Shown: piece by piece, positions 1-64,000 of the stretch
How positions within the stretch are numbered: the first letter of the stretch is position 1
Layout of the letters: every line of letters begins with the position of its first letter
NCBI RefSeq assembly: GCF_004359985.1
Contig: NZ_SMRO01000002.1
Span: 1,003,135-1,067,134, forward strand
Reading direction: 5' to 3'
DNA length: 64,000 nt
DNA from: Paraburkholderia flava
GTDB taxonomy: Bacteria > Pseudomonadota > Gammaproteobacteria > Burkholderiales > Burkholderiaceae
Program-made: the position numbers and the translations under genes
The notes under the pieces: model-generated
Database searches by the model: none
Told to the model about the DNA's origin: nothing
What the model saw: the letters and a program-made list of their open reading frames with translations, nothing else

Positions 1-72
1 GCCGCCATTATCGGACGTGAACGCGTTGCGCGTATCCGGCGATCGTAATAACGATATCTGCGGGACGTTGAG

Positions 73-723
73 TTAGCCGCCGGACAGTAACCGCCACGTG
101 TCGTGCTCGACGATCACCGAGCAGCCGACGATCAGCAACACCAGCGGCAGCAGCGCCGCACCATAACGCCGCAGCGGCGCGCCGAGCAACGGATGCCGCA
201 CGAGCCACACGGCGACCGCGCACCACAGTGCGGTCATCGCGGCGAAGACCAGGGTGATCGACGTGCTGTCGACTGCATTGCGTCCCGCGTAGAGCGCGAC
301 ATAGACGGCGAGATTGTCCGAGCCGTTGGCGATCGCGACGCCGGCAACGGTCCATGCGGACGTGCTCTGCGTCACCGGTTGCGTCTGTCCATCAGGTTGC
401 GATGCAGGGGAGCGCCGCGAACGCAGCCACGTCCATGCCTTGCCGAGACCGACGGCGACTGGCAGCAGACCGAGCAGCCCGATCACGCGGTCCGGTACCG
501 ACGCGAGCAGTGCCGCGACCGCGAGCGACGCGCCAACCAGCGCGGCCGATCCGATGAACTGCCCGACGACGATGCGGCGCGTGTCACCGCTGCGACGATC
601 GCGGACGTCGGCGAGAAACGCGAGCAGCACGAACAGGTTGTCGATGTTGGTGGCGACGTACGCGGCGACCGCGAGCACGGCCACAGCGGCGAACGACGGC
701 AACGAAGCGGGCGGCAGGATCAT
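73..723 (-). CDS. CadD-family (LysE-superfamily) cation resistance transporter
   Basis: Hydrophobic protein of 216 residues with about six membrane segments. Two repeats carry the signature seen in the cadmium-resistance transporter family: NIDNLFVLLAFL in the first half and NGSDNLAVYVALY in the second. Family members export Cd2+ or related cations across the inner membrane; the substrate here is inferred. The frame is open upstream to 801, but that extension is not hydrophobic. The ATG at 723 begins just before the first membrane segment and is preferred, although its ribosome site is weak. The gene is monocistronic and divergent from the lipoprotein gene at 902. Confidence 0.75.
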   Translation of the reverse strand: MILPPASLPSFAAVAVLAVAAYVATNIDNLFVLLAFLADVRDRRSGDTRRIVVGQFIGSAALVGASLAVAALLASVPDRVIGLLGLLPVAVGLGKAWTWLRSRRSPASQPDGQTQPVTQSTSAWTVAGVAIANGSDNLAVYVALYAGRNAVDSTSITLVFAAMTALWCAVAVWLVRHPLLGAPLRRYGAALLPLVLLIVGCSVIVEHDTWRLLSGG

Positions 724-901
724 CGAGGGCGAATGAAGAGGGCGGAAATATTCCGTAAGCGCGGCGCGGCTGCCGGAAGCGGGCGGTTCGACGGCGCGCA
801 AACCGACGGTCGCCGGTATTCTGCCAGCGCGCGCATATCGACGGGGAGTCGCATGCGGTCGCTACGCTACAATTGGCGTCGCACTGAACTACGGAAGCTC
901 G

Positions 902-1429
902 ATGAAGACCCGCACTTTCATTCTCGCAGGCATCGCGGCGGCGATCGCACTGACGGCCGGATGCGCCGCCGTGTATCGCAACGGGAACGCCTGCGAACAG
1001 ACGATGCGCGACGCGCTCGCCGCCGAATCGTCCGAGCCGCTGAAGGTCTCGCATACGGGCGTCGCGATTTATGGGTCGCGGGTTGTCGTCGAGGGCACGA
1101 TTCAACGGGCGGCTTCGGCGGTGCCGGCGGCTTCCGCGCCGTCGGCTGCATCTGCTGCCGGGGATGCAACTGACGATGAAGCCGGGTCCGAAGCAGCGGT
1201 CGCTGCGGCGGCATCGTCGGCCTCGGCGCCGCGCGCAGCGTCTGCGGCTTCGGTTGCTTCAGCCGCTTCTGCTGCATCGACCGCCGCCGCGAAACGGAAG
1301 AAAGCGAAGCCCATCATGGACCCCGCCGCCGCCGAATGCACGTACGACCGCAACGGCCTGACCGCGTTTCGCTGGCTCGCGCCGGCGGACCTCGTGAAGA
1401 CCACCGCACACACCGATTCCACCGACTGA
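902..1429 (+). CDS. Putative lipoprotein with Ala/Ser-rich middle
   Basis: 175 residues. A lipoprotein signal ends in LTAGC with the acylated Cys at 21. A short globular part follows (about residues 22-65), then a low-complexity Ala/Ser tract (about 66-135) and a C-terminal segment with one Cys near ECTYDRNG. I do not recognise the family. A weak ribosome site (GGAAG) precedes the ATG. The Ala/Ser tract probably acts as a spacer between the membrane anchor and the C-terminal part. It sits 114 bp upstream of bamC in the same orientation, but nothing else ties it to outer-membrane assembly. Confidence 0.7.
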   Translation: MKTRTFILAGIAAAIALTAGCAAVYRNGNACEQTMRDALAAESSEPLKVSHTGVAIYGSRVVVEGTIQRAASAVPAASAPSAASAAGDATDDEAGSEAAVAAAASSASAPRAASAASVASAASAASTAAAKRKKAKPIMDPAAAECTYDRNGLTAFRWLAPADLVKTTAHTDSTD

Positions 1430-1543
1430 CGCGCGTTGCGTCTCCCCCCACACCGCTTTTTGCACATCCTCTCGCTGGATCGGTAAAATGTCGGGTTGAT
1501 CCACGGAAAACTTGCCGTGGGCGTTGCGAAGGATTTCCCGAAC

Positions 1544-2770
1544 ATGATTGATCTTCGTCTTACCAAGCGGTTCGCAGCATTGCTGATGGCAGGTGGACTG
1601 GTCGCCGGTTGCGGCACGTCGTCGCCGACCAAAATCGATTACAAGAGCGATTCCAGATCGAAGCAGGTGTCGCTGGCCATTCCGCCGAACATGATCGACG
1701 AGACGCCCGATCAGCGTTCGCTGCCGCCGCAGGGCGGCGAAACGTCGCTTTCTTCGCTGCAGCAGGTCCAGAAGGCCGCGCCGCCGACCAACGCGGTCGT
1801 GCCGCCGGTCAGCAACATGCACATCCAGCGCGACGGCACCGAGAGCTGGCTCGTCATCGACAACAAGACACCCGAACAGGCCTGGCCGCAGATTCGCCGT
1901 TTCTGGCAGGAGCAGGGCTTCCTGCTCGTCGTCGACCAGCGCGACAAGGGCGTGATGGAAACCGACTGGAACGAAACCCATGCGGCGATCAACGACGGTC
2001 TGATCCGCAACACGCTGTCGAAGGCGATGGGCAATTCGTACGTCGCGTCCGAGCGCAACAAGTACCGCACGCGTCTCGACTCGGCACCGAACGGCGGCAC
2101 CTACGTGTTCATCAGCCAGAAGGGCATGCGCGAAGCGATGACCGGCGCGAACAACGACAACAGCAAGTGGGAACCGAAGCCGAACGATCCGGCGCTCGAA
2201 GCCGAATATCTGAAGCGGTTGATGGCGTCGCTCGCACTTGCCGATTCGCGTAGCGGCGGTGGGTCGCAGAATGCCACGCTGTCGCCGGCGGGCACGCAGA
2301 CCGCGCCGGGCGCGGCGACTGCCGGTGCGAAATCGGCGGCGGCTGCCACGGCTGCGGCGAACGTCGCGCTGGCGGCACAGACGCCGACGCCTGCATCGTC
2401 CGACAGCAGCGATGGCTCCGCGCAGTTCACGTCGACCGAGCTCACCCTCGGCGAGCCGTACGACCGCGCATGGCTGCGCGTGGGTCTTGCGCTCGACCGC
2501 AGCAACTTCACGGTCGACGACCGCGATCGCGCACGTGGCCTGTACTTCATCCGCTACGTCGATCCGCGCGATCTGACTGCCGCCGAGCAGGGTTTCTGGA
2601 GCCAGGTGTTCCACGGCAAGAAGGAAAAGGTCGCGAAGCAGTATCTCGTCAACGTCCGCGCGGTGACGCCGGAGCAGACGCGCGTGGCCGTCGTCGACGA
2701 CAAGGGCGGTATCGATGCGTCGCCGCAGGCGAAGCAGATCATGTCGTTGATGGTTGATCAGCTACGCTGA
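1544..2770 (+). CDS. bamC: Outer membrane protein assembly factor BamC (NlpB/DapX family)
   Basis: Lipoprotein of 408 residues with lipobox LVAGC (Cys23). It matches the BamC family: an N-terminal unstructured arm with the family-typical stretch around SLAIPPNMIDETPDQR, then two domains separated by an Ala-rich linker (about residues 245-290). The second domain contains LGEPYDRAWLRVGLALDR and RGLYFIRYVD. BamC is an accessory component of the BAM complex that folds beta-barrel proteins into the outer membrane. The ATG at 1544 is chosen because it places the lipobox correctly and follows AAGGAT; the upstream in-frame codon at 1496 would bury the signal. dapA, often upstream of bamC, is absent here. 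Confidence 0.88.
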   Translation: MIDLRLTKRFAALLMAGGLVAGCGTSSPTKIDYKSDSRSKQVSLAIPPNMIDETPDQRSLPPQGGETSLSSLQQVQKAAPPTNAVVPPVSNMHIQRDGTESWLVIDNKTPEQAWPQIRRFWQEQGFLLVVDQRDKGVMETDWNETHAAINDGLIRNTLSKAMGNSYVASERNKYRTRLDSAPNGGTYVFISQKGMREAMTGANNDNSKWEPKPNDPALEAEYLKRLMASLALADSRSGGGSQNATLSPAGTQTAPGAATAGAKSAAAATAAANVALAAQTPTPASSDSSDGSAQFTSTELTLGEPYDRAWLRVGLALDRSNFTVDDRDRARGLYFIRYVDPRDLTAAEQGFWSQVFHGKKEKVAKQYLVNVRAVTPEQTRVAVVDDKGGIDASPQAKQIMSLMVDQLR

Positions 2771-2777
2771 TCTTTGG

Positions 2778-2860
2778 GGATTAAACCCGTCACTGATCTG
2801 CCTGGATTAAACCCGGGCCGATCTCGCGGATTAAACCCCGGCCGATCAGCGGATCGACCC
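2778..2860 (+). repeat. Short imperfect tandem repeats after bamC
   Basis: The motif GGATTAAACCC occurs at 2778, 2804 and 2828, with a degenerate fourth copy (GGATCGACCC) at 2851, so the period is 23-26 bp. The second and third units also share GGCCGATC. The block begins 8 bp after the bamC stop and lies upstream of the terminator at 2911. No ORF explains it. Confidence 0.6.
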
Positions 2861-2910
2861 GCTGAACCGAACCCTCCCGGCCTTCGCGGCCACGGTCCGG
2901 TAGCCCTCTG

Positions 2911-2946
2911 AAAACCCGCCCGGTGCAAGCCGCGGCGGGTTTTTTC
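2911..2946 (+). terminator. Rho-independent terminator downstream of bamC
   Basis: AAACCCGCC and GGCGGGTTTTTT form a GC-rich stem followed by a T run, about 140 bp after the bamC stop. It probably ends the bamC transcript. Confidence 0.8.
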
Positions 2947-3159
2947 GTCTGAGGAACCCCCGTCACGTAACGTGACGTTACCCCGTAACGCCGCGGGCGC
3001 CCGCCCGCCGTTTTTCGCCGCAGCGCACCTAGACCCATAACAATCAAGGAGTTGCGCCGGTCGATCTGTGACATCGCTTGCTGGCACGTAAGCTGCTTTT
3101 ATCTCCTCCGACACGGGATGCAAGCCTTATGTAGCAAGGGTTTGCGCGTTTTCCCGAAG

Positions 3160-3308
3160 TATCGCCCAACTCGCGCGCCGGACGACGAACCGGCGCGACC
3201 CCGACGACGGCTCGCGTGCGTTGCACGCGGGCCCCGGTGGCCCCGTCGCCTATCCTCGTAGGGCGACGGTTTCGCCCGCACTCCTTTGGAGTGCGGGCTA
3301 TTTTTTTT
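3160..3308 (+). ncRNA. Candidate structured small RNA ending in a terminator
   Basis: No convincing ORF. Four successive hairpins can be drawn: CGCGCCGG/CCGGCGCG (3174-3197), GCGTGC/GCACGC (3214-3228), GGGCC/GGCCC (3229-3243) and GTCGCC/GGCGAC (3245-3267). An 11-bp stem with a T run (3274-3308) follows directly. That dense string of stems ending in an intrinsic terminator suggests an independent RNA. No promoter was identified with confidence, and it could be the 3' part of another transcript. Confidence 0.35.
3274..3308 (+). terminator. Strong rho-independent terminator
   Basis: Perfect 11-bp stem GCCCGCACTCC/GGAGTGCGGGC with a 3-nt loop, followed by TATTTTTTTT. It lies too far from bamC, beyond another terminator, to be needed for that gene. 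Confidence 0.9.
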
Positions 3309-3339
3309 GTGGCGGCGGAATGCGCGAAGCGTTCTGCAA

Positions 3340-3379
3340 AAAACAGCGCGGCCCCGGAATTCCGGGGCCGCGCTGTTTT
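3340..3379. terminator. Bidirectional terminator, perfect 40-bp palindrome
   Basis: Every base from 3340 to 3379 is mirrored around a central GGAATTCC. The arms begin AAAACAGCGCGG and end in TTTT on both strands, so it can stop transcription from either side. It lies 23 bp beyond the stop of the minus-strand EamA gene. Confidence 0.85.
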
Positions 3380-3402
3380 GACGAAAGGCGCAGGAGGATG
3401 GG

Positions 3403-4332
3403 CTACGCGTGTTTTTCGCCGCGTCGTCCGAAGCCGGGGATGCGCTTGACGACACCCGTCGCGAGCGCGGTGCCGACGAGAATCACCGCGCAGCCTTCGA
3501 CCATTCCGACCGACACGCTCTCATGCAGAAACAGCGCGCCCCACAGGATGCCGAAGATCGGGATCACGAACGTGACGGTGATCGCGCGGGCCGGCCCGAC
3601 GACCGCGATCAGATGGAAGAACAGCATGTACGCGACGCCCGTGCACGCGATACCGAGGCCGAGCACCGCGCCCCATGCGTCGCGCGAGATCGGCGCGGCC
3701 GGCCACCAGATCACCGCGAGCGGCGCCAGCACGATCGTCGCGCCGGTCATCGTGCCGGCGGCGACCGTCAGTGCATCGACGCCGGTCAGGTGACGCTTCG
3801 TGTAGTTCGCGGCGATCCCGTACAGCAGCGTCGCGGCGAGTGCGGCGCCGGCCGCGAGCGCGGTGGTCGTCGGCGTGGCCGCTGCACCGTGCGGCGTCGC
3901 GATCTGATCCCACACGAGTAGCAGCACGCCCGCAAAGCCGACAACGAGCCCCAGCACGCGCAGTGCGCTCAACCGGTCGCGCAACCACAGGTACGCGACG
4001 AGCCCGCCCCACAGCGGCGTCGACGCGTTGATCACCGACGTCACGCCCGCCGACAGCGTCAGCTCCGCATACGCGAACAGACAGAACGGCGCGGCCGAAT
4101 TGAGGATGCCGACGATCAGCAGCGGCCACGCGCGCGTGCGCAGCGTGTCGAGCGATTCGCGCACCGGACGACGCGTGAACATCACGATCAGCAGAAACAG
4201 CGCGCCGATGCCGACGCGCAGCGCCATCAACGGCGCGACGCCGAAGTCGGCGACACCGACGCGAATAAACAGGAACGATGCACCCCACAGGGACGCGAGA
4301 AAAACAAGCTGGGCGATGTTGACTGGATTCAT
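3403..4332 (-). CDS. EamA-family (drug/metabolite) transporter
   Basis: 309 residues with ten predicted membrane segments in two EamA repeats. It starts with a segment containing LASLWGASFLFIRVG, the usual N-terminal signature of the drug/metabolite exporter superfamily. The second repeat includes YGIAANYTKRHL and PIFGILWGALFLHE. Substrates of this family range from amino acids to sugars and drugs and cannot be told from sequence. The ATG at 4332 is preferred over an upstream in-frame codon because it sits just before the first membrane helix. It is a single gene ended by the 40-bp palindromic terminator. Confidence 0.85.
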   Translation of the reverse strand: MNPVNIAQLVFLASLWGASFLFIRVGVADFGVAPLMALRVGIGALFLLIVMFTRRPVRESLDTLRTRAWPLLIVGILNSAAPFCLFAYAELTLSAGVTSVINASTPLWGGLVAYLWLRDRLSALRVLGLVVGFAGVLLLVWDQIATPHGAAATPTTTALAAGAALAATLLYGIAANYTKRHLTGVDALTVAAGTMTGATIVLAPLAVIWWPAAPISRDAWGAVLGLGIACTGVAYMLFFHLIAVVGPARAITVTFVIPIFGILWGALFLHESVSVGMVEGCAVILVGTALATGVVKRIPGFGRRGEKHA

Positions 4333-4596
4333 GAGGTCGGCGTTGAGTGCGGTTGAGTCGCAACGCGAACGCATCGTAGCAGCGCGGTCGCGCGAAAAGC
4401 TTCACGCCGGGATGAAATGGCAAGAAACGGGAGAACACGCGGACCGGCGCTGCCAAGGGGCTGCGCGGTCGATGGCTGCCATCGTAGACGCGCCGTCAGT
4501 GGCGCTCCAAACGATCAATTCTCACGGGTATGTGAGAAAAATTGCGAGTGAGGCGGGCGAGAGAAGCGGAAGAGCGTGAGGTGAGATCAGGGCACC

Positions 4597-4621
4597 GCGC
4601 CGCGCAAACCACGCGCGGCGC
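4597..4621 (-). terminator. Hairpin downstream of lldP
   Basis: Perfect 9-bp stem GCGCCGCGC/GCGCGGCGC starting 23 bp beyond the lldP stop. There is no T run on the minus strand, so intrinsic termination is doubtful. It may instead protect the 3' end. Confidence 0.4.
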
Positions 4622-4643
4622 AGCACGAACCACAACGTCCGCG

Positions 4644-6242
4644 TCAGTGCGGAATCATTCCCTGCAGGAAGTTCTGCTGCAGCCACACGAGGATACCGAG
4701 CGCGATCGTCAGGATGATCGAGTGCTTGAAGGTCTTCGCGAACACGATGCCTTCCTTGCCCTTGAGCTCGGTGGTGGCGACGCCGGTCGAGATGTTCTGC
4801 GGCGAGATCATCTTGCCCATCACACCGCCCGACGAATTGGTCGCGGCCATCAGCACCGGATTCAGGTTCAACTGATGCGCAGCGACCACCTGCAGGTTGC
4901 CGAACAGCGCGTTGCCCGACGTGTCGCTACCGGACAGAAACACGGCCACCCAGCCGAGGAACGCAGACACCAGCGGGAACAGCGCGCCCACCGACGCGGC
5001 ACCCAGCCCGAGCGTATACGTGAGCCCCGAGTAGTTCATCAGGTACGCAAGGCCGACGATCGTCGCGACGGTCAGAATGGCGATGCGGGTCTGCACCCAC
5101 GTATCGACGATCGCGCGGCCGAACTCGCGCACGCCGAGACCGACCACGATCGCGGTAATGATCGCCGCAACGAGGATCGCGGTGCCGGTCGCGAGCGGCT
5201 GGAAGTCCCAGATCGCACCATACGGCGTGTTGTACAGCGTGATGAACACGGCCTTGTCGAGACCCGGCCACGGGATCTTCACGTCGCCGATCGTGAACAC
5301 CTTCGCGACGGTCCAGACGATCACCACGATCGCGACGATCAACCACGGATACCAGCCCTGCGCGCCGCTCACCTTGCCGCGCACCTCGTTCACGCGATCG
5401 ACGTTGACTGCGAACCGGGGATCGGCTGCAGGTTTCCACACACGCAGGAACAGGATCGTGAGAATCAGCGACACCAGCGACGACAGCACGTCAGTCAGGC
5501 TGTAGTTGACGTAGTTAGACGTGACGAACTGCGTGAGCGCGAAGCTCGCGCCCGACACCAGCAGCACCGGCCACACGCGCAGCATGTTGCGAAAGCCCGC
5601 GTAGACAGCGATCACGTAGAACGGCAGCAGCAGCGCGAAGAACGGCAACTGGCGGCCGACCATTTTCGCGAGCGCATCGGTCGGCAGATGGGTCACTGCG
5701 CCGAGCACGGTGATCGGCACGCCGAGTGCGCCGAACGCGACCGGCGCGGTGTTGAAGATCAGTGTGAAGGTCAGCGCCTCGAGCGTCGGGAAGCCGAGCA
5801 GGATCAGCAGCGAACTGGTGATCGCGATCGGCGTGCCGAAGCCCGAGATGCCTTCGAACAGCGCGCCGAACGAGAAGCCGATCACGACGAGCACGATGCG
5901 CCGGTCGTTCGGCAGGTTGTCGATCATCCACATGCGGAACGCCGCGAAGCGCCCCGAGCGCAGCGCGATGTTGTACAGCAGGATCGCGGCGAACACGATC
6001 CACATGACCGGCCAGCACGCGAACACCGCGCCCGCGACGACCGAGTTCACGGCGAGCCCGGCCGGAAACTGCCAGCCGAAAATCGCGACCAGCAGCCCCA
6101 CGACGAGCCCGGCCAGCGATGCCTGCCACGCGGGACGGCGAGCCCAGCCGAGCATGAGCAGCACCGTGAGAATCGGTAGTACCGCGACGAGGAACGACGG
6201 CAACAGCGCGTTGCCGATGGGGGTCAACAGTTGATGGAACAT
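4644..6242 (-). CDS. lldP: L-lactate permease (LctP family)
   Basis: 532 residues, about twelve or more membrane helices, the usual length for LctP/LldP/GlcA proton-coupled lactate or glycolate permeases. Family hallmarks are visible: the N-terminal FHQLLTPIGNALLPSFLVAVLP, FEGISGFGTPIAI, FNTAPVAFGALGVPI and the C-terminal SSGGVMGKMISPQNI. It imports L-lactate (possibly glycolate) across the inner membrane. The start at 6242 follows AGGAGA with 5-nt spacing; an in-frame upstream codon lacks this. No lactate dehydrogenase or GntR regulator is adjacent, so substrate choice and regulation remain inferred. Confidence 0.88.
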   Translation of the reverse strand: MFHQLLTPIGNALLPSFLVAVLPILTVLLMLGWARRPAWQASLAGLVVGLLVAIFGWQFPAGLAVNSVVAGAVFACWPVMWIVFAAILLYNIALRSGRFAAFRMWMIDNLPNDRRIVLVVIGFSFGALFEGISGFGTPIAITSSLLILLGFPTLEALTFTLIFNTAPVAFGALGVPITVLGAVTHLPTDALAKMVGRQLPFFALLLPFYVIAVYAGFRNMLRVWPVLLVSGASFALTQFVTSNYVNYSLTDVLSSLVSLILTILFLRVWKPAADPRFAVNVDRVNEVRGKVSGAQGWYPWLIVAIVVIVWTVAKVFTIGDVKIPWPGLDKAVFITLYNTPYGAIWDFQPLATGTAILVAAIITAIVVGLGVREFGRAIVDTWVQTRIAILTVATIVGLAYLMNYSGLTYTLGLGAASVGALFPLVSAFLGWVAVFLSGSDTSGNALFGNLQVVAAHQLNLNPVLMAATNSSGGVMGKMISPQNISTGVATTELKGKEGIVFAKTFKHSIILTIALGILVWLQQNFLQGMIPH

Positions 6243-6947
6243 CGCGTCTCCTGTCGATTGGATTTGACGCCTTCGCGTTCGCTCCAATCTTGTTCAAAGC
6301 TTCGTTGTTGTTCGAATCGACGCTTTGTTTTCGACTTCGGCGCGTCGGTCGGGTCAGGACGGATGGCGGCGGCGTCGTGCAGTCGCACGACGTGGGGTCG
6401 CGTATTAAGTAGATAGTGCGGTGTGGCACCTGCCAGCATAGAACCCCCGCGCGTTACGTCAAGGCGGGAAACTACGCGGAAGCGCGACGGGAAGAAACCG
6501 GGGGTGTGGATCGTTGCGCGAGGGGGATGAAGGCGCGTGGGTCGTCGAGACAGGTGATAGAGCGGTGGAGTGTGGACGTCGGTGCGTCACGCGGTGGGTG
6601 TCGCGTGTGCTGTGGAGGCGGGAAAGAAGCTTAGGGTGTGGCGTGCGGACGCGGGCGTGTCACCCGGCAGGTGTGCCGCGCGTACTGCGTAAGCGGGAAC
6701 GAAGGTTCGCGTATGGATGCGGGGGCGTCCGGATCCGGAAGAAGTTCTTCGGCGCGCGTGGCACACGCGGCGATGATCGAAGTCGTGAAGAAAGTGCAGA
6801 GCACGCGACGGTCTTCGTGAAAACCAGCGCGACGCGGCGCTTACACGAACGAGCCGGACGCGCGCCGCACGATCACGCTAAGCGACGATTGCGCAGCGGA
6901 CCCTGGCGCGTTCCACTGCAACGCGCCGGTAACCGACGATCAGGCGA
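6243..6947. other. Intergenic stretch without a supportable gene
   Basis: About 700 bp between lldP and the lipoprotein gene. The first 200 bp should hold the lldP promoter, but I see no convincing sigma-70 pair. Between roughly 6571 and 6715 there are two imperfect copies of a 70-75-bp unit, both beginning GTGTGG and containing a GCGGGAA(A/C)GAAG segment. Open frames here have no ribosome site and poor composition. Confidence 0.5.
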
Positions 6948-7397
6948 TCAGTGATGCCAGCCGCGACCGCCGCCACGCCATCCGCGACCACCGCCCCAGC
7001 CGAAGCCCAGCGAGATCGACGGACCCCACCACGCCGGACCGCCCCACGAAGGGTACGCAGGATAGTAGCCGGGGTAGTACGCGGGGTAGGCGGGATACGC
7101 AGGCGCGACATACACCGGCGGCTGCGCGACTGCGTAGGTGGGCGGCGGCTCGTATTGCTCGTCCGGTGTGGCGACGGGAGGGCGTACTGCCCTCGACGAT
7201 GCCGAAGGCGGCGGCGGGGCCGGCACGGCCTGCTGCGTCGTGGCGGCCGGCACGGTCGGGTAATAGGTTGCGTAGCCCGGCGAGTAGTAGCCGCCCGGGT
7301 AATAACCGTACGGGTAGTAGCAGCCGGAGAGCGAACCGGCCAGTGCCAGCAGGCCGACAGTGCCGACGAGTCTTGGCGTGGCGAAACGGGTGTTCAT
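6948..7397 (-). CDS. Tyr/Pro/Gly-rich putative lipoprotein
   Basis: 149 residues. A signal peptide ends in lipobox SLSGC with Cys26, followed immediately by a YYPYGYYPGGYY-type tract, a Pro/Ala-rich centre and a glycine/tryptophan-rich tail ending GGRGWHH. Low-complexity lipoproteins of this kind are common in Burkholderiaceae, and their role is unknown. The ribosome site AAGGAG lies 6-7 nt before the ATG, which makes the start firm. Nothing in the neighbourhood suggests a partner. Confidence 0.78.
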   Translation of the reverse strand: MNTRFATPRLVGTVGLLALAGSLSGCYYPYGYYPGGYYSPGYATYYPTVPAATTQQAVPAPPPPSASSRAVRPPVATPDEQYEPPPTYAVAQPPVYVAPAYPAYPAYYPGYYPAYPSWGGPAWWGPSISLGFGWGGGRGWRGGGRGWHH

Positions 7398-7674
7398 GAC
7401 GGAACTCCTTCAATCGGCGCGCGGCGCCGCGAGATCCTCCGAGCTTACGCCCGACGCGCAACGCCCGGGTTGCGAAGCAGTAACCGCATATTTCACGCCG
7501 TTGCAAAAAGAGACGCGGCGCATCTGTCGATGGATGCGCCGCGCCGTTGTTTCTTCATTCTCTGTCGACGCCGCGTTCGTTGCGCAACGTATCGACACCG
7601 CCTGCGGTACGCGGCGTTCGGGCTCCCTGATTCTGCCTGGCTATATCTGGCTTTGCGCGTCTGTCGCCGCAGGC

Positions 7675-7887
7675 TTACTTGCCGACCTGATTACCAATCA
7701 GACCGCCGGCCGCCGCACCGCCGAGCGTCGACAGCGCATTGCCGCCGATCGCCGCGCCCGCCACGCCGCCGACGCCCGCGCCGATGGCCGTATCGCGTTG
7801 CCGCGTGGTCATGCCGTCGCACGCCGCTAGACTGGTGACGACCGCTGCGATCGCCGCAAACGTACCGATTCGACGAATCGTCTTCAT
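7675..7887 (-). CDS. Glycine-zipper lipoprotein (OsmB-like)
   Basis: 70 residues. Lipobox SLAAC with Cys23 is followed by a glycine-zipper segment (AIGAGVGGVAGAAIGG and GGAAAGGLIGNQVG), the pattern of OsmB/SlyB-type small lipoproteins that insert a helical hairpin in the outer membrane. The ATG at 7887 has a strong AAGGAGG site 6 nt upstream. It is a separate transcription unit from the neighbouring lipoprotein at 6948. The function is probably in envelope integrity, inferred from the family only. Confidence 0.82.
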   Translation of the reverse strand: MKTIRRIGTFAAIAAVVTSLAACDGMTTRQRDTAIGAGVGGVAGAAIGGNALSTLGGAAAGGLIGNQVGK

Positions 7888-8093
7888 GATGAGCCTCCTT
7901 CCTCGATGGTTCTGGATTCCGGAGCGCAGGACGCCCCTGTTAATCCCATCGTAGCCGCGTGCGTCGCGTCGCGCGGTTTCCAGTTGTGTGCGCTTGTCAG
8001 GGAAATGTTGGTTTGGTAAGGGGATGTTTCCGGACGGAACCAGCGGCCCGGCCAGGCAGTATGAGCCCGCGTAAACCCGCGGGTTATCCCCCG

Positions 8094-8163
8094 TTGACCC
8101 GTCGCTTACGTCTTCGCTACAGTGCGGCATCGTGTTCGTTATATGAATCGTTGTTCTTATATA
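8094..8163 (+). promoter_or_regulatory. Candidate promoter and dyad upstream of the MFS gene
   Basis: TTGACC at 8094 and TACAGT at 8118, with an 18-bp spacer, resemble a sigma-70 promoter. Just downstream is an AT-rich imperfect dyad: TATATGAA at 8140-8147 and TTCTTATATA at 8154-8163. It could bind a regulator near the transcription start. The rest of the 7888-8281 interval holds nothing recognisable. Confidence 0.35.
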
Positions 8164-8281
8164 GAACTTTTTGAGGCGGCCGATTTCACCGCATGCGTCG
8201 GTATCATTCACCGGTCCAGGCCCGGCACGGATGCAACAGAGACGGCACTGTCGCGTGCCGTCAGAACGAAGTGGAGGAGAC

Positions 8282-9643
8282 GTGAACCAGCGCCCTGTCG
8301 TCGATGTGCAGACGTTCATCAACGAGCACCCGTTCTCGGGTTTCCAGTGGCTCATCTTCGCGATGTGTTTCGCGATCGTGCTGCTGGACGGTTTCGATAC
8401 CGCCGCGATCGGTTTCATCGCTCCTTCGCTGGTCAACGAGTGGAGCATCAGCAAGCCCGCGCTCGCACCGGTGCTGAGCGCTGCGCTGTTCGGTCTCGCG
8501 TGCGGCGCGCTGGTGTCCGGTCCGCTGTCCGACCGGCTTGGCCGGCGCGCGTTGCTGACCGGTTCAGTCGGCCTGTTCGGTGTCGCGTGTTTCGCATCGT
8601 CGTTCTCGGGCAATCTGTCTGAGCTGACCGCGTTGCGTTTCGTCACCGGCGTTGGGCTCGGCGCGGCGATGCCGAACGCGGTGACGGTGATCGGAGAGTT
8701 CTGTCCCGATCGTCGTCGCGCGACGCTGATCAATCTGATGTTCTGCGGCTTTCCGCTCGGGGCTGCATGCGGCGGCTTTCTCGCCGCATGGATGATCCCG
8801 CATTGGGGCTGGCGTAGCGTGCTGCAACTGGGCGGCGTGGTGCCGCTCGTGTTGACGGTTCTGCTGCTGCTCAAGCTGCCCGAGTCGGTGCGTTATCGCG
8901 TCGCGAAAGGGCATCCTGCCGAGCTGATTCGCGCGACGCTCGCGCGCATTTCATCGGCAGCATCGGAAGCCGGATCGTTCACGATGACCGAGACGGTAGC
9001 GCACGTCGAAGGCCGCAGCGGCATGCGCGTGGTCTTGTCGCGCGATTACATCGTCGGCTCGGTGATGCTGTGGTTCGCGTACTTCATGGGGCTCGTGATC
9101 TTCTACGCGTCGATCAACTGGATGCCGATCCTGTTGAAGGAAGCCGGCCTGAATCCGCAGCGCGCGACGCTGATCTCCGCGCTGTTCCCGCTCGGCGGTG
9201 TCGGTGCGGTGCTGTGCGGCGTGCTGATGGATCGCTTCAACGCGAACCGGATCGTCGCGGTGTGCTATGCGCTGACAGCAGTGAGTGTGTACTGCATCGG
9301 CCAGGCGCTCGGCAACGTCGGGCTGCTCGTGTTGACTGTGTTCGCCGCGGGCGTGTTGATGAACACCGCGCAGTCGTCGCTGCCTGCACTCGCTGCTGCG
9401 TTCTATCCGACGCAAGGGCGCGGCACCGGCGTCGCGTGGATGCTCGGCATTGGACGCTTCGGCGGTATCGCGGGATCGTTTCTCGTGGCCGAGCTGGCGC
9501 GTCGTCACGTGTCGTTCGAGGGAATCTTCGCGACGATCGCGGTCGCGGGTGTCGTATCGTGTGTGGCGCTGCTTGTGAAGCAGGCCGCGCATCCGTCGAC
9601 GGGCGGTACGAAACCGGTCGGCGCCGAATCGCTTGGGCACTGA
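8282..9643 (+). CDS. MFS transporter, aromatic acid:H+ symporter (AAHS) family
   Basis: 453 residues and twelve predicted membrane helices. The first helix carries DGFD (residues 36-39), and the loop between helices 2 and 3 has GPLSDRLGRR (80-89), both characteristic of the aromatic acid:proton symporter family (PcaK, BenK, MhpT). It likely imports a benzoate-, hydroxybenzoate- or phenylpropionate-type acid; no catabolic genes are adjacent to narrow this. The start is a GTG at 8282 preceded by GGAGGAGA with good spacing. Frames starting further upstream lack a ribosome site. Confidence 0.82.
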   Translation: MNQRPVVDVQTFINEHPFSGFQWLIFAMCFAIVLLDGFDTAAIGFIAPSLVNEWSISKPALAPVLSAALFGLACGALVSGPLSDRLGRRALLTGSVGLFGVACFASSFSGNLSELTALRFVTGVGLGAAMPNAVTVIGEFCPDRRRATLINLMFCGFPLGAACGGFLAAWMIPHWGWRSVLQLGGVVPLVLTVLLLLKLPESVRYRVAKGHPAELIRATLARISSAASEAGSFTMTETVAHVEGRSGMRVVLSRDYIVGSVMLWFAYFMGLVIFYASINWMPILLKEAGLNPQRATLISALFPLGGVGAVLCGVLMDRFNANRIVAVCYALTAVSVYCIGQALGNVGLLVLTVFAAGVLMNTAQSSLPALAAAFYPTQGRGTGVAWMLGIGRFGGIAGSFLVAELARRHVSFEGIFATIAVAGVVSCVALLVKQAAHPSTGGTKPVGAESLGH

Positions 9644-9654
9644 CGCTGAATGAA

Positions 9655-9690
9655 ACCGTGCGCGCGGACCCATCGGTCCGCGCGCACGGT
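9655..9690. terminator. Hairpin between convergent MFS and thiC genes
   Basis: Perfect 16-bp stem: ACCGTGCGCGCGGACC pairs with its complement across a CATC loop. There is no long T run, but its position between two convergent stops suggests a shared terminator. Confidence 0.65.
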
Positions 9691-9723
9691 GAAGCGGAAT
9701 CTATATCAGCAGCGCATTAACGC

Positions 9724-11658
<1,935 letters not shown>

Positions 11659-11761
11659 TTATCTCCTCTAGCCAGGCAATGTGGGGCGGCTAAGCAGGAG
11701 ACGAGATGAAGTGAGTCGGGTTTCGCGGGAGGTCTTGCAGGGATAAGCAGCGAAGCCCGTA

Positions 11762-11862
11762 CGCTTCCCTGCGCTGGCATTATCCAGATCAGGTTCAAAG
11801 GGTATTTCTCACCCACGTGGCTCACCGCCCGAAGACGATGTGCGACGCAGGACCCCCGCGTT
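11762..11862 (-). promoter_or_regulatory. TPP riboswitch (THI element) in the thiC leader
   Basis: Read on the minus strand, the conserved THI-box elements appear in order: a GGGGGTCC start, GGTGAGAAATACCC (pyrimidine-sensor arm), then TTTGAACCTGATCTGGATAA and TGCCAGCGCAGGGAA. It ends about 105 nt upstream of the thiC ATG. Binding of thiamine pyrophosphate is expected to repress thiC by sequestering the ribosome site or by termination. Confidence 0.95.
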
Positions 11863-12047
11863 AGCAGCGCACACGATACACCGGCCGGCGGGGGCTTGGC
11901 AACCCGTCGCGCTTGGGTTTCTGACGATCGCCTGACGTCATGCCGACGATCGTCTATCGCGTACCGTCTGCAAAAAAATCTTCGCTCCGGCTGTCATAAC
12001 GACGTTCCTGCACCGACCAACGTTCGGATTCCTCGCAGGAGCACGTC

Positions 12048-12914
12048 ATGTCTATCGTTTCGAGCCGCGGTTTGATTGCGCGGATTTTTCTTGCACGCAA
12101 CGTTGTGCGCGTTTTTGCGTTGCTTGCCGCGTTCGGTGCTGTCGTCGCGAGCGGGGCCGCGAATGCAGCGGCAGGCCAGTGCATCGCGCACAGCCCCGCG
12201 CATCGCGTCGCGCTCGTCGAGCTGTACAGCAGCGAAGGCTGCGACAGCTGTCCGCCGGCCGACCGTTGGTTCGGTCAATGGAAAGAGAGCGGCGTCGCGC
12301 AGGGCATCGTGCCGCTCGCGATGCACGTCGATTACTGGAACAGCCTCGGCTGGACCGACCGCTTCTCGCAGCATCGTTTTACCGAACGGCAGCAGAGCCT
12401 GACCGATCTCGGCGGCGGCCACACGATCTACACGCCTGAAGTGTTCGTCGCGGGACGTGAGTTGCGCGGCTGGTCGAGTGCGGAGAGTTTCGGTGACCGG
12501 GTCAAGCGGATCGTCGGCGAGCCTGCGACGGCGGATGTATCGGTTGCGCTTGCGCCGCGAGTGGGCGGCGCGGCGAATGCAGTCGATATCGACGCGCAGT
12601 TCGCGGCGCGTGCATCAAACACATCGCCTGATTCTCTGAACGCCTACGTCGCGGTGTACGAGAACTCGCTCGTCTCGCAGGTCAAGGCAGGCGAGAACAG
12701 CGGTGCGACGCTGCATCATGAGCGCGTCGTGCGGCAGTGGATCGGCCCCGTTCCGCTCGCATCCGGACATGCGCAGATTCGCCGCGCACTCGCACTCGAC
12801 GATCCCGGCGCCACCGCACCCGTCCCGGCGTCGCACTTCGGCGTCGTCGCGTTCGTCGAGAACGCCGCGACCGGCGACGTGCTGCAGGCCGCCGATCTGC
12901 CGGCGTGCCAGTAG
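12048..12914 (+). CDS. DUF1223 periplasmic thioredoxin-like protein
   Basis: 288 residues. A long signal peptide is likely cleaved after ANA40. The mature protein opens with VALVELYSSEGCDSCPPAD, the DUF1223 signature, with a CxxC pair at Cys65/Cys68 as in thioredoxin folds. HVDYWNSLGWTDRF and YTPEVFVAGRE are also typical. A role in periplasmic thiol redox is inferred from the fold, not demonstrated. AGGAG precedes the ATG. It starts a run with cytochrome b561 (28 bp downstream) and a molybdopterin enzyme, so these three are probably one operon. Confidence 0.82.
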   Translation: MSIVSSRGLIARIFLARNVVRVFALLAAFGAVVASGAANAAAGQCIAHSPAHRVALVELYSSEGCDSCPPADRWFGQWKESGVAQGIVPLAMHVDYWNSLGWTDRFSQHRFTERQQSLTDLGGGHTIYTPEVFVAGRELRGWSSAESFGDRVKRIVGEPATADVSVALAPRVGGAANAVDIDAQFAARASNTSPDSLNAYVAVYENSLVSQVKAGENSGATLHHERVVRQWIGPVPLASGHAQIRRALALDDPGATAPVPASHFGVVAFVENAATGDVLQAADLPACQ

Positions 12915-12942
12915 GCCCCCCACGATCACGAAGGAGCTCACG

Positions 12943-13587
12943 ATGAATCCCTTACCCATGCCCGCGTCCGCGCCGGCACCCACACCGAGCGTGCCGCGCG
13001 AGCGCCCGATCCACCCGCGCTGGGTGCGCGTCACGCATTGGCTCAACGCGCTCGCCGCGATCACGATGATGCTGTCGGGCTGGCGGATTTACGACGCGTC
13101 GCCGGTATTCGCGGGCTTTTCGATTCCGCCCGCGATCACGCTCGGCGGCTGGCTCGGCGGCGCGCTGCAGTGGCACTTTGCGGCGATGTGGCTGCTCGTG
13201 TTCAACGGGCTCGTCTATCTGATCCTGACCATCGCAAGCGGGCGGTTCATGCGCAAGTTCTTGCCGCTGTCGCCGCGTGCCGTACTGCGCGATCTGGTGA
13301 GTGCATTGCGCGGCCGGCTGGCGCACGACGATCTGAGTCACTACAACGCGGTGCAGAAGCTCGCATACGTCGTCGTGATCGTCGATCTGGTCGTGCTCGT
13401 GCTGTCGGGGCTCGCGATCTGGAAGTCGGTGCAGTTTCCGCTGCTGCGCGAACTGATGGGCGGCTACGACACCGCGCGGATCGTGCATTTCTGCGCGATG
13501 GCGGTCATGGCCAGTTTTCTCGTCGTGCATCTCGCGCTCGTCGCACTGGTGCCGCGCTCGCTGCTCGCGATGCTGCGCGGCCGCTAA
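12943..13587 (+). CDS. Cytochrome b561-type membrane subunit
   Basis: 214 residues with four membrane segments. Candidate haem-ligating histidines are His32 (VTHWLNAL), His78 (LQWHFAAMWLL) and two in the last helix (RIVHFCAM and LVVHLAL). It resembles the b-type cytochrome subunit of thiosulfate reductase or Ni-Fe hydrogenase families (COG4117). It probably passes quinol electrons to or from the molybdopterin enzyme encoded 15 bp downstream. AAGGAG lies 6-7 nt before the ATG. An N-terminal Pro/Ala-rich tail of about 20 residues precedes the first helix. Confidence 0.83.
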   Translation: MNPLPMPASAPAPTPSVPRERPIHPRWVRVTHWLNALAAITMMLSGWRIYDASPVFAGFSIPPAITLGGWLGGALQWHFAAMWLLVFNGLVYLILTIASGRFMRKFLPLSPRAVLRDLVSALRGRLAHDDLSHYNAVQKLAYVVVIVDLVVLVLSGLAIWKSVQFPLLRELMGGYDTARIVHFCAMAVMASFLVVHLALVALVPRSLLAMLRGR

Positions 13588-13602
13588 TTCACGGACACCG
13601 TC

Positions 13603-14382
13603 ATGAGCGATATCAAACGACCTTCTCCGCAGAAACTCGATCGCGAGTCGATCCTGATCGATGCACGCCGTGAGCTCTCGATGCCGTCGCGGCGCCGCTT
13701 CGGCAAGCAGTTGCTGACGCTCGGCGGCCTGTCGATGCTGACTGGCTGCTCGCTGACCGATAACGATTCGGTCAACGCATTCCTCACCGCGGTCTCGCGA
13801 CTGAACGATCGCGCGCAGGGCTTGCTGTTCGACCCGACTCAACTCGCGCCCACCTACACCGAGGCGCAGATCACGCGACCGTTTCCGTTCAACGCGTACT
13901 ACGGCATCGACGAAGTACCCGATGTCGACGGCGCGTCGTATCGGCTGCACGTGAGCGGTCTGGTCAAGGGCCAGCGCGTGTGGACGCTGCCCGAGCTGTA
14001 CGCGCTGCCGCATGAGGAGCAGATCACGCGACATATCTGCGTCGAAGGATGGAGCGCGGTGGGCCGCTGGGGTGGCACGCCGTTCCGCGATTTTCTGCAC
14101 CGCGTCGGCGCGGACACGACCGCGAAGTACGTCGGCTTCAAATGCGCGGACGACTACTTCGAAAGCATCGACATGCCGACCGCGCTGCATCCGCAGACGC
14201 TGCTCGCATTCGACTACGACGGCAGCCGCCTGCCCGCGAAATACGGCTATCCGATGAAGCTGCGGATGCCGACCAAGCTCGGCTACAAGAACCCGAAACA
14301 CATCGTCGAGATTTTCGTCACCAACACGTATCCCGGCGGCTATTGGGTCGACCAGGGCTACAACTGGTTCGGAGGCTCCTGA
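13603..14382 (+). CDS. Tat-exported molybdopterin-dependent oxidoreductase (sulfite-oxidase fold)
   Basis: 259 residues. A twin-arginine signal SRRRFGKQLL (29-38) is followed by MLTGC (Cys49), so the protein may be a Tat-exported lipoprotein. The sulfite-oxidase-type molybdopterin domain contains the molybdenum-ligand Cys146 in RHICVEGWSAVGRWGG. The C-terminus ends in the typical GYKNPKHIVEIFVTNTYPGGYW. Related to COG2041 proteins such as MsrP, but the partner is a b561 cytochrome rather than MsrQ. The substrate (sulfite, a sulfoxide or another small oxidant) is unknown. The start has a weak ribosome site. Confidence 0.85.
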   Translation: MSDIKRPSPQKLDRESILIDARRELSMPSRRRFGKQLLTLGGLSMLTGCSLTDNDSVNAFLTAVSRLNDRAQGLLFDPTQLAPTYTEAQITRPFPFNAYYGIDEVPDVDGASYRLHVSGLVKGQRVWTLPELYALPHEEQITRHICVEGWSAVGRWGGTPFRDFLHRVGADTTAKYVGFKCADDYFESIDMPTALHPQTLLAFDYDGSRLPAKYGYPMKLRMPTKLGYKNPKHIVEIFVTNTYPGGYWVDQGYNWFGGS

Positions 14383-14495
14383 CGCGCGGGTCGTCGCCTG
14401 AAGCGGGCGGCCACGCACGGCAGAAGCTTTGGAAGTACCCGGCACGACGCGTTCGTCGTAGCCGGTTTGATCAATCGATAAAACGGAGTTATCTC

Positions 14496-14732
14496 ATGAA
14501 GAAGTTTGCGATCGCAGTTACCACCCTGGCCCTGGCACTCGGCGCCGGCAGCGCATTCGCTCAGGCAAGCGATGCGATGTCGGGCGGCGCGATGGCCAAG
14601 GATTCGATGTCGAAGGACTCGATGTCCAAGGATTCCATGTCGAAAGACAAGATGGCGAAGCACAACAAGATGAAGAAGGGCGGCGACGCGATGGGCATGA
14701 AGCACGAAGCGTCCGGCGCGATGAGCAACTGA
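14496..14732 (+). CDS. Pentapeptide MXKDX repeat protein
   Basis: 78 residues. Signal peptide cleaved near AFA/QA, then units of the form xMxKx: AMAKD, three SMSKD and KMAKH, then a Lys/Met-rich tail ending GAMSN. Short exported proteins with this repeat are a recognised family (penta_MxKDx) in Burkholderiaceae. Their function is unknown; methionine-rich exported proteins can bind metal or serve as methionine-sulfoxide substrates. It lies 113 bp after the molybdopterin enzyme and ends at its own hairpin. Confidence 0.85.
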   Translation: MKKFAIAVTTLALALGAGSAFAQASDAMSGGAMAKDSMSKDSMSKDSMSKDKMAKHNKMKKGGDAMGMKHEASGAMSN

Positions 14733-14736
14733 ACGG

Positions 14737-14764
14737 TCGCGGGCGCCGTTCGCGGCGCCCGCGA
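14737..14764 (+). terminator. Hairpin downstream of the MXKDX gene
   Basis: Perfect 12-bp stem TCGCGGGCGCCG with a TTCG tetraloop, starting 4 bp after the stop codon. There is no T run, but the stem is very stable. Confidence 0.65.
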
Positions 14765-15108
14765 TGCTTCGCTGTCGAAACAATTTTTACGTTTGGCCTG
14801 ACAAGTCCCTTCCGACTCTCCTGCATAATGCTGCCGGTGTGCGTTGCGTTTGCCGTGTCCCGCCGGGATGTTCCTCCGCCGCCGACGATTTCGGTGTCAG
14901 CCGGCTGACCGCGCCGCACTGATCCCGGGTTTTCCGCGCTTCGCGTGGCCGGGCTTATCGTCAGTCTCCTGTTTTTCCTGCTCGACCATCATGCCGTTCT
15001 GCCTTGTCCGCCTCGCTGCGCTTCACGCGGAGTGTGCGCGTCTGCGCGTCCTGAATCTTTTTCCGGGCGCGGGCGCCCTTGCCCTTGCTGCACAGGTGGG
15101 CTGAACGC

Positions 15109-16023
15109 ATGGATCGGTCATTCTTCTCACGCTTGCCCTTGCGGCTGCCGCGTACGCAGGGCGGTCGCATCGCGCTGTCGCTGGCGTTCGTCTATATCGT
15201 CTGGGGCTCGACGTATCTCGCCGTGCATGTGGCGCTGGAGTCGTTTCCGCCGCTGCTGCTGTCCGGGTTGCGCAATCTGTTCGCGGGGATCGGGCTGTTT
15301 ATTTTCGCTGTGCAGCGTCGTCCGCAATGGCCGACGTTGGTTGAGATCCGCAACGCGGGGCTCGTCGGGACGATGCTCGTCGCGATGTCGAGCGGGATGC
15401 TCGCGGTCGGGATGCGTACCGTCGGCACGGGCATGGCTGCCGTGATGGTCGCGACCGTGCCGCTGTTCGCGACGGTGATCGCGGCGGTCGCTGGTCGGCC
15501 GATCACAAAAGGCGAGTGGGGCGCGGTTGCGCTCGGGCTTGTCGGGATCGCTGTGCTGAATCATGGGGACACCTCCGCTGGATCGGCGGGCGGTAGTCTC
15601 GCGATTCTGGTCGGTGCGCTGTTCTGGGCCGGTGGTGCGCATCTCGCGGGGCGGTTGCGGATGCCGTCGGATCTGTTCCTGTCGACGTCGCTGCAGGTGG
15701 GACTCGGCGGCGCGGTGTCGACTGTGATCGCATGGGCGCTCGACGAGCGGATGATGGACCTCAAGCTCGGCGCAGCTGTTGCCTTCGTTTATCTCGTGAT
15801 GATCGGGACGATGGGGGCTTATGTCGCTTATGGCTATTTGATCCGGCACACGAGTCCGATCATCGCGAGCAGCTGTATGTACGTGAATCCGATTGTCGCG
15901 GTTGCGCTGGGCGCGGTGACGCTGGGTGAGCCGGTGACGCGCTGGACGGTGATCGCGACGCTGTTGATTTTGCTGAGCGTGGGCTTGTCGTTCTGGTTCG
16001 ATCGTCGCCGGGCGCCAGGTTAG
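15109..16023 (+). CDS. EamA-family transporter (YedA-like)
   Basis: 304 residues, ten membrane helices, two EamA repeats. LAFVYIVWGSTYLAVHVALESFPP in the first helix is close to the YedA/RhaT-type drug/metabolite transporters. VNPIVAVALGAVTLGEPVT marks the end of the second repeat. The substrate is unknown. The ATG at 15109 follows AGGTGGG; the in-frame codon at 15079 would add an unlikely leader. The 14765-15108 interval upstream holds no convincing gene. Confidence 0.83.
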   Translation: MDRSFFSRLPLRLPRTQGGRIALSLAFVYIVWGSTYLAVHVALESFPPLLLSGLRNLFAGIGLFIFAVQRRPQWPTLVEIRNAGLVGTMLVAMSSGMLAVGMRTVGTGMAAVMVATVPLFATVIAAVAGRPITKGEWGAVALGLVGIAVLNHGDTSAGSAGGSLAILVGALFWAGGAHLAGRLRMPSDLFLSTSLQVGLGGAVSTVIAWALDERMMDLKLGAAVAFVYLVMIGTMGAYVAYGYLIRHTSPIIASSCMYVNPIVAVALGAVTLGEPVTRWTVIATLLILLSVGLSFWFDRRRAPG

Positions 16024-16244
16024 GCATTGAGATTCGGCTGACCTTGAATGCTGCGGCCAGGCTTTGTCAGTCGTGCCCGGCAGTGAGTTCGTGCTCCGGC
16101 CTGCAAAGCGACCTTAGCGGACTCAGCGGAGAGCATCAGCTCGTCAACGGACACCGCCAGCACCTGGCGATCTGCAACAGCAACCGCACCTGGTGATGGA
16201 TAATGGCGGTCACATCATTTTGAGCACCGCCTTGGCGTTCTCCC

Positions 16245-18449
16245 ATGGAAATTAAAGTCAACTTTCTCGACAAGCTGCGTCTTGAGGCTAAGTTCGATGA
16301 CTTCACGGTAGTGGCCGACCAGCCTATCCGTTATAAAGGCGATGGCTCGGCACCGGGGCCTTTCGATTATTTTTTGGCTTCGTCGGCCTTGTGTGCCGCT
16401 TATTTTGTGAAGTTGTACTGCGTAAATCGCAACATTCCGACGGAAAACATCCGCCTGTCGCAGAACAATATTGTTGATCCGGAAAACAGGTACCAACAGA
16501 TTTTCAAGATTCAGGTCGAGTTGCCGCCGGATATCTCGGAAGCCGACCGCCGCGGCATCTTGCGCTTTATCGACCGTTGTACAGTGAAAAAAGTGGTGCA
16601 GGCCGGACCCGAGTTTGTCATTGAAGAAGTAGAAAACCTGGATGCCGATGCTCAGTCGTTGCTGACGTTGCAACCGGCTTCCGGTGCCAGCACCTATATT
16701 GCGGGCAAGGATCTGCCGCTGGAGCAAACCATCGCCAATATGTCGGCCATTCTGGCGGGCCTCGGCATGAAGATTGAAATTGCTTCGTGGCGCAATATCG
16801 TTCCGAATGTGTGGTCGCTGCATATCCGCGATGCGCATTCGCCGATGTGTTTTACCAATGGCAAGGGAGCGACCAAAGAAAGCGCGCTGGCGTCGGCATT
16901 GGGCGAGTTTATCGAGCGCCTGAATTGCAACCACTTTTATGGCGGCGCGTTTTGGGGCGAAGACATCGCCAATGCGGCGTTTGTCCATTACCCGGACGAG
17001 CGCTGGTTCAAGCCCGGCCGCAAGGATGCGCTGCCGGCTGAAATTCTGGATGCGTACTGTCTGGAAATTTATAACCCCGATGATGAGTTGCGTGGCTCGC
17101 ATCTGTACGACACCAACTCCGGCAATGTGCAGCGGGGTATCTGTTCGCTGCCGTATGTGCGGCAGTCGGACGGCGAAGTGGTGTACTTTCCGTCCAACCT
17201 GATCGAGAACCTGTTCGTCAGCAATGGCATGAGTGCCGGTAACACGCTGGCCGAAGCGCAGGTGCAATGTCTGTCCGAAATTTTCGAACGGGCCGTAAAG
17301 CGCGAAATTCTGGAAGGTGAGATTGCGCTGCCTGATGTGCCGCAGGAAGTGCTGGCGAAATACCCCGGCATTCTCGCCGGGATTCGAGGCCTGGAAGAGC
17401 AGGGTTTTCCGGTGCTGGTGAAGGATGCGTCGCTAGGTGGCACCTACCCGTTGATGTGCGTCACCTTGATGAACCCGCGGACCGGCGGTGTTTTCGCCTC
17501 GTTCGGCGCTCACCCGAGCTTCGAGGTGGCGCTGGAACGGAGTCTGACGGAGTTGCTGCAGGGGCGCAGTTTTGAAGGTCTGAACGATTTGCCTCAGCCT
17601 ACCTTCGTCAGTAACGCCGTGACTGAATCAAATAACTTTGTCGAGCACTTCATCGATTCCAGCGGTGTGGTGTCGTGGCGCTTTTTCAGTGCCAAAGCGA
17701 ATTTCGAGTTTGTCGAATGGGATTTCTCCGGCCAGGGTGAAAACTCCAACGCCGAGGAAGCCGCTACGTTGTTCGGTATTCTCGAAGACATGGGCAAAGA
17801 GGTTTACATGGCGGTGTATGACCAGCTGGGTGCCGTCGCCTGTCGGATTCTCGTGCCCGGTTATTCCGAAGTTTACCCGGTAGAGGATTTGATCTGGGAT
17901 AACACAAACAAGTCGCTGTTGTTCCGCGCCGATATCTTGAATGTGCATCGTCTGGACGACGCAGCGCTCACGGCGCTGCTCGATCGGCTGGAAAACAACG
18001 AACTGGATGAGTACTCCGACATTGCCACCTTGATCGGCATTGAATTTGACGAGAATACGGACTGGGGGCAGCTAACCGTCGTCGAGTTGAAACTGCTGAT
18101 TAATCTTGCCTTGCAGCAATTCGAAGCGGCGCAGGAACTGGTGGGAGCGTTCCTGCAATACAACGACAACACGGTCGAACGCGGATTGTTTTATCAGGCC
18201 TTGAACGTGGTGCTGGAGGTGTTGCTCGATGACGATCTGGATCTGGACGACTACGCGCTCAACTTCCGCCGGATGTTCGGCGACGCCCGGATGGACGCGG
18301 TAATGGGGTCGGTGGACGGCAGCGTGCGCTTCCATGGGCTCACGCCAACGAGTATGAAACTGGAGGGTCTCGACAGGCACCACCGCCTGATCGACAGTTA
18401 TAAGAAATTGCACAAGGCGCGCGCTAATGCGGCGGCTGTAGCGAAGTAG
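16245..18449 (+). CDS. ycaO: OsmC-YcaO fusion protein
   Basis: 734 residues. An N-terminal OsmC-like domain (about 1-140) has the two family cysteines, Cys50 (SSALCAAYF) and Cys112 (DRCTVKK). The YcaO domain follows (about 150-580), with ATP-binding acidic residues Glu221/Glu224 in ALGEFIERL and Glu345/Glu348/Arg349 in SEIFERAVKRE. The C-terminal region (580-734) is acidic and helical. E. coli YcaO, which lacks the OsmC part, assists beta-methylthiolation of ribosomal protein S12 by RimO; other YcaO enzymes make thiazolines or thioamides. The longer fusion form also exists as a family. Codon use is visibly less GC-rich than its neighbours, which suggests acquisition by transfer. The ribosome site is weak. 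Confidence 0.87.
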   Translation: MEIKVNFLDKLRLEAKFDDFTVVADQPIRYKGDGSAPGPFDYFLASSALCAAYFVKLYCVNRNIPTENIRLSQNNIVDPENRYQQIFKIQVELPPDISEADRRGILRFIDRCTVKKVVQAGPEFVIEEVENLDADAQSLLTLQPASGASTYIAGKDLPLEQTIANMSAILAGLGMKIEIASWRNIVPNVWSLHIRDAHSPMCFTNGKGATKESALASALGEFIERLNCNHFYGGAFWGEDIANAAFVHYPDERWFKPGRKDALPAEILDAYCLEIYNPDDELRGSHLYDTNSGNVQRGICSLPYVRQSDGEVVYFPSNLIENLFVSNGMSAGNTLAEAQVQCLSEIFERAVKREILEGEIALPDVPQEVLAKYPGILAGIRGLEEQGFPVLVKDASLGGTYPLMCVTLMNPRTGGVFASFGAHPSFEVALERSLTELLQGRSFEGLNDLPQPTFVSNAVTESNNFVEHFIDSSGVVSWRFFSAKANFEFVEWDFSGQGENSNAEEAATLFGILEDMGKEVYMAVYDQLGAVACRILVPGYSEVYPVEDLIWDNTNKSLLFRADILNVHRLDDAALTALLDRLENNELDEYSDIATLIGIEFDENTDWGQLTVVELKLLINLALQQFEAAQELVGAFLQYNDNTVERGLFYQALNVVLEVLLDDDLDLDDYALNFRRMFGDARMDAVMGSVDGSVRFHGLTPTSMKLEGLDRHHRLIDSYKKLHKARANAAAVAK

Positions 18450-18597
18450 GGTGGAGAGCTGTGCTGAGGCCAGTACGTACCTTCTACTGTCCCTGACACG
18501 AGGTCACCCGGCAGGCAGAACGCCGGCCGGGTTGATCAACTGAGCGGCCACCGAAGCTTCGCAACCGCGTCGCGCTCCCTGCCGCTGACCGTGGCTG

Positions 18598-20661
18598 CTA
18601 CGAACAGAACTTCGTCAGCAAACTCATCTGCGCATTGCGCGACGATTTGCCCGGACGCCGACGACGGTAGTGCCCATCGCTTTGCATCAACCACGCAGAC
18701 TGGTTATCCCCGAGAAACGCGGACAAGCCTTCGGCAATCACACGCCGCTTAAGCCGCCGGTTATTGATCGGAAACGCCACTTCCACACGCCGGAACAGAT
18801 TCCGATCCATCCAGTCCGCGCTGGACAGAAAGACCTGCTCCTTGCCGCCGTCATAGAAGTAGTAGATCCGGTGATGCTCAAGAAAGCGTCCGACGATCGA
18901 ACGCACCGTGATGTTCTCCGACAACCCCGACACACCCGGTTGCAGCGAGCACACACCACGCACAATCAAATCGATCTTCACACCCGCCTGCGAAGCTTCA
19001 TAAAGCTCGGCGATCACCGTCGGCTCAAGTAGCGCATTCATCTTCGCAACGATGCGCGCCTTCTTGCCCGCTCGCGCGTTCTCGGCCTCAGCACGAATCG
19101 CCGCAACGAGCTTCGGATGCAGCGTGAACGGCGACTGCCACAGCTCATGCAACGCGAGTTCGCCGCCGATGCCGGTCAACTGCTGGAACACGTGATGGAC
19201 GTCTTCGCAGATCTGCTGATCCGCCGTCATCAGACCGAAGTCGGTGTACAGACGCGCGGTACGCGGGTGATAGTTGCCGGTGCCGAGGTGCACGTAGCGC
19301 TTCAGCACCGACTTGCCGCCCGCCGACACGCGCCGCACGATCAGCATCATCTTCGCGTGGCACTTGTGGCCCACGACGCCGTACACCACATGCGCGCCCA
19401 CCGCCTCGAGCTGTGCAGCCCAGTTGATGTTGGTTTCCTCGTCGAAGCGCGCGAGCAGTTCGACGACCACGGTGACTTCCTTGCCGTTGCGCGCGGCCTG
19501 CATCAGCGCGTCCATCAGGGGCGAGTCGGTGCCGGTGCGATAGATGGTCTGCTTGATCGCGACGACGTTCGGATCTTTCGCCGCCTGCAGCAGCAGTTCG
19601 AGTACCGGCTGGAAGCTCTCGTACGGATGATGCAGCAGCACGTCGCCCTGATCGATCACATCGAACAGGCTCGCGCTATTGGAAACCTGCGCAGGAATCG
19701 CCGGGATGTGCGGGACGAATTTCAGATCGGGCCGGTCGACCATCTCGGGCAACTGCATCAGCCGCACGAGATTCACCGGACCATCGACGTAGTAGCAATC
19801 CTTTTCCTGCAGCGCGCTCTCGTCGAGCAGCCGGCGGGCGAGATGCGACGGTGTTTCTGCCGACACCTCGAGCCGCACCGCATTGCCCAGATGGCGTGCG
19901 GGCAGTTCGCCCTGCAGCGCGACGCGCAGGTTGGTGATTTCGTCTTCGTCGACGAACAGTTCGCTGTTGCGCGTGATGCGGAACTGGTTGCAGCTGCGCA
20001 CGACGAGATTCGGAAACAGCTCGCCGACAAAACGCTGCAGCAGCGAGCTCAGCAGCACGAAGCCATGCGGATAACCCGACAGTTCCTCCGGCATCCGCAC
20101 GAGCCGCGGCAGCGCGCGCGGCGCCTGCACAATGCCCATCAACGCCTGGCGGCCGAATGCGTCCTTGCCTTCCAGCTCGAGGACGAAGTTCAGGCTCTTG
20201 TTGAGCACGCGCGGAAACGGGTGCGCCGGATCGAGGCCGATCGGCGTGAGCACCGGCAGCAGCTCGTCGATGAAATACTGGCGCGCCCACGCGGTCTGCG
20301 CTTCGTTCCACGCTTCGGTGCCGTGGAAGTGGATGCCTTCGTGTTCGAGCGCGGGCAGCACGATCTCGTGCAGCATCGTGTATTGCCGGTGCACGAGCTT
20401 CTGCGCCCGTTCGACGACCAGGTCGTACACATGCTGCAGCGACATGCCGTCGGGCGACAGCGCGCCCGGGTTGTCGCGCATCTGCTCGTGCAGGCCGGCC
20501 ATGCGGACTTCGAAGAATTCGTCGAGGTTGCTACTGGTGATGCAGATGAAGCGCAGGCGTTCGAGCAGCGGCACGGCGGGGTCTGCAGCCTGCGCCAGCA
20601 CGCGCTCGTTGAAACCCAGAATGCCCAGCTCGCGATTGAGAAGAGGGTAGCGGTTGGACAT
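18598..20661 (-). CDS. ppk1: Polyphosphate kinase 1
   Basis: 687 residues, the normal length. It makes polyphosphate reversibly from ATP at the membrane. The autophosphorylated histidine is His435 in GHKCHAKMML, matching E. coli numbering. A second conserved His lies in RFLEHHRIYYF. The start NRYPLLNRELGILGFNERVL matches the N-terminal domain, and YVHLGTGNYHPRTARLYTDF follows the active site. The start at 20661 is chosen by homology; a GTG at 20718 is also in frame and neither has a strong ribosome site. It is divergent from ppx across a palindrome-containing promoter region. Confidence 0.95.
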   Translation of the reverse strand: MSNRYPLLNRELGILGFNERVLAQAADPAVPLLERLRFICITSSNLDEFFEVRMAGLHEQMRDNPGALSPDGMSLQHVYDLVVERAQKLVHRQYTMLHEIVLPALEHEGIHFHGTEAWNEAQTAWARQYFIDELLPVLTPIGLDPAHPFPRVLNKSLNFVLELEGKDAFGRQALMGIVQAPRALPRLVRMPEELSGYPHGFVLLSSLLQRFVGELFPNLVVRSCNQFRITRNSELFVDEDEITNLRVALQGELPARHLGNAVRLEVSAETPSHLARRLLDESALQEKDCYYVDGPVNLVRLMQLPEMVDRPDLKFVPHIPAIPAQVSNSASLFDVIDQGDVLLHHPYESFQPVLELLLQAAKDPNVVAIKQTIYRTGTDSPLMDALMQAARNGKEVTVVVELLARFDEETNINWAAQLEAVGAHVVYGVVGHKCHAKMMLIVRRVSAGGKSVLKRYVHLGTGNYHPRTARLYTDFGLMTADQQICEDVHHVFQQLTGIGGELALHELWQSPFTLHPKLVAAIRAEAENARAGKKARIVAKMNALLEPTVIAELYEASQAGVKIDLIVRGVCSLQPGVSGLSENITVRSIVGRFLEHHRIYYFYDGGKEQVFLSSADWMDRNLFRRVEVAFPINNRRLKRRVIAEGLSAFLGDNQSAWLMQSDGHYRRRRPGKSSRNAQMSLLTKFCS

Positions 20662-20735
20662 CGGCAGCGAGAAAGGAAGATCGGAAGAGGGGGTAAAGGG
20701 TCGCTCGGAAACTCTCACAGATCGATGAAATTTTT

Positions 20736-20793
20736 ATGACATTCGGAATGTCATAAATTTTACGCCGTATTCGTGCTTTGTCTTAATTAAGAC
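20736..20793. promoter_or_regulatory. Two palindromes in the ppk1-ppx divergent promoter region
   Basis: ATGACATTC/GAATGTCAT around a central G (20736-20754) is a perfect 19-bp dyad. GTCTTAATTAAGAC (20780-20793) is a perfect 14-bp palindrome. The TGTCATAAA part resembles one half of a Pho box, but a full second half is not convincing. Both lie between the divergent starts and could be operators. Confidence 0.45.
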
Positions 20794-20913
20794 GCAGTGC
20801 GATGTGACGATAAGGCACTCAATCCCCCCGAGAGTGACATCGTGAGGTCCAGTCCGCTTAGAATGGCGACTTTAAATAGCGCCGCAACCGGTCAGATGGC
20901 GGCGCTCGCGCGT

Positions 20914-22449
20914 ATGGAGTCCGCCCAATCGATGGTCAAATCTTCGCAACTCCTCGCCGCAGTCGATCTCGGTTCGAACAGCTTCCGGCTGATCGTCGGC
21001 CGGATCGAGGAAACCGACGCAGGCAGCCAGATCTACCAGGTGGACGCGCTCCGCGAGTCCGTGCGGCTGGCGGCCGGCCTCGGGCGGGACAAGTTGCTCG
21101 ACCGCGCGTCGCAGGTGCGGGGTTGGGATGCGCTGAAGCGTTTCGGCGAACGTCTGCGCGATTTCCATCCGGATCATGTGCGGGCGGTCGCAACCAACAC
21201 GCTGCGCGTCGCGAAGAATGCCGGCGAATTTCTCGTCGAGGCCCAGGCGGCGCTCGGCTTCCCGATCGAAGTGATCGCCGGGCGGGAAGAGGCGCGGCTG
21301 ATCTACGCGGGCGCGGCGCATTCGGTGCCGGCGAGCGCGGGCAAGCGGCTGGTGGTCGACATCGGCGGCGGCTCGACGGAATTCATCATCGGTTCGCACT
21401 ACACGCCGATCAAGATGGAAAGCCTGTACATCGGCTGCGTGAGTCATAGCCGCGCATTCTTCCCAGCCGGCAACGTCGACGAATACACGATGCGTCAGGC
21501 CGAACTCGCGGCCACGCGCGAAATCCAGATCATCTCGAACGAATACCGCAAGACCGGCTGGGAGCAGGCGATCGGCTCGTCGGGCACCGCGCGCGCGCTG
21601 GCCGAACTCGTCGAGGCGAACGGCTTCAACGATCCGGGCATCACGCACGGCATCTCGCGCGGCGGCCTCGAAAAGCTGCGACGCGCGCTGATCAAGGCGG
21701 AGAACGTGAACCGGCTGAAGCTCGTCGCGCTGAAGTCGGATCGCATACCAGTGCTGGCGGGCGGGCTGTCCATCATGCTCGCGGTCTTCGACGAACTCGG
21801 CATCGACTATGTCGACACCACCGACGGCGCGCTGCGTCTCGGCGTGCTGTACGACCTGCTCGGCCGTTCGCAGCACGAAGACATGCGGACCGTGACCGTC
21901 GAAGGATTCATGCGACGTTACGGGATCGATCGCGCGCAGGCCGCGCGGATCGGCGAACTCGCGATCCGTTTCTACGATCAGTTCGACGAACCCGATGCGG
22001 AACGTCGCACTGAAAACCGGATGTTTATCGGCTGGGCGGCCGCGTTGCACGAGATCGGCCTGTCGATCTCGCACAGCGCGTATCACAAGCACTCGGCATA
22101 TATCGCCAGCAACGCGGACATGCCCGGCTTTTCGCGCACCGACCAGGCGCGCCTCGCCGCGCTGGTGCTGGGCCATGCGGGCAAGCTCGGCAAGCTGTCG
22201 CAGACACGCGACGTCGAATGGCCGCTGCTGTTCTGTCTGCGCCTTGCATCGCTGCTGTGCCGTCGCCGTGCGGACGTCGGGCTGCCCGGCATTCGCGTCG
22301 CTCAAGCTGCGGGCGGCTACGAAGTGCGGCTGCCGCACGAGTGGGTCGAGAACAATCCGCTGACCGATTACAACCTGATCCAGGAAGCGGCGGAGTGGGA
22401 GAAGGTCGGGATTCCGTATCGGGTGGTGTATACGGACAAGGACGACTAG
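20914..22449 (+). CDS. ppx: Exopolyphosphatase (Ppx/GppA family)
   Basis: 511 residues from the chosen ATG, which matches the usual Ppx length of about 510. It hydrolyses terminal phosphates of polyphosphate (or pppGpp). Two ASKHA-fold phosphate motifs are clear: LLAAVDLGSNSFRLIVG near the N-terminus and RLVVDIGGGSTEFIIG about 130 residues later. The C-terminal half is an HD-like helical domain. Several in-frame Met codons (20863, 20914, 20932) are possible and none has a strong ribosome site. Divergent pairing with ppk1 places opposing enzymes under one intergenic control region. Confidence 0.9.
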   Translation: MESAQSMVKSSQLLAAVDLGSNSFRLIVGRIEETDAGSQIYQVDALRESVRLAAGLGRDKLLDRASQVRGWDALKRFGERLRDFHPDHVRAVATNTLRVAKNAGEFLVEAQAALGFPIEVIAGREEARLIYAGAAHSVPASAGKRLVVDIGGGSTEFIIGSHYTPIKMESLYIGCVSHSRAFFPAGNVDEYTMRQAELAATREIQIISNEYRKTGWEQAIGSSGTARALAELVEANGFNDPGITHGISRGGLEKLRRALIKAENVNRLKLVALKSDRIPVLAGGLSIMLAVFDELGIDYVDTTDGALRLGVLYDLLGRSQHEDMRTVTVEGFMRRYGIDRAQAARIGELAIRFYDQFDEPDAERRTENRMFIGWAAALHEIGLSISHSAYHKHSAYIASNADMPGFSRTDQARLAALVLGHAGKLGKLSQTRDVEWPLLFCLRLASLLCRRRADVGLPGIRVAQAAGGYEVRLPHEWVENNPLTDYNLIQEAAEWEKVGIPYRVVYTDKDD

Positions 22450-22500
22450 CGGGCCGGTTGGTGCGACGGCTACGGTCGGCTGCATGCTGCATGTGAAATG

Positions 22501-22537
22501 AAGAAGCCCGGCGGTGTTTTCGCCGGGCTTCTTTTTT
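22501..22537. terminator. Terminator between ppx and the acyltransferase gene
   Basis: AAGAAGCCCGGCG pairs with CGCCGGGCTTCTT across a 7-nt loop and is followed by more Ts. The arms are A-rich at 5' and T-rich at 3', so it can act in both directions between these convergent genes. Confidence 0.88.
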
Positions 22538-22598
22538 GGTGGCTTGCTGGCGTCAGTGCTGGCTCGCGATCGCCGCGCGCCTGACGCCCAACGCATCA

Positions 22599-23414
22599 TC
22601 ACAGCACGTCGCCGAGGAAGTGCCGCGCATAGCGCGCGTTGATGTCGGACAGACGGAACAGCGTGAGAAAGTCTGCTGTGTTGAAGTCGGGATCCCAGGC
22701 GGGTGCGCCGCAGATCTTCGCGCCGAGCCGCAGGTAGCCCTTGATCAGCAGCGGCGGGGCGACGTCGGCGCCGGTGCGCAACTCGTCGACGGGCAGCGGT
22801 GTATGCGGGAACGCGCGATATTCGGGCGCCGTCAACGCGTTGTCGCGCAGCGAGCAGTACAGGTTGGCCGCGAAGTGGCCGCCGTCGGCCATCGCGACGC
22901 TCGCACAGCCGAGCATCGTTTCGTAGCCGTTGTGGCGCATGTACGAACCGAGACCGGCCCACAGCGACATGATCACCGAGCCGCTGCGGTAGTCGGGGTG
23001 CACACACGAACGGCCGACTTCGACCATCTTCGGACGCAGGTGCGTGAGACGCGACAGATCGAATTCGCTTTCCGCATACAGACGCCCGATGCGCGCGGCC
23101 TGATGCGGCGGCAGCACGCGATACGTGCCGACCACTTTCAGCGTGTCGAGGTCGCGGACGAGCAGGTGGTCGCAGTACGCATCGAATGCATCGACGTCGA
23201 GGCCGGCCGGGCCCGTGAGACGGGCGCCCATTTCATCGGCGAAAACGCGGAAGCGCAGGCGCTGGGCTTCACGAAGCTCTTCGTCGCTGCGCGCCCATGC
23301 AACTTGCAGGCGATGTTGCGCGGTGACGGTTTCTTCGGCGCGGGGCAGACGGCGACGCGGCTCCAGCGGGAGAATCGAGGCGAGGGGCAGGGTAGGCGTC
23401 GGCAGTTCTCGCAT
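22599..23414 (-). CDS. olsB: GNAT N-acyltransferase, OlsB-like
   Basis: 271 residues. The family (Acetyltransf_5, haemolysin-like/OlsB) is indicated by AQRLRFRVFADEMGAR, DAYCDHLLVRD, VVGTYRVLPP and EVGRSCVHPDYRSGSVIMSLW. Members such as OlsB attach a 3-hydroxyacyl chain to ornithine, giving the precursor of ornithine lipids in the inner membrane, which are typical of Burkholderia under phosphate limitation. Proximity to ppk1/ppx fits a phosphate-related theme but is not proof. The ATG at 23414 follows AAGGAA; a longer frame extends upstream without support. Confidence 0.75.
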   Translation of the reverse strand: MRELPTPTLPLASILPLEPRRRLPRAEETVTAQHRLQVAWARSDEELREAQRLRFRVFADEMGARLTGPAGLDVDAFDAYCDHLLVRDLDTLKVVGTYRVLPPHQAARIGRLYAESEFDLSRLTHLRPKMVEVGRSCVHPDYRSGSVIMSLWAGLGSYMRHNGYETMLGCASVAMADGGHFAANLYCSLRDNALTAPEYRAFPHTPLPVDELRTGADVAPPLLIKGYLRLGAKICGAPAWDPDFNTADFLTLFRLSDINARYARHFLGDVL

Positions 23415-23599
23415 GTGGCGTTCCTTGGTGAAAAAGGTGGGCTGCACTTTTTCGCCAATGTAGTAATGGCCAGTGACGCTCGCATGGCAATGGGATGACG
23501 ATTCGATGACGTGTCGTAAGCTTGACGTGTCGCGCATGCAGGCGGCATGCGGGTTTCCGGGTGGTTTCCTGGTGGTTGGCAGGTCGTTGCGGTTTGTCG

Positions 23600-24058
23600 T
23601 CAGATCAGGTCCGGCGAGATCGCCGCGCGCAGGACAGCCTGTCCGTCGCCGAGCCGGTCGCGGCTTTCTATCCACCAGATGCCCGCCTTCTTGACCGGCC
23701 AGCTCGCGCCGCTACCGGCGAGAAGCCGCGCGACGACGTGACCGAGCGTCGGCTGATGGCCAACCACGACGACGGTGCCCGCGATCCCGTCGGGCCAGCC
23801 GGCTGCCTCGAGCACGGCGGTCGCGCTTGCATCGGGCGCGATCTCGCGAATCACACGGTATTGATCGGTCAGCGATTCCGCTGTCTGTATCGTGCGCGCC
23901 GCCGGGCTCGCCAGAATCACCGCATCGGCCTCGATGCGGGCACGTAGCCACTTCGCGGCGTTCTGCGCCTGCTTGCGGCCGCGCGCGGTGAGCTGGCGGG
24001 CTAGATCGCTCGACGCGATGTCTTCGGCTTCGGCGTGACGCCAGAGGATGAGGTTCAT
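23600..24058 (-). CDS. sixA: Phosphohistidine phosphatase SixA
   Basis: 152 residues, histidine phosphatase superfamily. The catalytic motif is LWRHAEAED with Arg7/His8 at the same position as E. coli SixA. The second-half histidine is in VVVVGHQPTLGHVV. SixA removes phosphate from phosphohistidine in phosphorelay or nitrogen-PTS proteins in the cytoplasm. AAGGAGA precedes the ATG at 24058. It is separated from the acyltransferase gene by about 185 bp and has its own promoter or reads on into it. Confidence 0.87.
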   Translation of the reverse strand: MNLILWRHAEAEDIASSDLARQLTARGRKQAQNAAKWLRARIEADAVILASPAARTIQTAESLTDQYRVIREIAPDASATAVLEAAGWPDGIAGTVVVVGHQPTLGHVVARLLAGSGASWPVKKAGIWWIESRDRLGDGQAVLRAAISPDLI

Positions 24059-24245
24059 CGGCTGTCTCCTTGTTTGTACGCGAGCGCGTGTGAGCTTCTG
24101 CGGTTCGCTAGCGGTTTGCTGTTCACGGGTGGACCGGAGTCCGCTGCGCACGTTCATTTGCGATCGCGCAACCCGTCAGTGAATTATCGTCCCGCGACAT
24201 GGATTTGACGGCGGACCACGAACCCAGTTAGAATCGCCGATTCGT

Positions 24246-24322
24246 CGGAGCGTAGCGCAGCCTGGTAGCGCATCTGATTTGGGATCAGAGGGTCGTAGGT
24301 TCGAATCCTATCGCTCCGACCA
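24246..24322 (+). tRNA. tRNA-Pro (anticodon TGG)
   Basis: 77 nt including encoded CCA. Acceptor stem CGGAGCG/CGCTCCG, anticodon stem CTGA/TCAG around loop TTTGGGA, T-loop GTTCGAATC. All cloverleaf stems pair. Confidence 0.97.
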
Positions 24323-24334
24323 CGAAAAAAGCAG

Positions 24335-24371
24335 AAGGGCCCACGGTGTTTTGCCGTGGGCCCTTTTCTTT
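24335..24371 (+). terminator. Terminator of tRNA-Pro
   Basis: AAGGGCCCACGG pairs with CCGTGGGCCCTT and is followed by TTCTTTT, starting 13 bp after the tRNA. Confidence 0.9.
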
Positions 24372-25034
24372 TGCTTCGATGCTTTTGTTCTGTGCTGCTT
24401 CGATGGGGTTCACGTGCGGTTCATCGACTCGATCGGTGTGCGGTGGGCGATCGTTTGTTCTTCTTGTTCGCAACGCGGTGCGCGCGACGTGTGTATCGGC
24501 GGCGGAAGCATCCGTAGTGCTGCCGCGATTGCGGTGCGCCCGTCAATGGCCGTTGAGCGAAGCCGCCTTCACCCATTCCTTTCAAATTAATTCCATTAAA
24601 TTTCTTATTCGTAATTATTGAAAATGGAAATTGTAAGTGTTCTAAAAGACACATCTAGAGCGTTTATTCGAAATTCTCAGGGCGATTGATAACTGATTCG
24701 AATGCCTAATTAAATTGAGAGAAAGTGAGCTTTCGCGTGCCGAGCTTCTCCGTCGCCAAAGCACATCTTTACAGTTCACCAATCTGGCGCATACGCCCTG
24801 TAAACAAGGCGCAGAGCCGCTCAGTCAGGCCTTCCGGCCGTCGCGTTCCAACGTTTCCGCGTCCGTCGAAATAGGTGCACGCCGCTGCAATCCGAACGCA
24901 TTCGATCCTCCAACGTCTTCACGGACGATTGACAAAATCCGTTCCATATTTGCTTTCAAATTTATAACCGGCCGGCTCAAGACTGCAAAAAAGTTTATTC
25001 CGGGCAAACTTCTTTTGCTCCCATCAAAAAAAGT

Positions 25035-25064
25035 TTGACCTTTGATTTTTTGTCCTGCTATCGT
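25035..25064 (+). promoter_or_regulatory. Candidate sigma-70 promoter upstream of tonB
   Basis: TTGACC at 25035 and TATCGT at 25059 with an 18-bp spacer. It would give a leader of about 350 nt. A second AT-rich element at 25161-25177 (shared with the TonB-receptor promoter region) lies closer to the gene. Confidence 0.35.
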
Positions 25065-25160
25065 CGCCTCCCATGACGAACGGCCCACCCCTCAGGGGAG
25101 GGAACAGTCGCCGGACGCGGACCCCACGATCAGTTTCTCGAAGCGTGACCGCAGCCATAT

Positions 25161-25177
25161 TTATAAATTAGTAATCC
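25161..25177 (+). promoter_or_regulatory. AT-rich element shared with the receptor upstream region
   Basis: The 17-mer starting TTATAAATTAGTA matches 15 of 17 bases of the element at 30277-30293 upstream of the TonB-dependent receptor gene. It may be a promoter -10 region or an operator shared by the two units. Confidence 0.35.
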
Positions 25178-25420
25178 TGTCTATCAGGGTTTGTGCGGAC
25201 CTGTAAATCGCGAGACGCCGATTGTTATCGACGCTCGGCGATGGACCGGGCATCGCACGGTGGGATGCGTGGAGCGAGACGTTGCCGATGTGAATCTACG
25301 GCATAAGTTTCGTACTCCAAAATATATGCGATATGACTTTCGATCGACCCGAAGCACGGATGTTGCGTACATGACGCGTTGCAGCGGTCGACGAAACGAA
25401 CGGTTCGCGCTTGAGGAGCA

Positions 25421-26125
25421 ATGGCAGGCATGAAAGTCGAAGGGCAACTACCTGCAGTTACCGCCCGGGTCGATCGTCCGGGGCGTCCGCGCGAGTTCGG
25501 TCGCAAGCAGCAGAGTCCCATGCGCCGCTTTGGCGGCATCGGTGCGGTTCTGCTGCTGCACATCGTGCTGATCTACGCACTTCTCAACGGTCTCGCGACG
25601 AAGGTCGTGCAGGTCATCCAGCATCCGATCGAAACCAAGATCATCGAGCCGGTGAAGCCACCGCCACCGCCGCCGATTCCTACGGTCCAGTTGCCGCCGC
25701 CGAAGTTCGCACCGCCGCCGCCGCCGTTCGTGCCGCCGCCCGAGGTGCCGGTGCAGGCGCCGCCGCAACAGACCATTACTCACCAGGCCACGCCCGTCGT
25801 ATCGGCGCCGGCAGTACCCGCACCCGTTGCGGCGACGCCTGCGAAGGCGCCGAGCACGGAAGTGGGCGTGGTGTGTCCGAATTCCGATCAGATCCGTTCG
25901 TCGATTCGCTATCCGAAGGAAGCGCAGGAAAACAACGTGACGGGCGATGTCCTCATTGAGTTTGTCGTCGATCCGCAGGGTCACGTGACGAATGAGCACG
26001 TCGCGAAGTCCTCCGAGGACTCGTCGCTGGATCGCGCAGCATTCAACGCAGTCAAGCAGTTCAATTGCATTTCGCAAGGCCAGGCTGTTCGTGTGCAGGT
26101 TCCGTTCTCGTTCAACCTGAATTGA
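25421..26125 (+). CDS. tonB: TonB energy-transducing protein
   Basis: 234 residues. N-terminal cytoplasmic part, one membrane anchor (about 40-60, GAVLLLHIVLIYALL), a periplasm-spanning proline-rich arm (about 77-115) and the TonB C-terminal domain (about 150-234) with RYPKEAQENNVTGDVLIEFVVDPQGHV. It couples the proton motive force, via ExbB/ExbD, to outer-membrane receptors. GAGGAG precedes the ATG. It heads a tonB-exbB-exbD-exbD unit, the same order as known in Xanthomonas campestris. Two Cys in the C-terminal domain (VVCPNSD and FNCIS) could form a disulfide. Confidence 0.93.
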   Translation: MAGMKVEGQLPAVTARVDRPGRPREFGRKQQSPMRRFGGIGAVLLLHIVLIYALLNGLATKVVQVIQHPIETKIIEPVKPPPPPPIPTVQLPPPKFAPPPPPFVPPPEVPVQAPPQQTITHQATPVVSAPAVPAPVAATPAKAPSTEVGVVCPNSDQIRSSIRYPKEAQENNVTGDVLIEFVVDPQGHVTNEHVAKSSEDSSLDRAAFNAVKQFNCISQGQAVRVQVPFSFNLN

Positions 26126-26200
26126 GCACACTGGTCGTACGGTACCGGTAGCGATGTATTAGTCCGGATTTACAAGTTCAACGAATGAACTGGAGCAGGT

Positions 26201-27100
26201 ATGAAGACGCGTACTCTAGCCGCGCTGGCGGCAAGCATGTTGATCGCTGTAACCTCGGTGGGCACGCTCATCGCACCGCAGCTTGCCCACGCGCAGGCCA
26301 GTGATGCGGCGGCGACCGCCTCCGCCGTGACGGCAGCGCCGCAGACTGCACAGGCCGCGGCGCCGGCGGCGGACCAGCCGGTGCCGCCACCCGCGCCGGC
26401 AACCTCGGAGACGGTGACCAACCCGTATGGGCTCGGTGCGTTGTGGAAGAACGGCGACTTCGTCGCGCGTTTCGTGCTGATCCTGCTGGTGCTCATGTCG
26501 ATGGGTAGCTGGTACATCATGATCACCAAGTTCTTCGAGCAGTTCCGTGCAAACCGTCGCGCAAAGAGCGCCGACGAACAATTGTGGACCGCCCCGTCGC
26601 TGACCGAAGGCGCGAAGCTGCTCGATGAATCGTCGCCGTTCCGCTTCATCGCCGAAACCGCGATCGAAGCCGGTGAACATCATGACGAAGCGCTGCTCGA
26701 AGCGGTCGATCGCAACACGTGGATCGATACGTCGGTCGAGCGTGCGATCACCAGCGTATCGAATCGATTGCAGGACGGTTTGGCCTTCCTCGGTACGGTC
26801 GGGTCGACGGCACCGTTCGTCGGATTGTTCGGTACCGTGTGGGGGATTTATCACGCGTTGACGGCAATCGGTATCGCCGGGCAGGCTTCGATCGATAAGG
26901 TCGCAGGCCCCGTCGGCGAAGCGCTGATCATGACGGCGATCGGTCTCGCCGTCGCGGTGCCCGCTGTGCTCGGCTACAACTTCCTCGTTCGCCGCAACAA
27001 GTCCGTGATGGAACGCGTCCGCACGTTCGGCGCGCAACTGCATACGGTTCTGCTCGCCGGGACGAAGCGGTCGGCGCGTCAGGCATCGCTGGCTCAATAA
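26201..27100 (+). CDS. exbB: ExbB proton-channel subunit
   Basis: 299 residues of the MotA/TolQ/ExbB family. A cleavable signal ends near LAHA/QAS (about 31). An Ala/Pro-rich periplasmic segment follows, then three membrane helices: FVARFVLILLVLMSMGSWYIM, the segment with GSTAPFVGLFGTVWGIYHAL (the family hallmark) and IGLAVAVPAVLGYNFLVRR. With ExbD it forms the inner-membrane motor that energises TonB. GGAGCAGGT lies upstream of the ATG. A cleavable N-terminal extension of this type is found in several ExbB proteins. Confidence 0.93.
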   Translation: MKTRTLAALAASMLIAVTSVGTLIAPQLAHAQASDAAATASAVTAAPQTAQAAAPAADQPVPPPAPATSETVTNPYGLGALWKNGDFVARFVLILLVLMSMGSWYIMITKFFEQFRANRRAKSADEQLWTAPSLTEGAKLLDESSPFRFIAETAIEAGEHHDEALLEAVDRNTWIDTSVERAITSVSNRLQDGLAFLGTVGSTAPFVGLFGTVWGIYHALTAIGIAGQASIDKVAGPVGEALIMTAIGLAVAVPAVLGYNFLVRRNKSVMERVRTFGAQLHTVLLAGTKRSARQASLAQ

Positions 27101-27112
27101 GCGGAGTCGATC

Positions 27113-27538
27113 ATGGCGATGAGCGTGGGGCAGGAAGGCGATAGCGACGAGGTGATTTCCAGCATCAACACTACGCCGCTCGTCGACGTGATGCTGGTGC
27201 TGCTGATCATCTTCCTGATCACGATTCCGGTGGTCACGCACACGGTGCCGGTGCAGTTGCCGAAGGAAACGATCCAGCCGCTGCAGACGACGCCGAAGAG
27301 CATCGTGATCGCGGTGAACCGCGACGGCGATTTCTTCTGGAACGAGAAGCTCATCGATGCGCCGACGCTGCTGACCCAGCTGAAAACCGTTTCGGTGATG
27401 ATGCCGCAACCGGAAGTGCACGTTCGCGGCGACCAGAACACGCGTTATGAATTTATCGGTCGCGTGATTACTGCCTGCGAACGGGCGGGTATTGCGAAGG
27501 TTTCGTTTATCACGGAGCCGCCGGCGCGTGGTGGGTAG
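27113..27538 (+). CDS. exbD: ExbD motor subunit, first copy
   Basis: 141 residues. Short cytoplasmic tail, a single membrane helix (about 22-44) starting TTPLVDVMLVLLIIFLI with the essential proton-carrying Asp at residue 25 (the same number as in E. coli ExbD), then a periplasmic domain. It follows exbB by 12 bp. It pairs with ExbB to energise TonB. Confidence 0.93.
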   Translation: MAMSVGQEGDSDEVISSINTTPLVDVMLVLLIIFLITIPVVTHTVPVQLPKETIQPLQTTPKSIVIAVNRDGDFFWNEKLIDAPTLLTQLKTVSVMMPQPEVHVRGDQNTRYEFIGRVITACERAGIAKVSFITEPPARGG

Positions 27539-27550
27539 TTGAGGTCGAGC

Positions 27551-27657
27551 GCCTGAGTAAGCGCTAAAGCGCTAAGTGGGGCCGACCGCCTGAGTAAGTG
27601 CTGAAGCACTAACTCAGGCATGGGATGGGACTAAGTGCTAAAGCACTAAGTCCCATC
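27551..27657. repeat. Three related hairpin elements between the two exbD genes
   Basis: Three tandem stem-loops share an AG(T/C)GCT-loop-AGC(A/G)CT core. The second (27588-27619) has outer arms GCCTGAGT/ACTCAGGC. The third (27624-27657) has different arms, GATGGGACT/AGTCCCATC. Both keep an internal A-A mismatch at the same place. The first (27551-27580) has the same left arm as the second but a degenerate right arm. Base changes are compensatory, so the structure appears to be selected. Confidence 0.8.
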
Positions 27658-27673
27658 GACAGGAGAAAACAAC

Positions 27674-28105
27674 ATGGGCATGAACGTATCGTCAGGCGGC
27701 GGAAGCAGCGAGCCGGAAGTGATGGTCGACATCAACACCACGCCGTTGATCGACGTGATGCTGGTGCTGCTGATCATGCTGATCATCACGATCCCGATCC
27801 AGACGCACGCGATCAAGATGAATCTGCCGATCGGCAATCCGCCGCCACCCGCTGTGCAACCGGAAGTCGTGCAGATCGATATCGACTTCGACGGCACGAC
27901 GACGTGGAACGGTGTGCTGGTGCCGGACCGTGCCGCGCTCGAGTCGAAGCTCTCGCAGATCGCGGCCGAACCGGTGCAGGCGGAAATCCATCTGCGCCCG
28001 AACAAGCTGGTGCCATACAAGGACGTCGCCGCTGTGATGGCATCGGCGCAACGTCTCGGCGCGACGAAGATCGGTTTGATCGGCAACGAACAGTACATGC
28101 AATAA
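27674..28105 (+). CDS. exbD2: ExbD motor subunit, second copy
   Basis: 143 residues, same fold as the preceding ExbD: DINTTPLIDVMLVLLIMLIITIP with the motor Asp at residue 27, then a periplasmic domain. The sequence is clearly different from copy one (proline-rich segment GNPPPPAVQPEVV after the helix). ACAGGAG precedes the ATG. In X. campestris a second exbD in the same position is not required for iron uptake but matters for another process, so division of labour is plausible here; that is inference by analogy. Confidence 0.92.
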   Translation: MGMNVSSGGGSSEPEVMVDINTTPLIDVMLVLLIMLIITIPIQTHAIKMNLPIGNPPPPAVQPEVVQIDIDFDGTTTWNGVLVPDRAALESKLSQIAAEPVQAEIHLRPNKLVPYKDVAAVMASAQRLGATKIGLIGNEQYMQ

Positions 28106-28115
28106 GGAAGCAGCA

Positions 28116-29324
28116 ATGCGAGCGATTCATCAACGGTTCAGGCACGTCGCCGTCGCAATGGCACTCGGCGGGCTGTCCGCACTTGCCGTATGGTCCGCGC
28201 CGTCGTTGGCGGCGGACACGTTGCGTCCCGACGTCGCGAAACCGCTGAATGCCGCGCAGGATCTCTATCGCGCGCACAAGTACAAGGATGCACTGGGGAA
28301 GATCGATCAGGCCGCTGCAGTGCCCGGCAAGACGCCCTATGAAACGTACATGATCGAGGAAATGCGCGGTGCCGCTGCGGCGGCAGCCGGCGAGTCGGGT
28401 ATTGCCGCGCAGGCCTACGAAACGCTGCTGAACTCCGGCCAGCTGAAGGGCGCGGACGAACAGCGCACGACCGCCGCGCTCGCAGGCATTTACTTCCAGC
28501 AAAAGAATTACGCGCAGGCCGTCAAGATCGCGCAGCGCTACCAGAAGGAAGGCGGCACCGATCCCGACATGCGGACGCTGCTCGTGCAGTCGTATTACCT
28601 GTCGAACGATTGCGCGAACGTGGTGAGCGCACTCAAACCCGGCATCGATGCGGCGACGCGCGCCGGTCACGCGCCGGACGAGTCGCAATTGCAGTTGCTC
28701 GCAACCTGCGCGCAACGTGTGAAGGACGACACCGCGTATCGCGGCGCTCTCGAAAAACTGGTCGCGTATTACCCGAAGCAGTCGTACTGGGCGGATCTGT
28801 TCCAGGCGATTCGCAGCAAGCCGCGCTATTCGTCGGCACTGGACATCGACACCTACCGGTTGCGCCGCGCAACCGGGTCACTCAACACTGCCGACGACTA
28901 CATGGAGATGACCCAGCTCGCGATCGTCGCCGGCACGACGGCCGAAGGCAAGCAGGTCATCGATCAGGGGTTCTCTAGCGGCGTACTGGGTCACGACGCG
29001 CAGGCGGATCGCGAGAAGCGTCTGCAGGCGCTGGCGACGAAACGCGCGCAGGCACCCGCCGATGCCGCGAACCCCGTGGCTCCCGTCGACGCCGGCTTCA
29101 ACCTCGTATTCGCGGGACAGGCCAAACAGGGCATCGCCGCGATGGAAGCCGCGATCGCGAAGGGCGGTCTCGATCATCCCGATCAGGCACAGCTGCATCT
29201 GGGCGTTGCGTACTACATCGCAGGACAGAAAGCGCGCGCCGTGCAGGTGTTCAAAACGGTCAAAGGCGAGGACGGTTCGGCCGATCTCGCGCGTTTGTGG
29301 GTTCTGGTCGCATCGAAGTCGTGA
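28116..29324 (+). CDS. Periplasmic tetratricopeptide-like protein
   Basis: 402 residues. Signal peptide likely cleaved at SLAA/DT (about 33). The mature part is helical with TPR-like units, for example LNAAQDLYRAHKYKDALGKID, AALAGIYFQQKNYAQAVKIAQRYQ and AQLHLGVAYYIAGQKARAVQVF. It follows exbD2 by 10 bp, so it belongs to the TonB operon. TPR proteins scaffold other proteins; a link between motor and receptor is an attractive but untested idea. AAGGAAG precedes the ATG. Confidence 0.8.
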   Translation: MRAIHQRFRHVAVAMALGGLSALAVWSAPSLAADTLRPDVAKPLNAAQDLYRAHKYKDALGKIDQAAAVPGKTPYETYMIEEMRGAAAAAAGESGIAAQAYETLLNSGQLKGADEQRTTAALAGIYFQQKNYAQAVKIAQRYQKEGGTDPDMRTLLVQSYYLSNDCANVVSALKPGIDAATRAGHAPDESQLQLLATCAQRVKDDTAYRGALEKLVAYYPKQSYWADLFQAIRSKPRYSSALDIDTYRLRRATGSLNTADDYMEMTQLAIVAGTTAEGKQVIDQGFSSGVLGHDAQADREKRLQALATKRAQAPADAANPVAPVDAGFNLVFAGQAKQGIAAMEAAIAKGGLDHPDQAQLHLGVAYYIAGQKARAVQVFKTVKGEDGSADLARLWVLVASKS

Positions 29325-29577
29325 TGGAAGCAGCGGTGGAGGCAGCAGTAAAAACAGCGATAAGAAAGCAGTAGAAAGCGACCCCAATGCGGTAGTCCGG
29401 CTCGACGCGTGAAGCACTCACGGTCGGTGCCGACTCGAAAGAGGAGGGTTTCATCTTCCAGACGATCTTCGCGGACGCGGATGCAAGGCGACTCTTTCAA
29501 TGTGGCGTCGGACCTGCGGTTCGATCGATGGACTTCGCCATGTCAGGAAAACCTTGAATGCGGGACACAGATCTCCG

Positions 29578-30153
29578 ATGACTTCTTCGCTCGCCGACAA
29601 GGCACAGATCGCACCGGATTTAGGCGAAAAGATACGTGTACTTCGCAAGAGGCTGAAGTGCACGCTGGATGAGACCGCGAGTGTGGCGGGTATTTCGAAG
29701 TCGTTTTTGTCGCAGATAGAGCGTGGGCACGCGACGCCGTCGGTCGCTTCGCTGGTGGGCATCGCGAAGGCGCTCGGCGTCACGGTGCAGTACTTCATCG
29801 ATACGCCGACCGAAGCCCGATCGGTGCATCGCGGTAAAGAACTCAAGCTGTTCGGCTTTGCGGACACCGCGAATCTGTTCGGGCGCATGACGAACCTGTC
29901 GGTCGGCGGCCAGCTGGAAGCGATGCTGGTACGGATGCCGGTTGGAGAGCGATCGTCGGTGGTCTCGACGCGCGCGGACGAGGAATTCGTATACGTGGTG
30001 AGCGGCCGGATCTCGCTGACGCTGGAGCGCACCACCTTCGTGCTGGAGACCGGCGACAGCGCGCATTTTGCGTCGACCGTGCCTCATGAATGGTCGAATA
30101 CCGCCGCCGAAGAAGCGGTGCTTGTCTGGGTAGGGACTCCGGCGCTGTTCTAG
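29578..30153 (+). CDS. XRE-family regulator with C-terminal cupin
   Basis: 191 residues. Helix-turn-helix at about 15-70 (LGEKIRVLRKRLKCTLDETASVAGISKSFLSQIERG region), then a cupin domain (about 110-190) with EEFVYVVSGRISLTL and TVPHEWSN. Such regulators sense a small ligand in the cupin and usually control adjacent transport or catabolic genes. Its position between the tonB operon and the receptor gene suggests it regulates one or both. No strong ribosome site is seen. The stop codon lies inside a 34-bp tandem duplication. Confidence 0.85.
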   Translation: MTSSLADKAQIAPDLGEKIRVLRKRLKCTLDETASVAGISKSFLSQIERGHATPSVASLVGIAKALGVTVQYFIDTPTEARSVHRGKELKLFGFADTANLFGRMTNLSVGGQLEAMLVRMPVGERSSVVSTRADEEFVYVVSGRISLTLERTTFVLETGDSAHFASTVPHEWSNTAAEEAVLVWVGTPALF

Positions 30154-30194
30154 CGGCCGGTGGGTAGGGACTCCGGCGCTGTTCTAGCGGCCGG
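30127..30194. repeat. Exact 34-bp tandem duplication over a stop codon
   Basis: 30127-30160 is repeated without change at 30161-30194. The first copy contains the last codons and stop of the XRE-cupin gene, and the second lies just downstream. The absence of mismatches suggests a recent slippage or recombination event. Confidence 0.95.
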
Positions 30195-30276
30195 CCGGTT
30201 CGGCAACTAGTCGGGCAGAAAAGAAAACGCAGTGCAGCAGTAGAAAGAAGTCGGAAATCAGGCCGTTGTCTCAATG

Positions 30277-30293
30277 TAATAAATTAGTAGTCC
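30277..30293 (+). promoter_or_regulatory. AT-rich element upstream of the TonB-dependent receptor
   Basis: TAATAAATTAGTA followed by GTCC, 15/17 identical to the element upstream of tonB. The following bases (GTCCGATTTTAATAAG) also resemble AGTCCGGATTTACAAG upstream of exbB at about 26161-26176. It lies 175 bp before the receptor start. Confidence 0.35.
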
Positions 30294-30467
30294 GATTTTA
30301 ATAAGAGAGTCCCCGTCAATCCAGTGAACGCCATAAGTGCGCGAGCAAAAAGTGCGGGGGGTGTGAGCGGAGCGCGGCATGTGCAGTTGCCGTGGATCGG
30401 GCGGAGAGGTCCATAAGACCGCTCCTCACTTACAGGCGTGACCTTACTGACAAGAGAAAGGGGAATC

Positions 30468-33230
30468 ATGAAACAGCGAGCATTGGCGTTAGCCGTCAAA
30501 AGACTATTCTGGGCCGAGCTGGCGTTGTCGGCCGCAATGGCCGTGCCGGCTTTCGCACAAAGTCAGCCTCCCGCAGCGGGAGCCGCGGTAGACGCGACGA
30601 CTACGGGTAGCACGCCGGCAGCGGCGGCCGCCGCTCCCGCGTCGGGAACTGCAGCGACACCGCCCGCGGCCACCGCCGCGACCAGCGATGCGACTGGCAC
30701 CACGACCACGACCGGCAAAGGCAACGTTCAGCAGCTGAAGCGGTTCGAAGTCACCGGCTCGCTGATCCGTCAGTCCGACAAGGTTGGCTTCAACCAGGTG
30801 CAGACGGTTACGCAAAAAGACATCCAGAACAGCGGTGCGACGACCGTCGCCGATTTTCTGCGCGACACCTCGGCCAACTCGGCGAATAGCTGGAGCGAAG
30901 GCCAGTCGGGTAACTTTGCGGCGGGCGCCGCAGGTATCGCGCTGCGCGGTCTCAGCGAAAAATACACGCTGGTGCTGGTGGATGGGCAGCGTGTTGCACC
31001 GTTCGCATTCTTCTCGAACAGCGTCGACTCGTTCTTCGATCTGAACACGCTGCCGCTGAACGATATCGAGCGCATCGAAATCGTGAAGACCGGCGCGGTG
31101 TCGCAGTACGGATCGGACGCGGTTGCGGGTGTGGTCAACATCATCACGAAGCACAATTTCCAGGGGCTGCAGCTCGACGGCAGCTACGGCAGCGCGATCA
31201 ATTCCGGTAACGGCGACGGCACGACCAAGTTCGGCGTGCTGGCCGGCTTCGGCGATCTCAACTCCGATCGTTTCAACGTGACGGCCGCCGCGAGCTACTA
31301 CAAGTCGAACGGCTTCACGCTCGCGGACCGCGACTCGACGCGCAATCAGGATTTCACGAATCAGCCGGGCGGTCTCTCGCTGCTTTCGCCGTCGTACTGG
31401 AACGGCGCTAACGGCATCCAGGCGCTGTCCAATTGCGCGTACGGCGCCACGGTGCAGCCTGCAGCGACCAACTCGCTGACCGCGGGATCGCCGGGTACGG
31501 TGTGCGGACGCAACACCGCGGAAAACATGTCGATCGCTCCGATGATGGAGCGTTTCAACGCGAAGGTTCACGCCGACTTCAAGATCAACGATACGACGAC
31601 GGCGTTCGGCGACTTCCTGATCAGCAGCAACACGACCACCACGAACGACGGTATCTGGGGCAACGTAGTCGGCAACCCGCAGAATCCGACGCTCATCATG
31701 AACCCGCAGACGAAGCTGCTCGAGCCGTTCAACATCAACGTGCCGGCCAGCAACCCGTACAACCCGTTCGGGGTGGCCACGCCGCTCACGTATTCGTTTC
31801 CGAACGGCATAGCGGAAAAAACGTATGCCACTTACTGGCGTGCGTCGACTGGCTTGAAGGGTTCGTTCAGCCTGCCGAACGGCGACTGGGATTGGGCGAC
31901 GTCGGTCAGTCATTCGCAAAGCACGGTTTCGAACACGTACACGAACCAGATCAACACGAACGCGCTGACCAATATCTATCAGAACGGTACGTTTGATTTT
32001 GCGAATCCGGCTGCAACGCCCAACGGGTTGAACGGCCTGTACCAGGACGCGAACAACCTGGCGATCTCGAAGCTCGACACTGTCGATGCAACGCTGTCCA
32101 CGCCGACGCTGTTCCATCTGCCGTCCGGCGACGTGGGCTTCGGTCTCGGTGCGCAGTTCACGCACCAGAGCGAAGTGATGAACCCAGGTGATGCGTTCGC
32201 ATCGGGCCAGGTCATCAACCCGTTGCTGCAGACCGTGAACGGCCAGCGCAACGTCGCGGCCGTTTATTACCAGGTGGATATTCCGATCATCCACAACCTG
32301 ACGTTCAGCCAGTCGGGTCGTTACGACCACTACAGCGATGTCGGCGGTGCGTTCTCGCCGCGCTTTGCACTGCGCTACCAGCCGGTTCAGGCGCTGACGA
32401 TGTACACGTCGTATAGCCGTGGCTTCCGCGCGCCGACGTTCGTCGAGAACAGCAAATCGCAAACGCTGGGCATTCAGGTGGACCAGAACACCGGCCTGAA
32501 CTACACGTCGATTACCGAGGGCAATCCGAATCTCGCACCGGAGCGCACGCGTAACTTCAACATCGGCTTCCAGATGTCGCCGACCCGTACGACGGACTTC
32601 GGTTTCGACTGGTACCGGATTCGCGTGGATAACGTGATTGGTCAGGGCTCGCCGTCGCAGACGGTGACCGATGCAAACGGCAACCTGCTGTACAGGGTGA
32701 TTCCGTACGCGAACCTCGGTTACCTCGACACGAACGGCTTCGAAGGAACGTTCCGCCAGGCGTTGCCGACGAAGACCGTGGGCACGTTCACGCTGTCGGG
32801 TGACTGGGCCTACGTGAACAGCTTCAAGCTCGGCAGCCCGGGCAAGGCGCCGGTCAACGGTGCGGGTAACAACTACACGTTGACGCAACCGTTCGGCGGC
32901 AGCTTCCCGCGCTGGAGAGGCAACACCACGCTGGACTGGTCGTATCACAAGTTCGACGCTGCGCTGACGTGGCAGTTCACCGGCCCGTACGCACAGAATC
33001 TGCTGGCCGAGCCGAACAAGGTTGGTTCGTACAGCCAGTTCAATCTGATGGTGACGTACACGGGCTTCAAGCACTGGACCATCTTCGGCGGCATCGACAA
33101 CATCTTCAATCGCACGCCGCCGTACGATCCGGTCTTCGCACAAGGCACGCTGGACCAGAACGGCTACGACCAGTCGATCTACACGTACATCGGTCGTTTT
33201 GCACAGATCGGCGCGACGTACAAGTTCTGA
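30468..33230 (+). CDS. TonB-dependent outer-membrane receptor
   Basis: 920 residues. The signal peptide ends AFA30, followed by an unusual Ala/Thr/Pro-rich stretch (31-88), then the plug domain (about 90-240; FEVTGSLIRQ, TVADFLRDT, ALRGLSEKYTLVLVDGQR, GSDAVAGVVNIITK) and a 22-strand-type barrel ending in IGATYKF with the terminal Phe. GSLIR near residue 97 is close to where a TonB box would lie. The cargo is unknown. Its setting with tonB-exbBDD upstream and yejABEF downstream favours a peptide or peptide-like ligand over simple iron chelates. The ATG at 30468 follows AAGGGG; an earlier in-frame codon would disturb the signal peptide. Confidence 0.9.
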   Translation: MKQRALALAVKRLFWAELALSAAMAVPAFAQSQPPAAGAAVDATTTGSTPAAAAAAPASGTAATPPAATAATSDATGTTTTTGKGNVQQLKRFEVTGSLIRQSDKVGFNQVQTVTQKDIQNSGATTVADFLRDTSANSANSWSEGQSGNFAAGAAGIALRGLSEKYTLVLVDGQRVAPFAFFSNSVDSFFDLNTLPLNDIERIEIVKTGAVSQYGSDAVAGVVNIITKHNFQGLQLDGSYGSAINSGNGDGTTKFGVLAGFGDLNSDRFNVTAAASYYKSNGFTLADRDSTRNQDFTNQPGGLSLLSPSYWNGANGIQALSNCAYGATVQPAATNSLTAGSPGTVCGRNTAENMSIAPMMERFNAKVHADFKINDTTTAFGDFLISSNTTTTNDGIWGNVVGNPQNPTLIMNPQTKLLEPFNINVPASNPYNPFGVATPLTYSFPNGIAEKTYATYWRASTGLKGSFSLPNGDWDWATSVSHSQSTVSNTYTNQINTNALTNIYQNGTFDFANPAATPNGLNGLYQDANNLAISKLDTVDATLSTPTLFHLPSGDVGFGLGAQFTHQSEVMNPGDAFASGQVINPLLQTVNGQRNVAAVYYQVDIPIIHNLTFSQSGRYDHYSDVGGAFSPRFALRYQPVQALTMYTSYSRGFRAPTFVENSKSQTLGIQVDQNTGLNYTSITEGNPNLAPERTRNFNIGFQMSPTRTTDFGFDWYRIRVDNVIGQGSPSQTVTDANGNLLYRVIPYANLGYLDTNGFEGTFRQALPTKTVGTFTLSGDWAYVNSFKLGSPGKAPVNGAGNNYTLTQPFGGSFPRWRGNTTLDWSYHKFDAALTWQFTGPYAQNLLAEPNKVGSYSQFNLMVTYTGFKHWTIFGGIDNIFNRTPPYDPVFAQGTLDQNGYDQSIYTYIGRFAQIGATYKF

Positions 33231-33263
33231 CGTGTAGTAGCGGTAGAGCAGTTTAGGGTTGGT

Positions 33264-33323
33264 CGCTCCGGTTAGACCGGCGGACAACGGTCGGTTGTCC
33301 GCCGTGACGGAGCGATCTCTTTT
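33264..33323 (+). terminator. Terminator after the receptor gene
   Basis: Inner 10-bp stem GGCGGACAAC/GTTGTCCGCC (33279-33303) within an outer 7-bp stem CGCTCCG/CGGAGCG, followed by ATCTCTTTTT. It separates receptor and yejA transcription at least in part. Confidence 0.8.
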
Positions 33324-33389
33324 TGCCGGGCATGCCGTTCGGCGAGTCGCGTGCCGGTCACGAGCCGAAGCGCGTCCCCACCCATATCG

Positions 33390-35264
33390 ATGATGAAATC
33401 CGCGAAGTTCCGAGGGCTGTGTGCAGCCGCGAGCCTGGCTGTTGCGCTTGGCATGGTGGTGGCGTCAGTGCCAGCGCAAGCTGCCCCGGCGATCTCGCAG
33501 TACGATCAACCCCGCTATCCGGCCACCTTCACGCATTTCGCGTACGCGGATCCCGACGCACCGTCGGACGGTTCACTGCGTTTCCAGAACTACGACGAAG
33601 CACAGAGCTACGATTCACTGAATCCGTTTCTCGTGCGCGGCGCACCCGCGCCCGACATGAAGAACCTGATGTTCGAGACGCTGATGCAGCGCAGCTGGGA
33701 CGAACTCGCGTCCGAATATGCGCTGATCGCCGATGACGTTCAGGTTGCCCCCGATCTCACGTCGGCGACGTTCCACATCAATCCGGCCGCGCGCTTTTCG
33801 AACGGTGATCCGGTCACTGCCGCCGACGTCAAGTATTCATTCGACACGCTGACGAGCCCGAAAGCATCGCCGCTCTTCAACGCGCAGTTCGCGGTGATCC
33901 GCCGCGCGACGGTGATCGATAGCTCGACGATCCGCTTCGACTTCCGCCACGCCGAACGTGATGCGCCGCTGATCGCCGGCGATCTGCCGGTGTTCTCGCA
34001 CAAGTGGGGCATGCGCGCGGACGGTACGCGCATTCCGTTCGATCAACTTGCTACTGTGCCGCCGATCGCGAGCGGTCCGTACCTGATCGAATCGCGCCGC
34101 AACGACAAGGAAATCGTCTACCGACGCAATCCGGACTACTGGGCCACGAACCTGCCGTCGCGACGCGGGATGTTCCACTTCGCGCACATCACGTTCAGGT
34201 TGTACCTCGATCAATACACAAAGCTCGAAGCGTTCAAGGCAGGCAACGACGACGTCGACGTCGAATACAGTGCCACACAATGGGCGCGCAAATACGTCGG
34301 CAAGAACTTCAGCAACGGCATGCTGAAACGCGGCGAATTCAGCGACGGCCCCGCGCAGATGCAGGGTTTTCTGATCAACCTGCGCAAGCCGATGTTCCAG
34401 GATGCGCGCGTGCGTCGCGCGCTCGGTCTCGCGTTCGACTACGACTGGATGAACCGGATGATGTTCTACGGTCAGTACCGGCGTCTGCAGAGTTTCTTCG
34501 ACGCGAGCCCGTTCGGTGCGACAGGCATGCCGGGACCGAAGGAACTCGCGCTGCTCGAACCATTGCGCGCAAGCGTGCCGCCCGAAGTATTCGGACCGAT
34601 GCTGAAGCAACCCGACACGCTGCCGCCGAACTCGTTGCGCGGCAACCTGCGCGTCGCGCGCGATCTGCTCGGGCAAGCGGGCTGGCACTATCGCGACGGC
34701 GCGCTGCGCGACGCGAACGACAACCCGATGACGATCGAGATCATCGACGATCAGCCCGGCATGGATCGTCTGATCCTGCCGTACATGCAGGCGCTCGCGA
34801 ACCTCGGCATCCAGGCGCACATCCGCGAGCTGGATAGCGCGCTGTATCAGAAGCGACTCGACAACTTCGAGTACGACATGACGACGTTTATCTATCCGCC
34901 GGTGTCGATTCCGGGCGCAGAGCTAAAGCGCCGGTTCGGCAGCGCGGCCGCGTCGGAAGTCGGCTCGGAGAACTACCCGGGCATCCGTTCGAAAGCCGTC
35001 GACGCATTGATCCAGGACGCGCTCTCCGCCACGACGATCGACGATCTCGAAGCGGCGACCCGCGCGCTCGATCGCGTGCTGACGTTCTCGTACTACCTCG
35101 TGCCGCAATACTACGCGCCGGGCGCGCGGATCGCCTACAAGGCGACGCTCGGGTATCCGACGGTCGTGCCGGACTCGTATCAATACGAGGACTGGGTGAT
35201 CGACTACTGGTACGTGAAGGCGGGTTCACAGAAACAACCCGCTGCACAAACCGCCGCACACTGA
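33390..35264 (+). CDS. yejA: YejA-type periplasmic peptide-binding protein
   Basis: 624 residues, family 5 extracellular solute-binding protein of the YejA subgroup. Signal peptide cleaved near AQA/APA. Landmarks: DEAQSYDSLNPFLVRG, FSNGDPVTAADVKYSFDTL, SGPYLIESRRNDKEIVYRRNPDYW and the C-terminal YQYEDWVIDYWY. It captures oligopeptides in the periplasm and delivers them to YejBEF. In E. coli this system imports microcin C. Two adjacent ATGs (33390, 33393) are possible and neither has a clear ribosome site. First gene of a compact yejABEF operon. Confidence 0.92.
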   Translation: MMKSAKFRGLCAAASLAVALGMVVASVPAQAAPAISQYDQPRYPATFTHFAYADPDAPSDGSLRFQNYDEAQSYDSLNPFLVRGAPAPDMKNLMFETLMQRSWDELASEYALIADDVQVAPDLTSATFHINPAARFSNGDPVTAADVKYSFDTLTSPKASPLFNAQFAVIRRATVIDSSTIRFDFRHAERDAPLIAGDLPVFSHKWGMRADGTRIPFDQLATVPPIASGPYLIESRRNDKEIVYRRNPDYWATNLPSRRGMFHFAHITFRLYLDQYTKLEAFKAGNDDVDVEYSATQWARKYVGKNFSNGMLKRGEFSDGPAQMQGFLINLRKPMFQDARVRRALGLAFDYDWMNRMMFYGQYRRLQSFFDASPFGATGMPGPKELALLEPLRASVPPEVFGPMLKQPDTLPPNSLRGNLRVARDLLGQAGWHYRDGALRDANDNPMTIEIIDDQPGMDRLILPYMQALANLGIQAHIRELDSALYQKRLDNFEYDMTTFIYPPVSIPGAELKRRFGSAAASEVGSENYPGIRSKAVDALIQDALSATTIDDLEAATRALDRVLTFSYYLVPQYYAPGARIAYKATLGYPTVVPDSYQYEDWVIDYWYVKAGSQKQPAAQTAAH

Positions 35265-35273
35265 GGAGCGCGC

Positions 35274-36326
35274 ATGCTGGCCTACATTCTCAGGCGTCTG
35301 CTGTTGATGGTGCCGACCCTGCTCGGCGTCGTGACGCTGACCTTCGTCGTCACGCAGTTCGTGCCGGGTGGGCCGGTCGAACAGGTGATGATGCAACTCC
35401 GCCACGGCGCCGGCCGTGGCGGAGAGGCGGGGGCGGGCGGCGGCGGTTATCACGGCAGCCAGGGCGTCGATCCGCAGCAGATCGAGCAGATCAAGAAGGA
35501 GTTCGGTTTCGACAAACCGCCGCTCACGCGCTACGTGATGATGCTCAAGCACTACGCGACGTTCGATCTCGGCCAGTCGTACTACCAGCACAACAGCGTG
35601 TGGGACGTGATCCGCTCGAAGGCGCCGGTGTCGATCACGCTCGGGCTCTGGACGGTGATACTCACGTACATCATCTCCGTGCCGCTGGGGATCGCGAAAG
35701 CGGTGCGCAACGGCTCGCGCTTCGATACGGTGACGAGCATCCTCGTGCTCGCCGGCTACGCGATCCCCGGCTTCGTGCTCGGCGTGCTGCTGCTGATGCT
35801 GTTCGGCGGCGGCACGTTCTGGCAGGTGTTCCCGATGCGCGGCCTGACCTCCGACAACTTCGCCGACCTCTCCGCGTTCGGCAAGGTGCTCGACTACCTG
35901 TGGCACATCGTGCTGCCGGTTACCGCATCGGTGGTCGGCAACTTCGCGATCGTTACGATCCTGACCAAGAACACGTTTCTCGAAGAGATCGGTCGCCAGT
36001 ACGTGCTGACGGCGCGCGCGAAAGGCGCGGCCGAGCGCGACGTACTGTGGAAGCACGTGCTGCGCAACGCGGCGATTCCGCTGCTCACCGGTTTGCCGGC
36101 TGCATTCGTCGGCGCATTCCTGAACGGCAACCTGCTGATCGAGACGCTGTTCTCGCTCGACGGCATGGGCCAGCTTTCATACGACTCGGTGATTCGTCGC
36201 GACTATCCGGTCGTGCTCGGTTCGCTGTTCCTGTTCACGCTGATCGGTCTCATCACCAAACTCATCGCTGACGTCTGCTATGTCCTCGTCGACCCCCGCA
36301 TCCAGTTCCACCGTCTCGACCGCTGA
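35274..36326 (+). CDS. yejB: YejB-type peptide ABC permease
   Basis: 350 residues, six membrane helices. Begins MLAYILRRLLLMVPTLLGVV, typical of DppB/YejB permeases. It carries the family insert after the first helix (Gly-rich, about 45-65) and the cytoplasmic EAA loop EEIGRQYVLTARAKGAAERDV. GAGGAG precedes the ATG, 9 bp after yejA. It forms the membrane channel with YejE. Confidence 0.95.
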   Translation: MLAYILRRLLLMVPTLLGVVTLTFVVTQFVPGGPVEQVMMQLRHGAGRGGEAGAGGGGYHGSQGVDPQQIEQIKKEFGFDKPPLTRYVMMLKHYATFDLGQSYYQHNSVWDVIRSKAPVSITLGLWTVILTYIISVPLGIAKAVRNGSRFDTVTSILVLAGYAIPGFVLGVLLLMLFGGGTFWQVFPMRGLTSDNFADLSAFGKVLDYLWHIVLPVTASVVGNFAIVTILTKNTFLEEIGRQYVLTARAKGAAERDVLWKHVLRNAAIPLLTGLPAAFVGAFLNGNLLIETLFSLDGMGQLSYDSVIRRDYPVVLGSLFLFTLIGLITKLIADVCYVLVDPRIQFHRLDR

Positions 36327-37395
36327 GCCCGTGGTCGTCGCGCATGCGCCGTCGCCGTCGCCATGGCGGCGCACGTGGCTGCGTTTCCGGCAGCAGAAGC
36401 TCGGCTACTGGAGCCTCGTGATCTTCGCGACGCTGTTCGCGATCAGCCTGCTCGGCGAAGTGCTCGCGAACGACCGGCCGCTGATCGTCCGCTACGACGG
36501 GCATTACTATTTTCCGATCGTGAAGGACTATTCGGAGCTCACGTTCGGCGGCGATTTTCCGGCGCGCGCGAACTACCTCGACCCGTACATCCGTTCGCGG
36601 CTCGAGTCGCCGGGCAACTTCGCGATCTATCCGCCGAATCACTACCACTACGACACGATCGATTACTTCGCCGCGCATCCGTTCCCGGCGCCGCCGTCGG
36701 CGAACAACTGGCTCGGCACCGACCAGTTCGGCCGCGACGTGCTGTCGCGGCTGCTGTACGGCTTCCGGCTGTCGGTGCTGATGGCGCTCGCACTCACCGT
36801 GTCGGGCGTGCTGATCGGCGTGCTGACGGGCGCGGTGCAGGGCTTCTACGGCGGACGTACCGATCTGATCGGCCAGCGGCTGATCGAGATCTGGAGTTCG
36901 ATGCCGGACCTGTACCTGCTGATCATCTTCGCGTCGATTTTCGAACCGACGTTGTGGCTGCTGTTCATCCTGCTGTCGATGTTCGGCTGGCTCGTGCTGT
37001 CCGATTACGTGCGCGCCGAATTCCTGCGCAACCGCTCGCTCGACTACGTGAAGGCCGCGCGCACGATGGGTCTCACGCACTGGCAGATCATGTGGCGGCA
37101 CGTGCTGCCCAACAGCCTCACGCCGGTGATCACGTTCCTGCCGTTCCGGATGAGCGCGGCGATCCTGTCGTTGACGAGCCTCGACTTTCTGGGGCTTGGC
37201 GTTGCACCGCCGACGCCGAGCCTCGGCGAGCTGCTGCAGGAAGGCAAGAACAATCTCGACGCGTGGTGGATTTCGGTGTCGGCGTTTGCGGCGCTCGTCA
37301 TCACGCTGCTGCTGCTGACCTTCATGGGCGACGCGCTGCGCAATGCGCTCGATAACCGGATGCGCGGTTCCGCGTTTGGCGGAGGTCCGCGATGA
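36280..37395 (+). CDS. yejE: YejE-type peptide ABC permease
   Basis: 371 residues, DppC/YejE family. First helix near GYWSLVIFATLFAISLLGEVLAN, then the long periplasmic loop typical of YejE (YYFPIVKDYSELTFGGDFPA), LGTDQFGRDVLSRLLYGFR and the EAA loop DYVKAARTMGLTHWQIMWRHVLPN. From this ATG it overlaps yejB by 47 bp, implying translational coupling. A GTG at 36331, just after the yejB stop, is an alternative that removes a Ser/Thr-rich tail. Confidence 0.93.
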   Translation: MSSSTPASSSTVSTAEPVVVAHAPSPSPWRRTWLRFRQQKLGYWSLVIFATLFAISLLGEVLANDRPLIVRYDGHYYFPIVKDYSELTFGGDFPARANYLDPYIRSRLESPGNFAIYPPNHYHYDTIDYFAAHPFPAPPSANNWLGTDQFGRDVLSRLLYGFRLSVLMALALTVSGVLIGVLTGAVQGFYGGRTDLIGQRLIEIWSSMPDLYLLIIFASIFEPTLWLLFILLSMFGWLVLSDYVRAEFLRNRSLDYVKAARTMGLTHWQIMWRHVLPNSLTPVITFLPFRMSAAILSLTSLDFLGLGVAPPTPSLGELLQEGKNNLDAWWISVSAFAALVITLLLLTFMGDALRNALDNRMRGSAFGGGPR

Positions 37396-39017
37396 ACGCA
37401 CCAAACACAGCCCGTCCGCTGCTGGAAATCGATCGCTTCTCGGTGCGCTTCGGCGACACGTTAGCGGTGCGCGAACTGAGCTTGTCGATCGGCCGCGGCG
37501 AGCGCGTTGCGCTGGTCGGCGAATCGGGTTCGGGCAAGAGCGTTACCGCGCTGTCGATCCTGCGGCTCGTCGCGCAGGCGGAACTGAGCGGCCGCATGCT
37601 GCTCGACGGCGAGGACCTGTTGCAGAAAACCGAGCAACAGATGCGCGGCATTCGCGGCGCCGACGTCGCGATGGTGTTTCAGGAACCGATGACCGCGCTC
37701 AATCCGCTTTACACAGTCGGCAAGCAGATCGCGGAGAGTCTGCGGCTGCACGAAGGGCTGCGACCGAACGCGGCGCGCGAACGTGGAATCGAACTGCTGC
37801 GGCGTACCGGCATTCCGGAACCGGAGCGGCGCATCGACAGCTTGCCGCATCAACTATCGGGTGGTCAGCGGCAACGCGCGATGATCGCAATGGCGCTCGC
37901 GTGCCGGCCGCGTCTGCTGCTCGCCGACGAACCGACTACCGCACTCGACGTCACCGTGCGCCAGCAGATCGTCGATCTGCTGATCGGCCTGCAGGAGCAG
38001 GAAGCCGCCGACCGTGGGATGGCCGTGCTGCTGATTACGCACGATCTGAATCTCGTGCGACGTTTCGCGCAGCGGGTCGCGGTGATGGAGAAGGGCGTGC
38101 TGGTCGAAACCGGCACGACCGAGGCGTTGTTCTCGAACCCGCAGCATCCCTACACGCAGCGTTTGCTCGACAGCGAACCGCAGCGCGCAGTCGATCCGAT
38201 CGCCCCGGGCGCGCGGCGTCTGCTCGACGTGGAAAAGCTCACGGTCGATTACCGGATTCCGGCGCCGGGCTGGCGCTCGGCGTTCGGTCGCGCGACGTTC
38301 CGCGCGGTGCACGAAGTCGATCTCACGGTGCGGCGTGGGGAAACGCTCGGTATCGTCGGTGAATCGGGCTCAGGTAAATCGACGCTGGCCGCGACGATCC
38401 TCGGCCTGCAAGTGCCGGCTTCCGGCCAGATCCAGATCGACGGCATTCCGCTGCCCGCGTCCGGCACGAACCGCTCGCGTCGCGAACTGTATTCGCGGAT
38501 GCAGGTGGTGTTCCAGGACCCGTACGGTTCGCTGTCGCCGCGGATGACGGTCGAGCAGATCGTCGGCGAAGGGCTCGCGGTGCATCATCCGGATGTCGGA
38601 ACAGCGGAGCGGCGCACGCGCGTCGCGTCGCTGCTCGACGAAGTGGGGCTACCCGCCGAAGCGATGGCGCGTTATCCGCACGAATTCTCAGGTGGTCAGC
38701 GGCAGCGTATCGCGATTGCGCGCGCGCTCGCGGTCGAGCCGGAACTGCTCGTGCTCGACGAACCGACCAGCGCGCTCGACGTATCGATCCAGAAGCAGGT
38801 GCTGAATCTGCTGACGCGACTGCAGAAGAAGTATCACCTCAGCTATCTGTTCATCACGCACGATCTCGCGGTGATGCGTGCGATGGCGCATCGTGTGATC
38901 GTGATGAAGGCGGGGCGTGTCGTCGAAGCCGGCGATACGCTCGACGTGCTGCGTGCGCCGTCGCATCCTTATACGCAGTCGTTGCTGGCGTCGTCGATGA
39001 TAGGGGCGTCGGCTTAG
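37392..39017 (+). CDS. yejF: YejF-type double ATP-binding ABC protein
   Basis: 541 residues with two complete ABC ATPase domains. Walker A GESGSGKSVTALS and signature LSGGQRQRAMIA lie in the first half; GESGSGKSTLAATI and FSGGQRQRIAIA in the second; Walker B LLLADEPTTALD and LVLDEPTSALD. It powers peptide import by YejBE. The ATG overlaps the yejE stop by 4 bp (ATGA). Convergent with dmeF, with only 22 bp between stops. Confidence 0.96.
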   Translation: MNAPNTARPLLEIDRFSVRFGDTLAVRELSLSIGRGERVALVGESGSGKSVTALSILRLVAQAELSGRMLLDGEDLLQKTEQQMRGIRGADVAMVFQEPMTALNPLYTVGKQIAESLRLHEGLRPNAARERGIELLRRTGIPEPERRIDSLPHQLSGGQRQRAMIAMALACRPRLLLADEPTTALDVTVRQQIVDLLIGLQEQEAADRGMAVLLITHDLNLVRRFAQRVAVMEKGVLVETGTTEALFSNPQHPYTQRLLDSEPQRAVDPIAPGARRLLDVEKLTVDYRIPAPGWRSAFGRATFRAVHEVDLTVRRGETLGIVGESGSGKSTLAATILGLQVPASGQIQIDGIPLPASGTNRSRRELYSRMQVVFQDPYGSLSPRMTVEQIVGEGLAVHHPDVGTAERRTRVASLLDEVGLPAEAMARYPHEFSGGQRQRIAIARALAVEPELLVLDEPTSALDVSIQKQVLNLLTRLQKKYHLSYLFITHDLAVMRAMAHRVIVMKAGRVVEAGDTLDVLRAPSHPYTQSLLASSMIGASA

Positions 39018-39039
39018 CGATCGCCGGTTGCGGCTCGCG

Positions 39040-40068
39040 TTATGCGAGTGCTTCCGGCGGATTCACTTCGACCGTCACATGCGACAGCCCTTCGAATCGC
39101 TTCAGCATCGCGTGATAGAACCGCGTGTCGCGGCGCGGCTCATGCGTCGCGACGGAAACCACCGCACTCATATGTCCGGGGCCGACACGCCACACGTGCA
39201 GATCGAGCACCGTGTCGCCGGCGCGTTCGATCGCGTGCCGCATGTCTTCAGTCATCCGCTGATCGGGACTCATGTCGAGCAGGATCGCCCCCGTGTCGCG
39301 CATCAGACCGTATGACCAGTTCGCGATCACGACCGCGCCGATCATGCCCGCGAGCGGGTCCATCCACAGCCATCCGAACTGCCGCGCGAGGACGAGACCG
39401 ACGATCGCGAGCGCGGACACCGCAGCGTCGGCCATCACGTGGATATAAGCCGAACGTATGTTGTGATCGCGATGCGCGCCGTGAGCGTGATGCGAGTGAT
39501 GGCTGCCGCTGGCTGTCGGTTCGTCGTGCGAATGCGCGTGAGCGTCGTGGGTGTGCGAATGGTGGTGATCGTGGCTGTGTGAATGTCCGTGATGATCGCC
39601 GCGCAGCAGCCACACGCTCGCGAGATTGACGAGCAGGCCGACTACGGCGATGGGAATCGCTTCGTCGAACCGGATCGGCACCGGCGACAGAAACCGCGAC
39701 ACCGCTTCGTAACCGATCAGCACCGCGATCATCGCGAGCGCGATCGCACTCGTGAACCCCGCGAGATCGCCGAGCTTGCCGGTGCCGAACACGAAGCGAG
39801 AATCAGTCGCGTGCCGACGCGCATACGTGTAGGCGAGCGCCGCGATCAGCATTGCGCCTGCATGCGTCGACATATGCAATCCATCGGCGACGAGCGCGAG
39901 CGAACCGAACACACTGCCGCCGACGATTTCCGCCGTCATCATTGCCGCGCACAACGCAATGACCGCCCACGTTCTGCGTTCGTTCTGCTGATGCGCGGCA
40001 CCGAGGAATACGTGATCGTGCGCGGCGCGAAACGGACCGCTGCCGAACGGGTTTTTATCGTTGCTCAT
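39040..40068 (-). CDS. dmeF: CDF-family divalent metal efflux protein DmeF
   Basis: 342 residues. Cation diffusion facilitator with six helices. Metal-site residues are HxxxD-like in LVADGLHMSTHAG and VMADAAVSALA, with a long His-rich loop (about 170-215, HHGHSHSHDHHHSHTHD and following) between helices IV and V. DmeF proteins export Co2+/Ni2+ in exchange for protons. The RcnR-type repressor encoded 8 bp upstream supports Ni/Co. The ATG at 40068 follows AGGTAGGG; an in-frame extension into the repressor gene is excluded. Confidence 0.92.
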   Translation of the reverse strand: MSNDKNPFGSGPFRAAHDHVFLGAAHQQNERRTWAVIALCAAMMTAEIVGGSVFGSLALVADGLHMSTHAGAMLIAALAYTYARRHATDSRFVFGTGKLGDLAGFTSAIALAMIAVLIGYEAVSRFLSPVPIRFDEAIPIAVVGLLVNLASVWLLRGDHHGHSHSHDHHHSHTHDAHAHSHDEPTASGSHHSHHAHGAHRDHNIRSAYIHVMADAAVSALAIVGLVLARQFGWLWMDPLAGMIGAVVIANWSYGLMRDTGAILLDMSPDQRMTEDMRHAIERAGDTVLDLHVWRVGPGHMSAVVSVATHEPRRDTRFYHAMLKRFEGLSHVTVEVNPPEALA

Positions 40069-40076
40069 GTGCCGCC

Positions 40077-40352
40077 CTACCTGAAGTAACTGTGAACCAC
40101 GTCGATCAACTGTTCCGTCGCGCTTTCGGACGGATCGTCGTCGACCTCTGCATCGACGAGGTGATTCCTGATGTGATCCTCCAGCACGGTCGCGAGCAGA
40201 CCATTCATTGCGCCGCGACAACTGGTGATCCGCTGCAGCACTGTTGCGCATCCATGCTCGTCTTCGAGCGCGCGTTCGATGGCTTCGACTTGCCCCTTGA
40301 TGCGCCGGACGCGATTAAGCAGCTTCTGTTTGTCCTGAATCGTATGACCCAT
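40077..40352 (-). CDS. dmeR: RcnR/DmeR-type nickel/cobalt-sensing repressor
   Basis: 91 residues, all-helical CsoR/RcnR/FrmR family. The ligand fingerprint is His3, Cys35, His60, His64, exactly the HCHH set of the Ni/Co sensor RcnR; FrmR has a different residue at 64. Metal binding should release DNA and induce dmeF. GAGGAGC precedes the ATG. The two G-rich operators just upstream fit autoregulation of a dmeRF operon. Confidence 0.92.
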   Translation of the reverse strand: MGHTIQDKQKLLNRVRRIKGQVEAIERALEDEHGCATVLQRITSCRGAMNGLLATVLEDHIRNHLVDAEVDDDPSESATEQLIDVVHSYFR

Positions 40353-40364
40353 GCGGATGCTCCT

Positions 40365-40421
40365 CTATACCGGGGCGAGTATAGAATTTCGCGTGGCTTG
40401 TGTATAGGGGGTGGGGGTATA
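40365..40421 (-). promoter_or_regulatory. Two RcnR-type operators upstream of dmeRF
   Basis: CTATAC/GTATAG arms around a CGGGGCGA core (40365-40384), and TATA arms around GGGGGTGGGGG (40403-40421). RcnR/CsoR-like repressors recognise G/C tracts flanked by AT inverted repeats, as here. The nearer site abuts the dmeR ribosome site. Confidence 0.7.
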
Positions 40422-40495
40422 TGGAAAAGACTGGAAAAAACGATTGCACGCAGCCGCGTGCAGCGGCCGCATGCGATCTGATGCTTACGACAAGG

Positions 40496-40654
40496 TCATA
40501 TTTGCCCGAGTAGCAGCAGCACGATTACGACGATCAGTACGACGCCGAGAAGGCCGGTTGGCCGATAGCCCCAGCCGCGGCTATACGGCCAGCTTGGAAA
40601 GGCGCCGATCAGCAGCAGGATCAGCACGATCAGCAGAATGGTTCCGAGGGTCAT
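40496..40654 (-). CDS. DUF3309 small membrane protein
   Basis: 52 residues, MTLGTILLIVLILLLIGAF at the start, a central PSWPYSRGWGYRPTG turn, and a second hydrophobic helix LLGVVLIVVIVLLLLG ending in QI. This two-helix layout with the PxWPYSxxWGYxP centre is the DUF3309 family, common and uncharacterised in proteobacteria. GGAGACG precedes the ATG. Monocistronic. Confidence 0.87.
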   Translation of the reverse strand: MTLGTILLIVLILLLIGAFPSWPYSRGWGYRPTGLLGVVLIVVIVLLLLGQI

Positions 40655-41216
40655 GGTCGTCTCCGTTACGGCTCGTGGCCGGATAGTCGATCAGGAAAGG
40701 CGAGGAAGGGGCGCACGCGCAGCTGGTGAGAGCGCACGCATACGCAGGCAGCGGTGCGCGGGTGGTACATCGCGCAACCGCTGTCCTTGCTTTCGATTCA
40801 GCAAGCCGTGTGCCCAGTGGGAAGGTCAGCAAGCGGCAGCGCAAAGGATCACATGCAAGCCCACACAGAGCGCGAGCATGACGCACGCCATTGAGCGTGC
40901 TGAGCCCTTCGGCGGCGAAGCCCGCGGGAAGAATGACTGCCTTGTCACGAAGGCAAACGGCGCGAGGGCTGATCTCGTCTCGGACCACCAGGCAGAGTGA
41001 ACGTGGCGCCCACTTAGGCGAGTGCCACCGAGGCCGCACACGGAAAGGAGAAGCTTCGTGTCAGCGGCTTTCTTTTGCCTACTTTTCTTTGCCGCGGCAA
41101 AGAAAAGTAGGTGCCGCCCCGCACAGGGGCAACGCTTGCGCCGCGAGGCGCGAATTAGCACCACCACGCGAAAAAACAAAAAAAAGCACAAGCAAAAAAC
41201 CAGGCACAGTATGCGT
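40655..41216. other. Intergenic interval with a palindromic repeat
   Basis: No gene with a ribosome site or recognisable product. The only clear structures are the palindrome at 41078-41111 and the adjoining small hairpin. Confidence 0.5.
41078..41130. repeat. CTACTTTTCTTTG extragenic palindrome
   Basis: Perfect 34-bp palindrome (41078-41111; arms CCTACTTTTCTTTGCCG) followed by a GCCCC/GGGGC hairpin (41116-41130). I recall this sequence as a recurrent extragenic element in Burkholderia and Paraburkholderia genomes. It lies downstream of the QueA-like gene and may terminate it. Confidence 0.75.
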
Positions 41217-42305
41217 TCACACGCTACTCACCTCCGCACAGGTATCGCACACATGCGTCGCATGCGCCTCACGCTCAACCCACATCGAATCACCGAACTC
41301 ATGCGTCCGATACCCGCCAGCTTCGAGAGCAGCGGTAACCCGCATCAACGTCGCCGCCCCAGCGAACGCCCGCAACAACGCATAGTGGCTCGAGTCAGGC
41401 TCATGCGTCCCCGACACGATCACATCGACCGCCCGCAACCGTGTATGCGGACCGATACGCTGAGTCGCAAGGCCATCACCCGCATGCACGATGCCATCGA
41501 CCCGCGCCGAATGCTCGAGCGCCCGCACAACGGTAGTCCCGATCGCGACAACCCGCCCCCCGCGCGCATGCGTCGCCGAAACGAGCGCGGCCGTCGCGAC
41601 AGGAATCCTGTACGGCTCATCGAGCGGCAGACGGGCATCGAGCGCGGCATCGCCAGTGGACGAAAGACCAGCTGCATGCGTGAGCGTCGCAAACGGAATG
41701 CCGCGTGCACGCAATGACGCAACCGTCTGCCAGTCCAACATGAAACCTGCAGAAGGCGCTTCGAACGCAACCGGCTGCGCAGCAATTGAAGTCCACACGT
41801 CCCACAGCGCGAGTGGATCGCGCAGATGCGCGTACTGCACCGGCTTGCCGTGCTGCGCGAGCATGCGCCACACCTGCGCGGCGTCACCATCAAAATGCAG
41901 CTCGACGAAACGCGTGTGATCGAGGAAACGCGCGATGGTCGCGTGCTGATCGCCGAAGCGCAGTCGATCGCCTTCACGGAGAATCGGCGGTGCGGCACGC
42001 GCTTCAGTCGGCGTGTGGAAATCGCCTGCACCGAACACGATGGCACTGAAGCGCGTCATCGCGTGAGCAGCGAACGCCGCATGACCCGCGAGCCGAACTT
42101 CGATGACCGCGCCGCTGCGCACGTGAATACCAGAGAGACTCGCAGGCAGCGTGGCCGCGTCGTTGGCGATCACGCAGTCGCCGCGACGCAGCAGCCCGGC
42201 GAACGCGACGCGCGGACGCTGAGCGATACGACCATCGCGATCGACGACGAGCAGCCGTGCATCGTGCGGGCGCTGTATGGGCGAGGTAGCAGCACGCATG
42301 GTCAT
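41217..42305 (-). CDS. QueA-like S-adenosylmethionine:tRNA ribosyltransferase-isomerase family protein
   Basis: 362 residues. QueA family features include VIANDAATLPASL, the YAHLRDPLALWDVWTSIAAQPVAFEAPSAGF region, FATLTHAAGLSSTGD and GTTVVRALE. QueA proper transfers a ribosyl unit from SAM to preQ1-tRNA in queuosine synthesis. This copy is linked to an SDR gene rather than tgt and is probably a paralogue of unknown substrate. Its ATG overlaps the SDR stop by 4 bp. Confidence 0.8.
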   Translation of the reverse strand: MTMRAATSPIQRPHDARLLVVDRDGRIAQRPRVAFAGLLRRGDCVIANDAATLPASLSGIHVRSGAVIEVRLAGHAAFAAHAMTRFSAIVFGAGDFHTPTEARAAPPILREGDRLRFGDQHATIARFLDHTRFVELHFDGDAAQVWRMLAQHGKPVQYAHLRDPLALWDVWTSIAAQPVAFEAPSAGFMLDWQTVASLRARGIPFATLTHAAGLSSTGDAALDARLPLDEPYRIPVATAALVSATHARGGRVVAIGTTVVRALEHSARVDGIVHAGDGLATQRIGPHTRLRAVDVIVSGTHEPDSSHYALLRAFAGAATLMRVTAALEAGGYRTHEFGDSMWVEREAHATHVCDTCAEVSSV

Positions 42306-43051
42306 ACCTGGCTCCGTGCATCGACGGCTTCGCGTTCTGTCGACGCTCCACGCAATTCGTACAGCGCCGCACCCATCGCATCGGCGATCTCGCGAGCAGC
42401 AACAGCAGGCGGCTTCAGTTCAGCCGGGTCGCCATCGGGCACAGCAAGCGCATGCAACGGCGTGTCCATGTCGCCGGGATCGAGCGACAGCAGGCGCACA
42501 CGCTCGCCGGCGAGTTCGGCGTTCCAGATGCGCGTCATGTGGCGCAGCGCGGCCTTGCTCGCGCCATACGCGCCCCACAGCGGGTACGGCTCGATCGCGG
42601 CATCGCTCGACACGTTCAGCACGATCGCGCCGCCGTGCTCGCGTGCAGCCGAGGTCAGCGAGCCGAGCAGCGCTTTCGTGAGCCGGAACGGCCCGAGCAG
42701 GTTCGCCGCGAGCGCGGCTTCGAGGTCTTCGCATTCCGTGTCGGCGAGCCGCGCGAGCGGCACGGGTCCCAGCGACGACGCGTTATTGACGAGCACATCC
42801 AGCCCGCCGAGCACGCCGCCGATCTGCAGCGCGAGCGGATAGATGTCGTCCTTGTTCGCGACGTCGCCGACGAGTCCGACCGCGTTCGGACGGGCCGCCG
42901 CGATCGCTGCGACGCGCTCCGCCGTGCGGGCGACGAATGCGACCCGCGCGCCGCGCGTGAGCAGTTCGTCCATCAATGCGAGGCCGAGCCCCGAGGTGCC
43001 GCCGGTGACGGCGACGCGTGCGTTGGCGAAGGGTTCGATCGATCGGGTCAT
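42302..43051 (-). CDS. Short-chain dehydrogenase/reductase
   Basis: 249 residues, classical SDR. Cofactor motif TGGTSGLG (16-23), NNAS (89-92), catalytic Ser148/149 in NVSS, Tyr162 and Lys166 in YGASK. It reduces or oxidises a small molecule with NAD(P)(H). It is translationally coupled to the QueA-like gene, so it may act in the same nucleoside-related pathway; that is inference. Confidence 0.88.
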   Translation of the reverse strand: MTRSIEPFANARVAVTGGTSGLGLALMDELLTRGARVAFVARTAERVAAIAAARPNAVGLVGDVANKDDIYPLALQIGGVLGGLDVLVNNASSLGPVPLARLADTECEDLEAALAANLLGPFRLTKALLGSLTSAAREHGGAIVLNVSSDAAIEPYPLWGAYGASKAALRHMTRIWNAELAGERVRLLSLDPGDMDTPLHALAVPDGDPAELKPPAVAAREIADAMGAALYELRGASTEREAVDARSQV

Positions 43052-43178
43052 GGGGAGGTCCTTGTAAGAGAGCCGCGCACTGGTTACGTTAGGAGTGCAA
43101 GCTCGATGGCCCGATAATAGGAACGCACAGTCGCTGTCCCCAGCGCGTTGTCCAACCCCTTGTCAGATAGTCGATACG

Positions 43179-43796
43179 ATGGACGAAACCCTACCGCCGT
43201 CAGCGGACGAATCCGCCGACGAGCAGGCTCACGATGCCCTGCACGCCGCGCAGCACCTCGCGCGCAATCTCGTCGCGCTACGGCATGCGCGCGCGTTGAC
43301 GCAGGAGGGGCTCGCGAAGGCGTCGGGTCTACCGCGTTCGACGGTCGCGAATCTTGAGTCGGGCGACGGCAATCCGTCGCTGGCAGTGCTGATGAAAACG
43401 GCGGGCGCGCTCGGCGTGCCGCTCGACGAACTGCTCGCGTCGCCGCGCGCGAAGGTGCGTCGATGGTCGGCAGCCGAAGTCGCTGCGCAGAATCGCGGCA
43501 ACGGACTGACGATCCGGCCGCTCGTCCCCGAGCCGATGCCCGACGGCATTCTCGAAACGATGACCTTCAGTCCCGGCGGCTACATGCGCGGTACGCCGCA
43601 TCTGCCGGGCACGCGCGAATATTTCACGTGCCTGGAAGGCCGCGTTGCGATATTCGTCGCGGGCGAGCGGCACGGCCTCGAAGCCGGCGACGTGCTCGCG
43701 TTTCCGGGGCACGTACCGCACTCGTATCGCAACGAAGACGCTCAGCAGAGCGCGCTCGGCGTGTCGATCGTGATTCTCGCGAAGGCGGGAGTGTAG
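43179..43796 (+). CDS. XRE-family regulator with C-terminal cupin
   Basis: 205 residues. Helix-turn-helix near 27-85 (LVALRHARALTQEGLAKASGL, STVANLESGDGNPSL), cupin near 120-200 (TREYFTCLEGRVAIFVAGERHGLEAGDVLAFPGHVPHSY). Divergent from the SDR/QueA-like pair, which it may regulate. The start at 43179 lacks a strong ribosome site; the upstream frame has no support. Confidence 0.85.
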   Translation: MDETLPPSADESADEQAHDALHAAQHLARNLVALRHARALTQEGLAKASGLPRSTVANLESGDGNPSLAVLMKTAGALGVPLDELLASPRAKVRRWSAAEVAAQNRGNGLTIRPLVPEPMPDGILETMTFSPGGYMRGTPHLPGTREYFTCLEGRVAIFVAGERHGLEAGDVLAFPGHVPHSYRNEDAQQSALGVSIVILAKAGV

Positions 43797-43933
43797 GACG
43801 GGTGTCAGAAAAAGCGGCACAGCAAGACACGCGCCCGCGTGGCGGGCGGTTGGGTGATTCCTGAAGTCAAACGCGCGGACGCAGGAGCGGACGAACGCGC
43901 CGTCCGCTCCCGAGCGATTCGCGCCGGCGCCGG

Positions 43934-44107
43934 TCAGTGTCTACGCCGTATCCACGCGGGCATGTGATGGACCGCGAACCAGTGGTGCATCATGCCTTCG
44001 CCATCGTGTTCGCGGCGATATAGACGCGATTCGAACACCGACAACGCAACCAGCACCAGCAACCCGACAGCGAGCCCGATCAGCCCGGCGATTGTTTCAG
44101 CATCCAT
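43934..44107 (-). CDS. Small single-pass membrane protein
   Basis: 57 residues: MDAETIAGLIGLAVGLLVLVAL forms one membrane helix, then a basic/His-rich tail (YRREHDGEGMMHHWFAVHHMP, ending in RRRH). AAGGAGG is well placed before the ATG at 44107. I do not recognise the family. The His/Met-rich tail might bind metal, but that is only a composition argument. Confidence 0.7.
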   Translation of the reverse strand: MDAETIAGLIGLAVGLLVLVALSVFESRLYRREHDGEGMMHHWFAVHHMPAWIRRRH

Positions 44108-44266
44108 GGCAGCCTCCTTGCTTAATGCAGCCATCCCTTTATGGTAGGTCAGTTGCGGCAAAGGGGAAGGACGGTGCGTTGCCGTCGTGCTCCGCGCATT
44201 GCAGGTAGACTGCACGGCCGGACGGTGTGCGCCGTCGCACTTTTTCTGTTTTCTGTCGAAAAGCCT

Positions 44267-44455
44267 ATGAATCGTGTTGCATGGCGGTTTCCGCTAAAGT
44301 CGTCTTTCGTTTTGTCCTTTGTTCTGCTTCTTTCCGCTTGCGCCGACGGTTCGTCGACGCCTCATCGGGCGCCGCCGCAGGATCCGCCCGACTACCACGG
44401 CGTTCCGACCGACACGCGCCCGCCGTCGATGATCGTCGCGCCCGACGCGCAGTAA
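44267..44455 (+). CDS. Small putative lipoprotein
   Basis: 62 residues. Signal peptide with lipobox LLSAC (Cys25), then a short Pro/Asp-rich mature part (HRAPPQDPPDYHGVPTDTRP). The ribosome site is weak. Unknown function. Confidence 0.6.
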   Translation: MNRVAWRFPLKSSFVLSFVLLLSACADGSSTPHRAPPQDPPDYHGVPTDTRPPSMIVAPDAQ

Positions 44456-44504
44456 CGCTTGATGACGACGTGGTGGTGTGGATGATGTAGCTGCCGCAAA
44501 AGAC

Positions 44505-44534
44505 GAAGCCCCGGCGCGGGCACGCCGAGGCTTC
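44505..44534. terminator. Hairpin between convergent genes
   Basis: GAAGCC/GGCTTC outer and CGGCG/CGCCG inner stems with one mismatch. It lies between the small lipoprotein gene and the convergent MATE gene. No T run. Confidence 0.45.
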
Positions 44535-44673
44535 TGACCCGCACGCACTGTTCGCGCGGAGCGCGCGGGCTGAACGCATTCCAGCATGAATCGCCGCTTC
44601 GATCTGTATGCGCTTGTTTCAAGTGGTAACCGGGACGCGTTGTGCGAAGTGGGGTGCGTGGACGCACGGATCT

Positions 44674-46023
44674 TCACGCGATACTTCGCGCAACCCTCGG
44701 CAGCAGACGCCCCAGCGTAATACCGCGTGCCGCCATGAACACCAGCAACGCGGCCCACAGCCCATGGTTGCCGTACGCCGCGACGAACCCCCACGACGCG
44801 ACGAGAAACACCGCGAACGAGACGGCCATCGCATGCATCAATTCGCGCGTGCGCGTCGCGCCGATAAACACGCCGTCGAGCAGAAAACCCCACACCGAAA
44901 TCACCGGCGATAGCGCCGCCCACGGCAGATAGGTCTCGGCGGCTTGCCGGATCGACGCCTGATCGGTCAGCCGTTCGACGATCCATGCGCCGGCGCCCGC
45001 ATACACCAGCGAGAATCCGAGCGCGCCGCATCCTGCCCAGAGCATCGTCGACCGGACGGCCTGCCGGAAAGCGTTGCGATCGCGCGCGCCGATTGCCGCG
45101 CCGACGAGCGCCTCCGCAGCATGCGCGAAGCCGTCGAGTCCGTAAGCCATGAAGGTCTGGAAATTGAGCAGCAACGCGTTCGCGGCGAGGATCGCATCGC
45201 CGTGCTGCGCACCGAGATGCGCGAACCAGCCGAACGAACCAAGCAGACACAGCGTGCGCACGAAGATGTCGCGATTGATTACGACGAGCCGCTTCAATGC
45301 ATCGCGATCGAACAGATCGATGCGTCGCGGCGCGGGCCCGTCATGTGTCCGCAGATGCCGCAGCAGCGCCGCGCCGAGTACGAAACCGAGCACATCGGCG
45401 GTAGCGGTGGCGGCGCCGATGCCCGCGACGCCGCCGTCGAGTCCATACACGTAGAACAGCACCGCGATCACGTTCACGACGTTGATGAACACCTGGATGA
45501 CGAGCGCCGCGCGCACGCGTTGCGTGCCGAGCAGCCAGCCGAGCACGACGTAGTTCGCGAGCGCGAACGGCGCGGCCCAGATGCGCGCGTGAGAGTACGC
45601 GCGCGCGTGTCGTTGCACGTCCGCGCTGCCGCCGAGCGCGCGCAGCGTGTAGTCGATCAGCGGAGCCTGCGCGAGCAGCAGCACGGCGCCGATGGCGAAC
45701 GCGAGCAGCAGCGCGCGCACGACGTTCATCCGCAGCGCGTCCGGATCGTTCGCGCCGAACGACTGCGCGACGAGCCCGGTCGTGCCCATCCGCAGAAAGC
45801 CGAAACCCCAGAACACGAAGTTGAAGAACAGTCCGCCGAGCGCGACGCCGCCGAGATACGACGCGCTGTTCAGATGACCGGCGACTGCTGTGTCGACGGC
45901 GCCGAGAATCGGCTGCGTGAGATTGGCGATGACGATCGGAAACGCGAGCGTGAAAACCCGGCGATGCCAGTGAACAGGTGCGACCGAGTCGGAACCGGTC
46001 CGCGCAGAGTCGCTGTCGTTCAA
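44674..46023 (-). CDS. MATE-family efflux transporter, DinF-like
   Basis: 449 residues, twelve membrane helices. MATE hallmarks: FTLAFPIVIANLTQPILGAVDTAVAGHL, RMGTTGLVAQSFGANDPDAL, MAYGLDGFAHAAEALVGAAIGARD. It exports a cationic or organic compound by Na+ or H+ antiport; DinF-type members protect against oxidative and bile stress in other bacteria. The start is taken as TTG at 46023, overlapping the DUF2288 stop (TTGA) with AGGAA upstream; no ATG fits. Confidence 0.85.
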   Translation of the reverse strand: MNDSDSARTGSDSVAPVHWHRRVFTLAFPIVIANLTQPILGAVDTAVAGHLNSASYLGGVALGGLFFNFVFWGFGFLRMGTTGLVAQSFGANDPDALRMNVVRALLLAFAIGAVLLLAQAPLIDYTLRALGGSADVQRHARAYSHARIWAAPFALANYVVLGWLLGTQRVRAALVIQVFINVVNVIAVLFYVYGLDGGVAGIGAATATADVLGFVLGAALLRHLRTHDGPAPRRIDLFDRDALKRLVVINRDIFVRTLCLLGSFGWFAHLGAQHGDAILAANALLLNFQTFMAYGLDGFAHAAEALVGAAIGARDRNAFRQAVRSTMLWAGCGALGFSLVYAGAGAWIVERLTDQASIRQAAETYLPWAALSPVISVWGFLLDGVFIGATRTRELMHAMAVSFAVFLVASWGFVAAYGNHGLWAALLVFMAARGITLGRLLPRVARSIA

Positions 46024-46328
46024 GCGCGTTCCTGCACGCACACCCACGGCGACACGACGACCGCCCACAGGTTCGGGTCGCGTGCTGCATAGTCGGAGGC
46101 GGTGTTCTCCTGCATGCGTTCGACGAGTCCCGCCGATACCCATTGCGCGACCTGCGCGGTATCGTCGCTGGCAATCGCTTCGGCGACGCTCACGAGGTCG
46201 AGATCGCCCGCGACGCGCAGCAGCATCCCGCGGGCAAAGAACCGTTCGAGTTCAGGCCAGCCGATTTTGGCGGTTTCACCGAGCAGCTTGGCGTACAGCG
46301 GGCTATGGGACGAGTCGGACGAAGTCAT
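46020..46328 (-). CDS. DUF2288 family protein
   Basis: 102 residues, soluble. PLYAKLLGETAKIGWPELERFFARGMLL is the DUF2288 signature. Function unknown. The ATG at 46328 is chosen because family members start just before this motif. It is translationally coupled to the MATE gene by a 4-bp overlap. Confidence 0.82.
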   Translation of the reverse strand: MTSSDSSHSPLYAKLLGETAKIGWPELERFFARGMLLRVAGDLDLVSVAEAIASDDTAQVAQWVSAGLVERMQENTASDYAARDPNLWAVVVSPWVCVQERA

Positions 46329-46837
46329 CGGAGCAGGGTGGGGAAGCGGAAGGCGGCCGTTACTATAAACCATCGACAGGCGGTAAAAGCATCGTGCAAC
46401 CTCGCATGCAATGCATATTTCTGTGATGCAAACGTAATAAATTAACTCAACCGTATCTCTTATTTATTCGGACAATTAGTACCGAGGGAATACATCGCGG
46501 ACCGGAAGCCTATCGCGGATTTCAAAAATCCTCACTCATTCGTGCACTGCCGCACATCTCATTATGCGGTGCGAAAAATTCGCGACATGCTGGGTCGATT
46601 TAACGATATTTGTTGGTTGAGAGCATTTTGCGAACTATGTTGAGATAGCTGAGAGGCCTGCCCAGCCTGCGTTTTGGGTCAATGCCTTAGATAATGAGAC
46701 AGTTAAATTTTAAAAATTCGTCTGTATATTAAGATGGGATTAACGAGGTATGTCGGGGATTTTTCTTCACGTAATGCGTACTCCGTGCGCCGCAACACAT
46801 TTTCCTGGAAATTAATAGATTGCACATATAAAGGCAG
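46329..46837. other. AT-rich intergenic region
   Basis: About 500 bp, clearly lower in GC than the surroundings, with no convincing ORF. GTAATAAATTA at about 46433 recalls the AT-rich element near the tonB and receptor genes, but no related gene is adjacent. It may be promoter DNA for DUF2288 or decayed insert. Confidence 0.4.
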
Positions 46838-46930
46838 GTTGTTAGATTTCCAATCGGCGCATGGTGAACCGGTCCTTTGCCGATATGCGCCGAACCCCCG
46901 TTAGCCCGGCCGCGTGCCGGGCTTTTTTTT
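46838..46930 (+). ncRNA. Candidate small RNA with terminator
   Basis: A TATAAA -10-like box (46827-46832) is followed by a stem TCGGCGCAT/ATGCGCCGA (46854-46893) and then a terminator AGCCCGGC/GCCGGGCT with a T run (46903-46930). No protein is encoded. A -35 box is not evident. The short promoter-stem-terminator layout suggests an independent RNA of about 90 nt. Confidence 0.35.
46903..46930 (+). terminator. Rho-independent terminator
   Basis: 8-bp stem AGCCCGGC/GCCGGGCT, loop CGCGT, then TTTTTTT. No protein gene ends nearby on this strand. Confidence 0.85.
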
Positions 46931-47177
46931 CGTCGTCGGTTTTGCTGCGGGGAGCGACTGACCACCCAGATGCGGGAAGCGGCCACTTCACTGCGGTGTC
47001 GCAAGTTGCTGCGTATGATGCTCCGGTGACGAACCGGACTGCGTCGATGATTCTGCTGTGGACTTTCGTGGGAGTGTGCCCCGTCGCGTTCGGCGTGCTG
47101 TTCGCGTTCGCGTCACGCGTCGACCCGCTGTCGGGCCGGTTGCGGCTCGGGCAGCGGCACAGCACGCAGGCGCCGGG

Positions 47178-47531
47178 TCACTGCTTGCAGCGCACCACCA
47201 TCGACCGGTTTTTGACGTTCGCGCCGAACAATCCACCCAGCGACCCGCCCGCGGTCGCACCGTTGTCCACATCCTTCGAAATCACGTCGTAGCCATACGC
47301 GCCGCACGCTTCGCCCGCGCGACGGTAGCACTCGCCCCAGTTCGAACTCGCGTCGCTGCCGCTGCAGTTGATCGCGAAGCCGGTTTCGCCGCTGGGCAGA
47401 TAGGTCAGCGTGGTGGTACTCGAGCAGCCCGCCACGCTCGCTAAGGACAGTGCGGCCAGTGTGGCCAGCCCGGCTAGCGCGGTGGCCCGTACGAAGGCAG
47501 CCGTGCCGGCCGCGGAAGTTGCGGTTTTCAT
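47178..47531 (-). CDS. Small Cys-containing lipoprotein
   Basis: 117 residues. Long signal with lipobox VAGC (Cys36). The mature part has TGFAINCSGS, WGECYRRAGEACGAYGYDVI and a C-terminal VVRCKQ, giving a spaced Cys pattern suggestive of disulfides. Similar small lipoproteins are widespread and uncharacterised. A weak AGGG site precedes the ATG. Confidence 0.75.
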   Translation of the reverse strand: MKTATSAAGTAAFVRATALAGLATLAALSLASVAGCSSTTTLTYLPSGETGFAINCSGSDASSNWGECYRRAGEACGAYGYDVISKDVDNGATAGGSLGGLFGANVKNRSMVVRCKQ

Positions 47532-47655
47532 CGCGAGATCCCTGTAGACGACGCGGCGGAAAACCGCGTCTCGTAATCAATGGAGCGTCGCGAGGCGGCT
47601 GGGGTTCCCGGCCGGTTCTGCATCGGCGTGCTGCAACAGCGTCCGGGCAGGGCGA

Positions 47656-48381
47656 TCAGCGTGCTGGCAGCGCGCGCGACGGGTCGATCGACCGGCCCTG
47701 ATAGCGCAGTTCGAAGTGCAGCATCACGCGGTCGCTGTCGGTGTCGCCCATTTCGGCAATCTTCTGGCCTTGCGTGACCGCCTGGCCTTCCTTCACGAGA
47801 AGCGCGCGGTTGTGTGCGTACGCGGTCAGGTATTCCGACTGGTGCTTGATGATCAGCAGATTGCCGTAGCCGCGCAAGCTGTTGCCCGCGTAGACCACCG
47901 TGCCCGCGGCCGCCGCGACGACCGGCGTGCCGGCTGCGCCGCTAATGTCGATGCCCTTCGAGTTCTTGCCGTCGAATGTGCGGATCACGGTGCCGTTCGC
48001 CGGCCAGATCAGCGAGATCGACGTGGCAGGGGCGGCGGACGGCGCTTCCGTTTCGACCGGTGCGCTGCGCGGGCTCGCCGAAGCTGTACTGCTTCTGCTG
48101 CTACCGCTACGCGAGCCGCCCGCTACGCCTGCGGAGTTCGCCGGCGGCTCGACGCGCAGCACCTGGCCGACCTCGATCGCATCCGGATTCGACAGGTTGT
48201 TCCAGCGCACGATGCTCTGCACCGACGCGCGGTTGCTGCGCGCGATTTTCGACAGGGTATCGCCCCGTTCGACCCGGTAGAACCCGGGCCCGACCGGCGC
48301 CGATCCGCACGCGGCAAGAAGTGCGACGAGCGTAGCCGCAAGCGGCACACGGACCAGCCGTCTGATTGTTGTTCCCAGCAT
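47656..48381 (-). CDS. nlpD: NlpD-like lipoprotein (LysM plus degenerate LytM)
   Basis: 241 residues. Lipobox LLAAC (Cys25), LysM domain (about 34-78; YRVERGDTLSKIARSNRASV), linker, and a LytM/M23 domain (about 135-235) with GIDISGAAGTPVVAAAAGTVVYAGN, YGNLLIIKH and LHFELRYQGRSIDP. The usual M23 zinc ligands are replaced (no His before GIDI, and MLH instead of HxH), as in E. coli NlpD/EnvC. It should therefore activate a cell-wall amidase during division rather than cut peptidoglycan itself. nlpD is usually next to rpoS or surE, which are absent here, so this may be a paralogue. Confidence 0.83.
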   Translation of the reverse strand: MLGTTIRRLVRVPLAATLVALLAACGSAPVGPGFYRVERGDTLSKIARSNRASVQSIVRWNNLSNPDAIEVGQVLRVEPPANSAGVAGGSRSGSSRSSTASASPRSAPVETEAPSAAPATSISLIWPANGTVIRTFDGKNSKGIDISGAAGTPVVAAAAGTVVYAGNSLRGYGNLLIIKHQSEYLTAYAHNRALLVKEGQAVTQGQKIAEMGDTDSDRVMLHFELRYQGRSIDPSRALPAR

Positions 48382-48514
48382 TGGACCTCGCAAAGCACCG
48401 CCGCGCGCTGACTCCGCGTGCTGACTCCGATTACGCGGCGGAGGCAAAAACGCCCGATTCTAACGGTTTTGCTGCAGACCCCGCGAAAACGATGCGGCGC
48501 TGCCGCCGTATCCG

Positions 48515-49429
48515 TCAGCGGGTTTCGGCAGTGGACGCGACGTGGATGCGCAGTGTGGCCGTCTCGGTGACGCCGGGTTCGAGCCAGCGCAGGCCGAGGC
48601 CGTTGTGGATTGCATCAGGCAGGCCGAGCCACGGCTCGACGCAGTAGAAGTCCGAGTCGGCGGCTTCGGTCCAGGTCGTCACCGCGTACCAGTCGATCGA
48701 ACCGGGACGCTGCAGATCGATCGTCACGATGCGGTTCAGGCCCGGTGCGACGAGTCGCACTTGCGCATCGCCGCCTTCGAGGCAATGAAAGCGATCGAGG
48801 ATGCGCGGATCGTCGAGCGTATAGCGCGGCTCGCCGGCTTCCGGCGCGCTGATCGTGCCGTCGGGCTGCTGATGGCGACGGTGTGTCGGCGGCAGTTCGA
48901 GCGTCGTCTCGCCGCGCTGCGTGTGCGGCAGTTCGAAGTAGAAGTGATGGCCCGCGTAGTAGGGCAGCGCTGCGTCGCCGGTGTTGGACGTGGTCAGCGC
49001 GACGTCGAGCGTGTGTTCGTCGACGAGCCGGTAGACCGCTTCGAAGCGGAAACCGAACGGATAGCCCGCGCGGGTCGCGTCGCTGTCGACGAGCGTCATG
49101 TGCAGCGTGCGGCCGTCGGCTTCGGTCGTCGCCGCGAACGGCAGGTCGCGGGCGAAGCCGTGCATCGGCAACTCGCGCACGACGCCCTGTGCATCGCGCC
49201 AGAAGCCGAGCCGGCCATCGACGCGATGTCGTCCGAGAAACGGAAACAGCAGCGGATTGCCGCCACGGATTTTCGACGGCTGCCTCCAGTCGGCCGCATC
49301 GGGCCAGTGGATCACCGGCTGGCCGTCGATATGCCACGACAGCAGCCGGCCACCGGTCTGCGGCGCGAAGCGGAGGAGGGACGCGCCGTGCGCGATTTCG
49401 ACGATGGGTTGATGCTGGAATTCGGGCAT
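48515..49429 (-). CDS. Aldose 1-epimerase family protein
   Basis: 304 residues, galactose-mutarotase-like fold. TGGRLLSWHIDGQPVIHW, GGNPLLFPFLGR, LPMHGFARDLPF and YYAGHHFYFELPH supply the expected active-site histidines. VEPWLGLPDAIHNG is at the end. It interconverts sugar anomers (aldose or hexose-6-phosphate). The ATG at 49429 is preferred because the upstream in-frame sequence does not look like protein. No sugar genes nearby. Confidence 0.8.
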   Translation of the reverse strand: MPEFQHQPIVEIAHGASLLRFAPQTGGRLLSWHIDGQPVIHWPDAADWRQPSKIRGGNPLLFPFLGRHRVDGRLGFWRDAQGVVRELPMHGFARDLPFAATTEADGRTLHMTLVDSDATRAGYPFGFRFEAVYRLVDEHTLDVALTTSNTGDAALPYYAGHHFYFELPHTQRGETTLELPPTHRRHQQPDGTISAPEAGEPRYTLDDPRILDRFHCLEGGDAQVRLVAPGLNRIVTIDLQRPGSIDWYAVTTWTEAADSDFYCVEPWLGLPDAIHNGLGLRWLEPGVTETATLRIHVASTAETR

Positions 49430-49641
49430 GGACGAAACGACGGAAGAAACCGGGATTGAAGGAATGCGCGACGGGTGCAACGCGCGGCGGGACCGCAGGC
49501 GACTGTGGATTGTGCGCTGCTTTGCGCTACGGGGAAACCCTCTCCCGGGAAATTGCGGGTGTGACGCGAGGCTCGCGTTGTCGATAATTCGTCTGACTGT
49601 CCCGGCCATTCGTTGCCGGCAGTCGATCTCCGGAGGCGGTC

Positions 49642-49728
49642 ATGGATCTCGCGATGGCAATGGGCGTTGCCCTGTTCGGCATGTTTACCTGCAGCACGGT
49701 GTATTTCTTTTACAAGATCGCGCGCTAG
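49642..49728 (+). CDS. 28-residue hydrophobic small protein
   Basis: A short frame encoding MDLAMAMGVALFGMF and then CSTVYFFYKIAR, so one membrane helix with a basic end. It has a strong GGAGGCGG ribosome site 3-8 nt before the ATG, which is the main argument that it is real. Unknown function; many single-helix proteins of this size are membrane-complex subunits. Confidence 0.5.
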   Translation: MDLAMAMGVALFGMFTCSTVYFFYKIAR

Positions 49729-49908
49729 GTCCGTCCGATTGCCGTTGCGCGTCGCGTATCTGGTCTTTGTCCATACGTGACGCTGTGACGTCGGGTCCGG
49801 CTCGTTCAAGCTACCCGCCTTCCCCGCAAGGCCGCCGCCCTGGCGGGCTTTTGCTTTCATCGATGTAAGCCGTCGCTGCCGCGAATTTTTTTATCTACGC
49901 GTAAACGC

Positions 49909-49937
49909 TTGGCGGTGCCTTTTCCCGCAGTCATAAT
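49909..49937 (+). promoter_or_regulatory. Promoter of uppP
   Basis: TTGGCG (49909-49914) and CATAAT (49932-49937) with a 17-bp spacer, about 95 bp before the GTG start of uppP. Confidence 0.6.
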
Positions 49938-50032
49938 CGGTGCGCCTCTGGACGCCGGGTCGCGAGCCCGGCGCGCCGTCCGTTTTTTTTCGCGCTTATT
50001 TCACATTTAATTTCACCATAGAGGGCCGCCGC

Positions 50033-50863
50033 GTGAGCTTGTGGTTTCTGATTTTTCTGAGCGTCTTGCAGGGCGTCACCGAACTTTTTCCGGTCAGCAG
50101 TCTTGGGCATACGCTGCTCGTTCCCGCGCTGTTCGGCATGCATATCGACAAGCATGCACCGCAACTGCTGCCGTTTCTCGTCGCACTGCATCTCGGCACC
50201 GCGCTCGCGTTGCTGTGGTACTTCCGCGCACGTTGGGTCGCACTGGTGCGCGGCTTCTTCGCATCGCTGGGCGGTCGTCATAACGACGACGGCCACATGA
50301 TGTGGGCGCTGATTATCGGCACCATTCCGGCGGGCATCGTCGGGCTGCTGCTGGAAAAGCGGCTCGAGCATCTGTTCCACGATCTGCGGATCGTCTCGAT
50401 CGCGTTGATCGTCAACGGCGTGCTGTTGTGGTTCGGCGATCGGCTGCAACGCTCGCGCGTGCATTTTGCGCCGGAGCGACTGACGTTCCGCCAGGCGTTT
50501 CTCGTTGGCCTCGCACAGATCGGCGCACTGATCCCCGGTTTTTCGCGCAGCGGCCTCACGATGATCGCCGGCAATGCAGCGGGTCTCACCGCTGAGAAAG
50601 CCGCAGAATTCGCGTTCCTGCTCGGCACGCCGATCATCTTCGCGGCCGGCTTGCTCGAAGTACCGAAGCTGCTGCACTCGCCGGGGCAACTCGGAGATGC
50701 GGTGCTCGGCGGTGTGTTGACCGCGATCGCCGCGTACCTGAGCGTACGCTTTCTGATGCGCTACTTCGAAGGACGTGGACGGCTTGCGGCGTTTGGGGTG
50801 TATTGCGTGATCGCGGGGGCGCTGTGTCTCGGCTGGTTCATGCTGCATCCGCAGCCGGTTTGA
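50033..50863 (+). CDS. uppP: Undecaprenyl-diphosphatase UppP (BacA)
   Basis: 276 residues from the GTG at 50033, preceded by GAGGG. Eight membrane helices. The two active-site motifs are intact: [14 protein letters not shown] (13-26) and PGFSRSG. It dephosphorylates undecaprenyl pyrophosphate so the lipid carrier can be reused for peptidoglycan and confers bacitracin tolerance. Upstream in-frame ATG at 49940 is rejected because it overlaps the promoter. Confidence 0.93.
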
Positions 50864-51029
50864 TGTTTCTGAGGTTCAATTGAAACGACGGATAACCGGC
50901 AAACTCGTCAGCGAGCGCGCGGTCGGTTAAAATCGCGGTCTCGCCTACCGGCTCTCTGGTGTTGATGGACCCAATGCGTAGGGTCCGTTGCCTTTGCGGC
51001 CGGTTGGCGTCGATCGCGTTTGTCGGTAT

Positions 51030-51106
51030 CCGCCCTTAGCTCAGTTGGATAGAGCAACGGCCTTCTAAGCCGTAGGTCACACGTTCGAATCGTGTAGGGC
51101 GGGCCA
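51030..51106 (+). tRNA. tRNA-Arg (anticodon TCT)
   Basis: 77 nt with encoded CCA. Acceptor CCGCCCT/AGGGCGG, D-stem GCTC/GAGC, anticodon stem ACGGC/GCCGT around CTTCTAA, T-stem ACACG/CGTGT. Confidence 0.96.
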
Positions 51107-51264
51107 GTCTGATCCAGCGCCCGGACTTTCTGTTGCGCGCGCTTCGTCGTTGCGAATTCTCGTGTAGCCGGCGCGTAGGCATTTCCCTTCTTTGAATCTC
51201 GATCTACGTTGATCGCAAGTCTGTGCGACCAGCGCTGCATCTACTTCACATCGATAACGAATCG

Positions 51265-52128
51265 TCACGCCAGAACGGCACGTGTCCGGTTTTTCGGATC
51301 GACGAGCAGCGACAGTTGCTGCCCAACCTGAAAGCCCTGGTAACTGAGCGCATGGGCAACTGCATCCTCGCCGGTTTCCAGTCGAATCGACAGCCGGTAA
51401 TTGGGCATATAGTTGACCAGCCCCTGACGCTGAACGTTAGTAATCCGACCGAACGCTGGCACGCCGACACGGCGCAGACGCTTCGCCCTGAGAATGCGCA
51501 GCGCGAACGCGCCCACAGGGATGATGATCATCAGCGGAAAGAAGAATCCAAAACCCGCCGCGAAGAACAGATCGCTACGCAGCGACCATAACCGCCGCCA
51601 GCGATCGCCCGGCGAAGGCAGACGCAGGAAGTTTTTCGCATAGCTGCGCGCGTCCTGCGCGTTGGGGTCTTTGTGTCCCGCCTGGTTCAGGCTGATCTGT
51701 TGTGCCAGCCTGTCCGCGTATCCGGCGACAGCGCCTGCTGCGTGTGCATCGACGGTGTTCGATGTGGACAGTGCATGCGATCGCAACACGTCGGCGCGAT
51801 TGCTGATGTTGTACGCCTGTTGTTCCAATGCATCGGCACGGTGTGCGATGTCGATCGCCTTTTGTTGGCGCGCATCGTCGGGTGTCGATTGTGGTTTGGC
51901 GAGCGTGGCAACCTCGGCCTCGAAGGCCTTTTTCTGCTGACCGAAGCCGACTTGTGCGGCATCGATCGCATCGGCTTCTGCCATTAGCGGAGAGAGTTGC
52001 GCGCGCATGTCCGACGACGCCGGCGCAAACCATTCGAGGTTTGAACCTTTCGTCGCATCGCCCGCGTAGATGCACGCAAAGCCCAACGCCATCATCGCAA
52101 TGAACCAGATACCGATCGTCCTGCTCAT
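51265..52128 (-). CDS. Membrane protein with helical periplasmic segment, unknown family
   Basis: 287 residues. N-terminal helix (GIWFIAMMALGFACIYAG), a long helical, coiled-coil-like region (about 40-170) rich in Ala/Gln/Asp, a second membrane helix (FFAAGFGFFFPLMIIIPVGAFAL, about 192-214), then a C-terminal small beta domain (VGVPAFGRITNVQRQGLVNYMPNYRLSIRLE) resembling the DUF3592-type or OB-like extension. AAGGAA precedes the ATG. Divergent from the SPFH gene; such pairing may reflect a shared membrane role, but I cannot name the family. Confidence 0.6.
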   Translation of the reverse strand: MSRTIGIWFIAMMALGFACIYAGDATKGSNLEWFAPASSDMRAQLSPLMAEADAIDAAQVGFGQQKKAFEAEVATLAKPQSTPDDARQQKAIDIAHRADALEQQAYNISNRADVLRSHALSTSNTVDAHAAGAVAGYADRLAQQISLNQAGHKDPNAQDARSYAKNFLRLPSPGDRWRRLWSLRSDLFFAAGFGFFFPLMIIIPVGAFALRILRAKRLRRVGVPAFGRITNVQRQGLVNYMPNYRLSIRLETGEDAVAHALSYQGFQVGQQLSLLVDPKNRTRAVLA

Positions 52129-52595
52129 GTGGACTTTTCCTTGTTGTCGCCTGGTAGCCTCGGGGCATCCGGTAAGAGCCTGAACCTGGTGGATTGCCGA
52201 GCGGTTTTCAGATATGGATGATCGCGTATGACGGCGGTGTTACGCAATATATCGGTCATAGGCATTGGGCGTTGCTTATGGTCGGGAAATCGTTTTAAAG
52301 ATCCACGATTTTTCGCATTCCATAACTCCAGAATTCTCTGCATTTTCAAGCCACAAGGCCACGAAAAAACCCGACGCATTCACGCTGCCTTCGAACGTTT
52401 CAACACCACCCGCCAACACGTTCTAGACGAGTTAATCGAAAGCGCAACTAGCTATCCGCATTGGCACTGATAGAGTAATAAGCGGCAACCGGACAACGAG
52501 CCTTTCTGCGTGCTACCTACCCGGAGCCGCATCAAGAATGGGTTGCAGAAGAACAAAACGGGAAGGCCCGATAAAGGCTGTGAGGGAAATTGACC
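52129..52595. other. Divergent intergenic region
   Basis: About 470 bp between the unknown membrane protein and the SPFH gene. It is richer in A and T than the flanks. Presumably holds both promoters, but no clear -35/-10 pair or repeat was identified. Confidence 0.4.
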
Positions 52596-54545
52596 ATGAG
52601 TCATATGCTGCAAAACGGGGAGATGGCGGTACTCGCCATCGCCGTGATACTGGCAATCGCATTGCTGGTCTGGATATCGGGAATCATCCGCTACATTCCA
52701 AACGACCGCGTCGGCGTGGTCGAAAAGCTCTGGAGCCTGAACGGCTCGGTCAAGTCGGGGCTGCTTGCACTCAGCGGAGAAGCAGGTTTTCAACCGGACC
52801 TGCGTCGCGGCGGCTTTCACTTTTTCGCGCCGTTTCAATACCGTGTCCACATTCATTCGATGGTGTCGGTGACGCAAGGCAAGATCGGCTATGTGTTTGC
52901 CCGCGATGGTCGCGATCTGCCCGCCGGACAGACGCTTGCCGACAACTCGAACATCGATGATTTTCGCGACGTGCGCGCCTTCCTTGAAAAAGGCGGCGAG
53001 AAGGGCCCGCAGCGCAAGGTATTGCGCGAAGGCACGCACATTCTGAATCCCGCGCTCTTTGTCGTGATGACGGAAGAGGCTACCTATTCGCTGTCGCTTA
53101 AGGCCGCCGAGAAAGCCTATTACGAAAAGATGCGTGAGCTTCTCGATCAGCGCTCGGGATTCTCGCCGGTCGTCGTGAAGGGCGCAGAGGGCGAACACGA
53201 TTCCGACCTGCTCGCGATCGTCACGGTACAGGACGGTCCCGCGTTGCCGAAGGACGAACTGCTCGCGCCGGACGTCGGCGATGTCCACAACTCGTATCAG
53301 GAGCCGCAGAAGTTTCTGGCTGCCGGCGGTCGCCGTGGTCGTCAGGAGCGCGTGCTGGTCGAAGGGACGTGGTACATCAACCGTCTGTTCGCGACGATCG
53401 AGTTCATTCGCAAGACCGTGATTCCGGTCGGCTTTGCAGGCGTCGTCGTGTCCTATACGGGTCGTCGCGGCGCCGATCTGTCGGGCAGCGAATATAGCCA
53501 CGGCGAGCTCGTCGAGAGCGGTTGCCGCGGCGTATGGCGTGACCCGCTGATGCCGGGCAAGTACGCGTTCAACACGTACGCGGGCAAGATCGAACTCGTG
53601 CCGACGACGAACTTCGTGCTGATGTGGAAGTCGGGCGAGAGCGGATCGAACTTTGATTCGAATCTGCGTGAAATTACGCTGATCACGAAGGATGCGTTCG
53701 AGCCGTTGCTGCCGTTGTCGGTGGTCGTGCACATCGACTATCGCAAGGCGCCGATGGTCGTGCAGCGCTTCGGCAACATCGCGCAGCTCGTCGAGCAGAC
53801 GCTCGATCCGATGGTGTCGTCGTATTTCAAGAACGTCTCGCAGACGAAGACCTTCATCGAGCTGATCCAGTCGCGCAGCGAGCTGCAGGCCAATGCATCG
53901 AACGATATGCGCGGGCGTTTCCAGGCGTATTCGCTGGAATTCGAGGAAGTGCTGATCGGCACGCCGAAAGCGCAGGGCGGTGACGTACAGATCGAAAACA
54001 TCATGGCCCAGTTGCGCGACCGGCAGATTGCGCGTGAACAGGTCGAGACTTTTGCGCAGAAGCAGATCGCGGCCGACAAGCAACGCGAGCTGAACGAAGC
54101 GGAGCAGCGCGCGGCCAAGCAGAAGGAGCTCACGGGCTCGCTCGTCGACATCAGCATCAAGGAAAACATGGGCTCGGCGAGCGTGAAGGCAGCCGAGAAG
54201 CGTCGCCAGGAAATCGAGGCGCTGGCTCACGCTGAGAAATTCCGTCAGGAGATGGAGGGCTCGGGTCGCGCGTCGGCGATTCGTTCGGTGGGCGAAGCGG
54301 AAGCGTCGGCAATCAAGGCGAAGTCCGAAGCGTTGCAGGGCGACGGTGCCGACAAGCAGCTGACGCAGACCGTGATGCTGCGACTCGCAGAGGCCTTCGA
54401 GACAGCCAAGGTGCCGCTCGTGCCGCAGATCCAGCTGGGCGGTGGTACGGAAGGAAACGCATTCTCGACGCTGATGTCGCTGATGAGTTCGCTTAAGGCG
54501 CTCGAGCTGTCCGCATCGCACACGCGGCATAGCGAAACGCAGTAG
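52596..54545 (+). CDS. SPFH/band-7 (flotillin-like) membrane protein
   Basis: 649 residues. N-terminal membrane helix (about 10-33; MAVLAIAVILAIALLVWISGII), SPFH-type beta-rich region that includes PNDRVGVVEKLWSLNGS and, in a second part, IPVGFAGVVVSYTGR, then a long Ala/Glu-rich coiled coil (about 455-590; QIAREQVETFAQKQIAADKQ). Flotillin-like proteins build membrane microdomain scaffolds or protease regulators. The N-terminal region is longer than in classic flotillins. GAGGGAAA precedes ATG 52596; a TTG six bases upstream is less likely. Confidence 0.82.
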   Translation: MSHMLQNGEMAVLAIAVILAIALLVWISGIIRYIPNDRVGVVEKLWSLNGSVKSGLLALSGEAGFQPDLRRGGFHFFAPFQYRVHIHSMVSVTQGKIGYVFARDGRDLPAGQTLADNSNIDDFRDVRAFLEKGGEKGPQRKVLREGTHILNPALFVVMTEEATYSLSLKAAEKAYYEKMRELLDQRSGFSPVVVKGAEGEHDSDLLAIVTVQDGPALPKDELLAPDVGDVHNSYQEPQKFLAAGGRRGRQERVLVEGTWYINRLFATIEFIRKTVIPVGFAGVVVSYTGRRGADLSGSEYSHGELVESGCRGVWRDPLMPGKYAFNTYAGKIELVPTTNFVLMWKSGESGSNFDSNLREITLITKDAFEPLLPLSVVVHIDYRKAPMVVQRFGNIAQLVEQTLDPMVSSYFKNVSQTKTFIELIQSRSELQANASNDMRGRFQAYSLEFEEVLIGTPKAQGGDVQIENIMAQLRDRQIAREQVETFAQKQIAADKQRELNEAEQRAAKQKELTGSLVDISIKENMGSASVKAAEKRRQEIEALAHAEKFRQEMEGSGRASAIRSVGEAEASAIKAKSEALQGDGADKQLTQTVMLRLAEAFETAKVPLVPQIQLGGGTEGNAFSTLMSLMSSLKALELSASHTRHSETQ

Positions 54546-54595
54546 TCCAGTTGCGATTCGATAAGCCCGACGCAAAATCAGGCTGAAGAAAAGCA

Positions 54596-54627
54596 CGAAG
54601 GGATATCGCATCCGCGATATCCCTTCG
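54596..54627. terminator. Hairpin between SPFH and porin genes
   Basis: Perfect 14-bp stem CGAAGGGATATCGC with an ATCC loop, between convergent stops. No clear T run. Confidence 0.7.
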
Positions 54628-54684
54628 TCATGTCCGGTCACGCAGCGCGTTTCATCTACTCACGCCGCGATCGCCTGAATCAAA

Positions 54685-55860
54685 TCAAAACCGGTGCCGA
54701 AGCCCCAGATTCACCATCTCCTGCGTGCTCGTCCCTGCATACCCATACGAACCGATCGAAGCCTGCGCCGCCACTGAGCCGCCCGTACCGTCGCCGGTCT
54801 GGCCGCTTGCATGTTGATACGCAGCGGTCATGTAGACGTCGGTGCGCTTCGACAGGTTGTAGTCCGCGCCGATCGACACTTGATGATACGTCGCCGACGT
54901 GTCGCCGCTCGACTTCGTGTAGCTATAGCCGAGGCCGAGGAGCAGGGCGGTCGACGCCTGGTAGTTCACGAAGCCTTGCCCCGTGTTGTACTTCTCGTTC
55001 GATGCGAATGCCGATGCGCTGTCGCGACGATACTGCGCATTGCTGTAGCCGGCGCCGAGCGTGAATGCGCCGAGCGTGTACTGACCGGCGATGCGCGCGA
55101 TACCGAGCGAGTGCGCGGTGTCGTAGCCGAGGTTGATCGGGCCGTCGAACGTGCCGTCCGACGAGCTGGTCCAGCCTGCGCCTGCGTCTGTGCTGCGCGG
55201 ACCGGCCGAAGCGGGGCTGTTGGCGGCCCAGAAGTAACCGGCGGCCACGGCGATCGGGCCGTTGTTGTACGCGAGTGCGGCGGAGTACGACTGCTCGGAA
55301 CCGGTGCTGCCGGCGATGCCGCCGAACGAGTACATCGTTTCGAACTGCAGGCCCGACCAGACCGGCGATGCGTACTTGACGGCGTTGCTCACGCGGAAGC
55401 TGTTGTCGTAGTTGTCGACGTCGCCGGCAGTGGCGAACGCGCTGCCGAAGTAGTTGTCTTCGGTGATGCCTTGCACGAGGTCGATCAGCGGATCGTACTG
55501 GCGACCGAGCGTCACGGTGCCGTATGCGTCGCTGGCGACACCGACGAACGCCTGGCGGCCGAACATGCGGTTACCCTGGCCGAGCTTGCCGGTCGACGGA
55601 TCGAAGCCGTTTTCCAACTGGAAAATCGCCTTCAGACCGCTGCCGAGATCTTCGGCACCCTTGATGCCCCAGCGCGTACCCGACAGATTGCCCGCACTGC
55701 TGTTGCCGAGCGCCCACAGGTTCTTGTTGCCGGCGGCGTTGTGAACATAGGTCAGCGACGTATCGATCGTACCGTATAGCGTCACGCTGCTCTGGGCATG
55801 GGCGGCGCCCGCGGTAGCGAGCGTCGCGATCGAGATCAGGGGTAGCACTTTGCGTTTCAT
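54685..55860 (-). CDS. General porin (Porin_4, Burkholderia type)
   Basis: 391 residues. Signal peptide ends AHA/QSS. Mature start SSVTLYGTIDTSLTYVHN and motifs GSGLKAIFQLENGFDPSTG, GRQAFVGVASDAYGTVTLGRQYD and C-terminal NLGLRHRF are typical of the OmpC-like trimeric porins of Burkholderiales. It allows diffusion of small solutes across the outer membrane. GGAGAAAAA precedes the ATG. Several paralogues are expected elsewhere in the genome. Confidence 0.93.
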   Translation of the reverse strand: MKRKVLPLISIATLATAGAAHAQSSVTLYGTIDTSLTYVHNAAGNKNLWALGNSSAGNLSGTRWGIKGAEDLGSGLKAIFQLENGFDPSTGKLGQGNRMFGRQAFVGVASDAYGTVTLGRQYDPLIDLVQGITEDNYFGSAFATAGDVDNYDNSFRVSNAVKYASPVWSGLQFETMYSFGGIAGSTGSEQSYSAALAYNNGPIAVAAGYFWAANSPASAGPRSTDAGAGWTSSSDGTFDGPINLGYDTAHSLGIARIAGQYTLGAFTLGAGYSNAQYRRDSASAFASNEKYNTGQGFVNYQASTALLLGLGYSYTKSSGDTSATYHQVSIGADYNLSKRTDVYMTAAYQHASGQTGDGTGGSVAAQASIGSYGYAGTSTQEMVNLGLRHRF

Positions 55861-56326
55861 TTTTTCTCCAGCGCGTTGTTTGTGTGTTTTAGCGGTAACA
55901 CCGGGTCGCAGACTATCCACGCAAAAGTTCGCTGTAAAACGCTGGAAGCACCACCGTCGGAAATATCGGACACACCGCGCGCGTCGATTCCTTATCGTTT
56001 CGCCAAAACAGTATTGCCTGAACCGAAATATTTAGCGCTTTCTTTATGGATATCGCGACCAATGAGCACGCGCTCTTAATGGATTGAATCGCTTTGATCG
56101 CGATCGGCGTCAAGAACGCATCAATCTTGTTGAGATGGGAATAATCATTTGCGGGATGTGCGGCGAATCGCGCGGACGATGTGCGCTATGGTCTTCGGCT
56201 TCACAGCTATCCGTAGACAGCGGATATCTTTTTTGTGCGGTACATCCCGCGCGAAACGCTCTTCAATTCAATACGGTTGCCGGCCGCTCCATCGAGCACA
56301 CGTCCGTCAACCGTCTGCACACTCCA
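55861..56326. other. Intergenic region upstream of the porin
   Basis: About 465 bp, AT-richer than average, containing the porin promoter somewhere. No gene, repeat or clear terminator for the minus-strand protease operon is visible. Confidence 0.4.
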
Positions 56327-57292
56327 TCAAGGCGTGATCACCTGCAGCCCCAGCGTGAGATTCAGATCCCGCTCGACGCTCATCCACGGGCTGATCACCG
56401 CGTAAGTGCCGTTCGTCGACGGTGGCCACTGATGCTCGTCGGGCGCCGGCTGCACATCGGCAGGCAGCGTTGCACCGACATTCAGACCGACCATGTACAC
56501 CGACGCGCCGCCTGCGACGTAGAACACCGGCGCGCCGCTGTCGCCACCGGAGCTGACGTAGTTCGCGAGCAGTTGATCGGTCAGCACGCCTTGATCGTCG
56601 AACGTCACCGTCACGTTCTTTGCGCAGATGACGCCGGAGCGCAGCGCGGTCTGGTTCGACGCGCCCTGCATCGACACGGCGATGCCGCGGGCCGGTGCAT
56701 CGTAAATCGCGTCGACGCTGTAGGTGCTGTTGCTCGAACGCCAGATCGCGCGTTCGGTAATCGCCGTCGTGCCGGCGACGAATGCGCTGTCGCTGCTCGC
56801 GTTGCCGGTGTAGTCGGTGACCGCGACCACGCGTCCGATGCGCCAGTCGTTCGTGGCGCTTCGGCGCGGCTGATAGACGTCGACGGCGGTGCGAACCGCG
56901 ACGTGTCCGCAGGTCACGAATCCTGCTTGCCCTTCGCGCGTGGCCGCGAGACAGAGCGTGCCTTCGCTCGCCACGTCGGGACAGCTGAGATACAGGCCAC
57001 CGACCGGCGGCCGGTTGTAGTCCCGCTTGTTGGCGTGACGGACAGCGGGCGCGCACGGAAACAGGTGCAACGGCGCGTCGCCGGCGAGCGTTTCGAGGTG
57101 GCGATGCACGCTCGCGATCGATGCTGCCGTATCGACGCCGACGGCGACGTGGCCGCGTTCGTCGTCGATATGGCAGAGGGTGACGGGCAGGCGTGTGCCC
57201 GAGCCCATCATCATGTTGCTGATGCGACGGTGCGCGCGGTGCAGCGCGGCGTTGAGCGCCGGATAGTGGGTTGCGGATACGGTGCGGTACAT
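56327..57292 (-). CDS. Trypsin-like (chymotrypsin-fold) serine peptidase
   Basis: 321 residues. The triad can be placed at His130 (FVTCGHVAV), Asp168 (ASSDSAFV) and Ser252 (SSGGDSGAPVFY), spaced as in the chymotrypsin fold. The region before residue 95 is an N-terminal extension of unknown role, possibly a propeptide. There is no signal peptide, unusual for this class. AGGGAG precedes ATG 57292; a GTG just before it is also in frame. Last gene of the accessory operon, 100 bp after the amine oxidase gene. Substrate unknown. Confidence 0.75.
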   Translation of the reverse strand: MYRTVSATHYPALNAALHRAHRRISNMMMGSGTRLPVTLCHIDDERGHVAVGVDTAASIASVHRHLETLAGDAPLHLFPCAPAVRHANKRDYNRPPVGGLYLSCPDVASEGTLCLAATREGQAGFVTCGHVAVRTAVDVYQPRRSATNDWRIGRVVAVTDYTGNASSDSAFVAGTTAITERAIWRSSNSTYSVDAIYDAPARGIAVSMQGASNQTALRSGVICAKNVTVTFDDQGVLTDQLLANYVSSGGDSGAPVFYVAGGASVYMVGLNVGATLPADVQPAPDEHQWPPSTNGTYAVISPWMSVERDLNLTLGLQVITP

Positions 57293-57392
57293 CACGTGGC
57301 TCCCTTTATCGATAACCGTTTCGCGGACCTGTGCCGACGAACCGGTTCTGACTCTCGCGCGACGGATGCCGCGCGATCGAACGCGGTGTGGC

Positions 57393-58697
57393 TCACGCCG
57401 CGTGGACGTCGTGCAACACGGCTACTGCGGCCCGCTCGCCCGAGAAGTAGGCGGCCTGCAGCGTGCCGTAGCACGACGGGTCGGTGGCTTCGCCGGCGAA
57501 GTACACCCGCTTCACGGGCGTAGCGAGTGCGTCGCGTGCCTTCAATGCGTTCGGATCGTCGGGGCCGCCGCCGGTGAACGCGGTGTACGAATACGCACCG
57601 CGCGCGGCGGGTTCGTTGCTCCAGTTGGTCATCGCGCGGCCGGTCGTGAAGAACACGCCGTCACACGCGGTCTGGATGCGCGTCTTGAACAGCTTGAATA
57701 CCTCGCTGTCGGGCAGACGGTCGAGCGCCGCCGCGAAATCGCCTGCCGCGTGCGCGATCAGCACGTCGTCCGCATGGGGCAGGCGGTAGTACTGCCACAC
57801 GCCCGGCGGATCGTCTTCGGCGAGGTAGTAGTTGGTGCCGGGCACGATGTCGGCCGGCGACGTGCGCAGCCGCAGCGCGAGCTTCTTGTACGAGCCGAGG
57901 CGTAGCACTTTCAGCGCGTTGCGATGCGCGTCGGGCAGCGCCGGTTCGAACGCGATGCTGCCGTCGCCGAGCACCGACACCGGCACGGTGACGATGCACG
58001 CGTCGACGGTCAGGCTCTGGCTGTCGTAGGTGAGCGTGACCTTGTCGTCGTCGTACGCGATCTTCGACACGACCGCGCCGAAGTGCTCGACGTAGGTGCT
58101 GCCCGATGTCGGCCGCAGTTTCTGGCCCCACGCGGCGACGAGACTGCCGATACCCTTGACCACGAAGAGATTCTCTTCGCCGTCGCCTTTTGCTTCGCGC
58201 GCGCGATCGGCGGCGATGTACTGCCATGTCTCTGCCGATTCGGTGAACGGTCCATACGTCGACGTCGCGTGACCGAACAGCTGGACCTCCTCGATCTTGC
58301 GCGGCTTGCCCGCGACGATCACATTCGGCTTCTTGCTGTTTTCGTCGAACGAGGCCTGGATTTCATCGACGACCGCCTGCACCTGCGGCTCGGTCGTCGG
58401 CAGCGTTTCCCAGCCGTCTTCGGTCTCGACGCGCAAGCGATACACCGCATCTTCCTCGACGGTATCGAAGTTGAGTTTCTTCGCGATCGCCGTCAGCGGA
58501 TTGAGCGTCGGGTCCTGGATGTACTGCGCGCCCTTGTCGAACGCGAAGCCGGGGATCGACGTCGTGTCGGTGCGAGCCCGTCCGCCGTAGCGACCGGTTG
58601 CCTCGAGCAGATGCACAGCGGTGACGTTCTTGTCCGCGAGCAGCGTGTAGGCGGCCGCGATGCCCGCGACGCCTCCGCCGATGATGGCGACTTTCAT
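57393..58697 (-). CDS. Flavin-dependent amine oxidase (monoamine oxidase family)
   Basis: 434 residues. FAD-binding GGGVAG (7-12), the GG doublet motif RYGGRART (36-43), and C-terminal YFAGEATDPSCYGTLQAAYFSGERAA with the FAD-contact GTLQAAYFSG. Members oxidise amines, amino acids or polyamines, releasing hydrogen peroxide and ammonia, or desaturate other substrates. AAGGAG lies well before the ATG. No signal peptide is visible, so the enzyme is either cytoplasmic or exported by a non-standard route together with its operon partners. Confidence 0.85.
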   Translation of the reverse strand: MKVAIIGGGVAGIAAAYTLLADKNVTAVHLLEATGRYGGRARTDTTSIPGFAFDKGAQYIQDPTLNPLTAIAKKLNFDTVEEDAVYRLRVETEDGWETLPTTEPQVQAVVDEIQASFDENSKKPNVIVAGKPRKIEEVQLFGHATSTYGPFTESAETWQYIAADRAREAKGDGEENLFVVKGIGSLVAAWGQKLRPTSGSTYVEHFGAVVSKIAYDDDKVTLTYDSQSLTVDACIVTVPVSVLGDGSIAFEPALPDAHRNALKVLRLGSYKKLALRLRTSPADIVPGTNYYLAEDDPPGVWQYYRLPHADDVLIAHAAGDFAAALDRLPDSEVFKLFKTRIQTACDGVFFTTGRAMTNWSNEPAARGAYSYTAFTGGGPDDPNALKARDALATPVKRVYFAGEATDPSCYGTLQAAYFSGERAAVAVLHDVHAA

Positions 58698-58734
58698 GGG
58701 AACACTCCTTTTCTATCGATTCAACGGCAGCGGT

Positions 58735-59334
58735 TTAGCGGCAACGGATCAGGTAATTCAGCGCGAGGTTGACCGCGCGCGTTTCGGACGCGGTACGCGG
58801 CGTGCCGTTCGTGTTGTCGGTCGTGACGCCGGTCGTCGGTTGCTCGGGATTGGGGATCAGCAGCGGACTGCCGGGTGGCTCGGCGGTGTCGGGGCTTTCC
58901 ATCGTCGACACGTAGAAATGCTCGTGGCCCTGGAACGCGTCGGCCTGCCACGAGCCGACGTGATCGCCGGACGCGCCGCTCGACGGCTGCGCGGTGCGCT
59001 TCGCCGCATCGGGATCGTTACCCGCGCCGCCGTCGACGCCGCGCACGAAGCGCCCGCGCAGATCGGGCACGTTGAACGTCGTCGTGTCGCTGCCGAAGCT
59101 GCTGCCGATCACGCCGTACAGTTCCCAGTACGCGCGCATCGAATACGCGCTGCCGTCGCAATAGAGCCAGCCTTGACGGGCCAGCTCGGCGCGGACCTGG
59201 CTGATGATCGTGCTGCTTGCGTCGGTTGTCGCGAGCAGGCCCGCGTACGGCACCACGATGCCGATCGGCCAGACGGGCCATTGATTCGGATCGTGCGGCG
59301 CGTGTGCGTGAGAAGGGGATGAAGGATGGCTCAT
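58735..59334 (-). CDS. Phage tail collar domain protein
   Basis: 199 residues. The collar signature is GWLYCDGSAYS, YWELYGVIGSSFGSD and TFNVPDLRGRFVRGVDGG (about 55-102), and the C-terminal ETRAVNLALNYLIRC ends as in microcystin-dependent-protein/tail-collar families. The first ~25 residues are His/Pro-rich. Such proteins are tail-fibre tips or secreted fibre-like proteins. No other phage structural gene is in the window. The ATG overlaps the stop of the 987-residue gene by 4 bp, with GGAGA upstream. Confidence 0.87.
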   Translation of the reverse strand: MSHPSSPSHAHAPHDPNQWPVWPIGIVVPYAGLLATTDASSTIISQVRAELARQGWLYCDGSAYSMRAYWELYGVIGSSFGSDTTTFNVPDLRGRFVRGVDGGAGNDPDAAKRTAQPSSGASGDHVGSWQADAFQGHEHFYVSTMESPDTAEPPGSPLLIPNPEQPTTGVTTDNTNGTPRTASETRAVNLALNYLIRCR

Positions 59335-62294
59335 GAGGTCTCCACGGGTTCATGCGGCGGTTGCGCGCCGAAGCGCGGCAGCGCGTCACCGCGTTGCAGA
59401 TAGATAAGCGGTAGCGGTACGCGCAGCGTCCATGCGGGACGCGGCGCCGGGAGCAGGGCGTGCTGTTCTTCGAGCCCGCCGCGCTGTTCTTCGAGCGGAA
59501 TGACAGTCGATTGCGCGACCGGCACGTCGGCGCCACCGTCGACGCGTGGCACAGGCGGCGCCGGCCAGCGCGCCTGCCACTGCAGCGCGAACAGCGCCTG
59601 GTCCTGCGTCTCGGCGCGCAGCGGGATCAGCACCCACGCGAGATCCGCATCGAGGAAGCGGCGAAAGAGCCGCGCCGACGCCGGCTCGGTCACGACGGGC
59701 GCAGCCGGTGCGTCGATCAGACGCGGCCCGGTGCCCGCCGGCGGCGAGTCGTAATGCCAGCTCATGCAAGTCCAGTCGAAGAAGCCGGTCAGCGCCTGCG
59801 GGTCGCTTGTCGCGCTCGTCGCGCACAGCAGATCGAGACATTCGCTCTGCAGCACGTCGCGTTGAATCCCGGCGGTTTCGTTGGCGCTCGCGGCCGCGAT
59901 GCGCGCGACCGAGTCGGCGTCGTACGTGCGCAACTGGTCCTGGTACGCACGCAAGAGCCGCGTGTAGACCTGCATCTGCCACTCGACGAGCAGCGGGTCC
60001 ACGATGTTCTTCGTCACTGGGTCGGTGAGCGTTACGCGCTGACAGATCAGCTCGACGCTCAAGCCGAACAGCGGCGCGTCGCTCATCACGGTGATGGGCA
60101 CCGCGCCGCGCGCGCCGATCACCGCATCGGTGTTCGTGAACGTCGTCGTGTTCAACCACGCGACGGGCGGCGTCGGTGGCGTGAGCGTCGGATTGCTGAC
60201 GCTCGACGACGACACCGTCGGCATCGTCACCGTGACCGCCACCGGCGCAGTGGCGGTGTTCCCCGTCAGCGATGTCCCGCCGACGCTTGCGACAAGCCCA
60301 TACGCGGTGCTCGCCATCGCGAGCGTCGCGCTGCCCGACGCAACCATGTAGCCGACGGGCACGCGCAACAGCGACGTATCGGCGACCGTGACGCGGTTGA
60401 TTTGCGCCGACACGGTGATCTGGTCGGCGGGCGGCGCGGGCAGATCGGTCAGCCCGTATTGCGCGCCCCAGCTCTGATAACTGGTCGGCGTGACGAGCGC
60501 ATAGCCCTGACCGTCGGCGGTGCTGAACGCCGCGAGCGGCGTCGGCTTGACGAGCGGAAACGCTCCCTGCGCGAGTACCTGCGCGATCCACGCGCTCGCA
60601 GGCGATTGCACCTGCACGGCCAGTATCAACCGACGACCACGCGGCTTCAGCGACACCCGCAACAACCGGTCGACCCAGCGATAGACACCGACCAGACGCT
60701 CGCCGTCGCGGTTGTCGATGCATTGCGATTCGCGGCGTTCACGCCACTCTCGCCACACATCGCGCCGCTGTACGTTCATCCGGTCCGCGACTTTCTGCGC
60801 GGCCTGTTCGCTCATCCGCTGCACGAGCTTCGCGACGTTGTTGCCGTCGAGCGCGAGCTTGCCCGATCCGTCGGCGGCGGTGCCGGTCAGCAGCAGATTC
60901 AGGTTGCTGTAGCTCGGCGTCACGTTGCTCAGGTTGCGCACGAGTCCTTCGGTGCACATCGCTTCTTTCAGCGTGTCCGCGAGTTCGCTTGCGGCGTCGC
61001 TGTGACTGCTCGTGTCGTCGCTGCGGCTGCGCTCTTCGTCATGGCGCATGTGCCGCTCGCTGTCCTGCACACTGCGTTCATGTCGCTCCTGACGTTCTCT
61101 CGGCATCAGGTTGACGACTTCGGCGAGTTCCCCCGCCGCATAGCCTCTCAGGCTCTGGCGCGCCACTTCTACTTCGCCGACACCGAGCAGCGACCATTGG
61201 CCGACGATGGCGGGCGACGCAGCGGGCGTCTGTGTTTGTGTTGGTGCTTGTTGTTGCGCTTGCGGCGCCGGCGCGCTCACGCTGCCCGACAGCGGTGCGG
61301 CTGATACTGCATCGGGCAACGACGGCGTCGCGTCGAGCAGTAGCCGGCGCACGGTATCGGCACACAGCGCGTGGTTACCTGTCGCGAGTGCCTGCATGTA
61401 GTGAATCACGCGCAGGATGTCGACGAGCTGCGTGGCGAGCGTGCCGTCCGCCGATGTGCCGACCAGCGCCAGCGTGAAGACGCTTTGCCATGCGTCCTGT
61501 TGCGCCGTCGTGCAGACACTGCTCGCCAGAAAATCCGCAACGCTCTCGCCGAGCAGCGTCTGAGCTTCGGCGAGCAGTTCGTCGAGCGTGCGATGGCCGG
61601 TTGTCGCGAGCAGCGTCACGCGCATCGCGGGCAACTGATTGATCGGCGCAGGTTGCGTCGACACATCGCTAATGAACGCGGCCGTGCCGCGAAACGTCGT
61701 CGCCGCCTGCTGTTTTTGCGCGGCGGCGCCCGTGCCGCTGATCGCCGCGAGCGTCACGTACAGCGGCAGGCTCGACGGATCGGCGGCGGTCATGTAGCGC
61801 AGCAGCGCGTCGGCGAGTTGTCCCGGCGTCGGCGGACGCAGCCACAGCAGCGGGAACAGGTCGGCCGTGCCGGGTAGCGCGTCGATCTCGACTTCTTCGG
61901 GATCGTCCGGATCGTCGGGCGTGGGGTCGGGCGGCGGCAACGGTTTGTACTGCGCGATCGCGTCGGAGAAGAATTCGTTGGGCGTCAGCGGGACGTTCGC
62001 CCACAGCAGCGCGTTCGTTTCTTCGTGCTCGTGCCGCAGGCTCAGCGTGGCATCGACGGGCGCGTCGAACGCGCCGAAGACCCACGTGCCGCTGCGCTGA
62101 CCCAACGGGTCGAAGCTCAGCATGCCGGTGTAGTGATGCGGCATGCCGGGCCCGGCCAGTTGCAGCAGTTCCACCTCGACACGCTGACCCGCGTCGTGCC
62201 ATATCCAGCTCACGCGCAGCAGCACGCCGGTGCGGATGGCAACTTCCCACTGGCCGTTACCCTGCGGGATCGGCGGTCGGGTGGATTCGGTCAT
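59331..62294 (-). CDS. Large multidomain protein of unknown function (987 residues)
   Basis: Residues 15-110 form a beta-rich domain shared with the C-terminus of the neighbouring cysteine peptidase (LRVSW, QLAGPG, GTWVFGAFDAPV, LLWANVPLTPNEF). An acidic Pro-rich linker follows (118-137), a helical region (140-330), a Gln/Pro linker (340-362), then GVGEVEVARQSLRGYAAGELAEVVN (371-395) and a highly charged coil (398-445). Later parts carry GVYRWVDRLLRVSLKPRGRRL (536-555), a Ser/Thr/Pro-rich beta region, and WQMQVYTRLLRAYQDQLRTYD. I have a vague memory of these motifs in other large uncharacterised bacterial proteins, but cannot name a function. No signal peptide. GAGGAGC precedes the ATG. Confidence 0.7.
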   Translation of the reverse strand: MTESTRPPIPQGNGQWEVAIRTGVLLRVSWIWHDAGQRVEVELLQLAGPGMPHHYTGMLSFDPLGQRSGTWVFGAFDAPVDATLSLRHEHEETNALLWANVPLTPNEFFSDAIAQYKPLPPPDPTPDDPDDPEEVEIDALPGTADLFPLLWLRPPTPGQLADALLRYMTAADPSSLPLYVTLAAISGTGAAAQKQQAATTFRGTAAFISDVSTQPAPINQLPAMRVTLLATTGHRTLDELLAEAQTLLGESVADFLASSVCTTAQQDAWQSVFTLALVGTSADGTLATQLVDILRVIHYMQALATGNHALCADTVRRLLLDATPSLPDAVSAAPLSGSVSAPAPQAQQQAPTQTQTPAASPAIVGQWSLLGVGEVEVARQSLRGYAAGELAEVVNLMPRERQERHERSVQDSERHMRHDEERSRSDDTSSHSDAASELADTLKEAMCTEGLVRNLSNVTPSYSNLNLLLTGTAADGSGKLALDGNNVAKLVQRMSEQAAQKVADRMNVQRRDVWREWRERRESQCIDNRDGERLVGVYRWVDRLLRVSLKPRGRRLILAVQVQSPASAWIAQVLAQGAFPLVKPTPLAAFSTADGQGYALVTPTSYQSWGAQYGLTDLPAPPADQITVSAQINRVTVADTSLLRVPVGYMVASGSATLAMASTAYGLVASVGGTSLTGNTATAPVAVTVTMPTVSSSSVSNPTLTPPTPPVAWLNTTTFTNTDAVIGARGAVPITVMSDAPLFGLSVELICQRVTLTDPVTKNIVDPLLVEWQMQVYTRLLRAYQDQLRTYDADSVARIAAASANETAGIQRDVLQSECLDLLCATSATSDPQALTGFFDWTCMSWHYDSPPAGTGPRLIDAPAAPVVTEPASARLFRRFLDADLAWVLIPLRAETQDQALFALQWQARWPAPPVPRVDGGADVPVAQSTVIPLEEQRGGLEEQHALLPAPRPAWTLRVPLPLIYLQRGDALPRFGAQPPHEPVETS

Positions 62295-62324
62295 GAGCGG
62301 CTCCTCATCGCTTCAGCGTCGACA

Positions 62325-63461
62325 TCACGACGATGTGTCGATCGGCCACGTCGCGATGACCTTGTGCACGCCTTCCGCATTCGTCAGCGGATAGGACGCC
62401 CACAGGTTCGCCTGCGGCTGCGGATTGTCTTGCGTGCCCGGCACCTGACTGAGCGTGAGCGTCAGCTCGAGCGGTATGCCCGCGCCGAACTGCCAGATGC
62501 CCTGCTTGTTCATGCCGGGCGTGCGGCCGAGGACGGCCTGATAGCTTTTCGCGTCACCGGGGCCGGCTGTCTGCGCGATCTTCAACTGAACGCTCGAGCC
62601 GTCGCCTTGCGCGGCCCAGTCGACCCGAAGCTGGACGCCGCCGCGTGCTTCGCTTGTCCATGGGCTGATGGTTAGCGGGTTGGGGGGCGTTGGCGTTGGC
62701 GTCGGAGTCGGAGTCGGAGTCGGAGTCGGAGTCGGAGTCGGAGTCGGAGTCGGAGTCGGAGTCGGAGTCGGAGTCGGAGTCGGAGTCGGAGTCGGAGTCG
62801 GAGTCGGAGTCGGAGTCGGAGTCGGAGTCGGAGTCGGTGCGGACACTTGCGCCAGCCCAGCGTTCCCCGCATCCACCACATCGCTCATACCGTCGACGTC
62901 GACATCGCTTTCCGCGAACGGCGAATACTCGGACACGTAGGACGTGTTCTGCCAGTACATCCCCTGCTGATACGTCGTGTCGCTGTACGGCACCGCGTGA
63001 ATCAACCCGTCGTCCGGATCGAACACGCTGACCGTCGCATCGTTCTGGTTGCTGGTGATGCCGATGATCACCACCCAGTGCCCCTCATTGCATGCGAGAT
63101 CCGGGCTGGGATTCGGCAGGGCGGCTCCGACGATCGCGAGCAGCGGATCGCCGATGTTGATCGAGTCGTAGATTTCGGCGGCGGTGGGGAACGCGCGTTC
63201 GTCGGTGTTGTTGTCGAATTGCAGATCGCCGAGCGCAGCGGCTGCGGACTGCTGCACGTTGATGTTGGCATTCGCCGGGGTATTCGTGGCGATCGCCCAC
63301 GCGTTCGCGAACGCCTGGTCGGAACCGTAGGGCGGCGAGGCAGGATTCCCGCGATTGGTGCTGAGGTACCAGTTCGTGATCGAACGTCCCGCGCTTGCCC
63401 AGCACGAGTTGGGCCGCTGCTGGATCGCGTGCGGATAAGGGGTGAGTAGTGCTGCGGGCAT
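62325..63461 (-). CDS. Papain-like cysteine peptidase with Thr-Pro repeat linker
   Basis: 378 residues. The catalytic domain (1-190) has Cys20 in [10 protein letters not shown] with an oxyanion Gln just before it, His128 in [10 protein letters not shown] and Asp148 in VFDPDDG, like the C39/C70 (AvrRpt2-type) papain fold. About 25 Thr-Pro repeats follow (209 to about 260), encoded by a perfect hexanucleotide tract, then a C-terminal beta-rich domain (about 262-378) homologous to the start of the 987-residue protein. No signal peptide. GAGGTCAG precedes the ATG. The shared domain suggests both proteins dock to the same partner. Confidence 0.8.
62701..62838. repeat. Perfect hexanucleotide repeat (23 units) coding for Thr-Pro
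   Basis: 22 identical GTCGGA units from 62701 to 62832, then one GTCGGT. The preceding GGCGTT/GGCGTC units are degenerate copies. On the minus strand it encodes alternating Pro and Thr. Because the unit is six bases, expansion or contraction keeps the frame and only changes linker length. Confidence 0.97.
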
Positions 63462-63516
63462 GACTGACCTCGAGTGGAATGACGTAACGGTTGACGAAAA
63501 GGCGTTGGCTCCGGCT

Positions 63517-64000
63517 TCACGCATCCGGCGGATGCCACGGTTCGATGACCGGAAACCCGCCTGCTTCTGCCGGTGCCGCGATGGCCCACGCCCCCTCCAC
63601 TGCGGGCAGCCGTTGCTGCGCGCTGAGGCCATCGAGCACGACCACCAGATCGAGCGGCGCATACGCAATCCTTAGCGCGCGACCCGGCGCGACGAATCCC
63701 GCGAGACGGTACGGACTGTCGAGATAGCGCGCGACGAAATCGATGCTTCCGCTGCTCTCGTTGTGCACGTGCAGTCCGGGCGCGGCGGCTTGCGGACTCG
63801 CATCGAGCGTGAACATGCGCGCGCCGCTCTGCGACACGAGACGCGCGGCGATCGAGCAGGACGAATTCACGTCGGTCGCGGCGCTGTGATACGCGACCTG
63901 GGTCGCGTGCTCGATGACGCGCGCATCGAACGTCAACCGTTGCGGGGCGAAAGCGGGGGCGAGCGTAGCGCCCATCGGCGTGACCCACACGTCCCAGATC
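63517..64000 (-). CDS. Partial CDS of unknown function, open at the window edge
   Basis: At least 157 residues; the frame stays open to base 64000, so the true start may lie outside the window (a GTG at 63990 and an ATG at 63975 are possible internal starts). The visible sequence is beta-rich, with LHVHNESSGSIDFVARYLDSPYRLAG and IAYAPLDLVVVLDGL, and ends WHPPDA. I do not recognise it. It lies 55 bp upstream of the cysteine-peptidase gene on the same strand, so it probably belongs to the accessory operon. Confidence 0.55.
   Translation of the reverse strand, partial: IWDVWVTPMGATLAPAFAPQRLTFDARVIEHATQVAYHSAATDVNSSCSIAARLVSQSGARMFTLDASPQAAAPGLHVHNESSGSIDFVARYLDSPYRLAGFVAPGRALRIAYAPLDLVVVLDGLSAQQRLPAVEGAWAIAAPAEAGGFPVIEPWHPPDA

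Follow-up and report, generated by a model that had tools for sequence, protein, structure and literature searches.

A rare seven-gene operon around a giant protein and a tail-collar-domain protein, facing a TOMM cluster in Paraburkholderia flava

A 64,000-nucleotide stretch of the Paraburkholderia flava genome (the window, in its entirety) ends within a rare and seemingly undescribed operon of seven genes, built around a giant protein and a tail-collar-domain protein, with a core found in other genera and accompanying enzymes that change with the lineage. The gene set looks like a weapon or a defence device, and our literature search retrieved no description of it.

In the window, positions 56327..64000 of the minus strand hold five complete ORFs and one cut by the edge, as the earlier note had stated. 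We listed the ORFs over 35 kb from window position 54001 (region L002, whose coordinates are the window position minus 54000), naming neighbouring products by eye. The place and strand of the six genes originally reported are correct, with two amendments: the protein described as partial is a complete 197-aa ORF (u197) once the sequence past 64000 is included, and one further gene (u194) lies upstream of it. The operon thus comprises seven minus-strand genes, and the window edge cuts through it:

56327..57295, minus strand: trypsin-like peptidase of the serine type, 322 aa (starts with a GTG, followed by an ATG at 57292; Trypsin_2, PF13365, E 0.16, sub-threshold; triad motifs)
57393..58697, minus strand: FAD amine oxidase, 434 aa (PF01593, E 7.9e-45)
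58735..59334, minus strand: phage tail-collar-domain protein, 199 aa (PF07484, E 4.6e-16)
59331..62294, minus strand: giant protein, 987 aa, divergent member of an unnamed family
62325..63461, minus strand: papain-like (C70/C39-type) cysteine peptidase, 378 aa from the ATG
62701..62837, minus strand: Pro-Thr linker repeat inside the papain-like gene, a perfect 6-bp tandem of 22.8 copies
63517..64000 and 110 bases past the window (L002 9517-10110), minus strand: u197, 197 aa, u194 paralogue
L002 10190-10738, past the window, minus strand: u194, 182 aa (194 from an earlier start), first gene of the operon

Going upstream from the trypsin-like gene, the intergenic gaps are 97, 37, -4, 30 and 55 bp, followed by 100 bp to u194, or 79 bp if the first start codon of u197 is the one in use. 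For the papain-like gene, the probable start is the ATG at 63461 and not the TTG at 63668. A crude hydropathy scan of the seven products agrees with the previous remark that the complete ones lack a recognisable signal peptide, showing no export signal: the sole hydrophobic stretch is the FAD-binding N-terminus of the amine oxidase (19-residue mean of 1.93), and the other six products reach a 19-residue mean of at most 1.4. Hydrophobic moments, examined for a beta hairpin that could insert into a membrane, gave a negative result.

Neither the giant nor u197 matched any Pfam family. Searches with the giant retrieved 22 proteins at E ≤ 1e-3, itself included, and profile comparison places it, as a divergent member, in a large protein family without a name (hhalign probability 100, E 6.1e-50, 741 columns), for which we found no credible solved relative by sequence. 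Members of this wider family occur in Pseudomonadota, Bacteroidota, Bacillota and Actinomycetota, as well as on one haloarchaeal plasmid; some adjoin patatin phospholipases (E 2.4e-22 in L077, and also by annotation), one adjoins an arginine deiminase (E 1e-25), and several adjoin proteins without a known family. The AlphaFold2 model of the giant (mean pLDDT 73.7, pTM 0.52) predicts an N-terminal beta domain at about residues 1-117, a helical domain at about 157-320, long paired helices at 399-524, modelled with low confidence, a jelly-roll-like domain at about 617-776 and a helical C-terminal part; Foldseek gave no match at E below 1e-3. The giant is conserved through to its C-terminus, and domain searches detected no toxin domain in it.

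For the collar protein and the amine oxidase, the matches to PF07484 and PF01593 both exceed the cut-off. The former, encoded by a single gene, resembles the short tail fibre of phage T4 (1ocy, E 1.7e-5) and matches 26 PHROG families; the closest solved relative of the latter by sequence is LSD2/KDM1B (E 2e-17), followed by polyamine oxidases and others. The TCGH, SDSAF and GDSGAP motifs of the trypsin-like peptidase are kept in the three homologues aligned. Likewise, the Cys, His and an Asp (DP) of the papain-like peptidase, with Pfam scores of 19.2 bits for C70 (cut-off 19) and 21.4 bits for C39_2 (cut-off 24), are kept in all eight relatives. Its (Pro-Thr)n linker leads to a C-terminal domain in common with the N-terminus of the giant (hhalign probability 99.3, E 2.4e-20, in Paraburkholderia). 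By homology, u194 and u197 are paralogues (hhalign probability 88.7, E 2.6e-6), and pilins are among the surface domains that the u194 beta-sandwich matches with low scores.

The proposal of a conserved multi-component set proved sound, since the genes co-occur elsewhere: giant and collar are found together at 12 loci, selected for the giant, from Paraburkholderia, Bordetella, Pseudomonas, Collimonas, Duganella, Luteimonas and Pseudoxanthomonas. Besides the collar gene (12/12), these loci contain u194 (11/12), u197 (9/12), the papain-like gene (9/12), the amine oxidase (4/12) and the trypsin-like gene (4/12); phage-type endolysins appear in four, all from Pseudomonas (two lambda-type and two GH19-type), where no small hydrophobic ORF resembling a holin came up in a crude scan. 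Two distant loci from Gammaproteobacteria, L080 and L081, likewise have giant and collar side by side. These comparisons show a gene order conserved between genera beyond chance, and a core (u194, often u197, usually the papain-like peptidase, a giant of 950-1000 aa and the collar protein) conserved across Beta- and Gammaproteobacteria, with recognised extra enzymes that change from lineage to lineage. In the copies from Collimonas, Luteimonas, Duganella and Pseudoxanthomonas, whose flanking genes were scanned in part, we found none of the four extra enzymes, so the variation in payload rests on eight of the 12 loci, which represent three lineages. Seven loci have a STAND-type NTPase gene nearby, and 11 of the 12 copies either such a gene or a kinase gene, the twelfth having a kinase fragment.

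The operon was found in three of 144 genomes of the genus, and the giant in two of 200 genomes of the family, one being that of P. flava and the other holding a distant relative. A giant fragment from Bordetella ansorpii is 78% identical to that of the window, against 70% and 82% for two copies from the same genus, which suggests movement between species, as far as identities instead of a tree can tell. In a Trinickia MAG, the giant and u194 have locus numbers 14940 and 14955; in genome G689, the 20 kb read around u194 contain no giant.

Past 64000, the operon faces, head to head, a set of plus-strand genes:

L002 11350-12369, plus strand: FHA
L002 12282-16472, plus strand: TOMM_kin_cyc kinase (TIGR03903, 1699.5 bits, over cut-off)
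L002 16465-16827 and 16835-17188, plus strand: two TOMM precursors (TIGR03795, 135.6 and 128.6 bits, cut-off 41)
L002 17309-19522, plus strand: YcaO fusion protein (TIGR03604, 240.2 bits, and TIGR03882, 107 bits, over cut-off)

TIGR03795, TIGR03903 and TIGR03604/03882 are the families of NHLP-Burk TOMM clusters (PMC2887384). With its precursors, YcaO protein and Ser/Thr kinase, the divergent neighbour is, from its predicted products, a RiPP cluster of this known kind.

We tentatively favour, as plausible though still short of probable, a transferable, sensor-controlled, conflict-type cassette whose products assemble in the cytosol into a multi-protein effector complex tipped like a fibre. The giant would act as the scaffold of this complex; the collar protein would form its trimeric, adhesive tip; u194 and u197 may be beta-sandwich binding or assembly subunits; and the papain-like peptidase could dock through the domain held in common with the giant. 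The changeable enzymes would be the active payload or a release tool, here an amine oxidase making hydrogen peroxide and a trypsin-like peptidase, and in Pseudomonas the wall-cutting endolysins. Because no export signals are evident, the complex would probably get out through lysis of the cell or along a non-classical route, once the regulator has sensed a threat, and its likely targets would be competitors, predators or host cells. The role in toxicity, predation or surface modification suggested in the earlier note is strengthened, if not proved, by enzymes that vary, by the endolysins and by the STAND/kinase genes near relatives. A bolder proposal, which we consider doubtful, is an unrecognised effector class: soluble, non-tail particles or complexes on a giant scaffold family found across several phyla, with a collar-type targeting tip, interchangeable enzymes (peroxide-making oxidase, peptidases, lysozymes, lipases, arginine deiminase), STAND/kinase arming and signal-free release, deployed in Paraburkholderia with the two-peptide TOMM product.

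The same proteins might instead form a complex that degrades and adheres, outside the cell or bound to its surface, for matrix or nutrient use and not as a weapon. The peptidases, the amine oxidase, the collar domain and the low-score matches of u194 to pilins and other surface domains are consistent with this; however, the crude scan gave no export signals, and a system for nutrient use would not usually have relatives with endolysins and STAND/kinase genes nearby, which makes it unlikely.

Service to the TOMM pathway, by the whole operon or at a minimum by the amine oxidase and trypsin-like genes, is also rather improbable; here peptidases would cut the leader and the flavin oxidase would modify the product. 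The cluster lies next door in all three operon-bearing genomes among the 144 of the genus (chance of 1.7e-4 if independent), and we found the amine oxidase and trypsin-like genes only in the four of 12 loci with an adjoining TOMM kinase or a fragment of it. However, the operon is beside the cluster in only three of the nine TOMM genomes of the genus, the other six lacking the giant genome-wide, and is no general part of NHLP-Burk TOMM clusters. Moreover, eight loci (L026-L033), six of them with the papain-like gene, have the core in genomes without TIGR03903 over cut-off. The 11 genomes searched (the hosts of these loci, B. ansorpii, G689 and G139) all gave matches under the cut-off, mostly to kinase or NTPase stretches, and none over it. 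The giant and collar would, in addition, have no evident use in peptide maturation.

About as improbable, in our view, is an intracellular defence by abortive infection, in which STAND/kinase sensors unleash the enzymes inside the cell. The STAND-type NTPases near seven loci, the kinase/NTPase genes beside the Paraburkholderia copies, endolysins that could kill the carrier and the rarity of the set would fit, but the collar tip suggests action outside the cell and matches to the PADLOC defence models are absent, partial or weak. The giant, collar, trypsin-like, u197 and u194 proteins match nothing; the papain-like match (E 0.007) covers the Pro-Thr linker, and that of the amine oxidase (E 2.4e-9) residues 1-45 only. 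One STAND protein matched at E 0.003, and the 25 matches listed for the TOMM kinase all cover its kinase domain. No operon product therefore fits a known anti-phage defence system, the papain-like and amine oxidase matches being only partial.

A tail-like apparatus past the window, which the earlier note had raised as a possibility, gained no support: we found the TOMM cluster there. PF04984 sheath proteins had no match in the whole genome (a control was positive in three of 14 genomes), and the one sheath gene of the T6SS (TssB) type in this genome lies on a different contig. The view that this is no ordinary prophage did hold: the giant had no match among 50,697 phage records or in viral contigs, u197 none in the phage records and u194 none in viral contigs; only the collar protein has phage relatives, as expected of a collar domain. 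That the operon is left over from a phage, a tailocin or an injection particle is highly improbable, despite the PHROG matches, the Pseudomonas endolysins and one wide-family giant in a single, prophage-like viral contig, given the lack of a PF04984 sheath, the single collar gene, the absence of matches for the giant in phage records and viral contigs and for u194 in viral contigs, and reading frames that are open and kept across genera.

If the conflict-type cassette is the true explanation, it would give a handle on a multi-phylum family of giants without a Pfam entry, a phage-fibre domain would have been reused without a phage tail, and in one lineage the NHLP-Burk TOMM clusters would gain a partner system. 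Since operon and TOMM cluster meet head to head, their co-regulation is directly testable.

Among known systems, the neighbour resembles the NHLP-Burk TOMM clusters of PMC2887384 in its tandem precursors, one (precB) ending in Cys-Cys, its YcaO fusion and its large Ser/Thr kinase; the word 'collar' is absent from PMC2887384 and PMC4603692. The collar protein shares its domain with phage short tail fibres (PF07484, T4 gp12), but it is encoded by a stand-alone gene beside an unnamed-family giant, in a genome without a PF04984 sheath. In a polymorphic toxin, a constant part is joined to a C-terminal toxin domain that varies, and an immunity gene goes with it. The operon does not fit this description: its enzymes are separate genes, and its giant is conserved to the C-terminus and shows no toxin domain in domain searches. 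Polymorphic toxin and STAND/kinase-centred conflict systems (PMC3482391, PMC7159879) share with the operon a core with changing enzymes, peptidases and nearby NTPase or kinase genes; the operon differs from them in that its enzymes are encoded as separate genes, and neither 'collar' nor 'amine oxidase' appears in PMC7159879.

All six open reading frames claimed by the earlier note lie where it had placed them. The window covers G000:C2:1003135-1067134. The 35 kb from window position 54001 onward (L002 and L003; L002 positions are window positions minus 54000) of the 6.97-Mb genome of Paraburkholderia flava complete the gene cut by the window edge and add a seventh:

L002:9517-10110, minus strand: u197, the cut gene, complete in the extended sequence
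L002:10190-10774, minus strand: u194, a paralogue of u197, beyond it in the operon; 182 aa from an inner ATG

Gaps within the operon range from -4 to 100 bp, and a 611-bp spacer separates u194 from a divergent unit. In the papain-like gene, a perfect 6-bp tandem repeat of 22.8 copies (window 62701-62837) encodes a Pro-Thr linker whose length varies among relatives, the 6-bp unit preserving the reading frame. A crude scan found no export signal in the operon products.

The divergent unit, a thiazole/oxazole-modified microcin (TOMM) cluster, contains genes for an FHA protein, a kinase/cyclase matching the TOMM system kinase/cyclase fusion (TIGR03903, 1699.5 bits), two precursors, both over the cut-off of TIGR03795, and a YcaO protein matching TIGR03604 and TIGR03882; precursor precB ends in Cys-Cys. 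The remaining genes of L003, judged by eye, look like ordinary chromosomal genes. Among 144 genomes of the genus, this one included, TIGR03795 occurs in nine and the giant in three, all three within those nine (chance 1.7e-4 if independent, a value too optimistic given shared descent). In these three (G000, that of P. flava, G243 and G289) all seven operon genes were found, head to head with the TOMM unit in every case, and none of the seven lies beside the other six TOMM loci within the stretches fetched. In one TOMM locus, L047 (G249), YcaO and the precursors remain, although the 20 kb fetched yielded neither a kinase nor an FHA gene.

We then compared by tblastn 12 loci, nine from a profile scan of named species genomes, its reach limited by patterns, and three from the genus, using window and relative queries; some queries came from the loci themselves, and their 100% values are self-matches. 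The giant, the selection criterion, and the collar gene are in all 12, u194 in 11, u197 and the papain-like gene in nine each, a STAND-type NTPase in seven and a further protein of ~200 aa in six. The amine oxidase and trypsin-like genes are each found in four, and a lambda-type lysozyme (that of L027 against PDB 1am7, E 2.7e-39) and a GH19 endolysin (that of L028 against phage endolysins, E 4.4e-79) in two each; four of the 12 have no recognised extra enzyme. Tblastn did not find u197 in L030 and L032, nor the papain-like gene in L028 and L033; an ORF of 116 aa occupies its place in both. The collar gene of L026 and L027 is on the opposite strand, past the STAND gene.

Core genes missed in the Bordetella ansorpii locus (L025) fall in an apparent deletion. 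There, a piece of the kinase (residues 862-990) runs directly into a giant whose sequence begins only at residue 320, and the collar, amine oxidase and trypsin-like genes after it are all open:

L025:9999-10001: kinase-giant junction, apparent deletion scar in Bordetella ansorpii

The junction appears to be the scar of a deletion in the same TOMM-joined unit as in Paraburkholderia. The window's giant shares 78% identity with the B. ansorpii piece, versus 70% and 82% with the same-genus copies L040 and L041, and the identities point to horizontal transfer between species. TIGR03903 was over cut-off in none of 11 genomes (G689, G139 and the nine from the profile scan), with sub-cut-off matches in all 11.

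In the STAND-type genes, a winged-helix Trans_reg_C domain is fused to an NTPase domain. The latter scores above cut-off as nSTAND1 in L029, L030 and L032; in L026 and L028 it matches AAA_16 and others, with L028 alone above cut-off, and the genes of L027 and L033 were recognised solely from similarity. The STAND-type gene is transcribed divergently from u194 in the four Pseudomonas loci and sits downstream in the other three. The Duganella locus (L031) has a kinase-TPR gene ~3 kb downstream.

The window's giant matches no family in Pfam, NCBIfam or PHROG, and 20 homologues gave just three weak Pfam matches, each in a single member (best E 0.026). A distant relative in G139 (26% identity over residues 363-665) uncovered a wide family of at least 220 proteins at E <= 1e-6, whose sources include, among the matches listed, Sporocytophaga, Pedobacter, Nitrosomonas, Massilia, Paenibacillus and Streptomyces; the family lacks a model in Pfam, NCBIfam, PHROGs and PADLOC, and is matched in six of 349 genomes of the phylum, that of P. 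flava included. Profile comparison, with 741 columns aligned (prob 100, E 6.1e-50), makes the window's giant a diverged member of this family that carries an extra domain at its N-terminus. The papain-like peptidase of Paraburkholderia has this extra domain at its C-terminus (hhalign prob 99.3, E 2.4e-20), and the comparison did not detect it in papain-like proteins of other genera. The structure model (pLDDT 73.7, pTM 0.52) has a beta and a helical domain, then long paired helices modelled at low confidence, a jelly-roll-like domain and a helical end, with no good match among solved structures. One wide-family giant is an extra gene in a prophage-like IMG/VR contig (L088, 2531839366_000001; neighbours judged by eye).

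In the loci inspected, wide-family giants are followed, in the same direction, by arginine deiminase in G139 (PF03068, E 1e-25), patatin in L077 (E 2.4e-22) and, by annotation and after one short ORF, in Natronorubrum, a protein of 1081 aa whose Het-C match is sub-cut-off (L079), proteins of 705-746 aa without an over-cut-off family (L082, L083, L084), a protein of 372 aa and behind it one of 792 aa that has no family (L078), hypothetical proteins (Tsukamurella, Streptomyces), or a collar gene (L080 and L081; 40.6% and 36.9% identity). In Chryseobacterium, patatin and M15 genes are upstream.

Anatomy, gene order, regulator proximity and the enzyme differences between lineages are established. 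In the mechanism we propose, the giant would be the base of a multi-protein complex and the collar protein its tip, the domain common to the giant and the papain-like peptidase may serve as a dock, and the lineage-differing enzymes could be payload or release tool of a cassette with a putative conflict function. Counting against it, four loci have none of the recognised extra enzymes, and u194 is able to stand without a giant. Two u194 copies share one 384-aa frame in L055 (G689, positions 16698-17852), with no giant in the 20 kb read, and short u194-like fragments, possibly a decayed copy, lie at G378:C4:369919-370170. Also against it, the amine oxidase and trypsin-like genes turned up in no lineage but the TOMM-joined one, and these two may have a TOMM-specific role; the pore-former test, too, was negative. 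The P. flava genome has a T6SS TssB/VipA gene unlinked to the operon (G000:C1:216502-216954).

We file the gene set among conflict-type cassettes, as one of putative function. A literature search, with most subscription papers and preprints outside its scope, found no description of it, and the word 'collar' is absent from PMC2887384 and from PMC4603692. The NHLP-Burk clusters, as presented in PMC2887384, have a large Ser/Thr kinase and tandem precursors, and the divergent unit agrees with them in both.
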